Shown: positions 1-39,170 of the stretch, one piece after another
Layout: the number at the start of each line of letters is the position of its first letter
How positions within the stretch are numbered: position 1 is the first letter of the stretch
DNA from: Nonomuraea lactucae
GTDB taxonomy: Bacteria > Actinomycetota > Actinomycetes > Streptosporangiales > Streptosporangiaceae
NCBI RefSeq assembly: GCF_003313395.1
Contig: NZ_QNFZ01001066.1
Location: forward strand, 1 to 39,170
Direction of reading: 5' to 3'
Length of the DNA: 39,170 nt
Notes under the pieces: generated by a model
Told to the model about the DNA's origin: nothing
The model's input: the letters and a program-made list of their open reading frames with translations, nothing else
The model's database searches: none
Position numbers and translations under genes: made by a program

Positions 1-221
1 TCGGATCTGTGGTGGAAGACCCCTGTGGCACCTGGGGCCTAGTCCGGCCTGCTCGGAATTCGGCCGCTGGCCAGGCAATACGCGGTCTCACCGGGCGTCA
101 CGGGGACGAGCCGACTCCGGTCTACTCGGGCCTGATTCGAGGTGGACTGCATCACCTCCGGCATCACGGGCTGTATCACGGTAGCCCGCTGCAACACGGT
201 TCCTAGCCACCGCGAGCAGCC

Positions 222-229
222 GTTTAAAC
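222..229. repeat. GTTTAAAC palindrome copy 1
   Basis: Exact copy in the gene-free left region. Read on the minus strand it continues as GTTTAAACGGCTGCTCGCGG, so it has the GC-rich arm on one side. Confidence 0.7.
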
Positions 230-378
230 GACCTTGCATGCTGTAACGCGCGTCACAGTCGATTTGCAGCTTTATGCAACTGCATCGAACACACTATCGA
301 ATGTTTTCCTGTGCTGACTCGCTGATCAGGAATAACGCATGCCGCCTGACCTGTTAATCTCGCCCTGATACGTTAATT

Positions 379-402
379 TGCAAGACGGTTGTGCAAGACG
401 GT
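379..402 (+). promoter_or_regulatory. Tandem operator-like sites upstream of the repressor gene
   Basis: Two exact direct copies of TGCAAGACGGT (379-389 and 392-402) stand head to tail, two bases apart. The second abuts the -35 hexamer of the presumed repressor promoter. The same 11-mer or a one-mismatch version occurs at 2872, 3846, 9311 (minus), 9333, 11909, 13179, 14721 and 38693 (minus), most often at promoter -35 boxes. I infer these are binding sites of the protein encoded at 482 and that the tandem pair mediates autoregulation. Confidence 0.6.
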
Positions 403-430
403 GGACAGGGTGGTCCGGCGCAGCTAATTT
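402..430 (+). promoter_or_regulatory. Probable promoter of the repressor-like gene
   Basis: TGGACA (402-407), a 17-base spacer, and TAATTT (425-430) form a plausible vegetative promoter. Transcription would begin near 437 and leave a leader of about 45 bases with an AGGAG ribosome site at 470-474. Confidence 0.5.
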
Positions 431-481
431 GATCCGCATGAGCCGCGCAGCGTTACCCTTCCCCACGCTAGGAGTTTGATC

Positions 482-934
482 ATGGCCCCCAGAGGTCCAA
501 GTATTGACCGTGACCGGCTGCTGGAGCTATTGAGGGACGGTCGATCCTACAGCCAGATAGCAGAGGAGCTGGGAGCGTCCTATAGCGGGGTTGCTCATGC
601 CGTGAAGCGCATGGGGCTGAGCCGTACGCAGCTAGACCACAGTGACGCCATCCCTTGGACAGTCAAGGAAGAACACAAGCGGGCCGCCCCCCTTCAGTAC
701 ATGCGTGAGCTGTCGCAGATGGCGAAGGGGAAGATGATCAGCGCCCATCGCCAGGCAACCGCCATCCGTTGGGCGCGCGCGCTAGTTGAGGAAGGTTGGG
801 ACGTCTCCTATGATCCTAACGAGCCTCCAAGCGACTTCTGCCCGCAAGGCGGCTTCCACCTCATTCCCGCGACCGAGAGGGTGAGTCGCGTTGCCGGGCT
901 GCTGCAAGCAGCATCACAGAAGGTCTCCCAATAG
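482..934 (+). CDS. L5 gp71-like immunity repressor homologue, HTH protein
   Basis: 150 aa DNA-binding protein. Residues about 20-45 (SYSQIAEELGASYSGVAHAV) form a helix-turn-helix. The C-terminal part carries the pattern I recall from the mycobacteriophage L5 gp71 repressor family: PW followed by a charged stretch with H, an LR/MR-M-x-x-G-x-M-S segment, W-x3-L, then V-x-YDP-x-x-P and GGF-x-x-IP. L5 gp71 maintains lysogeny by binding dispersed asymmetric operators (stoperators). ATG 482 is preferred over TTG 476 because AGGAG lies seven bases upstream. The gene stands alone, with two operator-like sites at its promoter and a strong terminator behind it. It could instead be a Cro-like or excision regulator of the same family. 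Family fit is strong; the role is inferred. Confidence 0.75.
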   Translation: MAPRGPSIDRDRLLELLRDGRSYSQIAEELGASYSGVAHAVKRMGLSRTQLDHSDAIPWTVKEEHKRAAPLQYMRELSQMAKGKMISAHRQATAIRWARALVEEGWDVSYDPNEPPSDFCPQGGFHLIPATERVSRVAGLLQAASQKVSQ

Positions 935-958
935 GTCGCTCGCTTAGCTGCCTATTGC

Positions 959-992
959 GATAGCCAGGGGCATCCCTGGCTATCGTCGTTTT
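959..992 (+). terminator. Intrinsic terminator after the repressor gene
   Basis: Perfect 11-bp stem (GATAGCCAGGG / CCCTGGCTATC) with a GCAT loop, followed by GTCGTTTT. It isolates the repressor gene from the gene at 1100. Confidence 0.85.
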
Positions 993-1029
993 AGCGGCAT
1001 GTGGACCGTATGTAGACGCTGATAACGTT

Positions 1030-1059
1030 TTGACGAACCAGAGCTATTTAGGCTATCCA
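1030..1059 (+). promoter_or_regulatory. Promoter of the Pro/Thr-rich membrane protein gene
   Basis: TTGACG (1030-1035), an 18-base spacer, and TATCCA (1054-1059). The -35 is near consensus. No TGCAAGACGGT site overlaps it, so this promoter may escape the repressor and be active in a lysogen. Confidence 0.5.
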
Positions 1060-1099
1060 TGTCCCTTCCCTGCATGTTTCGGGAGGGGGCACCTACGGC

Positions 1100-2431
1100 A
1101 TGGACCTTGAGCGTCACCGTGGAATCTTGGAAGCGATCCTTTGCCGCGCCAAAGACGAAGAGGACGTCGTAAAGCGCCTAAGCAACTACATGGCGCTACT
1201 GCACTACTGCTATGAGGAAGCCGAGGAGGTTAGGGGATACTTCACGCTCGTCTTGGAGGAGAAAGGGCTAGATACGCTCCAAATCGCGTCGCTCGTCAAC
1301 AAGTCGGGCAAGCGGTACGCTAGCACGCGCCTAACGGCGAAGGCGGAGAAGCGCCTAGCGGAGGTGCAGGCCCGTATTGCACGCGGCGACCCCCCAGACT
1401 CCTACGCTTACGACCTGTTCACCGACCTTGAGGCTCGCAAGAGCCAGGAAGCTACCAACCCCCTCCTAACGCCGATCCAAGTCCGCCAAGCCAAGCGCAC
1501 CAGGCGCATGATGAGCGCTGCCCGGTCCCTCTTCAAAGCCGCCAAAGTCGTCGGCCTGGCCCTGCTACCAGCCGTCTTCATCCAAAAGTTTTCGGCCGCC
1601 GGTTCAGCGGGAGCCGGGGCAACAGGGGGGGTGACGGCAGGCAGCGCCACAGCCGCAGCCGTGACGACCGGAGGGGTAGTCGCCGCCCCGGCCGGAGCCG
1701 GGCTAGCAACCGTAATTCCTATCGCAGCCGGAGCGGCACACTCGGCAGCGCCGATCGTTGGCCCCGTTGCGGGGAAAGTCGCTGCCGGTTGGGTCGCCAC
1801 CGGCCTGTTTGTAGGGGCATCGGGCGTTGTCGCCTACGAAGCCACGGCCGGTAGGCCGGTAGTGCCAACCGTGGCCCAAACGGTCACCGCGACAGGCGAG
1901 CCGCCCAGCGGCGACCCTTCCCGGTTGGCTCAACTAGCCGAAAGCCCGACTCCTACAGCCGTAGCAACGCCGCCTAGCGCCAACGCCGATACACCAACAC
2001 CGCAGCCTAGAGAGTCTCGGCAGCCGCACCGTTCGACGCCGAGCCCCTCTGCGCCGACAGTCAGCCCCACGCACATTTCCCCGAAGCCGTCGCCCACGGT
2101 CGTGCACACCAGCAGCACGCCCACACCCACGCCCACCCCGACAAGCGACTCAACGCCTCCTGGGCAGGTCCCGGAGATCACCCCTACCTCTATGCCCATC
2201 AGCCCGCTACCATCGCCCACAGCCTCGCCAGAGCCCACAGCGGCGCCGATCGCAACCCCGTTGCCGGGAACGTCTCAGCCCCCGCCGGCAGTGCCTTCCG
2301 GCGTCCCAGAACCGTCACTTACGGTGACGGAGCCCACGGCGGCACCGGTGCGGCCCATGCCTTCGCCGGAAGGCGGAGCGACCGCGGGACACTCGGGCCT
2401 GCTGGGCTGGATCGCCGACCTCATCGGCTAA
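1100..2431 (+). CDS. Membrane-anchored protein with long Pro/Thr/Ser-rich tail
   Basis: 443 aa, no family recognised. Residues 1-145 are a charged, helical, presumably cytoplasmic domain. A hydrophobic segment at about 147-163 is followed by a Gly/Ala-rich stretch and a second hydrophobic segment at about 230-246. Residues about 262-420 are a low-complexity run rich in Pro, Thr and Ser with TPTPTP stretches, and the end is a short hydrophobic tail (LLGWIADLIG). The layout suggests a cell-surface protein whose extended stalk crosses the peptidoglycan and could be O-glycosylated. The ATG follows GGGAGGGGG by about ten bases. It has its own promoter and terminator-bounded context next to the repressor, so expression in a lysogen, for example for superinfection exclusion, is a reasonable guess only. 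The product of 38808 has a similar tail. Confidence 0.75.
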   Translation: MDLERHRGILEAILCRAKDEEDVVKRLSNYMALLHYCYEEAEEVRGYFTLVLEEKGLDTLQIASLVNKSGKRYASTRLTAKAEKRLAEVQARIARGDPPDSYAYDLFTDLEARKSQEATNPLLTPIQVRQAKRTRRMMSAARSLFKAAKVVGLALLPAVFIQKFSAAGSAGAGATGGVTAGSATAAAVTTGGVVAAPAGAGLATVIPIAAGAAHSAAPIVGPVAGKVAAGWVATGLFVGASGVVAYEATAGRPVVPTVAQTVTATGEPPSGDPSRLAQLAESPTPTAVATPPSANADTPTPQPRESRQPHRSTPSPSAPTVSPTHISPKPSPTVVHTSSTPTPTPTPTSDSTPPGQVPEITPTSMPISPLPSPTASPEPTAAPIATPLPGTSQPPPAVPSGVPEPSLTVTEPTAAPVRPMPSPEGGATAGHSGLLGWIADLIG

Positions 2432-2550
2432 GCGGATCAAGATCAATTGCAGGGGTGCAACAGAAAGCGGCTCGCGCCGTCTTCCCTGGCACTGCGTCAC
2501 TCCGCTTAGATCGTTCGGGCAAGTTGTTAAGAGTCCCTTGAGGGGGAGCG

Positions 2551-2895
2551 TTGAAGCTGTACGGACCGGCAAACCCGTTCGCGATCCTCGACATCGCGCG
2601 CAGCCAGCACGCCGGGGGCGTGAGCCGGGCCGATATCACCTATCCGGACGGGGTCATGGTCGAGATCCGCTACCGACTGCCGGTAGAGCCCGCCTACCTC
2701 CTGGCGAACGCCGACCTGATGCCCATCAACAGCCGCATGATCAACACCGCCACGGAGGAGGAGGCAGACGGAACGTACTGCTACTTCACCTTCTGGTGTC
2801 CGGCCAGGGGCCGGGACGATCCCCTGGCCTGCCCCGATACCCCTGCCGGGGTAGGTTCGGAATTCGATTTGTACAAGACGGTAGCTGTCGGCTAG
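2551..2895 (+). CDS. Hypothetical protein, 114 aa
   Basis: No family recognised. A TTG start lies a few bases after AGGGGGAG. The protein looks globular, with four cysteines between about residues 75 and 95 (YCYFTFWCPARG, LACPD) that could bind metal. Its last codons overlap the promoter at 2870-2898 that serves the replication operon. Codon use and the ribosome site support a real gene; the function is unknown. Confidence 0.6.
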   Translation: MKLYGPANPFAILDIARSQHAGGVSRADITYPDGVMVEIRYRLPVEPAYLLANADLMPINSRMINTATEEEADGTYCYFTFWCPARGRDDPLACPDTPAGVGSEFDLYKTVAVG

Positions 2896-2898
2896 GCT
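2870..2898 (+). promoter_or_regulatory. Promoter of the replication operon, operator-overlapped
   Basis: TGTACA (2870-2875), exactly 17 bases, then TAGGCT (2893-2898). The spacer begins with the operator-like sequence AGACGGTAG. The same geometry recurs at 3844, 11907 and 13177. RNA would start near 2905 and run into the boxB/boxA leader. Confidence 0.65.
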
Positions 2899-2969
2899 GT
2901 GCTCAGCACGGCCGGGGAACACTCCTCTGAGCCTGGTGACGCGGGGGCAGGGGGACTTAGTACCCGGCC

Positions 2970-3002
2970 CGTGCTCGGCACGACTTGAGAACTCAACAGT
3001 GG
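2970..3002 (+). promoter_or_regulatory. rRNA-type boxB/boxA antitermination leader, copy 1
   Basis: A small hairpin CGTGC-TCG-GCACG (2970-2982) is followed after two bases by TTGAGAACTCAACAGTGG (2985-3002). As I recall it, the second sequence is nearly the conserved actinobacterial rrn leader/spacer boxA region (TTTGAGAACTCAAYAGTG), where NusB/NusE recruitment makes RNA polymerase termination-resistant. It lies 41 bases before the first early gene. I infer that the phage uses host rRNA antitermination factors on its replication operon. A second copy is at 38756-38792. Confidence 0.65.
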
Positions 3003-3042
3003 AAACGCGCAACGACATCACCCCTTACGAAGGGTGGAACGC

Positions 3043-3843
3043 ATGCCCGAGCATCGTTCCGTGTCACAGCTCACCAGCTATGCGAGTTGCGGGGAGTCCT
3101 ACCGGCTATCAAAGGTCGCGCGGGCACCACAAACCCCCGCAGCATGGTTCGCGCAAGGTGTAGCCGTACACGCAGCGATCGAACGATGGGAACGCACCTA
3201 CCGCGAGCACAGCCCCGAAACCGCAATAGCGTGGTTCGAGGAAGCTTTCGACCGCGAAGCGGCCAAGATGCTTGAGGTAGAGCCAGACATCAACAACTGG
3301 CTATGCCCCGGCCGGACCAAACCAGACGTGGACCTCGCCAACCGAATAGACCGGGGGAGAGTCCAAGTGTCCGGCTACATCGAGCAAGCCCTAGCGTCCA
3401 AGCTCCAGGTGTTAGAGCTGCTGCCGGGCGAACCGGCAGCCGAAGTTCCCTTCACAATCGACTTGGACGGGATCACTGTGATCGGGTACATAGACCTGAT
3501 CATGGTGGACCCGTGGGGCCGCCCCCTGGTGCGAGACATCAAGACCGGCTCCAAACGACCCGTCAGCCCCATGCAGCTAGCCGTATACCGGCATGCTGTG
3601 TTCGACCTCACGGGCGATGCGGTCGAGTGGGGCGACTACTACATGGCGAAGGACAACAAGGCCCTAGACCCGATCCCCCTTAGCCCCTACACGCGCGACA
3701 TGGTGACCACATGGTTTAAGCAGATGGACGCCAGTGAGAAGGCAGGCAACTACCTGCCCAATCCTGGAGACCACTGCAACACCTGTCCCGTCCGCCGGTT
3801 CTGCTCTGTCATGGGCATGGACCGGCTTTCCTTTCGCCCATAA
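3043..3843 (+). CDS. Cas4/RecB-like PD-(D/E)XK nuclease with Fe-S cysteines
   Basis: 266 aa nuclease. Catalytic motifs are visible: GYIDLI (metal-binding Asp), RDIKTG (D-x-K) and QLAVY (motif with Gln and Tyr), in the order of the RecB/Cas4 nuclease fold. One cysteine near the N-terminus (YASCG, about residue 16) and three at the C-terminus (CNTCPVRRFC) are placed as in Cas4 and AddB, where four Cys hold a [4Fe-4S] cluster. It is the first gene of the replication operon and probably resects DNA ends for recombination-dependent replication with the ATPase and resolvase downstream. ATG 3043 was chosen over GTG 3034 because the SD-like GAAGGG sits better. Family call is secure; the exact activity is inferred. 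Confidence 0.85.
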   Translation: MPEHRSVSQLTSYASCGESYRLSKVARAPQTPAAWFAQGVAVHAAIERWERTYREHSPETAIAWFEEAFDREAAKMLEVEPDINNWLCPGRTKPDVDLANRIDRGRVQVSGYIEQALASKLQVLELLPGEPAAEVPFTIDLDGITVIGYIDLIMVDPWGRPLVRDIKTGSKRPVSPMQLAVYRHAVFDLTGDAVEWGDYYMAKDNKALDPIPLSPYTRDMVTTWFKQMDASEKAGNYLPNPGDHCNTCPVRRFCSVMGMDRLSFRP

Positions 3844-3872
3844 TATGCAAGACGGTAGTGATCATCTAGTAA
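3844..3872 (+). promoter_or_regulatory. Operator-overlapped promoter before the zinc-ribbon gene
   Basis: TATGCA (3844-3849), 17 bases, TAGTAA (3867-3872), with an exact TGCAAGACGGT at 3846-3856. The predicted start point (about 3879) is downstream of the AAGGAG ribosome site at 3871-3876. Transcripts starting here would therefore be nearly leaderless, while read-through transcripts would use the ribosome site. Confidence 0.6.
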
Positions 3873-3882
3873 GGAGAGCCAC

Positions 3883-4374
3883 TTGGCAGAGGACTACCCG
3901 CACGCCCTTGACGTCGAAATCTGGGACGGCCAGGGCCGCAAGGTTGGTCTCTATCACCTCCGGGCACCGAGCGCGGCCGACTTCATCGCCGAGGCGAACG
4001 AGGTTGACGGGCAGTTCGCCGAAGCCGTCGCCAGTGTGACCCACACCGTAAGGTCCGCGTTCCTGCTCAAGGCCGAGCTGGGCGCGACGTACGTCTCTCA
4101 GAGCAACGGCGCTCCAGCACGGGGAGCCGCCCCCCGGCAGGCTCCCCAGCGCCCACAGAACCGGCCCCAGAGCCGCCAGACGGTACCGGCCTATGACGAC
4201 GCGCCGGACTGGTCGGACAGCCCGCCCGGCGACGACGAGGGAGTGTTCTGCGACCACGGCGAGATGAAGTATGTGCCCGCCGGAGTCGGGCGCAACAACA
4301 AGCCGTATAAGGCGTTCTACGCCTGCCCGCTGGACCGCAACGACCCCAACCGGTGCCGGACCCGTCCGGCCTAA
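3883..4374 (+). CDS. Replication-region protein with C-terminal zinc ribbon
   Basis: 163 aa, TTG start seven bases after AAGGAGAG-CC. Residues 1-75 form a compact domain. Residues about 78-120 are a flexible Pro/Gln/Arg/Ala linker. The C-terminus carries a likely zinc ribbon (FCDHG, then AFYACPLD and NRC) of the type found at the ends of phage single-strand-binding and topoisomerase-like proteins. The position between nuclease and ATPase suggests an ssDNA-binding or annealing role, but I do not recognise the N-terminal domain. Confidence 0.7.
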   Translation: MAEDYPHALDVEIWDGQGRKVGLYHLRAPSAADFIAEANEVDGQFAEAVASVTHTVRSAFLLKAELGATYVSQSNGAPARGAAPRQAPQRPQNRPQSRQTVPAYDDAPDWSDSPPGDDEGVFCDHGEMKYVPAGVGRNNKPYKAFYACPLDRNDPNRCRTRPA

Positions 4375-4435
4375 CTGAAAGGGCGCCCCGCTGTATACGC
4401 TCGCCCGAGCGCGGGTTAAGGCGGGGGAGACGGGC

Positions 4436-5170
4436 TTGCCGATCTCTAGCCCGTTTAAACGGTTAGAAGCCGAAGGAGTCCAGTTCAGGCGCGGCCAACT
4501 CGCGTTGGTCGCGGCTGGGCCGGGCGTCGGCAAGTCGGTGTTTGCCCTCACCCTGGCAGCCGCATCACGAGTCCCGACGCTGTACCTGTCAGCCGACAGC
4601 GACGCAGCTATCCAGTACGAGCGGGCCGCCGCCATGCTCACCGGCAGTACCCGCGACGAGATCGCCGAACTAGTCGAGAGCGGGGATACCCGCTATCTCG
4701 ACTCCAAGCTCAGCGCCTTGCGGAAGCTGCGTTGGTGCTTTGAATCGTCCCCAACGTTGGACGACATCGAGAACCATGTGAAGTGCTGGGCGGCCGTCTA
4801 CGGGGCGTACCCGGAACTCGTTGTCGTGGACAACGTCTCCGACGTCACCCCAGACAGCGAAGAGGGCGGAACACTCGCTCTCGAATCCATCATGGCGTAC
4901 TTGGCGGATCTAGCCCGCGCCACCGGCGCGGCCGTCATCGCCCTGCATCACCTCACCGCGGATTACGACGACGGCACCGAGCCGCCGCCGCTGAGCGCCC
5001 TCAAGGGCAAGATCTCGAAGAAGCCGAGCCTGGTCCTGAACCTGTTCCGGCCCGCTGACGGAAAGCTCGGCGTCGTCATCGCCAAGAACCGCACCGGCCG
5101 CCCCGACGTCGGCCAGCAGTACCGCGTGATTTTGAACGCGGACCTTTCTCGCATGTCCATCACTGACTAA
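4436..5170 (+). CDS. RecA/DnaB-fold ATPase
   Basis: 244 aa P-loop ATPase. Walker A is GPGVGKS at about residue 30, Walker B is VVVDN at about residue 125, and ALHHL at about residue 165 matches the sensor-like segment of RepA/DnaB-type ATPases. It lacks the N-terminal domain of a full DnaB, so it is either a minimal helicase motor or a RecA-like recombination ATPase. The TTG start follows GGGGGAG. A GTTTAAAC copy falls in codons 5-7 and encodes FKR. It probably works with the flanking nuclease, resolvase and primase. Confidence 0.8.
   Translation: MPISSPFKRLEAEGVQFRRGQLALVAAGPGVGKSVFALTLAAASRVPTLYLSADSDAAIQYERAAAMLTGSTRDEIAELVESGDTRYLDSKLSALRKLRWCFESSPTLDDIENHVKCWAAVYGAYPELVVVDNVSDVTPDSEEGGTLALESIMAYLADLARATGAAVIALHHLTADYDDGTEPPPLSALKGKISKKPSLVLNLFRPADGKLGVVIAKNRTGRPDVGQQYRVILNADLSRMSITD
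4453..4460. repeat. GTTTAAAC palindrome copy 2
   Basis: Inside the ATPase gene near its start, read as SPFKRLEA; continues GTTTAAACGGTTAGAAGCCG. Confidence 0.7.
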
Positions 5171-5182
5171 CGGAGATACCTC

Positions 5183-5398
5183 ATGCTGTCCCCTTCGCTC
5201 CCCGTCAAGGCTGTCCTGATCGAGCACGTCGGCCGCGTGGACGTCAAGCCGGGGACCTTCGTCCCCATTGACGACATCGTGGTCACCTTCACTCACGGCT
5301 ACAGCAGTGAGGAGTTCGTTCTCCTCGCGAGCCGCATCGTGGGCCTGGTGGTCGAGCCGGAGGCGGAGCAGCCCGCCGAGCAGCAGAAGGCCGCCTAG
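5183..5398 (+). CDS. Hypothetical protein, 71 aa
   Basis: ATG preceded by GGAGA at good spacing. A beta-rich N-terminus (VKAVLIEHVGRVDVKPG) and an acidic Glu/Gln-rich end (EAEQPAEQQ). It lies 12 bases after the ATPase gene and two bases before the next start, so it belongs to the same operon. No family recognised. Confidence 0.7.
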   Translation: MLSPSLPVKAVLIEHVGRVDVKPGTFVPIDDIVVTFTHGYSSEEFVLLASRIVGLVVEPEAEQPAEQQKAA

Positions 5399-5400
5399 CG

Positions 5401-5631
5401 GTGAGCATCTACGTTCCGGCAGACAAGCTGCCCGAGATCACGTTCATCGCCACAAGGGACGGCGACGGCCTGCACTTCGTGGAAGGCAGCCTCACCTACG
5501 ACGAGTCGCGGCGGGCCTATCACGGGCTCGTGGACGGCACCTGGACCCCCGCCAACGGCTACCGCGAGATCGAGCCGCGCGAGACGTGGGTTCCGACTCA
5601 CGCAGTCACTCGGCTGATGGGGAAGTACTAA
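5401..5631 (+). CDS. Hypothetical protein, 76 aa
   Basis: GTG start two bases after the previous stop, suggesting translational coupling. Small, mixed alpha/beta, with two Trp residues in the second half (GTWTPANGY, ETWVPTH). No family recognised. The downstream resolvase begins one base after its stop. Confidence 0.65.
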   Translation: MSIYVPADKLPEITFIATRDGDGLHFVEGSLTYDESRRAYHGLVDGTWTPANGYREIEPRETWVPTHAVTRLMGKY

Positions 5632-5632
5632 C

Positions 5633-5998
5633 CTGTCGAGCCCCAGCAAGGCCAAAGGCACTCGCTGGGAACGGGAAGTCGCCGACTACCTAGCCCAAGC
5701 CATCCCAGGCGTGGACAGGATCGGCTCACGTGACTTCGGGGCCGGGGATCTTGCGGTGCCCTGGCCCATCCCCCACGAGTGCAAGGCCGAACGCAAAATC
5801 ACGCTCAGCGAGTACGCGAAGCAGCTCAAGGCCATCAAGACTCGTTTAAACGCTCCCGCCGGCGTCGTGGTCGTGAAGGCCCCCCGCAAGCCCGTAAGCG
5901 AAGCGTACGTCGTGATGACCCTCGAAGAGTGGCGGCGCATCCTGCCCATCGTGGGCGACCACCTTCTTAACGAACTGCTGAACGATGAGCGCCAATGA
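5633..5998 (+). CDS. Holliday junction resolvase (Hjc-like), CTG start
   Basis: 121 aa. KGTRWEREVADYL near the N-terminus, GAGDLAV in the middle and the ECKAE motif (E-x-K) are the catalytic elements of archaeal Hjc-type and phage resolvases of the PD-(D/E)XK fold. These enzymes cut four-way junctions made during replication and recombination. The reading frame is open only from 5618 (TGA at 5615). No ATG, GTG or TTG precedes the conserved motif, while CTG 5633 sits seven bases after GGGGAAG. The later GTG 5711 would remove the KGTRWERE motif. A GTTTAAAC copy encodes RLN at about residues 71-73. Confidence 0.8.
   Translation: MSSPSKAKGTRWEREVADYLAQAIPGVDRIGSRDFGAGDLAVPWPIPHECKAERKITLSEYAKQLKAIKTRLNAPAGVVVVKAPRKPVSEAYVVMTLEEWRRILPIVGDHLLNELLNDERQ
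5844..5851. repeat. GTTTAAAC palindrome copy 3
   Basis: In frame within the resolvase gene (TRLNAPAG); continues GTTTAAACGCTCCCGCCGGC. Confidence 0.7.
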
Positions 5999-6131
5999 CC
6001 CGATAGAGGCAATCGGCGCAACGATCGGCTTCGTTGCCCTCATCTTCGCCCTGGCCTTGCTCGGCGAATGGCAAGAGCGCCGCGCAAGCCGAAAGGTGAA
6101 GCGATGCGGGAAACACCGCCGCAAGGCATAA
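5985..6131 (+). CDS. Small membrane protein, 48 aa
   Basis: ATG 5985 overlaps the end of the resolvase gene by 14 bases and the stop overlaps the primase start. Residues about 8-30 (AIGATIGFVALIFALALLG) make one transmembrane helix, followed by a strongly basic tail (RRASRKVKR, HRRKA). Such a protein would insert with the tail in the cytoplasm. The role is unknown; tiny overlapping membrane genes are common in actinophage early operons. Confidence 0.6.
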   Translation: MSANDPIEAIGATIGFVALIFALALLGEWQERRASRKVKRCGKHRRKA

Positions 6132-6496
6132 CCGAAGTCCTCACGCACTACGGAGCCGAGTACGTACCCGAGGGGTATCGGTGGGCTCCAATGCGATGCC
6201 CCTTCCACGAAGACCGCTCCGCTTCCGCAAGCGTATCCACGGAACGCGGAGCGTTTAAATGCCACGCCTGCGAAGCCAAGGGCGACCCGATCGCCCTTAT
6301 TCGCTGGAAGGAGACATGCGATTACCCTAGTGCCCTCGAAATCCTCACTGGAATTCTTGGAGACAGCCACCCGGCGGTATCAGCGCGCAATGCGCGGAAG
6401 CGCCGCAGAAGAGTATTTGATGAGCCGGGGCCTAGCCCCGGACAGCATTCGATCTTTTCAACTCGGGTACGTCGCAGATTCGATGCCGGGTCATGA
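6104..6496 (+). CDS. DNA primase, zinc-binding N-terminal part
   Basis: 130 aa. RCPFHEDRSASASV and FKCHACEAKGD give the CHCC zinc-ribbon of DnaG-type primases, which reads template DNA. The family segment after it (YPSALEIL) is also in this frame. The following helical and Toprim regions lie in a different frame (6330-6968), so the frame here ends in unrelated basic sequence. ATG 6104 is preferred to ATG 6068 because GAAAGGTGAAG precedes it. Either a +1 frameshift near 6330-6370 joins the two parts or two separate subunits are made. As I recall, split primase genes are known in other actinophages. Confidence 0.8.
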   Translation: MRETPPQGITEVLTHYGAEYVPEGYRWAPMRCPFHEDRSASASVSTERGAFKCHACEAKGDPIALIRWKETCDYPSALEILTGILGDSHPAVSARNARKRRRRVFDEPGPSPGQHSIFSTRVRRRFDAGS

Positions 6497-6968
6497 GCCC
6501 TATGCGGGCCGCCTGGCAATCCCGTACCTGTCTCCCGATCGGGTCACGCTCCAGATCCGCTTCCGCCGAATAGGAGACGGCGACGGAGCTAAATACCTGT
6601 CCGTGCCGGGGGATACGCCCCGGCCTTTCAACACCAGAGCGCTAGAACTGGACAGCCCGATCATGTGCGTGTGCGAAGGCGAGATCGACGCCATCACCGC
6701 CACGCAGGCCGGTCTACCAGCCATAGCGATCCCCGGCGTGTCCGCCTGGCGCAAAGAGTGGGCGCTAGCCCTCCACCAGTACGACCACGTTTTCGTGCTC
6801 GCGGACAACGACGACAAGGGCCAAGGAAAGAAGCTCGGCGAAACCATCGCTAAGCACTCGGACAACGTCCGGATAGTGCCAATGCCCGAAGGGTATGACG
6901 TCAACTCGTTTGTTCAAGAGCACGGCGCTGAGCCCCTACTAGCAAAGGTTGGAATCAATGACGAGTGA
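6330..6968 (+). CDS. DNA primase, helical and Toprim part
   Basis: Up to 212 aa from GTG 6330. EEYLMSRGLAPDSIRSFQLGY is the linker typical of DnaG after the zinc domain. CVCEGEIDAITA gives the Toprim glutamate, and VLADNDDKGQGKK gives the D-x-D metal site. The whole gene is thus a minimal DnaG core without the helicase-interaction domain. The GTG has no good ribosome site (GGAAGGAGA ends about 17 bases upstream), which favours production by frameshift from 6104 or reinitiation. The next gene overlaps its end by 11 bases. Confidence 0.82.
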   Translation: MPSKSSLEFLETATRRYQRAMRGSAAEEYLMSRGLAPDSIRSFQLGYVADSMPGHEPYAGRLAIPYLSPDRVTLQIRFRRIGDGDGAKYLSVPGDTPRPFNTRALELDSPIMCVCEGEIDAITATQAGLPAIAIPGVSAWRKEWALALHQYDHVFVLADNDDKGQGKKLGETIAKHSDNVRIVPMPEGYDVNSFVQEHGAEPLLAKVGINDE

Positions 6969-7200
6969 AGAACTCGCGAACGCCATCAAAACGTCCGTAG
7001 ACGCTGTCCAGAGCCGAATTCTCGGTGTCGGTAAGGACCAGTACGACTATGGCGATACGCAGACGTTCGAGAAGATGACCATTTCGGAACTGATCGACTG
7101 GGCGCTTGAAGAGGCTAACGACCAGATCGCTTACGCGGTCATGCTCCGCATCCGGCTTACCCGCCTCAAGCGGGAACTCAAGAAGGCGTTCACCGTATGA
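6958..7200 (+). CDS. Small all-alpha protein, possibly MazG-like
   Basis: 80 aa, ATG overlapping the primase stop. The pattern WALEEANDQIAYAVMLRIRL resembles the EEx-x-D helix of all-alpha NTP pyrophosphatases and of related small phage proteins, but the usual full set of acidic residues is not obvious. It could clean the nucleotide pool or be a structural relative without activity. The overlap with the next gene (ATGA) indicates coupling. Confidence 0.6.
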   Translation: MTSEELANAIKTSVDAVQSRILGVGKDQYDYGDTQTFEKMTISELIDWALEEANDQIAYAVMLRIRLTRLKRELKKAFTV

Positions 7201-7430
7201 TCCTCCACGAATTCCTGCCGCGCGGGCAAAAGGTTCTCATCAACCTCACCAGGAACGCCATGGTGGCCCACGCCATGGAACTGGTGCCGCTAGAGGACCT
7301 GCCCGCCGAATACATGCCACTGCTCAACGAAGCCAAGCAGGCTTACCAGAACGGGCAAGACATCGTGTTCAACGCTCTCGTAATGGCCATCCTGTTCCAG
7401 CTCGGCATGGACGTGGAGGCAGGCGATTAG
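7197..7430 (+). CDS. Hypothetical protein, 77 aa
   Basis: ATG overlaps the preceding TGA. The protein is mostly helical with a hydrophobic C-terminal third (VFNALVMAILFQLG) that is probably a helix packing surface rather than a membrane span. Its end supplies a TGGAGG ribosome site for the metallophosphoesterase. No family recognised. Confidence 0.65.
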   Translation: MILHEFLPRGQKVLINLTRNAMVAHAMELVPLEDLPAEYMPLLNEAKQAYQNGQDIVFNALVMAILFQLGMDVEAGD

Positions 7431-8190
7431 GAGACTCCTCATCTACCCCGACGCCCAAATCCCCTACCACAACCCCCGCCAGGTCAAAGCGCTTCACGGC
7501 TACATCCACGCGACCAAGCCGGACGACGTCCTGATCATTGGGGATTACATGGACTTCCCCACGCCTAGCCGCTGGTCAAAGGGGACAGCCGAAGAGTTCC
7601 GCGGCGACGTCTTCCGAGATGTCGAGACCGGCAAGCGCCTGCTCGGGGACCTCCGGCGCGGCTACGACGGGCCAATCCAGTTCATCGCCGGGAACCACGA
7701 CACGCGCCCGGCCGAATACCTGGCCAAGTACAGCCCAGCCCTAGCCACGAGCAACGCTTTCGACATCGACGTCTTGTTGGACTTCAACAGCCACGGCGTC
7801 GAGCTGGTGGGCGCATTCCACCCCATCGCCCCCGGCTGGATCGCCACGCACGGCCACAAGGGGTTCAGCCTGTCCGCCATCCCCGGCCGGACTGCACTCA
7901 ACGCGGCAAAGACCATCGGCCGGAGCGTCGTCATGGGGCATGTTCACAAGCTGGCCATGTGCCCCGACACAACCGGCTACCAGGGACGCACAAGCACCCT
8001 GTGGGGCGTCGAAGTGGGACACGTCATGGACACCCGGCCGGGCAAGGCCCCGGCCTATCTGCCGCGCGGGGCCGCCAACTGGCAGTCGGGGTTTGCGGTC
8101 CTGCACATCGACGGCCGCCGAGTAAGGCCCGAGCTGTACCCCATGCAGCCAGACGGAACGTTCATCGCTGACGGAAAGGTTTGGAACTAA
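7426..8190 (+). CDS. Calcineurin-like metallophosphoesterase, ATT start
   Basis: 254 aa. All five metal-binding motifs are present in order: PDAQIP, GDYMD, GNHDTR, THGHKG and GHVHKL. The family includes DNA nucleases and phosphodiesterases of phage replication modules, here placed between primase and a sigma-like gene. The frame is open from 7384 but contains no ATG, GTG or TTG before 7549, which lies beyond the first two catalytic motifs. ATT 7426 overlaps the previous stop and follows TGGAGG by six bases, so I take ATT as the start (protein beginning RRLLIYPDAQ after Met). Enzyme class is secure; the substrate is unknown. Confidence 0.82.
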   Translation: MRRLLIYPDAQIPYHNPRQVKALHGYIHATKPDDVLIIGDYMDFPTPSRWSKGTAEEFRGDVFRDVETGKRLLGDLRRGYDGPIQFIAGNHDTRPAEYLAKYSPALATSNAFDIDVLLDFNSHGVELVGAFHPIAPGWIATHGHKGFSLSAIPGRTALNAAKTIGRSVVMGHVHKLAMCPDTTGYQGRTSTLWGVEVGHVMDTRPGKAPAYLPRGAANWQSGFAVLHIDGRRVRPELYPMQPDGTFIADGKVWN

Positions 8191-8193
8191 GCG

Positions 8194-8862
8194 GTGCTGA
8201 CCGCTGAAGTGATCGACACGGCATCGCGGGTCGGGAAGTACGTGGCCCGCGACTGGCCGATGATCGACGCAGACGACATCACACAGGAAGTGTTGACCGG
8301 CGCGTGCAAGCGGCCGGAGCGATACAACGCCATGGACGAAGCCGCGTTGTTCGCGGTGCTCCGGGCCGACGCTCACGCCTACTGCATGAGAGAGCGGGCC
8401 GACTACACCACCAGGACAGCCCGCTACCTCTACACCCCAGCCGAAGTCCGGTCACTGCTGGCCGTGCTGTACGAGACGAGCGAACAGGACTGGTCAAAGC
8501 CCCCGGCAAAGGACTCCTACGCCGTGGTGCTCGAAACCGGCTCCATCGTCGTGTCGGTGTGGGACCTCAAGGAATGCCTAACGCAGCTCCCCGCCAACTA
8601 CCGGGCGATCATCGCCCGCAAGCACGAAGCTGCCGGGCTGACCAAGGAAAAGCGCGAAGCGCTCAAGGTGGCCGGTTGGGAGCCACTCACGGCCGCCGAG
8701 CGCAAGACGTACCAGCGGGCCGTAGACCGGCTCACGGAGCGGCTGAACAAGCGGATCAACCGGCCGCGAGGCGTCCACGAGAACGCGCCTGGAGCCCGCC
8801 GGGCCATGACGAACGCGCACGCCTACGCGGTGACCCACGACGACAGAGAGGGAGGGCGTTGA
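8194..8862 (+). CDS. Sigma-factor-like DNA-binding protein
   Basis: 222 aa, GTG start. DADDITQEVLTGACKRPERY resembles sigma region 2, with the usual D-x-x-Q-E-x-x-x-A/L pattern. The second half (DLKECLTQLPANYRAIIARKH, then KTYQRAVDRLTERLNKR) resembles region 4, a helix-turn-helix. Many actinophages carry such proteins in the early region. It could direct polymerase to phage promoters, but the late operon promoter cannot be matched to it from sequence alone. Confidence 0.7.
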   Translation: MLTAEVIDTASRVGKYVARDWPMIDADDITQEVLTGACKRPERYNAMDEAALFAVLRADAHAYCMRERADYTTRTARYLYTPAEVRSLLAVLYETSEQDWSKPPAKDSYAVVLETGSIVVSVWDLKECLTQLPANYRAIIARKHEAAGLTKEKREALKVAGWEPLTAAERKTYQRAVDRLTERLNKRINRPRGVHENAPGARRAMTNAHAYAVTHDDREGGR

Positions 8863-9056
8863 CGTACAAGCTGCCCCATGAGACCTACCGGGTTTACCCC
8901 GTTGCCTGCAACCACCGAAACGTGTACGACTCGCGAGAGTCCGCGCGTAGGGCCGTGGGCTACCGCAAGGGCACATGGGAGCGAGACCGCATCCGAGTCT
9001 TCCGGGCCGCCACGGCTTGGGAAGACGTCACCCACGAGTTCGTGACAGCGGGCTGA
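8859..9056 (+). CDS. Hypothetical protein, 65 aa
   Basis: TTG start overlapping the TGA of the sigma-like gene, with GAGGGAGGG upstream. A basic, aromatic-rich small protein (CNHRNVYDSRESARRAVGYR). No family recognised. Overlap on both sides supports a true gene. Confidence 0.65.
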   Translation: MTYKLPHETYRVYPVACNHRNVYDSRESARRAVGYRKGTWERDRIRVFRAATAWEDVTHEFVTAG

Positions 9057-9193
9057 TGGACCAGCCGCCCACCCCGAAGGAACTCATGCTCGGCTGCCTG
9101 GCCGTGATGCTGGCAAGCGGGATCTTCTGGCTGCTGGTCATCGGTGCCATCCGGGCACTGTACGAGCTGGCCATCATCATCTCAGCGGCTTGA
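9056..9193 (+). CDS. Small membrane protein, 45 aa
   Basis: ATG overlaps the TGA of the previous gene by one base. Residues about 11-42 are almost wholly hydrophobic (LGCLAVMLASGIFWLLVIGA and on), giving one long or two short membrane helices. The function is unknown; a holin-like or envelope role is possible, but it is far from the lysis genes. Confidence 0.6.
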   Translation: MDQPPTPKELMLGCLAVMLASGIFWLLVIGAIRALYELAIIISAA

Positions 9194-9300
9194 CCTGCGA
9201 CAACTGTTCGGGCCGCACGTGCCGGCGGGGCCGTTTAAACGAAGCCGCGGAGCCCGCCCGGCTGGAATCTCGCACTCAACAGCCGAACCCTTTCGGATGA
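9190..9300 (+). CDS. Tiny cysteine protein, 36 aa
   Basis: TTG overlaps the previous TGA. It begins TCDNCSGRTCRRGRLNEAAE after Met, with a C-x2-C-x4-C arrangement that could bind zinc or iron. A GTTTAAAC element is in frame and encodes RLN, and its GC arm encodes the residues that follow. It is too short for family assignment, but the coupling and Cys spacing favour translation. Confidence 0.5.
   Translation: MTCDNCSGRTCRRGRLNEAAEPARLESRTQQPNPFG
9233..9240. repeat. GTTTAAAC palindrome copy 4
   Basis: Inside the 36-aa gene. The 18-mer GTTTAAACGAAGCCGCGG here is identical to the minus-strand reading of copy 12 in the capsid region. Confidence 0.75.
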
Positions 9301-9307
9301 CTATTGC

Positions 9308-9346
9308 GCTACCGACTTGCATGTCGATAATGTGCAAGTCGGTAGC
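9308..9346. promoter_or_regulatory. Inverted pair of operator-like sites
   Basis: Perfect 14-bp inverted repeat (GCTACCGACTTGCA / TGCAAGTCGGTAGC) with an 11-base loop. Each arm is the operator-like site with one change (A to T in the centre). No -10 box lies at the usual 17-base spacing, so it may act as a stoperator or cruciform rather than a promoter. Confidence 0.6.
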
Positions 9347-9351
9347 AAGTG

Positions 9352-9380
9352 GGTGGCGGGACATCCCGCCACCTGTTTCG
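9352..9380 (+). terminator. Hairpin terminator
   Basis: Perfect 10-bp stem GGTGGCGGGA / TCCCGCCACC with a two-base loop, followed by TGTTTCG. It directly follows the inverted operator pair, so a repressor-linked transcription stop is conceivable. Confidence 0.65.
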
Positions 9381-9411
9381 TCTCTCTACCAGAAAGGCGC
9401 TCAAACGCAGC

Positions 9412-9609
9412 ATGAGGGGTTTCATCGGCGTCGTCGCCGACGAAGTAGACGTCAAGCTTGACCGGGACGGAGACGGCGCGCGCGTGTTGGTGTTCCGGTT
9501 CACCTGCCACAACGGGCCTAGCTACTCGTCCACGAGCGTCAACGCCGCCAGGCTGCCGCAGCTCCCCGAGCTGATGCACAAGCTGGAAGTCATCGAGGCG
9601 GGCAGTTGA
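9412..9609 (+). CDS. Hypothetical protein, 65 aa
   Basis: ATG 9412 is the start best supported, with AGAAAGG upstream. Beta-rich N-terminus with alternating charge (VADEVDVKLDRDGDGARVLV). No family recognised. The next gene's TTG overlaps its stop. Confidence 0.65.
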   Translation: MRGFIGVVADEVDVKLDRDGDGARVLVFRFTCHNGPSYSSTSVNAARLPQLPELMHKLEVIEAGS

Positions 9610-9938
9610 GGAAGGCCAGCCGGAGCATCCCCCTCGGGGTTGTCGGCGCGGTGTCCGCGCTCGTCATGTCCGGCTGCGCCAGTGCCGACGACGTGACGGC
9701 CGACTGTGTCATGGCCGCGCCGGACGGGAGCGGCGCGTACCAGATCGTTGACGATCGCTACTGCGACGGCGGGTCGCACGCCTCCTACTTCTGGTACTAC
9801 GGCGGCACGGCCAGTAACGGCCACGTGCGCGGGGGAACCACCGTCAGGCCCCAAAACGTCAACATCACGAGCCGTTCCGGCAAGTACATCACTCGGGGCG
9901 GATTCGGGTTCTCCAAGGGTGGAGGCGGAGGGGGGTGA
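9606..9938 (+). CDS. Putative lipoprotein, 110 aa
   Basis: TTG start overlapping the previous stop. A basic N-terminus, a hydrophobic core (PLGVVGAVSALVMSGC) and a Cys at about residue 24 form a plausible, slightly non-ideal lipobox (MSGC), so the mature protein would be lipid-anchored outside the membrane. The exported part has two Cys, a Ser/Tyr/Gly-rich middle and a Gly-only end. Phage lipoproteins often block superinfection, which is a guess here. Confidence 0.7.
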   Translation: MRKASRSIPLGVVGAVSALVMSGCASADDVTADCVMAAPDGSGAYQIVDDRYCDGGSHASYFWYYGGTASNGHVRGGTTVRPQNVNITSRSGKYITRGGFGFSKGGGGGG

Positions 9939-10309
9939 GGGGCATCGTCACGGGCTCCCGCAACTGGGACAAGCCTGGAACGGTGTGGCTGGCGCTGCAA
10001 GCTGCCTACTGGGAAGCTCGGCGGCTCAGGGAGCGATTAGACGTCGCTCGCGGAGACTGCCCCGCAGGGGCCGACGCTCACGCCGGGTTGTGGGTCGCGG
10101 CAGCACAGCGGGCCGGGTTGGACGTCGCCGAGCGCGTCTACCGGGCTGACTGGTCGATAGGGCCAGCAGGCGGCCCGATCCGCAACGAAGCGATGGTGAA
10201 GGACGGGGCAAGCAAGGTGTTGGCCTTCCATAAGGACAACAGCCGGGGCACCGCGAGCACGATCCGGTTTGCCAGCCGGGCGGGCATCCACGTTGACATC
10301 TATACGTAG
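9935..10309 (+). CDS. DUF2493 (YspA-like) SLOG-fold protein
   Basis: 124 aa, GTG start overlapping the lipoprotein stop. GIVTGSRNWD at the N-terminus, DCPAGADAHA in the middle and GPIRNEAMV later are the signature segments of the DUF2493 family, a Rossmann-like SLOG fold thought to bind nucleotides or nucleotide-derived ligands. It is common in actinophage early regions. SLOG proteins also occur in nucleotide-signalling defence systems, so a role as ligand sponge or sensor is possible but unproven. Confidence 0.8.
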   Translation: MRGIVTGSRNWDKPGTVWLALQAAYWEARRLRERLDVARGDCPAGADAHAGLWVAAAQRAGLDVAERVYRADWSIGPAGGPIRNEAMVKDGASKVLAFHKDNSRGTASTIRFASRAGIHVDIYT

Positions 10310-10310
10310 A

Positions 10311-10435
10311 TCACTACCGCCGATGCTTCGAGTAAAGGCGCTGGTCGGCGCCCAAAACGTCGGAGCAAGACACTAGCGTGATCTATCTGCATTACTTGGC
10401 CCGACAGCGACGATAACTGCACAAAGGACACGCCC
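10311..10435 (+). promoter_or_regulatory. Leader with degenerate operator-like site
   Basis: The segment holds AGCAAGACACTAGCGTGATC, a weaker version of the promoter/operator unit (compare TGCAAGACGGTAGTGATC at 3846), with TATCTG close to the -10 position. It may be a decayed or specialised promoter for the gene at 10436. Confidence 0.35.
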
Positions 10436-10711
10436 TTGAACCCCGTCAACGTTGACGAGCTTGCAGCCGAGAAGTCCGAAGTGATCTACGAGTCCGCCAC
10501 GGCCGGACTCTTCAAGGTCCATTACGGGTGCGGCTGCACTGGGTACCGGGTTCACCTTGACGGACACCCCAAGCCGAGTGAACTGGCCAAGGTGTTCGGC
10601 ATGATCCCCGACACGCACCACCTGGACGACACCGACGTCATCACAGGCAGCGTGATGCAACATTTCGAGCACGACGGGCAGGACTGCCCCAACCAGGCCC
10701 GCGCGGCCTGA
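10436..10711 (+). CDS. Hypothetical protein, 91 aa
   Basis: TTG start about ten bases after AAAGGA. YGCGCTGYRVH at about residue 30 and a late HDGQDC supply three Cys and several His that could hold a metal. It stands alone between intergenic regions and is followed by a strong terminator. No family recognised. Confidence 0.6.
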   Translation: MNPVNVDELAAEKSEVIYESATAGLFKVHYGCGCTGYRVHLDGHPKPSELAKVFGMIPDTHHLDDTDVITGSVMQHFEHDGQDCPNQARAA

Positions 10712-10841
10712 GCACTCCTGGCAGGGGACGCGGGCAGCAGGGTTCCCTTGCTAGGCTGAGACTTCCATCGCGTTCCCTTTCTGGGTTGGCTCACTATTGA
10801 GCCCGGTTTTTGCTGACACCAAAACCATCACGCGATGGGGG

Positions 10842-10870
10842 AAGCCCCCGGCTCCGGCCGGGGGCTTTCT
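10842..10870 (+). terminator. Intrinsic terminator
   Basis: Ten-bp stem AGCCCCCGGC / GCCGGGGGCT with a TCCG loop, followed by TTCTG. Probable end of the early operon. Confidence 0.8.
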
Positions 10871-10939
10871 GCTTTCGGGGGTGGATCGGTGGCGCGTTTC
10901 CGCTGGCTGAGGCAGGGTGGCCCTGTGGCCGGCGGGCCT

Positions 10940-10947
10940 GTTTAAAC
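10940..10947. repeat. GTTTAAAC palindrome copy 5
   Basis: GC arms are present on both sides (GTTTAAACGGGCGCCCGCGG forward, GTTTAAACAGGCCCGCCGGC reverse). A diverged copy, GTTCAAACGGGCGCCCGCGG, sits at 14764. It also supplies a TAA to a short frame beginning GTG 10889. Confidence 0.75.
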
Positions 10948-10982
10948 GGGCGCCCGCGGTCCGCGCGGACATGGAGGCGAGA

Positions 10983-11204
10983 GTGCAGACCAGGAAGCCG
11001 CTAGAGCTCCGGCAAGGCGACGTCATCCGGCTCAGCCCTCTACGGTTGGATGAGCCCGCCGACGTCCTCACCGGCCACGTGAGCCACGTCCAGGAAGTGT
11101 CCGTGGCAGGCCCTGCAGCGCTCGTGACGGTCGAAGAACTGATGTGGCCGATCCTTATCCCCTCGGAGACGGACGTCATCCTCTGGAATGGTGAGTTCGT
11201 TTAA
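10983..11204 (+). CDS. Hypothetical protein, 73 aa
   Basis: GTG 10983 follows GGAGG by six bases; ATG 10971 is an alternative. A beta-rich small protein (LELRQGDVIRLSPLRL, HVSHVQEVSVAG). The stop codon TAA is provided by a GTTTAAAC element (11199-11206). No family recognised. Confidence 0.6.
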   Translation: MQTRKPLELRQGDVIRLSPLRLDEPADVLTGHVSHVQEVSVAGPAALVTVEELMWPILIPSETDVILWNGEFV

Positions 11205-11206
11205 AC
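11199..11206. repeat. GTTTAAAC palindrome copy 6
   Basis: Supplies the stop codon of the gene at 10983 (GTT TAA AC). This is one of the few copies without a GC arm. Confidence 0.6.
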
Positions 11207-11243
11207 AATCCTGTGCTTCATTGCCGCGCCAGAGGCACAATGG

Positions 11244-11429
11244 TTGCAACACCCCGAGTGGGCGTTCGGTCGCATCGAGACTGTGACTGCCGTCGGGAGC
11301 CTTCGCGTCCCTACTTATGGATTAGTGGTTCTAGACGAACGGATCGAAGCAGCGGTACAGCGCCGTCCCCCGTCACGGCGCGTCGCCACTGGAAGACGGG
11401 ACCCCTACGAGTCGGAAAGGGCGAGGTGA
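11244..11429 (+). CDS. Possible small protein, 61 aa
   Basis: TTG 11244 has AGAGG eight bases upstream. The frame is open back to the TAA at 11202, so an earlier non-standard start (CTG 11211) is possible. The sequence has a plausible folded first half (FGRIETVTAVGSLRVPTYGL) and a basic tail. Evidence is modest. Confidence 0.4.
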   Translation: MQHPEWAFGRIETVTAVGSLRVPTYGLVVLDERIEAAVQRRPPSRRVATGRRDPYESERAR

Positions 11430-11459
11430 CCTATGACGTCTCGCGCGTCGCAGGTTCGC

Positions 11460-11465
11460 TAGGTC
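11460..11465 (+). promoter_or_regulatory. -10 box of leaderless gene 11472
   Basis: TAGGTC lies exactly six bases before ATG 11472, which places the transcription start on the A of the start codon. No Shine-Dalgarno sequence precedes the gene. No strong -35 is visible at 17 bases. Confidence 0.5.
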
Positions 11466-11471
11466 TAGATC

Positions 11472-11777
11472 ATGTGGGCCGAGCTGGGAGCGCTGCTCTC
11501 GGTTGCAGGCCCATGGGGCATAGTCCTCTTCCTGCTGTTCTCCACGATTACCGTCTTGGGATCGCTTGCCCTACTGGGCAAGATCCGTGATCGCGGGTTC
11601 CGCAAGATAGAGATCAGTGTCCTCAAGGTGATCACGATCCGAGCGACAGCAGATCCAAACGAAGACAGTGACGTACCGGCTAGCGGCAGGCGGGAGGTGA
11701 AGCCGCCGCCAGCGCAGCCGAAGGAGGTCACGTCCGCCGACAGCGCGAAGCGTAGGCGGCGAAGGATAGCCAAATAG
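11472..11777 (+). CDS. Single-span membrane protein, probably leaderless mRNA
   Basis: 101 aa. The N-terminal 30 residues (GPWGIVLFLLFSTITVLGSL) form a transmembrane helix after a short outside segment. A beta-prone stretch (KIEISVLKVITIRATAD) and a charged Pro/Lys/Arg tail ending RRRRRIAK follow, presumably in the cytoplasm. The product of 14052 has the same plan (GP-x-G, helix, then a short beta strand and an acidic tail), so the two may be distant paralogues. A strong terminator follows directly, making a one-gene unit. Confidence 0.65.
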   Translation: MWAELGALLSVAGPWGIVLFLLFSTITVLGSLALLGKIRDRGFRKIEISVLKVITIRATADPNEDSDVPASGRREVKPPPAQPKEVTSADSAKRRRRRIAK

Positions 11778-11793
11778 ACTCGTGGTCGCAGAT

Positions 11794-11831
11794 GAAGCCC
11801 CCGCTCAACGGAGCGGGGGCTTCGTGTTTTT
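11794..11831 (+). terminator. Intrinsic terminator
   Basis: Thirteen-bp perfect stem (GAAGCCCCCGCTC / GAGCGGGGGCTTC) with an AACG loop, then GTGTTTTT: the strongest classical terminator in the window. Confidence 0.92.
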
Positions 11832-11906
11832 CGAGGCTAGTAGCTGGGCTTAGGGCGGCTGCTTAGAGCTTCTAATGCCATTCGTGAAAGGGTTTCGGCT
11901 AGCAGT

Positions 11907-11935
11907 TGTGCAAGACGGTAGTGATCCGCTAAGGT
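11907..11935 (+). promoter_or_regulatory. Operator-overlapped promoter of the SprT-like gene
   Basis: TGTGCA, 17 bases, TAAGGT, with an exact TGCAAGACGGT at 11909-11919. The transcribed leader begins with CCCGTCAGCAA, a string also found (ACCGTCAGCAA) just after the matching promoter at 13177. Confidence 0.7.
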
Positions 11936-11982
11936 TAATCCCGTCAGCAAAAACCAGCCCTTCTAGCCGAAAGGGAACAGCG

Positions 11983-12660
11983 ATGAACGACCTCTCTAAG
12001 ACCCGCGAAGCCTGGCTTCACAAGGCTGCCACTATCTTCCGCCCTCGCTTCGAGGAGATCGGTATGCCCCTCCCCGAACAGCTTCACCTGTCGGTCGGAT
12101 TCGGCCCTGACGGGCACGGCGGCGAGAACGCCGTGATCCGGGGCGTGTGCATCTCCAAGGCCGGTAGCGAGGACGGCGTCAACCACGTCTACATCTCGCC
12201 GGAGCTGGGAGACACGGCCGTGGTCCTGTCGGTGCTCCTGCACGAGCTGGTCCACGCGGCCGACGACTGTCAGAGCGGGCACCGTGGGGCCTTCGCCGAA
12301 GGCGCTACGCGGCTCGGACTCATGTCCCCGATGACCACGGCAACGCCCAGTATCGAGCTGGCGGCCGAGCTCGTGACCATCGCGGAAACGCTGGGCGACT
12401 ACCCGCACGGCAAGGTCCTTATCAGCCGGGACCGCCGCCGGAAGCTCGTTGACCCATCCGGCCAGGCCATGCCGCCACAGTCGGAGGGACCGCTTTCCAG
12501 CGGGCCTAAGAAGCAGTCCGCCCGGCTCCTCAAGGCCGCATGCAACCAAGTTGATTGCGCGGCGAACGGCTACACGGTTCGGGTTACCGCTAAGTGGCTG
12601 GCGCTCGGCGCTCCGATGTGCCCGATGGGACACCCGATGGAGACTGAACCGGTCGCCTAA
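11983..12660 (+). CDS. SprT-like zinc metalloprotease
   Basis: 225 aa, ATG after AAGGGAACAGCG. LLHELVHAADD contains the HE-x-x-H zinc and catalytic motif, and GHRGAF supplies the third ligand region, as in SprT/Spartan-like proteases and phage relatives. The C-terminal part has two Cys pairs (ACNQVDC and MCPMGH) that look like a zinc ribbon, again as in SprT proteins. Spartan relatives cleave proteins crosslinked to DNA; the phage substrate is unknown. It is a monocistronic unit with its own repressor-type promoter and hairpin. Confidence 0.8.
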   Translation: MNDLSKTREAWLHKAATIFRPRFEEIGMPLPEQLHLSVGFGPDGHGGENAVIRGVCISKAGSEDGVNHVYISPELGDTAVVLSVLLHELVHAADDCQSGHRGAFAEGATRLGLMSPMTTATPSIELAAELVTIAETLGDYPHGKVLISRDRRRKLVDPSGQAMPPQSEGPLSSGPKKQSARLLKAACNQVDCAANGYTVRVTAKWLALGAPMCPMGHPMETEPVA

Positions 12661-12668
12661 CACGCAAC

Positions 12669-12691
12669 GCGCCCCCCGTACAGGGGGGCGC
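12669..12691 (+). terminator. Hairpin terminator
   Basis: Nine-bp perfect stem GCGCCCCCC / GGGGGGCGC with a GTACA loop right after the protease gene; only a weak T-rich tail. Confidence 0.75.
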
Positions 12692-12745
12692 TATCCCTTA
12701 ATTACCTGTACGATCCCGTCAAGCCCCAGGAAGGACCCATCCGCC

Positions 12746-13132
12746 ATGCCTATCCGAATCGTTGAGCTGTTCTTGTGTGACTACTGCGCCAAGGAGGACA
12801 AAGAGACCGAAGCGCCCCACAAGATCGAAATCAACGGTAAGCGTGCCCTTGCCTGCGACACGCATGCTAAGCCGATCCTGAAGGCCCTAGAGACGTTCGA
12901 GGCGGTTGCCGAGCGCATCCCTACCGAGACGGCTCGTCCGGCCCGTAGCGGCCGTACTAGGGCCGCGCGTGGTGGCTCCGGCGCTGCCCCGCAAGGCGAC
13001 GCACCCACGACCAACGAAGTACGCCAGTGGGCGCAAGCCAACAACATCCCCGTGTCGGCTAAGGCGCGCGTCGCTTCCGACGTCTGGGAGAAGTTCTACG
13101 AAGCGTTCCCTGACCGCCGACCGGCGTCCTAA
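12746..13132 (+). CDS. Lsr2 C-terminal-domain protein with zinc-knuckle N-terminus
   Basis: 128 aa. Residues about 93-125 (VRQWAQANNIPVSAKARVAS) match the DNA-binding domain of Lsr2, the actinobacterial xenogeneic silencer, but KAR replaces the RGR minor-groove clamp, so AT-hook binding may be altered. The N-terminus is not the Lsr2 dimerisation domain; it has C-x2-C and later C-x2-H (LCDYCAK, ACDTHAK), a probable zinc knuckle. Residues about 60-88 are a basic Gly/Ala/Arg linker. Lsr2-like phage proteins can counter host silencing or regulate phage genes. It is a single-gene unit between two hairpins. Confidence 0.8.
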   Translation: MPIRIVELFLCDYCAKEDKETEAPHKIEINGKRALACDTHAKPILKALETFEAVAERIPTETARPARSGRTRAARGGSGAAPQGDAPTTNEVRQWAQANNIPVSAKARVASDVWEKFYEAFPDRRPAS

Positions 13133-13137
13133 CGGCC

Positions 13138-13166
13138 AAGCCCCCGGACAATTCGGGGGCTTTCCG
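13138..13166 (+). terminator. Intrinsic terminator
   Basis: Nine-bp stem AAGCCCCCG / CGGGGGCTT, seven-base loop, then TCCGTT. Confidence 0.8.
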
Positions 13167-13176
13167 TTGTCCAATG

Positions 13177-13205
13177 TGTGCAAGACGGTAGTGGTCGTGT
13201 AGCGT
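13177..13205 (+). promoter_or_regulatory. Operator-overlapped promoter of gene 13264
   Basis: TGTGCA, 17 bases, TAGCGT, with an exact TGCAAGACGGT at 13179-13189. It starts eleven bases after the preceding terminator. Confidence 0.7.
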
Positions 13206-13263
13206 TTAGACCGTCAGCAAGACCGCAGCGGACAAGCCGGTTGAAAACCCAAAGGGGGAAAGC

Positions 13264-13605
13264 ATGGAATCGTGCATCGAGTGCTGCAAGCCGCACACCG
13301 AGTTGGTGACCTGGCCAAGCCTGCGAGGCAAGGTTTGCCTGGTATGCGAACCGAAGCTCTACGCTGCCGACCTTGAGCCGGAACCGGAATGCATCCGGTC
13401 CTACGGTGGGGGCGACTGTCGTGGCCGAGTCACCTACAGGGCCAGCTACGCGCGAACCGGGCTCCAGATCGCCGAGTGCTCGAAGCACCAGGACGAGGCG
13501 GCAGAGCGAGACGAGCGGTTGCGCCGGGACTACCCGGACAGCTCCACGCCTCAGGCGCGGTTCGCCCCGAGCTATGCGGGCGAATCGTGGGATGGCGACT
13601 ACTAG
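13264..13605 (+). CDS. Cysteine-rich putative zinc-binding protein, 113 aa
   Basis: ATG after GGGGGAAAGC. CIECCKPH and VCLVCEPK form one likely zinc site in the first 40 residues; ECIRSYGGGDCRG and ECSKH could form a second. The tail is acidic and Arg-rich. The pattern is that of small nucleic-acid or protein-binding phage proteins, but no named family fits. Confidence 0.65.
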   Translation: MESCIECCKPHTELVTWPSLRGKVCLVCEPKLYAADLEPEPECIRSYGGGDCRGRVTYRASYARTGLQIAECSKHQDEAAERDERLRRDYPDSSTPQARFAPSYAGESWDGDY

Positions 13606-13621
13606 ACAGGGAAGGCGGATC

Positions 13622-13684
13622 GTGGACAAACAAGAGCCGATCGAGCGGGCCGCTCGCGAAGGGATCGAGCCGAAGCGTCATTGA
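13622..13684 (+). CDS. Possible 20-aa peptide
   Basis: GTG 13622 with AGGGAAGG upstream; encodes a very charged helix (KQEPIERAAREGIEPKRH). Its stop overlaps the TTG of the next tiny frame, the same coupling seen among real genes here. Too short for certainty. Confidence 0.35.
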   Translation: MDKQEPIERAAREGIEPKRH

Positions 13685-13761
13685 TCAGGGAGTCGGCCGA
13701 AGGGCTGACCGTCGACGGGATGGACCCTGACGAGTGGCTAGAAGCCATGACGATGGAATGA
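13681..13761 (+). CDS. Possible 26-aa acidic peptide
   Basis: TTG 13681 overlaps the previous TGA. It encodes an acidic peptide (LTVDGMDPDEWLEAMTME). A terminator follows within four bases of the stop, which fits the end of a translated unit. Confidence 0.4.
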   Translation: MIRESAEGLTVDGMDPDEWLEAMTME

Positions 13762-13764
13762 CAG

Positions 13765-13791
13765 AAGCCCCCGGCTCCGGCCGGGGCTTTG
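13765..13791 (+). terminator. Intrinsic terminator
   Basis: AAGCCCC / GGGGCTT stem extended by GGC / GCC with one bulged C, followed by TGCTG. It closely resembles the hairpin at 10842. Confidence 0.75.
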
Positions 13792-14051
13792 CTGTTGGGC
13801 GAGCGTTCGCAGAAGAGAACGGCGTGTCGCTTGACCATCAGACAGTCATGGGCGAGTGCATGTGGGACACTGTGAGGGACTGTTTCGTGATGAAGGCGAC
13901 CCAACGTGCCCCCAGTTGCACATGGGGATCTGAGCGAGCAGAATTTACGGCGCGCAAAAGGGGAGCGCACAATCCCCAAGCCCTTGATCAGATGTAGGGA
14001 GTCAATGGTGACAACTTACGCAGCGTATGTCCTGAACTGAGATAACTACCC
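13792..14051. other. Intergenic region without a convincing gene
   Basis: About 260 bases. A frame from ATG 13734 runs through it but lacks a ribosome site and crosses a terminator. The right end must hold the promoter of gene 14052 (GATAACT at 14041-14047). Confidence 0.4.
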
Positions 14052-14348
14052 GTGGGGGTCGATCTGGGAGCATGGCTCTTGGATCTGGGCCCCAAAGGTG
14101 CCTTGCTCGCCTGTTTGGTGGGATTGGTCGCCGTACTGGGAGTCTGTGCAATCTTGTACGTGGCTCGGCGAAGCAATCACCCAGAAGGCCAAGCACGCAT
14201 CGTATGGTTAGGAATCTCAGTCCAATGGAGCCAAGGGACGCGAGACGACACGTCGCAGCCAGCCATCGAGCAGACTGACGACACTGCGGAGGACGAACCT
14301 CCGGCCGTAGATCCGGCCGCCCCCGAAGGGGGTGATGCCGGACCATAA
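14052..14348 (+). CDS. Single-span membrane protein, 98 aa
   Basis: GTG start with no Shine-Dalgarno. A -10-like ATAACT ends five bases upstream, so the mRNA may be leaderless or nearly so. A transmembrane helix at about residues 15-38 (GALLACLVGLVAVLGVCAIL) is followed by a beta-like segment (RIVWLGISVQW) and a long acidic Pro/Asp/Glu tail. The plan parallels that of 11472. The unit ends at a strong hairpin three bases past the stop. Confidence 0.65.
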   Translation: MGVDLGAWLLDLGPKGALLACLVGLVAVLGVCAILYVARRSNHPEGQARIVWLGISVQWSQGTRDDTSQPAIEQTDDTAEDEPPAVDPAAPEGGDAGP

Positions 14349-14350
14349 GA

Positions 14351-14374
14351 GGGCCCCCTCGCACGAGGGGGCCC
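14351..14374. terminator. Bidirectional hairpin terminator
   Basis: Eleven-bp perfect stem GGGCCCCCTCG / CGAGGGGGCCC with a two-base loop, between convergent genes 14052 (+) and 14418 (-). Confidence 0.8.
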
Positions 14375-14385
14375 CTGCATGTCTG

Positions 14386-14412
14386 CGGTTAGCTCGCCGG
14401 CTAACCCGTTAA
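14386..14412 (-). repeat. Diverged GTTTAAAC-type element
   Basis: The minus strand reads GTTTTAACGGGTTAGCCGGC, one base different from copy 10 at 27942 over 20 bases. It shows that the GC arm travels with the core even when the core is mutated. Confidence 0.6.
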
Positions 14413-14417
14413 AACAG

Positions 14418-14690
14418 TCAGCGGTATCGTGTGATGGTCGTCCGGCTGCGCCGCTTCAACCATATGAACGGCAGCGCGAGCCCACCCGTGAAGATGATCC
14501 ACATGAAGTCGCCTAACGTCCAGGCGGGTTTCGTCACGGAGCGCCCCGTCATGGTGACCTGTAACGGCTGCTGCTGGGGCATCATGGGCTGCCCATACCC
14601 CGGAGGCGGGTACGGCTGGCCATACGGCTGCGGCTGGCCATATTGCTGCGGATGCTGCTGGTAAGGCCCCGGATGCTGTGAGGGATGCAT
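14418..14690 (-). CDS. Pro/Gln/Tyr-rich membrane protein, leaderless
   Basis: 90 aa. The first 45 residues are a low-complexity PQ/YGQ tract (HPQQYGQPQPYGQPYPPPG). Then a short polar segment, one transmembrane helix (LGDFMWIIFTGGLALPFIWL) and a basic end (KRRSRTTITR) place the tract outside or in a membrane-proximal position. The style resembles Streptomyces envelope proteins. The -10 box TAGTGT ends six bases before the ATG, and there is no ribosome site. Confidence 0.65.
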   Translation of the reverse strand: MHPSQHPGPYQQHPQQYGQPQPYGQPYPPPGYGQPMMPQQQPLQVTMTGRSVTKPAWTLGDFMWIIFTGGLALPFIWLKRRSRTTITRYR

Positions 14691-14696
14691 GGGCGG

Positions 14697-14725
14697 ACAC
14701 TAAGCCTGCCTGATCGTTTGTGCAA
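14697..14725 (-). promoter_or_regulatory. Operator-overlapped promoter of leaderless gene 14690
   Basis: On the minus strand: TTGCAC (14725-14720), 17 bases, TAGTGT (14702-14697), then six bases and ATG. The -35 lies inside the one-mismatch operator-like site TGCAAGACGGG read on the plus strand. Confidence 0.7.
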
Positions 14726-14763
14726 GACGGGGGACCGGCATGGGACTGGTCGACCCCAACCGT

Positions 14764-14783
14764 GTTCAAACGGGCGCCCGCGG
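14764..14783 (+). repeat. Diverged GTTTAAAC-type element with GC arm
   Basis: GTTCAAACGGGCGCCCGCGG matches copy 5 (10940) at 19 of 20 bases, including the whole GC arm. Confidence 0.65.
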
Positions 14784-14785
14784 GT

Positions 14786-15220
14786 TCAGCCTCGCGGCGA
14801 AGCCGGGCAGCGGTAGTCGGGCGCATGTATGTTCGGGCAGCAGACCACGCCTATGGTGATGAACCTTTCGCCCCGCAGCCAAAAACCCCACTGGACATCA
14901 ATGCGTCGGGGCAACAGGTCTTCAGCCGTCGCTAGGTATGAGTCGCGGCCAACCGCTCTCGCCACCCCCTCGATGTCGGCGAGGCTCCGTTCTGTCTGGT
15001 CCCACATGCCAGCCATCCACTTAACGGCGCTGCCAGTATCGGTGAGGGTTTGTAGGCAGCGCTCGCGGGACTTCAAGAGCCAGTCGCATGTACGCATCGG
15101 CGGAAGGGGAGAACGGACGAACTCCCCTGGGTCTGTGGGCGGAAGTGGCGGTTTGCGAAGATATTCCTGTTCGCGTTCTTTGGCCGCGCCGGTCCATGAA
15201 TAGGCGTGATAATGATGCAT
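14786..15220 (-). CDS. Hypothetical protein, 144 aa
   Basis: ATG 15220 follows GAGGGG by about six bases. Starts MHHYHAYSW; mixed helical with several Trp and Arg; two adjacent Cys near the end (VVCCPN). It lies downstream of the DUF397 gene on the same strand but separated by a 30-bp perfect palindrome. I do not recognise a family; codon use is like that of the neighbouring host-type cassette. Confidence 0.65.
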   Translation of the reverse strand: MHHYHAYSWTGAAKEREQEYLRKPPLPPTDPGEFVRSPLPPMRTCDWLLKSRERCLQTLTDTGSAVKWMAGMWDQTERSLADIEGVARAVGRDSYLATAEDLLPRRIDVQWGFWLRGERFITIGVVCCPNIHAPDYRCPASPRG

Positions 15221-15242
15221 GTCTTTCCCCTCAGACGGCGAA

Positions 15243-15272
15243 GCCCTCGCCTGTGGTACCACAGGCGAGGGC
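15243..15272. terminator. 30-bp perfect palindrome
   Basis: Half-site GCCCTCGCCTGTGGT (15243-15257) is followed at once by its exact complement (15258-15272) with no loop bases. It lies between the DUF397 gene and the next leftward gene. As RNA it makes a hairpin terminator without a T tract; as DNA it is a dyad site or possible cruciform. Confidence 0.65.
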
Positions 15273-15285
15273 GGGTGGTCGGGCT

Positions 15286-15513
15286 CTAGCTGACGCGGCT
15301 GGTGTCGATGCCAGCGTTGCGCAGCTCCGCACCTGTGAAGCGCAGCGGGGGAGCGCCCGGCATCTTGCTGTCGCCCAGGGCGTAACAGTCGTCAGTACCT
15401 GGGATGCGCGCGAGCGTTACGCAGCTTTCCTGGTCCTCTTCCTGCTGGTTGCCGCCGCAGAGCGGATTGAGCGCCAGGCCGGAGATGTCCTTGCCGTACA
15501 GGTCGGTTGCCAT
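15286..15513 (-). CDS. DUF397 protein
   Basis: 75 aa, ATG after GGAGGTGCGCTC. The C-terminal half (YALGDSKMPGAPPLRFTGAE) is the DUF397 signature (usually R-DSK-x-P-x-G-P-x-L-x-F), and the mid-part CVTLARI is the conserved Cys strand. In Streptomyces these small proteins are partners of XRE-DUF5753 regulators and, as I recall, behave like an antitoxin-style pair (WhiJ-type and Scr1/Scr2-type loci). Here the partner gene is on the other strand at 16363. Likely host-derived. Confidence 0.85.
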   Translation of the reverse strand: MATDLYGKDISGLALNPLCGGNQQEEDQESCVTLARIPGTDDCYALGDSKMPGAPPLRFTGAELRNAGIDTSRVS

Positions 15514-15663
15514 GAGCGCACCTCCATGTGGTGGGATCGGTCGGCCCCGACGCTAGATACCGCCTCACGAGTCGGTCCATGAAGGTTGACGATGTTGCGT
15601 GAGGACGTCACGATCGGCCGAGAAGTCCGCAACAATCCGCACCACGAGACGGAGGAGCCAGCC
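15514..15663. promoter_or_regulatory. Divergent control region of the DUF397/XRE cassette
   Basis: 150 bases between outward-facing genes must contain promoters for both. I see GGAGG before each gene but no clear promoter pair and no TGCAAGACGGT site, so control is probably by the cassette's own XRE protein. Confidence 0.4.
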
Positions 15664-15870
15664 GTGCGCATAACGTTCGTGGGTAAAGATCCCGAAAGTA
15701 ACCCGACCGGATCACCGACCATCTACCGCACTGACCGCCAGAGCTGGCTGGTCCAAGGCTGGGAAGTCACCAACGAGGAAGCGCTCTCGCAGATGGACAT
15801 CCCGGAAGGGGAGACCGTGGTCGAGATCCCAGACAGGATGCTCCAGTTCTTCAAACAGGCAGGCGCATGA
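15664..15870 (+). CDS. Small conserved Streptomyces-type protein, 68 aa
   Basis: GTG 15664 follows GGAGG by eight bases. MRITFVGKDPESN at the start and QGWEVTNEEALSQMDIPEGE are typical of small proteins that precede DUF6879 genes in Streptomyces, as I recall. The stop overlaps the next start (ATGA). It belongs to the cassette; its function is unknown. Confidence 0.7.
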   Translation: MRITFVGKDPESNPTGSPTIYRTDRQSWLVQGWEVTNEEALSQMDIPEGETVVEIPDRMLQFFKQAGA

Positions 15871-16382
15871 ACATCTCCGACGACGATTTCGAGGAGCTGC
15901 TGACCAGCTTCAACCGCAGCGCCGTCCATCTGGAGATGCGGGACGCCTACGGCACCGCTGTGGAGCTGCCCTACATGGCCAGGTGGGCGGCCGGGGAGCC
16001 GGATGACCTGGAATGGCTACAGGGCTGGTGCTCCACCCTTCGCGAGCATGTGAAGGCGGGCAAGACGGTTCGGAGAGCGCGAATCGTGTCGGAACCGCTG
16101 AGCGACTATCAGCGCTGGTCATACAGCATCGCTCAGCCGATGGTGGAAGCCGGCGAAGATATCCGGTGGGTGCCCCGTCACCTGGTCTCTTCGATCCCTC
16201 TGCCGGGAAACGACTTCTACCTCTTCGACGATCGTTTGGCCGTGTTCCTCCACTACGCTGGGAGTGGCCTGGGAACAGCGAAGGTGACTTCTACAGATCC
16301 AGGCGACATAGCGCTCTGCATGAGTGCTTTTGAGGCCGTCTGGAAGTTCGCGATTCCCCACCGTGAGTACACGCCAACTTAG
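15867..16382 (+). CDS. DUF6879 family protein
   Basis: 171 aa. Features expected of this actinobacterial family are present: LEMRDAYG, a FxxW/YxxW middle (LSDYQRWSYSIAQPMVEAGE), DIRWVPR and a late FYLFDDR strand. These proteins sit beside XRE-DUF5753 and DUF397 genes and are suspected to be stress or toxin-antitoxin partners; no activity is established. It overlaps both neighbours, so the three genes are translationally coupled. Confidence 0.75.
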   Translation: MNISDDDFEELLTSFNRSAVHLEMRDAYGTAVELPYMARWAAGEPDDLEWLQGWCSTLREHVKAGKTVRRARIVSEPLSDYQRWSYSIAQPMVEAGEDIRWVPRHLVSSIPLPGNDFYLFDDRLAVFLHYAGSGLGTAKVTSTDPGDIALCMSAFEAVWKFAIPHREYTPT

Positions 16383-17217
16383 CCCCGCTCGGCAGGCTGC
16401 CGAAGCTCTCGGGCAGCGCCTTCGCGAGATCCGGACGGGCGCCAACTTCACCGGCCGCGCCTTGGCAGCAGAAGCGGGCTGGCACTACACCAAGGTCAGC
16501 CGCATGGAACACGGGGGCAAGACCCCCACCGAGGAAGAGATCCGGATCTGGTGTCGGATCTGCAACACCGAAGACCAGATCCCGGATCTGATCGCTACCG
16601 TCCGGTCGATCCAGTCCATGTACCAGGAGTTCCGGCGCCAGACGCGCGCCGGGATGAAGCGCCTGATGCAGGTCCATGTCCCACTGTACGAACGGACGTC
16701 GCTATTTCGGATCTACGAACACAACGTGATCCCTGGCCTGTTCCAGACAGCCGACTACGCCGCCGCGATGCTCTCGTTCTGGATCTCATTCCTCGACACC
16801 CCGAACGACTTGGAAGCCTCCGTGACCGCTCGCATGGACCGTCAGCGGGTCATCTACCAGGCGGGCAAGCGCTTCAACGTGCTGATCGAAGAGCAGGCGT
16901 TGCGGACTTGGTTCGGCACGGCAGAAGTCCAGGCCGGACAGCTTGACCGACTACTCACCGTCATGTCGTTGCCAACGGTCTCCATCGGCATCATTCCGAT
17001 GATGATCGAGCGCCCCTGTGTAGCCTCCACCGGATTCTGGGTCTTCGATGACGAGCTGGTGTGCCTGGAGACACCCACCGCAAACATCGAGATCACCCGG
17101 CCCACGGAGGTCAACCTGTACCTGAGAATGTTCGGTCAACTGGCGAGCGTTGCTGTCTACGGGAAGACCGCGCGCCGCATCATCACTACGGTTGCGCAAG
17201 AGCTGTCCTCAACATAA
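16363..17217 (+). CDS. XRE-family regulator with DUF5753 domain
   Basis: About 284 aa. Residues about 12-60 hold a helix-turn-helix of the XRE type (RGALAAEAGWHYTKVSRME region). The remaining two thirds are DUF5753 (VPLYERTSLFRIYEHNVIPG, FQTADYA, and an end with YLRMFGQLASVAVYG). In Streptomyces such proteins (WhiJ/Scr1 type) control development and antibiotic production with a DUF397 partner. The GTG start at 16363 is inside the DUF6879 gene and has a poor ribosome site; GTG 16324 is an alternative. A phage-borne copy could titrate or reprogram host circuits or act as a second repressor. Confidence 0.85.
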   Translation: MSTRQLSPARQAAEALGQRLREIRTGANFTGRALAAEAGWHYTKVSRMEHGGKTPTEEEIRIWCRICNTEDQIPDLIATVRSIQSMYQEFRRQTRAGMKRLMQVHVPLYERTSLFRIYEHNVIPGLFQTADYAAAMLSFWISFLDTPNDLEASVTARMDRQRVIYQAGKRFNVLIEEQALRTWFGTAEVQAGQLDRLLTVMSLPTVSIGIIPMMIERPCVASTGFWVFDDELVCLETPTANIEITRPTEVNLYLRMFGQLASVAVYGKTARRIITTVAQELSST

Positions 17218-17264
17218 TCGCGCAACATTCCGCAACATCCTGGCCTGCGTTGGGACGTCGTTTC

Positions 17265-17270
17265 TACGGT
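17265..17270 (+). promoter_or_regulatory. -10 box of leaderless gene 17277
   Basis: TACGGT lies exactly six bases before ATG 17277, with no ribosome site in between. Confidence 0.45.
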
Positions 17271-17276
17271 CGGATC

Positions 17277-17579
17277 ATGCGCAACCGACAGAGACGAACC
17301 GCGAGCCCATTCAGGAATGTCGTAGCCCGACAGTCAGTGACCATCGGTGATCTCACACCGGAAGAGCTTGCCGAGATCGGCCCGGACGCTGCGCCGCCCC
17401 CTCCTGAGTCGTGGACTCGGGACGAGTACCGACAGTATTTGCTGCGCCGCGGTGTCGAGAACTGTACGGCTGATCACGCCTTGGGCATTGAGGGCTTTCT
17501 CGACCTGGCAGAGTCGCATGGCTTGCTGGAGAAGCGGCCGAACACGATGACCTTGCTCGGCGAAGAGAGCGTGCGATGA
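17277..17579 (+). CDS. Hypothetical protein, 100 aa
   Basis: Basic N-terminus (RNRQRRTASPFRN), then an acidic-hydrophobic core (TIGDLTPEELAEIGPD) and a helical second half (YRQYLLRRGVENCTADHALG). Probably leaderless from TACGGT. It starts a three-gene coupled string (17277, 17576, 17890). Not recognised, but the style matches small accessory proteins of Streptomyces mobile elements. Confidence 0.6.
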   Translation: MRNRQRRTASPFRNVVARQSVTIGDLTPEELAEIGPDAAPPPPESWTRDEYRQYLLRRGVENCTADHALGIEGFLDLAESHGLLEKRPNTMTLLGEESVR

Positions 17580-17893
17580 TTGCTGCCGCGTTCAGCAAGG
17601 TCATCCCTCTATTGGAAAACTCCGGTATCCGTACCCAACTGATCAGGTGCGTTCCCGATGAGGCGACGGCCGATGTCTCCGGCCAGGTCGCGCCGCCGCG
17701 ACTCATGATCTATGCGGACGGCGGCTGGAGAGTGGCCACCATCAGCGTGGCAGTCCGTTCTGGGGCGTACAGGGTGGAGCTGGCCCGCATTGGCCCACAC
17801 AACGAGGAGCTACCCGACCGCGTCGAAATAGTTCCCGAGCGCCGCCCCGCGCGTGTCGCCACGCTTGTCTCCGCGACTATGGGGTCAGTGTGA
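17576..17893 (+). CDS. Hypothetical protein, 105 aa
   Basis: ATG overlaps the preceding TGA. An alpha/beta protein (FSKVIPLLENSGIRTQLIRC, then LMIYADGGWRVATISVAVRS) without membrane segments. Coupled to the genes on both sides. No family recognised. Confidence 0.6.
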   Translation: MIAAAFSKVIPLLENSGIRTQLIRCVPDEATADVSGQVAPPRLMIYADGGWRVATISVAVRSGAYRVELARIGPHNEELPDRVEIVPERRPARVATLVSATMGSV

Positions 17894-18108
17894 TCAACCT
17901 TGAGGACCTCAGGCACGAATATCGCCGCGAATGGGAGATCCGCGACGACATTGCGTATGGCGCTGCCGCGATCAGGAAGACGCCGATAACGGCGGACATG
18001 TACGCCCGCGACATGGTCAACGTCATTCTCGTGCGCGACCCCAGGGACCTTGCCGAACAGCTTGCCATTCAGCGTGCACGATCTAAGCAGTGCGGCAAAC
18101 GCCTCTAG
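17890..18108 (+). CDS. Hypothetical protein, 72 aa
   Basis: GTG start overlapping the previous TGA. Strongly charged and helical (EDLRHEYRREWEIRDDIAYG), with a basic end. A short inverted repeat GACTAAG / CTTAGTC follows at about 18116-18145 and may end the transcript. No family recognised. Confidence 0.55.
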   Translation: MINLEDLRHEYRREWEIRDDIAYGAAAIRKTPITADMYARDMVNVILVRDPRDLAEQLAIQRARSKQCGKRL

Positions 18109-18192
18109 ACGTCCCTGACTAAGGGTTGCTTGTGCAGGTCTTAGTCGGGGATTCCATCCCAACAACCCCACAACTAATCATCCGGAGCACTC

Positions 18193-18480
18193 TTGAGCGC
18201 CACCCCGGCAAGCCGCCCTTCTCGCCTCGAAATCAGCTGGGAGCCCTCGCCGTTCAAGGACACCACGTACGGCATGGTGGGCAATGTTAAGTTGTTCTCT
18301 ATCAAAGACGAGGGGTATTACAAGAAGCTCCGCCCGCGCGTGCCCGACCATCAGGGCGTCCTCTACCGAGAGCAAGAATTCACCGACCCCGAGGAGGCTA
18401 AGAAGTGCGCCGATGAAATCCTAAGGGAATTCATGGTCGACCTCCTGGCGGAGCGGACCCCAGGAAAGCAGTCTTCATAG
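18193..18480 (+). CDS. Hypothetical protein, 95 aa
   Basis: TTG start with GGAG six bases upstream. Soluble, charged protein with an aromatic N-terminal third (ISWEPSPFKDTTYGMVGN) and a helical C-terminus. It is the last rightward gene before the convergent late operon. No family recognised. Confidence 0.6.
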   Translation: MSATPASRPSRLEISWEPSPFKDTTYGMVGNVKLFSIKDEGYYKKLRPRVPDHQGVLYREQEFTDPEEAKKCADEILREFMVDLLAERTPGKQSS

Positions 18481-18553
18481 ACAATCCCGGCCAGACAGGC
18501 AGACGAGCCCCACCCGAGTGGAATTCCTGCCGCCGTGATCGTGGCTCCCATCC

Positions 18554-18632
18554 ACTCCCGGCCAGTGGCCGGAGTTCCAACCCTCCAGAAACGCGAAAGG
18601 CCCCCACGGTCCCGAGAGACCATGGGGGCTTC
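18554..18632. terminator. Bidirectional terminator between early and late transcripts
   Basis: Two hairpins: ACTC-C-CGGCC / GGCCGGAGT with an AGT loop (18554-18575), and a longer one at 18600-18629 (GCCCCCA...GGTC / GACC...TGGGGGC, one mismatch) flanked by AAAGG and TTCC. They stand between the ends of the rightward and leftward transcription units. Confidence 0.75.
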
Positions 18633-18668
18633 CTCATGCCTGCACAAACGATCACGGCCGCTTGCAGG

Positions 18669-18896
18669 CTACTTCTGGGGCGCTACCACGTTGTGGAGCC
18701 ACGACAGCACGGCCGCCAGCGCGGCCGTGCCGCCTGCAACGGCGAGCTGCCTGAGATCGCTCGAACCCGAGCCCACTACAGCCTCACCAGCCGCCACAAC
18801 GGCGACGGCCGCGATCGACTGGAGGAAGGTCCGCCAGCCGCGCGAAAGCGCCTCGCGGGTCTTGTCCTGGTTGGCCGACTCGTCGACGTGTACCAC
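18669..18896 (-). CDS. Holin (r1t-like), 75 aa
   Basis: GTG start with GGAGAG about ten bases upstream. A charged N-terminus (ESANQDKTREALSRGWRTF) precedes hydrophobic segments at about 27-42 and 52-70, the last ending in VAPQK. This is the two-helix, charged-start arrangement of r1t-type holins that follow endolysin genes in actinophages. It would form the membrane lesion that lets the endolysin out. It is the last gene of the late operon, behind two GTTTAAAC elements. Confidence 0.7.
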   Translation of the reverse strand: MVHVDESANQDKTREALSRGWRTFLQSIAAVAVVAAGEAVVGSGSSDLRQLAVAGGTAALAAVLSWLHNVVAPQK

Positions 18897-18983
18897 GTTT
18901 GAACACTCTCCAAATCAGTGATGTTGTGTTGAGCTGGGGGAACTTCAGGCCTGACGCGCCTGGCGCAGTTGGCCGGCGGAGCC

Positions 18984-18991
18984 GTTTAAAC
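18984..18991. repeat. GTTTAAAC palindrome copy 7
   Basis: Between holin and endolysin. On the minus strand it continues GTTTAAACGGCTCCGCCGGC. Confidence 0.75.
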
Positions 18992-19048
18992 GGCGCTGGC
19001 GCCCGGCACGTCGGCCCCGCGGGGACGCCAGGAACTCGAGTCCGAACC

Positions 19049-19056
19049 GTTTAAAC
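19049..19056. repeat. GTTTAAAC palindrome copy 8
   Basis: The core is part of an 18-bp perfect palindrome, GAACCGTTTAAACGGTTC, followed by GCCGCGG. Confidence 0.8.
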
Positions 19057-19072
19057 GGTTCGCCGCGGAGCA

Positions 19073-19780
19073 TCAGCGGAACGAGCTGGCCCACGTGCGC
19101 GGGCCGACCATGCCGTCAATTGCAATGCCTTCCTGCCGCTGGAAGGCGCGGCAGACGGCTGCTGACTGCGGTCCGTAGACGCCATCGGCCGATAGGCCCC
19201 AGTGGTCGGCCTTCATGCGGGCCTGCCACGCCTTCACGTCTGCGCCGCGCATGTACGGGTTGGTGAGCTTGAGGACGCGGCCGGGGTAGCGAGGGCCGTC
19301 GCCGGGCTCCGGCTTGCCGGAGACGTCGTAGGCCGGACGGCCGAACGCGTAGACGTTGCTCGCGTTCTTGGACACCCACTTGACCGCCACGGCGTCGCCT
19401 TCGGCGTAGCCGTTGCCCAGGTCTCCGCGAGTGTTGCCGCCCACGGTCTTGAACTGGCTGGCTTCTACCTCGGTGACGATCTCCACGTGCGTGCCGCCAT
19501 TGCGGCCGTAGTAGACGATGTCACCGGCCTTCGGCGAGTTGTGAAGCCGGTTGCGGCGGTCGAACCAGGCAACGCCGTAGAGGCACGAAGCCGTCTTCGG
19601 AATGATGTCGTCGGCATCGGCCATCATGGCGCACCACGAGACGAAGGTGTGGCACCACGGGTCATCCTGAGCCCATTCAAGGCCGGGGACAGCCGGAGCG
19701 TACTTCTGATGGTTGTTGCCGGTTTCGCGATAGCCGACTTCCGCGAGACCGACCTTGATAACATTCTTGGCCGTAGCCAA
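19073..19780 (-). CDS. Endolysin: CHAP amidase/peptidase plus peptidoglycan-binding domain
   Basis: 235 aa, TTG start seven bases after AAGGGGAAAGG. The CHAP domain occupies about residues 1-140: DDPWCHTFVSWC carries the catalytic Cys (about 43) and GGTHVEIV the catalytic His (about 98). Residues about 165-235 are a PG-binding-1 domain (GADVKAWQARMK, LSADGVYGPQS, IDGMVGPRTWAS). It cleaves cell-wall peptides or amide bonds at lysis. No signal peptide, so it depends on the holin at 18669 or the coiled-coil membrane protein at 19797. Confidence 0.92.
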   Translation of the reverse strand: MATAKNVIKVGLAEVGYRETGNNHQKYAPAVPGLEWAQDDPWCHTFVSWCAMMADADDIIPKTASCLYGVAWFDRRNRLHNSPKAGDIVYYGRNGGTHVEIVTEVEASQFKTVGGNTRGDLGNGYAEGDAVAVKWVSKNASNVYAFGRPAYDVSGKPEPGDGPRYPGRVLKLTNPYMRGADVKAWQARMKADHWGLSADGVYGPQSAAVCRAFQRQEGIAIDGMVGPRTWASSFR

Positions 19781-19796
19781 ATGCGAACCTTTCCCC

Positions 19797-20024
19797 TTAA
19801 GCGGGCCAAAACGTCTTGACGGCGGCGCCGACCGCGAGCACGAGCGAAGCGGGCAGCGCATAGCGCCACTGCTCCAGTGCGCGAATACGGCGCTCGTGAT
19901 CGTCGTCCGTCTTTCGGCTTTCCTTGAGTTCCTGCGTGAGCGTACGAACCTCACTCACAAGCTCCCGTAGCTCGTCGTACATGTCCTTCATGCTGACGAC
20001 TACGCCGTTAGGTTCATCAGCCAT
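19797..20024 (-). CDS. XhlA-like coiled-coil membrane protein
   Basis: 75 aa, ATG start. Residues about 12-50 form a coiled coil (KDMYDELRELVSEVRTLTQE and on), followed by a C-terminal transmembrane helix (YALPASLVLAVGAAVKTFW). This is the shape of XhlA/haemolysin-type lysis proteins that act with holins. It lies directly upstream of the endolysin. It could be a second holin component or a membrane anchor. Confidence 0.7.
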   Translation of the reverse strand: MADEPNGVVVSMKDMYDELRELVSEVRTLTQELKESRKTDDDHERRIRALEQWRYALPASLVLAVGAAVKTFWPA

Positions 20025-20031
20025 GTGATCC

Positions 20032-21036
20032 TTAAGTCACTGAGATAGTACCGGGCGAGAGCAGAAAACTCCCCGACACGACTAGCGATTCTCCGGAACC
20101 CCAAAACGTGTTGTACGTCCACATGCGGCCGTCGTTGCCCAGCATCACGGCTCCCGCCTTAGTGACAGTCGAAAGATTCTCGCTGAACACGTAGGCATTA
20201 AGGAGCATCCAGCTATAGGGCGTGGCGATGATGGAACCGAACACAGAGCCAGAGGGGAGCGTGCCGCTTGCCGTACGCTCCAGAGAAAACGACATGTAGG
20301 CGACGCCTGCCCGGCTATAGGCCATGGCTGTGTCTACCCTTAGGCCCGACTCCCACGTAAAGCCGAGAGGGCTCGCGAAGAAGGTATGGGAATGCACACG
20401 CTGGGCGTACGTAAGGTTGGCATCCGACTTCGTGAGGTACGGGGATAGATCCGCGGGTGGCCCGAGCTCAAACTGTCGCGAGTTTTCACGGGCATAGAAC
20501 TTCTTGGCGGTTGGGTCATAGCCCAACTGTCCTTCGGAGAGCTGGCGGGAGCCGGAGACGCTAACAGCGGGAAGCATCTGCACGCCCGACGACGTGAATT
20601 CCCTCATGTCGACCAGGTCTGCGGGAACGACCGTGTCCGAGTTCGCGCGGACTGTGAATGTCGCCAACGGGACTTCGAGGCTATCCCATGTGCGATCGAC
20701 GGGCGGGGCAACAGCCCCGCCCTTCTTCACGGTCAAGGCGACAGTGTTCGTCTGCCGATCCAGCTTGAGGACAACCCGATCCGTCCGTGAGGACGTGGTC
20801 TTGTTTTCCTCGAAGAGGATCACCGCGTTCGCGTCCAGCTCGTAGTGGAAGCCTGCGGCCTTCGCGTGCCCGGCAGTTACCAGGAGTTGAAACGGCTGGC
20901 CCGTCGCCTGCACCTTAAGGGCCTGGTCCCACGGGCCGGGCGCTTCGACGCCGTTGTCTTGCCAGCTTCCCGCCATACGGGACCACTGCGCCTCATTCAG
21001 AGACGAGCTGTCGAAGGGGTAAGAGTGTTCAGCCAA
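20032..21036 (-). CDS. Minor tail protein / receptor-binding fibre A
   Basis: 334 aa. Residues 1-165 are paralogous to those of the next gene (both start MAE-x-x-[YF]PFD, then W-x-x-M-A-x-x-WQD-x-GV, and RTDRVVLKLDRQTN / RADLVVLRLDRGTN). This is an attachment domain common in actinophage fibre genes. The C-terminal half differs and probably carries the host-binding surface (VRVDTAMAYSRAGVAYMSF region). Two fibres could mean alternative hosts or a composite tip. Confidence 0.75.
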   Translation of the reverse strand: MAEHSYPFDSSSLNEAQWSRMAGSWQDNGVEAPGPWDQALKVQATGQPFQLLVTAGHAKAAGFHYELDANAVILFEENKTTSSRTDRVVLKLDRQTNTVALTVKKGGAVAPPVDRTWDSLEVPLATFTVRANSDTVVPADLVDMREFTSSGVQMLPAVSVSGSRQLSEGQLGYDPTAKKFYARENSRQFELGPPADLSPYLTKSDANLTYAQRVHSHTFFASPLGFTWESGLRVDTAMAYSRAGVAYMSFSLERTASGTLPSGSVFGSIIATPYSWMLLNAYVFSENLSTVTKAGAVMLGNDGRMWTYNTFWGSGESLVVSGSFLLSPGTISVT

Positions 21037-21045
21037 ACGATTTCC

Positions 21046-22245
21046 TCACACCTGGCGAACGGTCAGGTAGGTGCCGTTCACGATGGTCAGATTTCCGCTG
21101 GGATTCAGATAGGTGATTCCTAGGCTGCCGAGACTCGCCGATCCTGTGTTGATGAATGAGCCGTAGACGCGGCAGCTATAGTTTGTGGACGCGGCCGGGG
21201 CACCGAAAGGGCCAAGCGTTGCGTTAGCCGTAATCGACGCCGCCCGCAGGGATGCGGTGTTGGACCCGTTGTTGTACTCGAATCCCACTGTTGACCTGCC
21301 GGACGCGCCTAGCGGCGGCGTCGTTACTTGCAGGCTGCATGTTGCACCTGCCGTCGCGATCCGATAGAAGATCACGGCTTCAAACTGGAAGCTGCCTGTC
21401 CGGTCGATAGGGATAGTGAGAATGGTGTCGGCCGTGCTTGCCGTGCCCGAAGTGACTGCCAAGTCGCCGCCGCGACGCTTAATCGCTTCCATCTTTGAAC
21501 CCCCAACGGGGGCCCACGTCGGCGTGGTCCACGACGTTTGGATGAGAAGCTGCTGTAGAGCCTCGTCCCATACAAGCGTGCCGACGAGTGGGTCGGCGGG
21601 ATAGTCGCTGCTGTCTGAGGCGTTATGCACGATCACTTCGCGGAACCTTGGAACTCGGGCGATCTCCGAAGTGGTTGCGCCTCGTTCTCGAATCTTCGCG
21701 TAGAAGCGCCCTAGATCGACGTTATAGAAGATCGTCCCGTCTGGAAATGTCTCGGCGCCCTTGGCGCTTACCCTGATCCGCCGACTAACGAATGTCCGCA
21801 GATCGACGACCTGATTAGCGGGGACGGCCGCAGAGTTCGGCGGAATGTTGAAGTAGGCAAGCGCCATCTCAGGAGACGGGCCGTCCGTGTCGGGGTTCGG
21901 CCGACTGCCGCCGACCGTGCCTTCCTTAAGCGCGATCGACAGCTTGTTGGTTCCACGATCGAGACGAAGCACAACAAGATCCGCGCGCCACTGGGAAGTG
22001 TCGGAGTTCAGGCTATAGCTGATCTCCATTTCGGTATCAAGCACATAGTGGAAGCCCCGGAAGCTGGCCCTTCCGGGTTTCACCTTCAGCTTGCCGGGCA
22101 CCTCCTCAGAGACAACGCTCAGGGTCAGCGTGCCGGGCACGTCGGCCACACCATCGTCCTGCCAGAGGGAAGCCATCGCCTCCCAGTCGGGCTCAGTGAG
22201 GACCGCGCCTGGCCCGCCATCAAAGGGGAAAGCCCGCTCTGCCAA
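21046..22245 (-). CDS. Minor tail protein / receptor-binding fibre B
   Basis: 399 aa. The N-terminal domain is the paralogue of fibre A. After a short linker, residues about 265-399 are a distinct beta-rich C-terminal domain (TILTIPIDRTGSFQFEAVIF, then Ser/Ala/Asn-rich strands) suggestive of a jelly-roll or carbohydrate-binding module. Ten bases separate it from fibre A. Divergent ends on a shared base are typical after duplication under host-range selection. Confidence 0.75.
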   Translation of the reverse strand: MAERAFPFDGGPGAVLTEPDWEAMASLWQDDGVADVPGTLTLSVVSEEVPGKLKVKPGRASFRGFHYVLDTEMEISYSLNSDTSQWRADLVVLRLDRGTNKLSIALKEGTVGGSRPNPDTDGPSPEMALAYFNIPPNSAAVPANQVVDLRTFVSRRIRVSAKGAETFPDGTIFYNVDLGRFYAKIRERGATTSEIARVPRFREVIVHNASDSSDYPADPLVGTLVWDEALQQLLIQTSWTTPTWAPVGGSKMEAIKRRGGDLAVTSGTASTADTILTIPIDRTGSFQFEAVIFYRIATAGATCSLQVTTPPLGASGRSTVGFEYNNGSNTASLRAASITANATLGPFGAPAASTNYSCRVYGSFINTGSASLGSLGITYLNPSGNLTIVNGTYLTVRQV

Positions 22246-22250
22246 ATTGG

Positions 22251-23465
22251 TTACCTTCTTGCTTCAAGCTTCTTGATCGAGTTCCAGATGCGCCGGACCT
22301 CGCGATACAGGCCGGGCGTGGCCGAAGCGCCGTCCGTGCCGATGACGGGCTGCACGCGCGGGCCGTCCGCGCCATCGGTGAGGCGCACTTCGCGCAAGAC
22401 GTCGGTCACGACCTGGCCGTGGATATCGACGGTCACCACATCGCCCACCTGGTAATGCACCCCGTACCGCAGCAGGTCCGTGTCGATGGGCGTCACGGAC
22501 AGCTCTCCGAGTGCTTGAGACTCCGCGAGCGCTTCGGCCGCCGCCTGGTCGAGCTGCGCGAGCGCTTCCGGATCAGCGGGCGTAGAGGGGTTCTCAGGAT
22601 CGACGGGGGAGCCGTCAGCTCCCTGCGCTACCGGGACGTCTCGCCGGTCCACAAAGCGCTCCAGGGGCGTCCTGAACCACTCGTGAGGCGCGGGCGATGG
22701 ATCGTCGTACTGCCGCAGCCAACGGTTCCGGCCTTCGCCCTGAGCTGCCAGGATGGCCCGGCTCGCGGTCGGTGCCGCCAGTCGGTAGCTGTAGGAAGCC
22801 AAAGTGCCGGCGTCTGGGCTGAAGACCACTTCGCCGTCGTCGTGGACGCGGGGCGTGTACGGCTCGAACGTCAGCCTGTCCGTGGTTCCCTGGCGGAGCC
22901 GCCAGCCGATTCCAGCACTCGCGGCCACCTCCGCACACTTGACCCCGAGCACGTCAAAGCGAGTCGAGACGGACAGCGTCCGGCCGAAGCTCTGAGACGG
23001 GGCGTCCAGGTTGGGGATGATCCTGTCGGCGCGGGCCGCTGGCCCCGCGTTGACGTTGACGAGCTGCCGCAGCGCGGCTGCCGCTGGCCCGGTGAGGCTG
23101 TAGCGATCCGCGGTTTGGTTGGCGATCGTGTTGCCCGGCACGGGTAGCGTGATCCGCGACCACAGTAGCCACTCATCCGAGACCCCGGTGTACGTCACCA
23201 GGCCCCGGCCGGGCTGGTCGGCAGACCAGGCCCGAGTCACGCCCGTGGTCGGTCCCGACATGACGGGACGGGCCACGCCCTCAATCCAGATGATGATCCC
23301 GCCGCCGGGCTGCAGAATGCTCGCCTCGCGGGAATCGGCTGGCACGGTGAGAGTCCACGAACCGATGTTGTTGAATCGCGAGATGACGTCCAGGCTCGTG
23401 TACTGCTCCACGACGCCCACGCGAATGTAAAAGGCGTCGCGCGCCTCCAGGAAGAACTTAGGCAC
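22251..23465 (-). CDS. Gp37-like siphovirus tail protein
   Basis: 404 aa, GTG start. The sequence has the pattern of the ReqiPepy6 Gp37-like family of Gram-positive siphoviruses: an early RFNNIGSWTLTVPADS segment, GGGIIIWIEG, then a central domain and a late SYSYRLAAPTASRAIL region. Such proteins sit below Dit in the baseplate, like a shortened Tal. Residues about 280-320 are an Asp/Glu/Pro/Ala-rich linker. The stop-to-start arrangement with Dit overlaps by eight bases. Confidence 0.75.
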   Translation of the reverse strand: MPKFFLEARDAFYIRVGVVEQYTSLDVISRFNNIGSWTLTVPADSREASILQPGGGIIIWIEGVARPVMSGPTTGVTRAWSADQPGRGLVTYTGVSDEWLLWSRITLPVPGNTIANQTADRYSLTGPAAAALRQLVNVNAGPAARADRIIPNLDAPSQSFGRTLSVSTRFDVLGVKCAEVAASAGIGWRLRQGTTDRLTFEPYTPRVHDDGEVVFSPDAGTLASYSYRLAAPTASRAILAAQGEGRNRWLRQYDDPSPAPHEWFRTPLERFVDRRDVPVAQGADGSPVDPENPSTPADPEALAQLDQAAAEALAESQALGELSVTPIDTDLLRYGVHYQVGDVVTVDIHGQVVTDVLREVRLTDGADGPRVQPVIGTDGASATPGLYREVRRIWNSIKKLEARR

Positions 23466-24432
23466 TGATGAACCTTGGTGCGTATGTGAGGCTGACGGAT
23501 GTTTCAGCGCCCACGTTGCTTACGTCGATGAGCACTTCGTTCAAACCCGGCGAGATCGGCCACAGGTGCGGGCTCGGCCCGAGCAGCCGCCACATGTTTG
23601 CGCCGGTCACCGGGTCGTATACGGCCTTGTGGCGTGGGCGCGTGTCGATCACAAGCGTCTGTGTCTCCGACAGGCCAGTGTTCACAGTGAACGACTGGTC
23701 TGGCTTGTTCGGCACCTTGCGCGTGAACGTCATGCCGCTTGTTGGGCCATGAATGGTCCACATGGGCCATGTGTCCACGTCTCCGGTGACGGTGATCGTG
23801 GACGAGCCGTTGAGAGAATGGGTCTTGTTCACGAAGGGTCGTCCAAGGAACGGCTCGCCGAAGAACGGGACGACTTCCAGAGCGCCCGTGGTGAACTTAA
23901 TGACGTGCAATGTACCCGAGTAGAAGTAAGGATCAAGAGCGCGGAAAATCAGCCCGTACTTGAGCCACAGGAAACCGGCCACGTCTTGCCCTTCGTCGCC
24001 CGTGGCACCATCGACATAGAAGGCGTCGATGAATCGCCGTGAACCGTCCCCTTCGGTGACGGTAATTCGGCAGGGGCCAAGCATCGGGTTTAGGGCTGCC
24101 ACGAGCCCGCGCTTGAGGGCAAGCAGCCCCGGCCGGTCCGGGGCTGCCAGTAACAGCGGAATGAACAGTTCGCGAGAGGTAGCGCGGGGATGGCGGGGAT
24201 ACCCGCCATCCAGCGCAGGCATCTCGTCATAGAAGAGGCTGTACGGCGGGGCATCAAAACCCTTCATTCCGGGAAGAGTGACGATGCCGTGGGCCCCGCT
24301 GGTCAGGTTATAGCTGGAGGTGTATATCCCTCCGCTACCGGCCGCCACGTCCGCCGGGGTGGCCAGTTCGATTGTCGTCCTTGGCCAGTTGGCCAAACTC
24401 TGTTGTCCACCCCTTTCAGGCGTAAAGGGCAT
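23458..24432 (-). CDS. Distal tail protein (Dit)
   Basis: 324 aa, ATG overlapping the tape-measure stop. Position between tape measure and baseplate genes, length, and an N-terminal GxxLPGMKGFDAPPY loop followed by a split-barrel pattern (YPRHPRATSRELFIPLLL, GDGSRRFIDAFYVDG) fit siphovirus Dit proteins that form the hub ring at the tail end. No lysin domain is visible. Confidence 0.75.
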   Translation of the reverse strand: MPFTPERGGQQSLANWPRTTIELATPADVAAGSGGIYTSSYNLTSGAHGIVTLPGMKGFDAPPYSLFYDEMPALDGGYPRHPRATSRELFIPLLLAAPDRPGLLALKRGLVAALNPMLGPCRITVTEGDGSRRFIDAFYVDGATGDEGQDVAGFLWLKYGLIFRALDPYFYSGTLHVIKFTTGALEVVPFFGEPFLGRPFVNKTHSLNGSSTITVTGDVDTWPMWTIHGPTSGMTFTRKVPNKPDQSFTVNTGLSETQTLVIDTRPRHKAVYDPVTGANMWRLLGPSPHLWPISPGLNEVLIDVSNVGAETSVSLTYAPRFISA

Positions 24433-27238
24433 CGGCGTAGCCGAGCACCGTCACAATCTGGCGTTCGGTTGGGACGGTCGGAGCCGCGTTCACGGTCACC
24501 TGGTAGACCCGGCCAGCTGATGCACCGGCTGTGACCAGGGCATTACCGGCCGGCTGGGTCCTAGCAGGTAGCAGGCTTGCGCTGTCGCGGGCGCCCCAAG
24601 CCGCGGGCGTGTTTAAACGGTCCGCGTCTACCGCAAGCGGCAGCTCGGCCACGCTCCACGCCGACGTCAGGTGATCAGCTAGGCCGGAAACTGCATTTCC
24701 TACCAGGCGCTTAGTTCCGGTGATACCGTTCGCTAGGCCCTGGCCGATAAACCGTCCGATCTCCTGGAAAACGCGAGACGGAGAGGCGATGCCGAGAATG
24801 TTCTTAACGGTGCGGATCAGGCCGTCTACCATGTTGTTCCACTGGGAAACGACCCAATTCCAGAGTGAAATGATTCCATTCCACAGTCCGTTAACAATCT
24901 CGCGACCGGCGTTATATAGCCAGCTTCCCGCATTCGCGAAAATGCGCGTGATCGAGTTCGGGATGCCGCCGATCCACGCAATCGCTTCATTGAATCGCGC
25001 CACGATGGCGTCCTTGACGCGGCCGAACCAGTCTCCGAACTTGCCAGGCAGAGACCCGAACCAGTCGAGAATGCGGCCTACGTCGTCAACTCGGCGCTTG
25101 ATCCAATCAACTATGGCGTCCCAGATCCGCTCTGCGGCTTGCTTTACCTGGGTCCAACTAGATTCCCAGTCGATGCCCAGGAGATCGAGCGCCGCCTTGA
25201 ATTGCGTCTTGAAATTTTCCCAAATGGTCTCGAAAATGCCGACTACGGCATCCCAGATTCCGGAGAAAAATTCCTTGATCCCGTTCCAGGCTCGCTCCCA
25301 GTCGCCGGTAATGACGCCGAGAACGAATTCGATCAAGCCTGACAGTGCGCGCAGAACGCCGTCTACGACAGCGAGAATTCCGGAAAAGACGTTGCCGATA
25401 ATATCGAGCAACGGGCCGCCGAAAGTGTCCCAGGCAATCGATATGAACTTGAAAACGCCGCCGATAATCTCGCCTACGCGGGAAACGATCGACTGAAGCT
25501 TTGAGCCCCATTCCTCAACTGTGGCCTGGTTTTCGGTAAACCACGCCACCAGATCGGTGAAGATCCGCGAGATGATCTCATAAGCTTGCTGGAAAAGCGG
25601 TGCTACCGTGTCGTAGATGAATCGGATGGTGCGGCTTAGCCACGTGTCCTCGGAAAGGCCCTCGCCCGTCAGCCAGTTAACGGCCTGCGAAATCCAGCCG
25701 ATCAGGGTTGACAGCGCGGGAGCCACGAAATTCGTGATCACGAACGCCAAACCCTGAGCCAGTAGCGCGATGAGCTGAGCCAGTGGCGGCAGGATCGGAG
25801 CCACGGCGACCAGGAGCGCGACCAGCGCCCCGGCGATGGCCTGAAGCGCTCCACTGTCGGCAAGGATCTGCACGGCTACGCCGAGCTGCTGGAAGACGGT
25901 CACGAGCGCGCCGCCGACTGTGGCCAAGGCTGGCCCCAGCTCCGCCAGGGCGGTCGTCAAGATCGGGCCTACGATCTCGGCCAGACGGCCGATGATCGGC
26001 GCTAGAAGGCCGATCCCAACGGCTAGGGTCTGGACGACGGGCAGCAGGGCCGCGCCGACGCGGCCTAGCGCCTCAAAGATTGAAACCAAGATGGCTTGAC
26101 CCTGAGCCGACTCCAGGAAGGCCCGCAGCCCGCCCACGAGCGAGCCGAGCACGCCCAGGGCGCTGGTCCCGGACGTCTCTAGCGCCCGGAAGACGGCCCG
26201 GACGATGCCGACCAGATCGCCGAGCAGTGAGCCGAGCTGGCGCACGACGGCAAGGCCGTCCTGCATCCAGCGCAGGGCGTCACCCGACGCAGCCGCAGCA
26301 GACAGGAACCGGCCAAGGTGCGCGGCGGCTTCGGCGATGCCAGGGACGAGCCCAGCGAGGAAGCCAGCGCCCACCACGCCCACGTCGCGGAAGCCATCGA
26401 GAAGCGGCCGGATCGACGGCACTACGGCGTCCACAGACGCGCGCAACGAATCAAAGATCGACCGAACCGCCTGGACGGTTTCAGCCGCCTTAGCGAACTC
26501 CAGCACCTCAGCCGCGCCACGGCCGAAAGCCCCGGCGGCCGACGTGACACCGTCGTCTAGGGCGTTAAGGAGAGGTAGCAGCTCGAACAGGTCGCTAATG
26601 AGCGGCGCAAAGAAGGCGTCTTGGGCGTTATACCTAAGCGACTGGAAAGCGGGGGCGATTTGCAACAGCCGGTAAGCCAGTTCACCGGCAGCAGGACCAA
26701 GTTCCTTGGTCCCTTCCATGAACGTTTCGTAGTCGCCGCTAATGGCGGCCTTGAAACCCTCGGCTACGCCGGTAAGCGCGAGCTTCAGCGTGCCGAGCGC
26801 GGCAACGCCAAGAAGCACACCGCCCGGCAGCGCAGCAAGGAGGCCAGACGCAGGAGCCAAGGCGGCAGCGAGCGACAGTACGCCTTGCGCCGCAACGCCG
26901 AGACCACCGGCCGCGACACTGGCCGCGCCGCTTACCGATACCAGGCTGCCAACGAATCGCATTGCCCCACCGGAGGCGTTCAGGAACGCCTTACCGACAT
27001 TCGACAGAGAAGGGGTCAGAGCGGAGGTGATGCGCTGCCCGGTCTGGCGGGCGTGGCCGCTTGCCTGGTCCCCGAAGGATCGGCCGAACTCGTCGCCGGC
27101 CATCCGGCCCATGTTCATGCCGATGTCGCGGCCGACGCTCTCAGCGACCGGCTTTAGTCGCTCCTTCAGTTCATCGCGGAGCTTGGAGGCGAAGTCCTTA
27201 GCAAGCTTCGGGTGAACCTCTACATAGGCTTCACCCAC
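24416..27238 (-). CDS. Tape measure protein
   Basis: 940 aa, the longest gene, as expected. Helical N-terminus (VHPKLAKDFASKLRDELKER), long Ala/Gly/Leu-rich hydrophobic tracts (about residues 85-560), and repeated Trp-containing helices (WDAIVDWIKRR, WNGIISLWNWVVSQWN) near 640-830. It sets tail length and travels into the cell membrane. I see no peptidase or lytic transglycosylase motif. A GTTTAAAC element is in frame near the C-terminus (DADRLNTPAAWG). Confidence 0.92.
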   Translation of the reverse strand: MGEAYVEVHPKLAKDFASKLRDELKERLKPVAESVGRDIGMNMGRMAGDEFGRSFGDQASGHARQTGQRITSALTPSLSNVGKAFLNASGGAMRFVGSLVSVSGAASVAAGGLGVAAQGVLSLAAALAPASGLLAALPGGVLLGVAALGTLKLALTGVAEGFKAAISGDYETFMEGTKELGPAAGELAYRLLQIAPAFQSLRYNAQDAFFAPLISDLFELLPLLNALDDGVTSAAGAFGRGAAEVLEFAKAAETVQAVRSIFDSLRASVDAVVPSIRPLLDGFRDVGVVGAGFLAGLVPGIAEAAAHLGRFLSAAAASGDALRWMQDGLAVVRQLGSLLGDLVGIVRAVFRALETSGTSALGVLGSLVGGLRAFLESAQGQAILVSIFEALGRVGAALLPVVQTLAVGIGLLAPIIGRLAEIVGPILTTALAELGPALATVGGALVTVFQQLGVAVQILADSGALQAIAGALVALLVAVAPILPPLAQLIALLAQGLAFVITNFVAPALSTLIGWISQAVNWLTGEGLSEDTWLSRTIRFIYDTVAPLFQQAYEIISRIFTDLVAWFTENQATVEEWGSKLQSIVSRVGEIIGGVFKFISIAWDTFGGPLLDIIGNVFSGILAVVDGVLRALSGLIEFVLGVITGDWERAWNGIKEFFSGIWDAVVGIFETIWENFKTQFKAALDLLGIDWESSWTQVKQAAERIWDAIVDWIKRRVDDVGRILDWFGSLPGKFGDWFGRVKDAIVARFNEAIAWIGGIPNSITRIFANAGSWLYNAGREIVNGLWNGIISLWNWVVSQWNNMVDGLIRTVKNILGIASPSRVFQEIGRFIGQGLANGITGTKRLVGNAVSGLADHLTSAWSVAELPLAVDADRLNTPAAWGARDSASLLPARTQPAGNALVTAGASAGRVYQVTVNAAPTVPTERQIVTVLGYADALYA
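24611..24618. repeat. GTTTAAAC palindrome copy 9
   Basis: In frame in the tape measure C-terminus (RLN). The minus strand continues GTTTAAACACGCCCGCGG. Confidence 0.75.
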
Positions 27239-27257
27239 CTTAGTCTGCGCCAGGACA

Positions 27258-27922
27258 TCACCCCCCTTGGACCGTCGCTAGCAGTTGCATGATTTGTTCG
27301 GGCGTGGCGAACTCCCGAACCGGCTCCGGTTCGGTCGTGCGCTTGTGGTTAGGGCGCGGAATGGGGTCCGGCTCGGGGTTGTTAGCCCCATCCGCCTTGT
27401 GGACTTCCGCGAATAGCCAGTTACCGGCCGCGATATGATCGCCGATAAGGGCCAACAGGTATTCGGCCGTACTCCAATCGGCCTCTTCGCCGTACTCGGC
27501 GCGATGAACAGCCGATCCGCGGGGAAGCTGAGAGATCAGGCTGTAGACCTTCCGGAGGCTTAGCCGCCCCCGGTAAAGGTCGCAAATGTCAACGCCGTAA
27601 TAGCGTTGGAGATCCGCCTCAACGGCGGCCGGATGCTCGCTAAGGAGCCTTGCGAGCCACGTTAGTTTCCCGTGCCTGCCGTGGAACCGATGGCTTCCAT
27701 CAGCTCCATGGCCTGACGCAGCTTCGGCTTGGTGGCGCGGAACTGCTCATACTGCTCTGCGCCGAGAATCATCCGAAGCGCCGACGTGAGACGGCCGGAC
27801 TCTAGAAGGTCCAGCACGTCAGCGTCCCAATCCATGGAGGGCGGCACCAGGTAGGTGACGCCGTTGTACTCCACGGGCAGCGGCGTGCCGTGCGCCTCAG
27901 CCTTCTGCGCGGTCTTGCTCAA
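27258..27922 (-). CDS. Tail assembly chaperone G-T, -1 frameshift product
   Basis: The frame after 27664 is open in -1 from the slippery site to 27258 and encodes a continuing helical protein (WLARLLSEHPAAVEADLQRY, DICDLYRGRLSLRKVYSLIS). The heptamer G-GGA-AAC (27671-27665 on the minus strand) is a classical X-XXY-YYZ slip site, and it is followed immediately by the zero-frame TAA. As in lambda G/GT, a minority of ribosomes would make this roughly 220-residue fusion, which helps load tail tube onto tape measure. Confidence 0.85.
27662..27922 (-). CDS. Tail assembly chaperone G
   Basis: 86 aa, ATG start. Short helical protein (DWDADVLDLLESGRLTSALR, EQYEQFRATKPKLRQAMELM) between tail tube and tape measure genes, the standard place for chaperone G. 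Its stop codon directly abuts the GGGAAAC slip sequence, which may help pausing. Confidence 0.85.
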   Translation of the reverse strand: MSKTAQKAEAHGTPLPVEYNGVTYLVPPSMDWDADVLDLLESGRLTSALRMILGAEQYEQFRATKPKLRQAMELMEAIGSTAGTGN

Positions 27923-27941
27923 GCTAGATACTCCTCGGAGT

Positions 27942-27949
27942 GTTTAAAC
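27942..27949. repeat. GTTTAAAC palindrome copy 10
   Basis: Between tail tube and chaperone genes. GTTTAAACGGGTTAGCCGGC differs from copy 11 in one of 20 bases. Confidence 0.8.
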
Positions 27950-27952
27950 GGG

Positions 27953-28549
27953 TTAGCCGGCAGTCATGTCGCCGGACACGATCAGGTCGCCGAGCTTGCC
28001 GTTAGCGTCCAGAGCCTTGAAGGTCATGGCGAGCGAGTTCGGGTTTGTGCGCGTCAGCGTGAAACCCTCACGCTCGTTCACCTGGGCGCGTGGGATGTAG
28101 AGGGCCGCCACGCGGGTAGAGTCGCCCCACATGATGATCAGCGCCTTGGTGACCAGCTCGGGCGTGGACGGCAGCGTTAGCATGGACGTGACAGGGGTTG
28201 TGTCGCTCTTAACCCATTTGCCGCCGAAGAACAGCGCCGTGGTGTCCTTGTCGAACTGCATCAGGCGGAAAGTGACCGTCAGACCTGCACCCGTGATGAC
28301 CGTGGTCGCTGGCGCGGCCGACTGCCATACCGGGATGTCGTTCGTAGAGAGCGATGGAGCGATTTCCGCGCCCTCCTCCGACACGTAGCCGAGATCGGTA
28401 AAGCCGGTTATCGGGGTCGAGTCGTCAAAGGCCGTCGCAGCGGCTGGCAGGGCAGGCATCGGCGCGTCCGCCGTGCCCATGAGGATTCGGCCGTGAGGCG
28501 CGAAACGAATGTCCTTAGAATTGATCTTGCCCAAGGGCTTAGCTCCCAT
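27953..28549 (-). CDS. Major tail (tube) protein
   Basis: 198 aa. ATG 28549 overlaps the end of the tail terminator gene by 11 bases. Beta-rich protein (RFAPHGRILMGTADAP, GAGLTVTFRLMQFDKDTTAL, REGFTLTRTNPNSLAMTFKA) with a small Ig-like feel at the end. Size and position next to the chaperones identify the tube subunit. Confidence 0.88.
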   Translation of the reverse strand: MGAKPLGKINSKDIRFAPHGRILMGTADAPMPALPAAATAFDDSTPITGFTDLGYVSEEGAEIAPSLSTNDIPVWQSAAPATTVITGAGLTVTFRLMQFDKDTTALFFGGKWVKSDTTPVTSMLTLPSTPELVTKALIIMWGDSTRVAALYIPRAQVNEREGFTLTRTNPNSLAMTFKALDANGKLGDLIVSGDMTAG

Positions 28550-28919
28550 AAAGGTAAATGGCATGCGAGAAAACAAACCGCTGCTCGCGGCTCACAGGGT
28601 CGGAAATGTCAGAGGGGCCTAGCTCCTCCGTCACCTCGGCTGCGATCATCGGCCCGACCTGTCGGCCGGGAAGTTCCTCAAGCAGGGCTGTACGGGCCGT
28701 TAGCGCGACCTGAAGCGCGGAGCGCTTGTCCGGCCCGTAAGCGTCGAAATCAAACCGCCAGCGGTCCAACCGGTGACGCACTTCGCGCGTGCCGCCAATC
28801 AGCGTGACGATTAGGTGACGGCTGTTGACGGCATGGCCGACCAGGGAGCCCGAAACCATGACGCCAGGAACGCGGGGCTTAAGGAAGGTGATCGCGACCT
28901 CAACAGGGTCGTAGATCAC
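28539..28919 (-). CDS. Tail terminator protein
   Basis: 126 aa, GTG start overlapping the HK97 gp10-like stop. Order (after the gp10-like gene, before the tube gene), length and mixed alpha/beta pattern (AVNSRHLIVTLIGGTREVRH, DFDAYGPDKRSALQVALTAR) fit the ring that ends tail-tube growth and joins tail to head. Confidence 0.8.
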   Translation of the reverse strand: MIYDPVEVAITFLKPRVPGVMVSGSLVGHAVNSRHLIVTLIGGTREVRHRLDRWRFDFDAYGPDKRSALQVALTARTALLEELPGRQVGPMIAAEVTEELGPSDISDPVSREQRFVFSHAIYLYGS

Positions 28920-29275
28920 GAGATTCGCTTAGCTTCCAGTGCTTTGCCCAAAGGGCGGAAACGGGGCGTGCCGGGATGCTCATAGGGCGGCACTTGCTTG
29001 CCGAAAAGCGTGGTGTGCGTGCGCGGGCTGGTGCCGAACTCCACCTTGAGCGCGTCCTTGTCGGCTGACACGTACGCGACTGGGCCGCTTGCCGTGATCT
29101 CCAAGTGCTCGGTGATGGAAGCCGCGTACTCGTGCAACGGCGCACGCTTGGGCGCGAGCGCGTACGCGAGTCGGCCGATCTCCTTAGCCACGATCAGGCA
29201 CTCTTTGGCGGCCCCCGGCCCAAACACGAGCCGGTTTATCGCCTGGTGATCCAGCTTCACGCCAACGTCAGCCAT
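28916..29275 (-). CDS. HK97 gp10-like tail component
   Basis: 119 aa, start overlapping the previous stop. VGVKLDHQAINRLVFGPGA, RAPLHEYAASITEHLE, and the late KVEFGTSPRTHTTLFG with PYEHPGTPRFRPL are the usual landmarks of the HK97-gp10 family, which acts in tail completion at the neck. Confidence 0.8.
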   Translation of the reverse strand: MADVGVKLDHQAINRLVFGPGAAKECLIVAKEIGRLAYALAPKRAPLHEYAASITEHLEITASGPVAYVSADKDALKVEFGTSPRTHTTLFGKQVPPYEHPGTPRFRPLGKALEAKRIS

Positions 29276-29609
29276 CGACCCGCCTCATGGTGAAGGCCGT
29301 ATGGCGGCCGTTGAGCCCCACCGTCCAAACACGCGGGGAACCGATCACGTCATAGACCACGCCCCGGAAAAGAACGCGGTCGGCCGACTGCACGTCGGCC
29401 GTGCCGGGGATGAACGCACGGTATGTGGTGATGGTCGTCTCCCGGTCGCGGTCCTCATTGGCGGCCCCGCCAGAGGTGACGCGGTCGGGCTGCACGCTCC
29501 CGCGATGGGCGCCCACCTCTAAGGCGTTAGCCCAATCGCGAGTCTCGCCGTAGACGTCATCGGCAAGAGGGGCGCGAAGCACCGTCAGCCGATCCACGTA
29601 GATCGCCAC
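29268..29609 (-). CDS. Head-tail stopper (head closure) protein
   Basis: 113 aa, ATG start. Small beta-barrel pattern (VDRLTVLRAPLADDVYGETR, TTYRAFIPGTADVQSADRVL, GVVYDVIGSPRVWTVGLNG) as in SPP1 gp16-like closure proteins, which seal the connector after packaging. It overlaps the gp10-like gene by eight bases. Confidence 0.8.
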   Translation of the reverse strand: MAIYVDRLTVLRAPLADDVYGETRDWANALEVGAHRGSVQPDRVTSGGAANEDRDRETTITTYRAFIPGTADVQSADRVLFRGVVYDVIGSPRVWTVGLNGRHTAFTMRRVDG

Positions 29610-29617
29610 AGCGGCCC

Positions 29618-30178
29618 CTAAGCGGCCTTTGTGGCCACGGAACCGGCCTTGCGGCGGTACTTGTTCAGCGAGCGCTTAGCGGCAGCGCTAAGGCCCACTG
29701 AGCCGCCGGAATCGGCATACGTGATCGACACGTCGCCCACGCTTTCCGCCTGCACGCCAGGCGTGCCCGACAGCAGCCGGATCACTTCCTGACACACCAC
29801 GGCCTTAACGTCGGCCGGTACGGCGTCCCCGCCGTGCGTGTACGTCACCTTGACTGTGGACGGCTTCATGTCCAGCCAGCGCAGCCGCCAGCCCCAGCGC
29901 CGCCACAGCGCCGACTGCACAAGGGACCAGTCGGTCACCTCGTGGCCGTCGATCTCCACCCGCATCACCTGGTGGACCGGCTTGCCGGGCAGTTCCAGCG
30001 TCAGCTCAGACGGCGACTCCAGGGTGATCACGTCGTTTTCTACCCGGCCGAAGGTGCGGCGCGTGTGCGCCTCCACCAGTGCCGACACGTCGGAGATCAG
30101 CGCTTCAATGCGGGCTGTCTCCTCCGGCTCCAGCTCCCGGCCTAGCCTCGCGGTTACGTCCGCGAGAGTTGCCAGCAA
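29618..30178 (-). CDS. Head-tail connector (adaptor) protein
   Basis: 186 aa, start with AAGGAGG about eight bases upstream. The N-terminal helices (LADVTARLGRELEPEETARI, VSALVEAHTRRTFG) are characteristic of gp6/gp15-type adaptors that bind beneath the portal. The tail is basic (AAKRSLNKYRRKAG). Confidence 0.82.
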   Translation of the reverse strand: MLATLADVTARLGRELEPEETARIEALISDVSALVEAHTRRTFGRVENDVITLESPSELTLELPGKPVHQVMRVEIDGHEVTDWSLVQSALWRRWGWRLRWLDMKPSTVKVTYTHGGDAVPADVKAVVCQEVIRLLSGTPGVQAESVGDVSITYADSGGSVGLSAAAKRSLNKYRRKAGSVATKAA

Positions 30179-30194
30179 ACCAACCTCCTTCCTC

Positions 30195-30202
30195 GTTTAA
30201 AC
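30195..30202. repeat. GTTTAAAC palindrome copy 11
   Basis: Adjoins the ribosome site of the connector gene. It forms an inverted pair with copy 12, 59 bases away, with the GC arms facing each other across GGGACCGGCC direct repeats. Confidence 0.8.
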
Positions 30203-30253
30203 GGGTTGGCCGGCAGTGGGACCGGCCCCGGTAGGGGACCGGCCCGCGGCTTC

Positions 30254-30261
30254 GTTTAAAC
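30254..30261. repeat. GTTTAAAC palindrome copy 12
   Basis: Four bases beyond the stop codon of the capsid gene. The minus strand reads GTTTAAACGAAGCCGCGG, identical over 18 bases to copy 4. Confidence 0.8.
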
Positions 30262-30265
30262 GGGA

Positions 30266-31123
30266 TTAGGCGGTCTGCGCGACGGCTAGGTGCTCCCCGC
30301 GCATCACGCGGGCTCCGTACACGTGCAGGCCCCGAATGGCGTCCGCGAACCAACGCTCCGGGCGGTACGCCTCCGTCTTGACGATCTGGTCGGCGTAGCT
30401 GGTCGCGATCTTGTGACCGGCGATCAGGTGAGTCCTGGCCGGAAGGGTGTTAGCCACCACCACGTCAAAGCCGAGCACGCGACCCACCAGGCCGTTACGA
30501 AGCGGCTCGGTGCTGCCGCTCTGGCTCGCGTCGATGAAACGCGGGTCCAGCAGCAGACGGCCGTACAGCTCGGGCGAGACGATCATGTATCGGCCACTCG
30601 CCGGAGTGTTGGTCTTGTCCAGCGCGACACGGATGTCAACGAGCTGCCCGTACAGCACGTCGGGCGCAGCGTTCAGGACAAGGTCAACCTTCTTGTACGC
30701 CACGGTGGCCGCGAGGATCTTGCCCGCCACGTAGGCGTCGGCCGCCTCCGCGAGCTTACGAGCCGCGCGGGTCATACCCTCGGTCATGTACTGGCCACCG
30801 ATAAGGCTCTGAACCTTAGCGATGTCATCGACCTTGAAGCGGAACGCCTTGGACTGGTCGATCTCGAACGACGTCTCGCCGCCAAGAATGTCCTGCGGAT
30901 CACCGGTGAAACCGGTAACCGGGTTGTAGTCCTCAACAGCCGGATCAAGGACAGTCGGGATGCGGACCTTATCGCCCGCGTCCTGGATCTGACCCTCATA
31001 GTCGTGGTTGCAAACCAGGTTGGAAGCGACTACGAGTTCGCCCCGGAGGGCATAAAAAATCCCGGCGGTCCAAACCTCCGGGATGAAACGCTCTGCGCGC
31101 TGTGGCGCAGTAAAGATCGCCAA
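30266..31123 (-). CDS. Major capsid protein
   Basis: 285 aa. ERFIPEVWTAGIFYALRGEL near the start, the domain with TSFEIDQSKAFRFKVDDIAK, then RYMIVSPELYGRLLLDPRF and a C-terminal VLGFDVVVANTLPA with GHKIATSYADQIVKTEAY are the order found in actinophage capsid proteins of the HK97 fold (P22-coat-like subgroup). It follows a scaffold gene, so no protease is needed. Two palindromic elements lie behind it. Confidence 0.88.
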   Translation of the reverse strand: MAIFTAPQRAERFIPEVWTAGIFYALRGELVVASNLVCNHDYEGQIQDAGDKVRIPTVLDPAVEDYNPVTGFTGDPQDILGGETSFEIDQSKAFRFKVDDIAKVQSLIGGQYMTEGMTRAARKLAEAADAYVAGKILAATVAYKKVDLVLNAAPDVLYGQLVDIRVALDKTNTPASGRYMIVSPELYGRLLLDPRFIDASQSGSTEPLRNGLVGRVLGFDVVVANTLPARTHLIAGHKIATSYADQIVKTEAYRPERWFADAIRGLHVYGARVMRGEHLAVAQTA

Positions 31124-31137
31124 AGGGCTAATAGCTC

Positions 31138-31710
31138 CTAACTGATACCTAGCAGATCATTGAGCTGACCCTTACGGCGGGCTTCCTCGATCTGCTCATA
31201 GTTCATTCGCTTAAGGTCCTCACGAGTGAGCTGCTTCACCTTCGAGCCGGAGCCGTCACCTGAACCGCCAAGCGCGTCCTGGTCGAACTTCGGCGCAGCG
31301 TTCGCCTTTGGCAGCGACTTCACGAAAGCCTTGATGGCGTCGCTGTCGGGCTCGCCATCCGAGCCGACAAACTTCGTGAAGTTGATGAACTCGACGTCCG
31401 GCAGGGTCACGCCAGCCTTAGCGGCCTCCGCCGCAAGCTCCGCACTAGCGAGCCGGGCGGTAAGCTTCGTTACCGCAGTGCGCTCACCCTCGGCGCGAGC
31501 CTCAGCAATGGCCTTCTCGCTGTCGGAAAGGTTTGCCTCCTGTAGCTCCTCAAGCTGCTTAGCAGACGCCTTAGCGTTCGCCTCGTGCTTGCGGCTCATG
31601 GTGCGCCACTTAGCAACCTCGTTCTTAAGAGCCTCAATGTCCGGGGCCGTTTCGGTCCCCGTCTCGGTCTGCTGCTCCGTCGTGGTCACGTCGCCGTTCT
31701 GCTCACTCAT
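31138..31710 (-). CDS. Capsid scaffold protein
   Basis: 190 aa; ATG 31710 has GGAGG just upstream. Acidic Thr/Glu-rich start (EQNGDVTTTEQQTETGTETA), a long coiled coil (about residues 25-85) and a basic C-terminus (KQLTREDLKRMNYEQIEEAR) that would bind the capsid shell: the common plan of Gram-positive phage scaffolds. Confidence 0.85.
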   Translation of the reverse strand: MSEQNGDVTTTEQQTETGTETAPDIEALKNEVAKWRTMSRKHEANAKASAKQLEELQEANLSDSEKAIAEARAEGERTAVTKLTARLASAELAAEAAKAGVTLPDVEFINFTKFVGSDGEPDSDAIKAFVKSLPKANAAPKFDQDALGGSGDGSGSKVKQLTREDLKRMNYEQIEEARRKGQLNDLLGIS

Positions 31711-31728
31711 GTCTTGCCTCCATGTCGG

Positions 31729-31751
31729 AAAAGCCCCATGTCGGGGCTTTG
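31729..31751. terminator. Hairpin between scaffold and the inserted rightward gene
   Basis: Perfect eight-bp stem AAAGCCCC / GGGGCTTT with an ATGTC loop. On the minus strand it is followed by TTCC, upstream of scaffold. It could limit leftward read-through and so shape late gene dosage, or shield the rightward promoter. Confidence 0.65.
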
Positions 31752-31758
31752 AGATCCC

Positions 31759-31764
31759 TATGAT
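31759..31764 (+). promoter_or_regulatory. -10 box of leaderless gene 31771
   Basis: TATGAT lies exactly six bases before ATG 31771, eight bases after the hairpin. Confidence 0.55.
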
Positions 31765-31770
31765 GGGAAG

Positions 31771-32103
31771 ATGGGTCGTGGTAATCATCGGCGCAGCGAA
31801 CGCGGTGGCCTGGCGCTGGTTTGGGAGCAACTTGCTGCTCTCACGCTGGCCAGCGCGTGCTTTGGTGCTATATCCGCTACTACTGATGTCTTTGGGCTAT
31901 TCGCCTCAGATGGTGCTTCGTCGGTGGTCCCAGCAGGAGTGCCGTCAGACGAAGGTCGTGAAGCGGTGGCTTCTATAGAAAGGCTTCGTCAACAACTTGA
32001 CATGGCGCGCAAAGAGTGCGAAGGGACGTTGGGCGCCTCCAGCGCGGAAGCCCGCCGCATTGGAGAGCTCTGCTACCGGCGTATCTATGAAGCAACCAAG
32101 TAG
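31771..32103 (+). CDS. Rightward single-gene insert in the late operon
   Basis: 110 aa. A basic start (GRGNHRRSERGG), a hydrophobic stretch at about 13-45 (ALVWEQLAALTLASACFGAI) that is probably a membrane helix, then a Ser/Gly linker and a coiled-coil-like charged C-terminus (ASIERLRQQLDMARKECEGT). It is opposite in direction to every neighbour, has its own -10 box, and its 3' end overlaps the end of the MuF gene by 19 bases. This is the layout of a moron expressed in the lysogen. Function unknown. Confidence 0.65.
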   Translation: MGRGNHRRSERGGLALVWEQLAALTLASACFGAISATTDVFGLFASDGASSVVPAGVPSDEGREAVASIERLRQQLDMARKECEGTLGASSAEARRIGELCYRRIYEATK

Positions 32104-32819
32104 GGCCCGTATTCGCCGTGGTCGAGCACGGCAATCTGTTGGTTCCGGATCGCTTCCGCGTAGGCGTGAGCGACTTGCCGGTTAAGGTCGTCGTCCCAAT
32201 CGCCTTCGGCGTAGACCGGCTCAACGCCGCATCCGCAGCCGGGATGGATGGGCAACAGGCCGCCCTTGCGGTAGCGGTTCGTAGACGCCACCACGCACAG
32301 CGGGCAGTGGTTAGGCCGCTCAGACAGGACACGCTTAAAGCCGATGACCCGCCTGTCGGCGTCGATCACCGCGTTAGCCGCGTTCCGGCTGGCTAGCTGT
32401 AGGTCAGCCTCAACGGACTTGCCCAGCCTGTCGGCGGCATTGTCTAGGGCGACCTCGAAACTCTTGCCGTGCTTCAGGTCCGTCCACAGCCATACGAACG
32501 GCCGCGCATAGACCTCATCAAGGGACACGCCGCCCTGGCGGCCCTCAAGCCCGGACAGGTCAACATCGGGCGTCGGAGCGCCCGTCAGCAACAGGGACAG
32601 CTCCCGCAGCATCGCCACCGCGAGAGAGACCTCCTGGGCCTGGCCCTCACGAACGAGCGGCACGAGCTGGTCGACGAACCCGGCCACCGATGCCCGGTCA
32701 TAGCCCGTGGGGGAGTGACGTAGCCGCTCCCAGACCAGCCGGGCCGCCTGCACGAGCTGGGCGCGGAGAGACAGGCGCGACGTCGAGTAGTCCCGGCGGA
32801 TCTCAGCCTGTGAAGGCAC
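32085..32819 (-). CDS. MuF-like head morphogenesis protein
   Basis: 244 aa, starts one base inside the portal stop. The C-terminal part carries the MuF signature: KRVLSERPNHCPLCVVAST, then HPGCGCGVEPVY, with four Cys and one His likely binding zinc. N-terminal helices would pack on the portal. MuF proteins are minor capsid components, ejected in some phages; no toxin domain is fused here. Confidence 0.82.
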   Translation of the reverse strand: MPSQAEIRRDYSTSRLSLRAQLVQAARLVWERLRHSPTGYDRASVAGFVDQLVPLVREGQAQEVSLAVAMLRELSLLLTGAPTPDVDLSGLEGRQGGVSLDEVYARPFVWLWTDLKHGKSFEVALDNAADRLGKSVEADLQLASRNAANAVIDADRRVIGFKRVLSERPNHCPLCVVASTNRYRKGGLLPIHPGCGCGVEPVYAEGDWDDDLNRQVAHAYAEAIRNQQIAVLDHGEYGPYLVAS

Positions 32820-34225
32820 TAGGCGGCCTCCGGCATCTCCTCGCCGGACTCCTCGTCACGGCCGCCGGCTGAACCGTTTAAACGGTCAGCCGCGGGCGCC
32901 TGCCCGAAGACCATCGCCTGAACCCGAGCCCGCTCCATCTGCTCAGCCATGAGCTTGTCGAACCGGGCGATCTGGCCGGGGCTATAGCCCGCGTCCTCCT
33001 GGAGCTGCCTGTCCGGCACGCCTAGAGACTTGAGCTTGGTCAGGGCGTCGATGTGCTCGGACTCCGACTTGTACTCGGGGTCAGCCCAGATGACCTCAGC
33101 CCGACAGGCGTCTTGGCGTCGGTCGCCCAGCACGGCGAAGCACAGCCGCATCACCTCTTCCCATGACTCACCGAAAGAGCGCTGACGCTGCCTGGACTTC
33201 GCCACCAATCCCGCTTCGGCTGACTTGATCGACTCGCCGGAAGGTGGCTGGCCGGAGTTGACCAGGAAGTAATGCAGCGGGATACGGCTGATGCTCGCGA
33301 GGGCCTGTGTCAGCGCCTCCGCGAGGCGCACATAGTTCGACAGGTCGGCCGCCTGGAATTGGCCGAAAGCCGTCTGCGGGTCCTCGCTGTGGAACATGCG
33401 GTCCAACGCCACCCGGAACGGGGCGATCGGCTGGCCGTTCTCGTCCTCCTCCAGCTCCATGCCGGTCACCCAGCGCTGCGGGAACGCGGCATACTCGCTG
33501 GCCACCAAGGCGTCGATCATGACCTTGTTAATCGCGTCCTGAACGGGGATCACGCGGTCAAGCTCGGAGATCGGCTTGCCCGACAGCCGGGGCCTGTTCA
33601 GAAGCGGCACCACCGGAACGACCTTGAAGGCGTTCGGCCCCGCCTCCGGCTCACGCCACGTCTTGTCGCCCTCCTCGCGGATGGCCTTATAGAAGCCGCC
33701 GCCGGGCAGCCACAGGCGAGAGTGGAGCGTGCCCCAGTCGTCGCGGTACTCCTGGTAGGCCGCCAGCCGCTTACGCCTGTCCGCCGGATCTGTCAGCACG
33801 AACATCTCGTTCGCCGACTTGGGCTGAATGACGGGCTTGCTGTCGCTGTCGCCCCACACGAGCACGTACGACTTGGACGTGATCAGCGCGTCAACATGGG
33901 CGCTGTCGGAGTCGTCGTCCATGTAGGACCGCTGCCAGATGTCCCATGCGTCGCGGTCGGCGTTCGGGTCGTCGGTCATGCGGAAGCCCTCGATGCGAAG
34001 CCGCTCGGCGACCGAATCAACGATCAGGGCACAGAAGTTCTCGGCCCACCGGCTTTGAAACACGCCGCCGAAAGCCTCGTAAAACTTCTCCTGCGCGAAC
34101 GCTAGACGGTGCTCGCCGTCGTAATAGGCGTTGCGCTCGCGGTTACCTGCGACTTGGGCATTGAGCTTGCCCTGTAGAAACTCCATCCATTCGGCAGGAG
34201 ACTTAGGCGGCCTTCCCGCCAGCAA
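32819..34225 (-). CDS. Portal protein
   Basis: 468 aa, TTG start six bases after AGAGGGG. SPP1 gp6-like portal: RWAENFCALIVDSVAERLRI near the start, a central clip region (RPRLSGKPISELDRVIPVQD) and the stem/crown segment LFALTQALASISRIPLHYFL-type (ALTQALASISRIPLHYFLVN). It forms the dodecameric DNA gate. A GTTTAAAC element encodes DRLNGSAGG near the C-terminus, outside the conserved core. Confidence 0.9.
   Translation of the reverse strand: MLAGRPPKSPAEWMEFLQGKLNAQVAGNRERNAYYDGEHRLAFAQEKFYEAFGGVFQSRWAENFCALIVDSVAERLRIEGFRMTDDPNADRDAWDIWQRSYMDDDSDSAHVDALITSKSYVLVWGDSDSKPVIQPKSANEMFVLTDPADRRKRLAAYQEYRDDWGTLHSRLWLPGGGFYKAIREEGDKTWREPEAGPNAFKVVPVVPLLNRPRLSGKPISELDRVIPVQDAINKVMIDALVASEYAAFPQRWVTGMELEEDENGQPIAPFRVALDRMFHSEDPQTAFGQFQAADLSNYVRLAEALTQALASISRIPLHYFLVNSGQPPSGESIKSAEAGLVAKSRQRQRSFGESWEEVMRLCFAVLGDRRQDACRAEVIWADPEYKSESEHIDALTKLKSLGVPDRQLQEDAGYSPGQIARFDKLMAEQMERARVQAMVFGQAPAADRLNGSAGGRDEESGEEMPEAA
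32876..32883. repeat. GTTTAAAC palindrome copy 13
   Basis: In frame in the portal C-terminus. GC arms on both sides make an imperfect palindrome of about 36 bases (CCGCGGCTGACC, core, GGTTCAGCCGGC on the minus strand). Confidence 0.8.
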
Positions 34226-34236
34226 TGGAACCCCTC

Positions 34237-35790
34237 TCAGTAACTCATGGCTCGCCGCTTACGGCGCTTCAGACGGCCGTCCGCGATAGCGTCGGCGCGA
34301 GCTTCAACCGCGAGCACAGCCGCCATGCAGGCGTCAATGTGCCGCTTAGACTTCTTCGTCTCCTTACGGATGACGAATCCGGCCCGCACTTCCCTCGTAC
34401 GGGCGTTAAGCACGTGCCGCGTTAGCGTCTTGTCCCCGGTGTGCCAGAGCTGGCCCGTCTCAATGCCGGTCTTGAAGCGCTCGCACGCGTTGGCCATGGC
34501 CGTGTCGCGATGCGTCCAGAACTCAAACACGGTCTTGTCGCCGTGCTCCTGAGCCCAGCGGCCGACGATGTCTTGCCAATAGGCAGGGTCGCAGTAAGCC
34601 CAAGCGACCTTGTATGTGTCGAACGCCTTAGACATGGCGGCCGACACCTCAAGCACATCGACTTCCCAATCTTCGGACGTGTGCGGGTTTTCCCACACCT
34701 TGATAGGGAAGATCAGACCGTCCGCGAGCCGGCAACCGACGATCGCCGTGGCGTCGTACCTCAGGCTGCCGTCGAACCCGATAGCGATCTGGTCGCCGGG
34801 CTGCGGCTCCAACTCGACGCGGGCCGCGTTCCAAGCTTCCTTCTCGATGTACGTGTCTTGGGTCGCGGTGGGCTGGTTGAGGAAGTACCGGCGGGCCTCA
34901 TGCTCCGGCATCGACTGAAGGTCGATGACCATCCGGTCAAGGTCCATCCAGTCGGCCGCCGGGCCGTACACGTACCGCAGCGCCTTCTTAAGCTCCGCTC
35001 GATTCCGGATCGAGACCGGCGGCGCTTCGCGATGGTCGAACAGCAGATGCGGATTCTCTAGAAGACCCTCAACGACCTTCAGGTATTCGCCGTGCGTGTG
35101 CTCCGCAATGGAGCCTTCACCAGGCGCGTACATTGTGCTGGTTTCGAGCGCCCACGGTTCAGCGAGCTTTCGCTTAAGCAGGTTGCGGCTCACCGTGTTG
35201 TGCATGCGGTGAAGCTCGGGCGTGGTGTAAAGGTGAGTCTCGTCAAAGATGGCTAACGTTTCCTTGCCGCCGTCCTTAGAAGCGCTGGATGCGGTAGAAG
35301 GGACGATCTTCCCGCCATCGGGGAGATTTACTTGCCCAAGGTTCACGTCAAGGCCGGGATAGTCGTCAATCACCGGGCCTTCGGTGAGCATGTAGTAGAT
35401 GTTGTCGTAGGTGTTTCCCGCCTGGCTTTCTTCGGTGGCCAGGCAGCGGATATATGGGTAAGTGATAGGACGGCCTACCGGCGCTCCGTTAGCGTCCCAG
35501 CCATCAAAGCGGACAGGGCCGAGCGCTTCGGCGCAGCCGAGCGCGCCCGCCAGCTCGGACTTAGCGCGGCCCTTCGGCCGTGACAAGAACGCCCGGTTAA
35601 CCCGGCGGCGGCCCGAGCTGGTCACCTCGTAGCTATCGACGATGAAGCGCGCGTACTCGCGGTCAATCTCGATCGGCTGGCCCTGGACGTCGCCAGGGCC
35701 GTGCACAAGGTACGTCTCAATCCAGTCGATGACCTGGTAGCCAAGCGAGTGCTGTGGTGCCGTCCAACGCCCGTCAGGGCCGTACGGCAA
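34237..35790 (-). CDS. Terminase large subunit
   Basis: 517 aa, TTG start adjoining the small-subunit stop. The ATPase has an adapted Walker A (SRPKGRAKSELAG) and Walker B with catalytic Glu (LAIFDETHLY). The RNase H-like nuclease has IGFDGSLRYDATAIVG, a middle YCDPAYW and a late HIDACMAAVLA Asp. This motor cuts and packages the DNA. The order and spacing to portal are standard. Confidence 0.95.
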   Translation of the reverse strand: MPYGPDGRWTAPQHSLGYQVIDWIETYLVHGPGDVQGQPIEIDREYARFIVDSYEVTSSGRRRVNRAFLSRPKGRAKSELAGALGCAEALGPVRFDGWDANGAPVGRPITYPYIRCLATEESQAGNTYDNIYYMLTEGPVIDDYPGLDVNLGQVNLPDGGKIVPSTASSASKDGGKETLAIFDETHLYTTPELHRMHNTVSRNLLKRKLAEPWALETSTMYAPGEGSIAEHTHGEYLKVVEGLLENPHLLFDHREAPPVSIRNRAELKKALRYVYGPAADWMDLDRMVIDLQSMPEHEARRYFLNQPTATQDTYIEKEAWNAARVELEPQPGDQIAIGFDGSLRYDATAIVGCRLADGLIFPIKVWENPHTSEDWEVDVLEVSAAMSKAFDTYKVAWAYCDPAYWQDIVGRWAQEHGDKTVFEFWTHRDTAMANACERFKTGIETGQLWHTGDKTLTRHVLNARTREVRAGFVIRKETKKSKRHIDACMAAVLAVEARADAIADGRLKRRKRRAMSY

Positions 35791-36207
35791 TCAGTCCTCC
35801 AGACTCTTCCGGCGGGCCGACAGGTCCCGCACGGGTGCAAGCCTCGGCTTGTCGTCGGCCGGGCCGGGTAGCTTCATTCGGAGACGCTGACGGTCCAGGA
35901 TCGTCCCGCCCATGCGCTCCTCATTTAGGCGGATCTCACTCAACAGGGCCGCCTTGGGCTCCTGGTGGTACTGCTCCACCAGCGGAGCCAGCATGATCAA
36001 ACGCTGCCAGTCAGTAGGCGCGAAAGCCTGAGCCTGAGGGGACGCGGCCCACGTGTCCCACCAAGCCCGAGTCTTCGCCGAGTACGTGGTGTAGCCCGGA
36101 AGCTTCGGAGCCTTCACCACGGCGTCGGAGGTGAGCGCGATGGAGTCGACAGGGTCGGCATTCCGGCGAATGCGGTCTTGCTTGGGCGCTGGGCCTCGAC
36201 CAGCCAC
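35791..36207 (-). CDS. Terminase small subunit
   Basis: 138 aa, GTG start after GAGGAAGGAGG. P27-type small terminase: N-terminal GRGPAPKQDRIRRNAD, then YSAKTRAWWDTWAASPQAQA, TDWQRLIMLAPLVEQYHQ and a basic end. It recognises the packaging site and is the first late gene. No pac or cos site could be located. Confidence 0.85.
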   Translation of the reverse strand: MAGRGPAPKQDRIRRNADPVDSIALTSDAVVKAPKLPGYTTYSAKTRAWWDTWAASPQAQAFAPTDWQRLIMLAPLVEQYHQEPKAALLSEIRLNEERMGGTILDRQRLRMKLPGPADDKPRLAPVRDLSARRKSLED

Positions 36208-36537
36208 GCTTTACCTCCTTCCTCGTGATCTAGGCAGCAGGGCTGCTATTCCCTTTGGGGGAGTAAGACAAGTATTTCCGCCCGGTCACGCTCGGCCGCG
36301 CGTAAATGGGTAACCTCGAAACATGAGCGGGAAGCGGAGGTATCAGATTCCTCATCAGAAGCCTGCGGTCTGCCGCTGACCTTCCCTGGTCGGCCTCTGA
36401 CAGGTGAGGATGCGGTTGATTTGCCGCTGCCCTAGGTGAGAGGCGTTCCGATCGACCAGCTCCAGAGCTGTCGATTCCACGCTCAGATGATTCCTCTTCT
36501 GAGCCCCACGTTTGCAATACGCGAGCAGGGGCCTTTC
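36208..36537. other. Divergent intergenic region between late operon and gene 36538
   Basis: 330 bases without a convincing gene. It must hold the late promoter (candidate at 36243-36271 on the minus strand) and a promoter for 36538. No TGCAAGACGGT site is present, so late transcription is probably controlled indirectly. Confidence 0.45.
36243..36271 (-). promoter_or_regulatory. Candidate late promoter
   Basis: On the minus strand TTGTCT (36271-36266), 17 bases, TAGCAG (36248-36243), about 36 bases before the small terminase start. Both hexamers are imperfect. Confidence 0.35.
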
Positions 36538-36738
36538 ATGATCGTCATCAACGCTACTTGGCAGCGCGTCGTTCTCGGCGGACTTCTCGTACTTCCGCTG
36601 GCCTTGATCATCACAGTGATGATCCCGGCCCTCGTTGTCTTGCCGTTCTTCTCAGCAGGACGCGAGTTCCTTCTCAAGCTCATCGATAAGTTCATTGCCT
36701 GGGCGCGAATCATCGTGATCAAGGCAGATGCGAAGTGA
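36538..36738 (+). CDS. Small membrane protein, 66 aa
   Basis: ATG 36538 with AGGGG upstream; the longer frame from 36436 has no start signal. Two hydrophobic segments (VVLGGLLVLPLALIITVMIP and VVLPFFSAG) are followed by an amphipathic helix (EFLLKLIDKFIAWARIIVIK). The stop lies about ten bases from the anticodon end of the permuted tRNA, on the opposite strand. Function unknown. Confidence 0.6.
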   Translation: MIVINATWQRVVLGGLLVLPLALIITVMIPALVVLPFFSAGREFLLKLIDKFIAWARIIVIKADAK

Positions 36739-36747
36739 TCGGACCAA

Positions 36748-36822
36748 GTCATGGGGGCGTGCTGCCGTTACACCAACCCGCCTTCAGGCGGGGCCGGGAC
36801 TCGAACCCGAACTACCCCCTCG
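36748..36822 (-). tRNA. Circularly permuted tRNA-like gene, GAC-type anticodon
   Basis: On the minus strand a tRNA 3' half comes first and the 5' half second. 3' half (36822 down to 36786): CGA, anticodon-stem GGGGG, variable TAGT, T-stem TCGGG, loop TTCGAGT, stem CCCGG, acceptor CCCCGCC, then T. After GAA comes the 5' half (36782 down to 36748): acceptor GGCGGGT, TG, D-stem GTGT, loop AACGGCA, stem GCAC, G, anticodon-stem CCCCC, then ATGAC. Acceptor pairs 6 of 7, D-stem 4 of 4, anticodon-stem 5 of 5, T-stem 5 of 5. Joining the ends gives the loop ATGACGA, anticodon GAC (Val codon GUC). Processing in a bacterium is unexplained; it may be inactive. Confidence 0.65.
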
Positions 36823-36895
36823 TGCGGCTCCCAGGGATCGAACCTGGAGCTTCCGGTGTGTAAGACCGACACTCTTCCAATTGAGCTAGAGCCGC
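36823..36895 (-). tRNA. tRNA-Val(TAC)
   Basis: Complete cloverleaf: acceptor GCGGCTC / GAGCCGC (7 of 7), D-arm GCTC...GAGT, anticodon stem TCGGT / ACCGG with loop CTTACAC, T-arm CAGG-TTCGATC-CCTG type, discriminator A. No CCA is encoded. It directly abuts the permuted tRNA and is five bases from the next one. Confidence 0.92.
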
Positions 36896-36900
36896 ATGCG

Positions 36901-36973
36901 TACCGCTCCCCGGACTCGAACCGGGAACCTTCGCGTTCTAAGCGCGACGCCTCTGCCGTTGGGCTAAAGCGGC
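36901..36973 (-). tRNA. tRNA with UAG anticodon (Leu-type codon), short variable arm
   Basis: Acceptor GCCGCTT / GAGCGGT pairs over seven positions with two G-U. Anticodon stem TCGCG / CGCGA is perfect, with loop CTTAGAA (anticodon TAG, codon CUA). T-arm CCCGG-TTCGAGT-CCGGG. The variable arm has only five bases, whereas bacterial tRNA-Leu normally has a long one, so the identity of the attached amino acid is uncertain. Confidence 0.8.
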
Positions 36974-37048
36974 TTGCAGGCAGGATGCGCCCGCGGGCGC
37001 ATTTAACGCCCCTGCCGGCGGCCACCCGGCAGGAGGGCTCCTGCTTTG
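36974..37048. other. GC-rich dyads inside the tRNA cluster
   Basis: An 18-bp perfect palindrome ATGCGCCCGCGGGCGCAT (36984-37001) and an eight-bp stem CCTGCCGG / CCGGCAGG with a seven-base loop (about 37011-37033) fill the only sizeable gap in the cluster. They could terminate or process the tRNA transcript, or be remnants of a lost tRNA. Confidence 0.5.
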
Positions 37049-37121
37049 CCGGACGCCCAGGAATCGAACCTGGAACCCGTGGCACTTCACGCCACTGCTC
37101 TACCTATTGAGCTAACGCCCG
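37049..37121 (-). tRNA. tRNA-Phe(GAA)
   Basis: Acceptor CGGGCGT / GCGTCCG (seven pairs, two G-U), D-stem GCTC / GAGC, anticodon stem GTGGC / GCCAC with loop GTGAAGT (anticodon GAA), T-arm CCAGG-TTCGATT-CCTGG. No CCA encoded. Confidence 0.92.
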
Positions 37122-37127
37122 TCCGAG

Positions 37128-37202
37128 TTGGACGCCTGGGACTCGAACCCACACCATGACCGGCTTCACAATCCGGCGCTCTACCGCTGAGCTACGGTCG
37201 CC
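37128..37202 (-). tRNA. tRNA-His(GTG)-like with broken acceptor stem
   Basis: The D-arm (GCTC...GAGC), loop TTGTGAA (anticodon GTG) and T-loop TTCGAGT are good. The 5' acceptor GGCGACCG cannot pair with the 3' strand GCGTCCA (only about three isolated pairs), and the T-stem has a mismatch at its base. The 3' end (GGCGTCC) equals that of the neighbouring tRNA-Phe, suggesting replacement by recombination and loss of function. Confidence 0.7.
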
Positions 37203-37206
37203 ATAG

Positions 37207-37283
37207 TGGCGGAGGTGGGATTTGAACCCACGATCTCAGGGCCTATGAAACCCGCGAGGACAACCAGACTCCTCTACTCCGCT
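37207..37283 (-). tRNA. tRNA with CAT anticodon (Met or Ile2)
   Basis: Acceptor AGCGGAG / CTCCGCC pairs at six of seven, leaving an A-C mismatch at 1-72. D-stem GAGG / CCTC, anticodon loop TTCATAG, T-arm GTGGG-TTCAAAT-CCCAC. A 1-72 mismatch and a GGG/CCC run in the anticodon stem recall initiator tRNA, but the mismatch is reversed (A-C not C-A) and position 27-43 is unpaired. Identity uncertain. Confidence 0.75.
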
Positions 37284-37292
37284 AAGACGCGC

Positions 37293-37478
37293 CTACGCCA
37301 GGCGCGTAACCTCAAGCATCTCGGCAGGAATCGTGATGGTCACACGACCCATACCGCTTTGCGCTGGCGTCAGATCAAACGTGGGGTTCTCAAACGGGAA
37401 CGTGACCGGTGTCCCGTCAATGGTCATCTGCCAAAAGCCGTTGTTGATGCCGTCGAACGTCATGGCAACCGCTGTCAT
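37293..37478 (-). CDS. Hypothetical protein, 61 aa, within the tRNA cluster
   Basis: ATG with GAGGGG five bases upstream. Beta-rich small protein (MTFDGINNGFWQMTIDGTPV, GRVTITIPAEMLE) with no membrane segment. It is co-oriented with the tRNAs on both sides and probably co-transcribed. No family recognised. Confidence 0.7.
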   Translation of the reverse strand: MTAVAMTFDGINNGFWQMTIDGTPVTFPFENPTFDLTPAQSGMGRVTITIPAEMLEVTRLA

Positions 37479-37505
37479 AGCAACCCCTCATCTTGTCTCG
37501 CCGAG

Positions 37506-37577
37506 CTGGCGTTCCTGGACTCGAACCAGGACCAGCGGAGTAACAGTCCGCCGCTCTGCCACTTGAGCTAAACGCCA
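37506..37577 (-). tRNA. tRNA-Asn(GTT)
   Basis: Acceptor TGGCGTT / AACGCCA (7 of 7), D-stem GCTC / GAGC, anticodon stem GCGGA / TCCGC with loop CTGTTAC, T-arm CCTGG-TTCGAGT-CCAGG. First gene of the leftward tRNA cluster. Confidence 0.93.
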
Positions 37578-37599
37578 TCGCGTTGTCGGCCCCGCCGCG

Positions 37600-37605
37600 T
37601 ACAGT
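37600..37605 (+). promoter_or_regulatory. -10 box of gene 37612
   Basis: TACAGT lies exactly six bases before ATG 37612. The spacer GGAGCC also resembles a ribosome site, so both leaderless and conventional starts are possible. Confidence 0.45.
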
Positions 37606-37611
37606 GGAGCC

Positions 37612-37791
37612 ATGACCATCAAGGCTTTCGTCGTCGGGCTGTTTAAACACCCCGTGCGTACGCTCCGCGAGCGTGACGCGGAGATGGAAGCGGCCATGGA
37701 GCTGGTAGACGCCGAGTTCAACGAAGCCGTCGCCGAGCTGGTGAGCAAGCTCACGGCCAGGGTCCGGCGAGTAGCCGGCCGAGCCGTTTAA
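37612..37791 (+). CDS. Small amphipathic protein, 59 aa
   Basis: Starts MTIKAFVVGLFKHPVRTLRE; the rest is an acidic then basic helix (AEMEAAMELVDAEFNEAVAE, VRRVAGRAV). It contains one GTTTAAAC (FK at residues 11-12) and ends on another that supplies the TAA, so both its ends are tied to the repeat. Divergent from tRNA-Asn. Function unknown. Confidence 0.6.
   Translation: MTIKAFVVGLFKHPVRTLRERDAEMEAAMELVDAEFNEAVAELVSKLTARVRRVAGRAV
37641..37648. repeat. GTTTAAAC palindrome copy 14
   Basis: In frame in gene 37612; no clear GC arm. Confidence 0.6.
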
Positions 37792-37793
37792 AC
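37786..37793. repeat. GTTTAAAC palindrome copy 15
   Basis: Supplies the stop codon of gene 37612. The minus strand continues GTTTAAACGGCTCGGCCGGC. Confidence 0.75.
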
Positions 37794-37845
37794 GGTTTGC
37801 GTGTCCATCTGAGTCAATTTGCCCCACACTGCGCACCAAGCCTCC

Positions 37846-37851
37846 TAGACT
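37846..37851 (+). promoter_or_regulatory. -10 box of leaderless gene 37858
   Basis: TAGACT, a perfect Streptomyces-type -10 (TAGRRT), ends exactly six bases before ATG 37858. There is no ribosome site. Confidence 0.6.
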
Positions 37852-37857
37852 GCGCCC

Positions 37858-38370
37858 ATGGCTGGCGATCCTGTGAGCTATTTAGACGCCTGGTCGCTCT
37901 GGAGCGACGGCGTAGACATCCGCCAACGGGTCTTGTGGGGCCTGGAAATCTACTGGTGGGCGCGCTATGCGAAGGTAGCGGCGCTAGTCTCGGGGCTCAT
38001 CTTGGTCATTGACATCGTCGGACCTGAGCGTATTGAAAGACTCCTAAAGAAGGTAGAGGACAACGCCGATACCGTTGAGCATCAGGAGGGCCGTCAGCAA
38101 TATCTTGCTCGGCGGTTCATGGCAAGGGTGGCCATACTCGCATCCCTAGGAGTTCTTGCCGCGCTGGTGGAGAAGTATGTGCCGAACGGCCGCAGGTGGA
38201 GCAGGCTAATCATGGCGAGCTGGCTCGTATTCGTGTTCCTGGGCGTGAAGGATGTCCTGCTAAGGCCGATACTTTGGGTAACCAACCATAGCCGAGCGCT
38301 TCGTGTGGCCAGGATGGCCGCCCTTCTGCTCTTGGTCGCAGCTTTTCACTTCGACTTCCTGACCACCTAG
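37858..38370 (+). CDS. Multi-span membrane protein, leaderless
   Basis: 170 aa. Hydrophobic segments at about 39-54 (VAALVSGLILVIDIVG), 88-102 (VAILASLGVLAALV), 117-132 (LIMASWLVFVFLGV) and 150-166 (MAALLLLVAAFHFDFL), with a charged, possibly coiled stretch between the first two (ERLLKKVEDNADTVEHQEGR). Four spans with few extracellular residues suggest an inner-membrane regulator or exclusion protein. No family recognised. Confidence 0.7.
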   Translation: MAGDPVSYLDAWSLWSDGVDIRQRVLWGLEIYWWARYAKVAALVSGLILVIDIVGPERIERLLKKVEDNADTVEHQEGRQQYLARRFMARVAILASLGVLAALVEKYVPNGRRWSRLIMASWLVFVFLGVKDVLLRPILWVTNHSRALRVARMAALLLLVAAFHFDFLTT

Positions 38371-38732
38371 CTGGCACTTTCAGTGCCCGCCGAACGCGGG
38401 GCTTCCTATGCCTACCACCACAAAAGCTGCTTAGCTGGCGCTCTTACGCAGAGTCCCAGACCCGTACAGATCGCGAGGACCAGCCCTCCACAGTTCTCTG
38501 TGTCGCGCTCTGTGGTGGGTACCCCAGTCACCTGCTTGTGACTGTCTCGGCTAACGCCACGTTTACCCGCTGAGCGGCTCTCTGGGCGACACTGACGGAC
38601 TCTTGCGTACACTCGGTCTCTCGCTTAGCAGGCTGGCTATCGTTGGCTTAGCTATGCTTGGAGTGCTTCAAGCTCTTATGGCTCCGCTTGCTACCGTCTT
38701 GCACAAAGCTCATCGTTCCACTAATGTTTCTC
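38371..38732. other. Intergenic region, possibly structured
   Basis: No convincing gene. A frame from TTG 38603 is hydrophobic but lacks a ribosome site. Short inverted repeats occur (GGCACT...AGTGCC near 38372-38387; CACAG...CTGTG near 38497-38515; AGTCAC...GTGACT near 38530-38546), so a structured RNA is possible. The right end holds the promoter at 38699. Confidence 0.4.
38699..38727 (+). promoter_or_regulatory. Operator-overlapped promoter of the right-end operon
   Basis: TTGCAC (38699-38704), 17 bases, TAATGT (38722-38727). The -35 lies in an exact operator-like site read on the minus strand (38693-38703). The RNA would start near 38733 and run through the boxB/boxA leader. Confidence 0.7.
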
Positions 38733-38789
38733 ATGTCAGCACAAACCGGGTCTTCAAACCGGCGCGAGGCTGGTTTGAAAACTCAATAG
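38733..38789 (+). CDS. Possible 18-aa leader peptide
   Basis: ATG at or next to the predicted RNA start, 17 further codons, and a TAG that lies inside boxA. If translated, ribosomes would cover the boxB hairpin and part of boxA, which could modulate antitermination. It may equally be chance. Confidence 0.3.
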   Translation: MSAQTGSSNRREAGLKTQ

Positions 38790-38792
38790 TGG
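38756..38792 (+). promoter_or_regulatory. rRNA-type boxB/boxA antitermination leader, copy 2
   Basis: Hairpin AAACCGGC-GCGAG-GCTGGTTT (38756-38776, one G-U) runs directly into TTTGAAAACTCAATAGTGG (38774-38792). The latter matches copy 1 (TTGAGAACTCAACAGTGG at 2985) at 16 of 18 aligned bases and resembles the actinobacterial rrn boxA region. The order hairpin, boxA, gene is as in rRNA leaders. Confidence 0.65.
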
Positions 38793-38807
38793 AAAGAGGT
38801 TGGTTCG

Positions 38808-39170
38808 TTGGAACCCACCACAACACCGGAGCCACAGGTAACGGTGACTGAGACCATCTACGAACCGGGTCCGACGGTTACCGAGACCAAGACCGAGACC
38901 GTAACGGCTGCGCCGCCCACGGTCACGGCGACGATAACGGAGACCGCTAAGGCTGATAGTCCTAGCGCACCTCCTACGCCTCCGGCTCCGGCACCTACGC
39001 CGACTCCGGCCCCTGCGGTGACCGTCACCAAGACGGCCCCCGCTAGCCCGGCACCGACCATCACTAAGACGGTCATGGAGAAGGCGTCCCCGGCAAGCTC
39101 CGCCCCGGCGGTGCCAGCATCGGCACCTACGGCCCCGGCAATCCCGCTCCCGACTCCCAGCGCTAGCGCT
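38808..39170 (+). CDS. Pro/Thr/Ala-rich protein, runs off the right edge
   Basis: TTG start after AAAGAGG. All 121 visible codons are low complexity: Thr/Val/Glu repeats at first (VTVTETIYEPGPTVTETKTE), then Pro/Ala/Thr/Ser. No signal peptide is seen in this part. If the molecule is circular the frame continues through positions 1-42 (DLWWKTPVAPGA, then TAG). It could be a surface or glycosylated tail-like protein, or an intrinsically disordered regulator; the similarity in style to the tail of 1100-2431 is clear. Confidence 0.6.
   Translation, partial: MEPTTTPEPQVTVTETIYEPGPTVTETKTETVTAAPPTVTATITETAKADSPSAPPTPPAPAPTPTPAPAVTVTKTAPASPAPTITKTVMEKASPASSAPAVPASAPTAPAIPLPTPSASA

Follow-up and report, generated by a model that had tools for sequence, protein, structure and literature searches.

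Directly behind a tRNA-Val gene in phage DNA lies a short sequence that holds the parts of a tRNA in the wrong order, which raises the question of whether it is a tRNA gene whose product is rejoined, a remnant of recombination or an RNA of another kind. The window (the whole stretch of DNA that was analysed, 39,170 bases) is contig C772, part of an assembly of 8.67 Mb, and it carries phage genes for a terminase, a portal, a major head and a tape measure protein; one viral contig contains the same stretch with the same tRNA calls. Five tRNAs (Val, Leu, Phe, Met, Asn) are called by ARAGORN, all on the minus strand. A sixth, at 37131-37201 of the same strand, is missed by ARAGORN and matched by Rfam with 31.4 bits, its anticodon being GTG (His) by eye.

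The earlier note, made from the letters alone, had described a 3′ half, a TGAA loop and a 5′ half, in that order, and this description was confirmed on the minus strand from 36822 to 36749. The whole permuted tRNA-like element (36749..36822, 74 nt including flanks of 3 and 4 nt) opens with CGA (36820..36822, 3 nt), placed between the tRNA-Val discriminator and the stem, followed by GGGGG (36815..36819), the 3′ strand of the anticodon stem, and by TAGT, which leads to the T-arm TCGGG-TTCGAGT-CCCGG (36794..36810; 5/5 pairs, one U-G). The acceptor hairpin CCCCGCC-TGAA-GGCGGGT (36776..36793; 6/7 pairs) comes next, with its 3′ strand at 36793-36787, the TGAA loop at 36786-36783 and its 5′ strand at 36782-36776. 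After TG follow the D-arm GTGT-AACGGCA-GCAC (36759..36773; 4/4 pairs, one U-G), a single G, the anticodon-stem 5′ strand CCCCC (36753..36757; 5/5 pairs with GGGGG) and finally ATGA (36749..36752, 4 nt), so that the fused loop would read ATGA|CGA. The pairing counts of all four stems and the loop given previously were thereby reproduced from the sequence. As transcribed, the element is predicted to form a tRNA four-way junction in which the acceptor end is closed and the anticodon end is open.

The upstream gene is tRNA-Val(tac) (36823..36895, minus strand; ARAGORN and Rfam) and, because its discriminator is position 36823, the element is flush behind it. On the other side, an opposite-strand open reading frame ends at 36738, 10 bp from the element. 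Among tRNAs without a close second T-arm, CGA directly follows 106 of 3,075. The fold score was reached by none of 100 and none of 200 dinucleotide shuffles of the downstream part. Folding energy was dropped as uninformative, since it is unremarkable (z −0.69; 41/200 shuffles at least as stable). The proposed ARAGORN check gave a split answer: the element is not called in its permuted place, and its rejoined order is accepted, as Val/Gly with an 8-nt loop and as Val(gac) with a 7-nt loop. A covariance model, R1, which has the window among its 19 build sequences, gives the element 65.2 bits, the next best score in the window being 41 bits.

Further elements were sought by the signature of two T-arms 24-38 nt apart behind a tRNA. 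Eight of 373 such pairs, near contig ends, were dropped, and the remaining 365, among the matches listed, were tested with 100 shuffles each. In this sample, where spacings of 37-38 are oversampled, a G53-G53 spacing of 37-40 reached p≤0.02 in 47/176 pairs, against 2/159 for a spacing of 41-48. A search of IMG/VR aimed at the CGA subtype returned 44 contigs (complete listing) with 38 distinct places, the permuted fold being significant (p≤0.05) in 33 of the 38, of which 24 lay at the floor of 1/201. Tandem tRNAs were treated as false positives, and 145 raw matches fell to 31 once overlaps with ARAGORN tRNAs had been removed. Of the 51 significant places among the matches listed, 22 have a 5′ spacer of 3 nt and 9 have one of 4 nt when stems are extended without limit; stopping the extension at a 3-nt spacer favours that length (25/51), and as first scored 15 places have 3 nt and 15 have 4 nt. 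Nineteen places have a tRNA within 12 nt, and 7 of these show a 3′ spacer of 4 nt. Four of the 51 places are in genome_contigs (L291, L309, L351 and L367); of these, L309 (Actinomadura oligospora), whose contig is as long as the viral contig L400, is the sole one lying flush at a spacer of 3-4 nt. The pattern GGGGG...GCCCCC found no match in genome_contigs.

When 19 elements are aligned with MAFFT, the paired share of cells is 94.7%, a value biased upward because the sequences were picked for good fold, and 12 of 16 pairs have changed on both sides. The covariation score of these elements is 0.696, against 0.202 for shuffles and at most 0.152 for slid partners. Judged from the alignments, the stems covary across unrelated phages, and the element is real, conserved and a member of a class. 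The compensatory changes that the earlier note had proposed to look for were found in related elements, and since pairing is retained with them, the decay of stem complementarity that it had named as part of a refutation did not occur. Some viral contigs hold more complex arrangements. Permuted elements at L051 (2068-2137), L058 (8887-8956) and L071 (782-852), in tRNA-rich viral contigs, have acceptor hairpins that differ by paired changes. In a 527 kb phage contig (L050, 2338-2660, minus strand) several permuted elements lie in a tRNA array, one adjoining the 5′ end of a tRNA-Cys and two apparently fused. At L006 (5650-6250, minus strand), several tRNA-like genes have seeming insertions of 40-60 nt in the anticodon region with one common motif, and ARAGORN calls just two tRNAs, elsewhere in the locus.

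Copies in named phages bear on whether such a structure could have survived by happenstance. With a query of 87 bases, blastn returned 29 phage records, all listed as Microbacterium and some of them duplicates, each matching the query colinearly at a single place, with a coverage of 80% or more and 72-75% identity. Eight of these records were fetched for inspection, including Abigail, Slay, Eula, QMacho and Lynlen. The copy in Abigail takes up the whole space between tRNA-Asn and tRNA-Gln, flush; the acceptor hairpins of the window and Abigail differ, and CGAGGGGGTAGT and GCCCCCATGA are identical. The Microbacterium phages have ATGA or GTGA (GTGA instead of ATGA in Lynlen) just ahead of the next tRNA. 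One element was found in the Mycobacterium phage MalagasyRose, and in cluster M phages the element stands behind tRNA-Asn, the copies of MrMagoo, Aziz, Rey and Reindeer differing by paired changes. It carries no annotation in any of the fetched stretches (the eight Microbacterium phages, MalagasyRose, Rey and Reindeer). In PegLeg (L476, 500-571), a second annotated tRNA-Asn is uncalled by ARAGORN, and no permuted element is present there. A relic of tandem-tRNA recombination whose pairing merely persisted would agree with the sporadic occurrence of the element, of which none was found in PegLeg, SirSheldon or LilhomieP, with the two acceptor mismatches of the Microbacterium copies and with the loss of one stem C in QMacho. 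However, covariation across unrelated phages and the fixed spacing speak against it, as does the persistence of the element in Slay and Eula, which lack annotated genes for tRNA-Gln and tRNA-Lys. This origin is rated very improbable.

The same two phages bear on a role in cis, where the fold would act inside the tRNA precursor, spacing the neighbouring cuts or guiding them, and the excised piece would have no further role. This explanation would suit the element's place directly after tRNAs, among which at least 14 named isotypes are represented, and the frequent presence of another tRNA 4 nt on. However, most tRNAs in the same loci lack an element (3,075 without a close second T-arm and 166 with one, in loci chosen for such pairs), no tRNA follows in the window, and Slay and Eula keep the element without an annotated tRNA behind it. 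A purely local function is therefore considered improbable.

A more elaborate alternative is a true circularly permuted tRNA. Its ends, CGA and AUGA, would arise as the flanking tRNAs are processed, with no need of a splicing endonuclease, a host or phage ligase would circularise the RNA through a 7-nt loop, and a cut at UGAA would open it into a tRNA, here Val(GAC). The 3-nt and 4-nt spacers described above add up to such a loop, and ARAGORN accepts 41 of 47 elements after joining. This set was kept only with a spacer of 3 or 4 nt, under the same 3-nt floor on stem extension, and some of its rows are related phages; it still contains two candidates with 57-nt loops, L474 at 17592, which overlaps the end of an annotated tmRNA, and L482 at 2622, both probably spurious. 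However, 40/47 elements have a purine at what would be position 32, against 73 of 3,026 ordinary linear tRNAs (phage and bacterial, from 400 loci, duplicates included), and U33 occurs in 29/47, against 2,870 of the same 3,026. In the window copy, A32 and U33 are found, and the stem is a canonical one of 5 bp. Within the CGA subtype, R32 stands opposite A38 in 28/28 and Y33 opposite G37 in 26/28, a facing that would look more like a continued helix than a U-turn loop. Stems of at least 6 pairs occur in 21/47 elements, and the acceptor loops range from 3 to 57 nt, among them GAAA twice and TTCG once. Since positions 32 and 33 are unlike those of ordinary tRNAs, decoding as a rejoined tRNA appears disfavoured for the class.

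The distribution of ligases was also considered. RtcB was found in 10 of 32 element records of at least 60 kb and in 2 of 29 controls (p 0.024), a difference that drops to 7/29 against 2/29 (p 0.14) when four cluster M phages are counted once. RNA_ligase matched 4/32 and 6/29, and any ligase 14/32 and 8/29 (p 0.29). The 32 records leave out those below 60 kb as well as L180 and L183, which are without a clear element (L183 had RNA_ligase), whereas one record of 41 kb is missing from the controls, whose screening for elements was not strict. A ligase association is hence weak once related phages are counted once. The genome of the window encodes RtcB and has a weak RNA_ligase match, and neither ligase family was found in Abigail or MalagasyRose. 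The filling of a missing isotype was rejected for Rey, in which tRNAs of 20 isotypes are already annotated. Many CGA-type copies rejoin to NAC (Val), an identity not counted as evidence because C at position 36 is the base most often found after the discriminator in these tRNAs anyway. In the phage and bacterial tRNAs fetched, the commonest trinucleotides after the discriminator all begin with C, including those other than CCA (CAA, CTA, CTT, CTG and CGA). Overall, a true permuted tRNA is judged unlikely. A widespread phage class of them, matured with no splicing endonuclease, released by 3′-end processing and RNase P and closed by a ligase at a 7-nt loop, is regarded as quite unlikely; the circular product would either be cut open to decode or stay a circle that distracts anticodon nucleases and exonucleases. 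To our knowledge, no permuted tRNA is known in bacteria so far, and a ligated product would be the first.

The permuted order directs attention to YrlA, a Y RNA whose basal stem tethers Rsr (Ro) according to passages of PMC8394870. The Rfam model of YrlA (RF02553) scores 17.3 bits (E 0.3) at the window element, against a gathering score of 69; the 5′ flank there is the tRNA-Val acceptor, the YrlA alignment is mismatched in the outer helix, and no motif of the ACTTC type (Ro stem) was seen by eye. In the Streptomyces phage Quantum, a weak blastn match (E 3) lies beside a Ro-like gene, and YrlA reaches 43 bits, also below 69. No Ro (TROVE) gene was matched in the 8.67 Mb assembly of the window, and none was found in Abigail. 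According to passages of PMC7824862, TROVE proteins and RNA ligases of both classes occur in jumbo phages. Across the records compared, TROVE was present in 16/16 of the Y-RNA type and in 2/38 flush records (L397, 1 of 22; L487, 1 of 14; neither the genome of the window nor Abigail), an absence that weighs less than a presence because viral records can be fragments. Twelve of the 16 were assigned by a script for the ACTTC-type motif (12/12 with TROVE) and L033, L055 and L130 by eye, whereas L131, also counted as Y-RNA type, was picked beside an annotated Ro gene and is no independent test. Left out of the count were L118 (Y-RNA type, TROVE present), L050 (mixed, TROVE absent) and the weaker candidates L177, L388, L398, L424, L462, L471 and L494. 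The two kinds are not wholly exclusive, since L419 combines a weak flush candidate with Ro and a Y RNA.

All sequences behind model R1 are flush elements, and the model picks up Y RNAs too. Its tally of 299 of the 342 genomes of the window's family is not an element count, because tandem tRNAs score with it as well, in the window as high as 41 bits. Thirty loci were fetched from these genomes, and in 15 a permuted fold lies clear of every tRNA call; the 15 include the window, one more flush element (L507) and six with an ACTTC-type Ro stem. Two loci of the same family, L529 and L530, hold two permuted modules each, with different outer stems that are not of the ACTTC type. When the T- and D-arm sequences were compared, the nearest to the window was the permuted element of L055 (score 32), against 27 for the best of 2,885 linear tRNAs, a small gap obtained with approximate slices; one Ro-type Y RNA also scores 27, level with the best tRNA.

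Taken together, the permuted order, the fold, its conservation and covariation, the flush position and the absence of a Ro gene from most carriers point to a free tRNA mimic, similar to YrlA and working without Ro, that would be released by the processing of neighbouring tRNAs, a reading to which we assign a probability of roughly 0.6. The element would be transcribed together with the tRNAs; maturation of the tRNA-Val 3′ end would free its 5′ end, and its own 3′ end would be freed when RNase P cuts a tRNA that follows or, in the window, by trimming. The linear form CGAGGGGG...CCCCCAUGA, given for Abigail, is the product that would fit this mimic. The stable RNA could then engage, as a decoy or a tether, proteins that read the tRNA elbow, such as modification enzymes, PNPase or host tRNA nucleases. 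The earlier note had weighed an unknown maturation route against a recombination relic; its permuted, paired parts stood, the element is not a one-off, and a closed tRNA mimic like the YrlA effector module, which it had omitted, suits the class better than either. If a Ro-free mimic is indeed made, phages have split the tRNA-mimic half of a Y RNA from its protein partner, and its production in step with phage tRNAs may matter in the conflict around defences that cut tRNAs. In the titles, abstracts and passages searched, which cover few subscription papers, neither permuted tRNAs nor Ro-free Y-RNA modules were found described in phages.

Three known systems invite comparison. The permuted, two-piece tmRNA is a bacterial tRNA-like RNA in permuted order, which it has in common with the element; however, no tmRNA appears among the ARAGORN calls or Rfam matches in the window, and no tag domain was seen. 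In algae and one archaeon, circularly permuted tRNA genes (Soma 2014; passages in PMC3978253) likewise place the 3′ half before the 5′ half with a split in the anticodon loop. Their intervening sequences span 1 to 74 bp, a range with which the short loops of the phage elements are therefore compatible, and in the window element, too, the 3′ half comes first and the two halves, once joined, take up a tRNA fold. However, those genes, which carry a BHB motif, have an ordinary tRNA sequence, whereas the phage class has its frequent purine 32 and its reduced U33. The closest likeness is with the tRNA-like effector module of YrlA, which in the Rfam alignments and in passages of PMC8394870 shares the order of the parts, the capped acceptor and the tRNA-like T and D arms; the same passages report that this domain (D, T and acceptor arms) is modified by DusA and TruB and binds PNPase. 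Common descent with YrlA is not proved, because the Rfam scores are low even in Quantum. As far as its sequence can tell, the phage element has the build of the tRNA-mimic half of YrlA, yet by these tests it is no YrlA, being without the Ro-binding basal stem and lying flush behind tRNAs.
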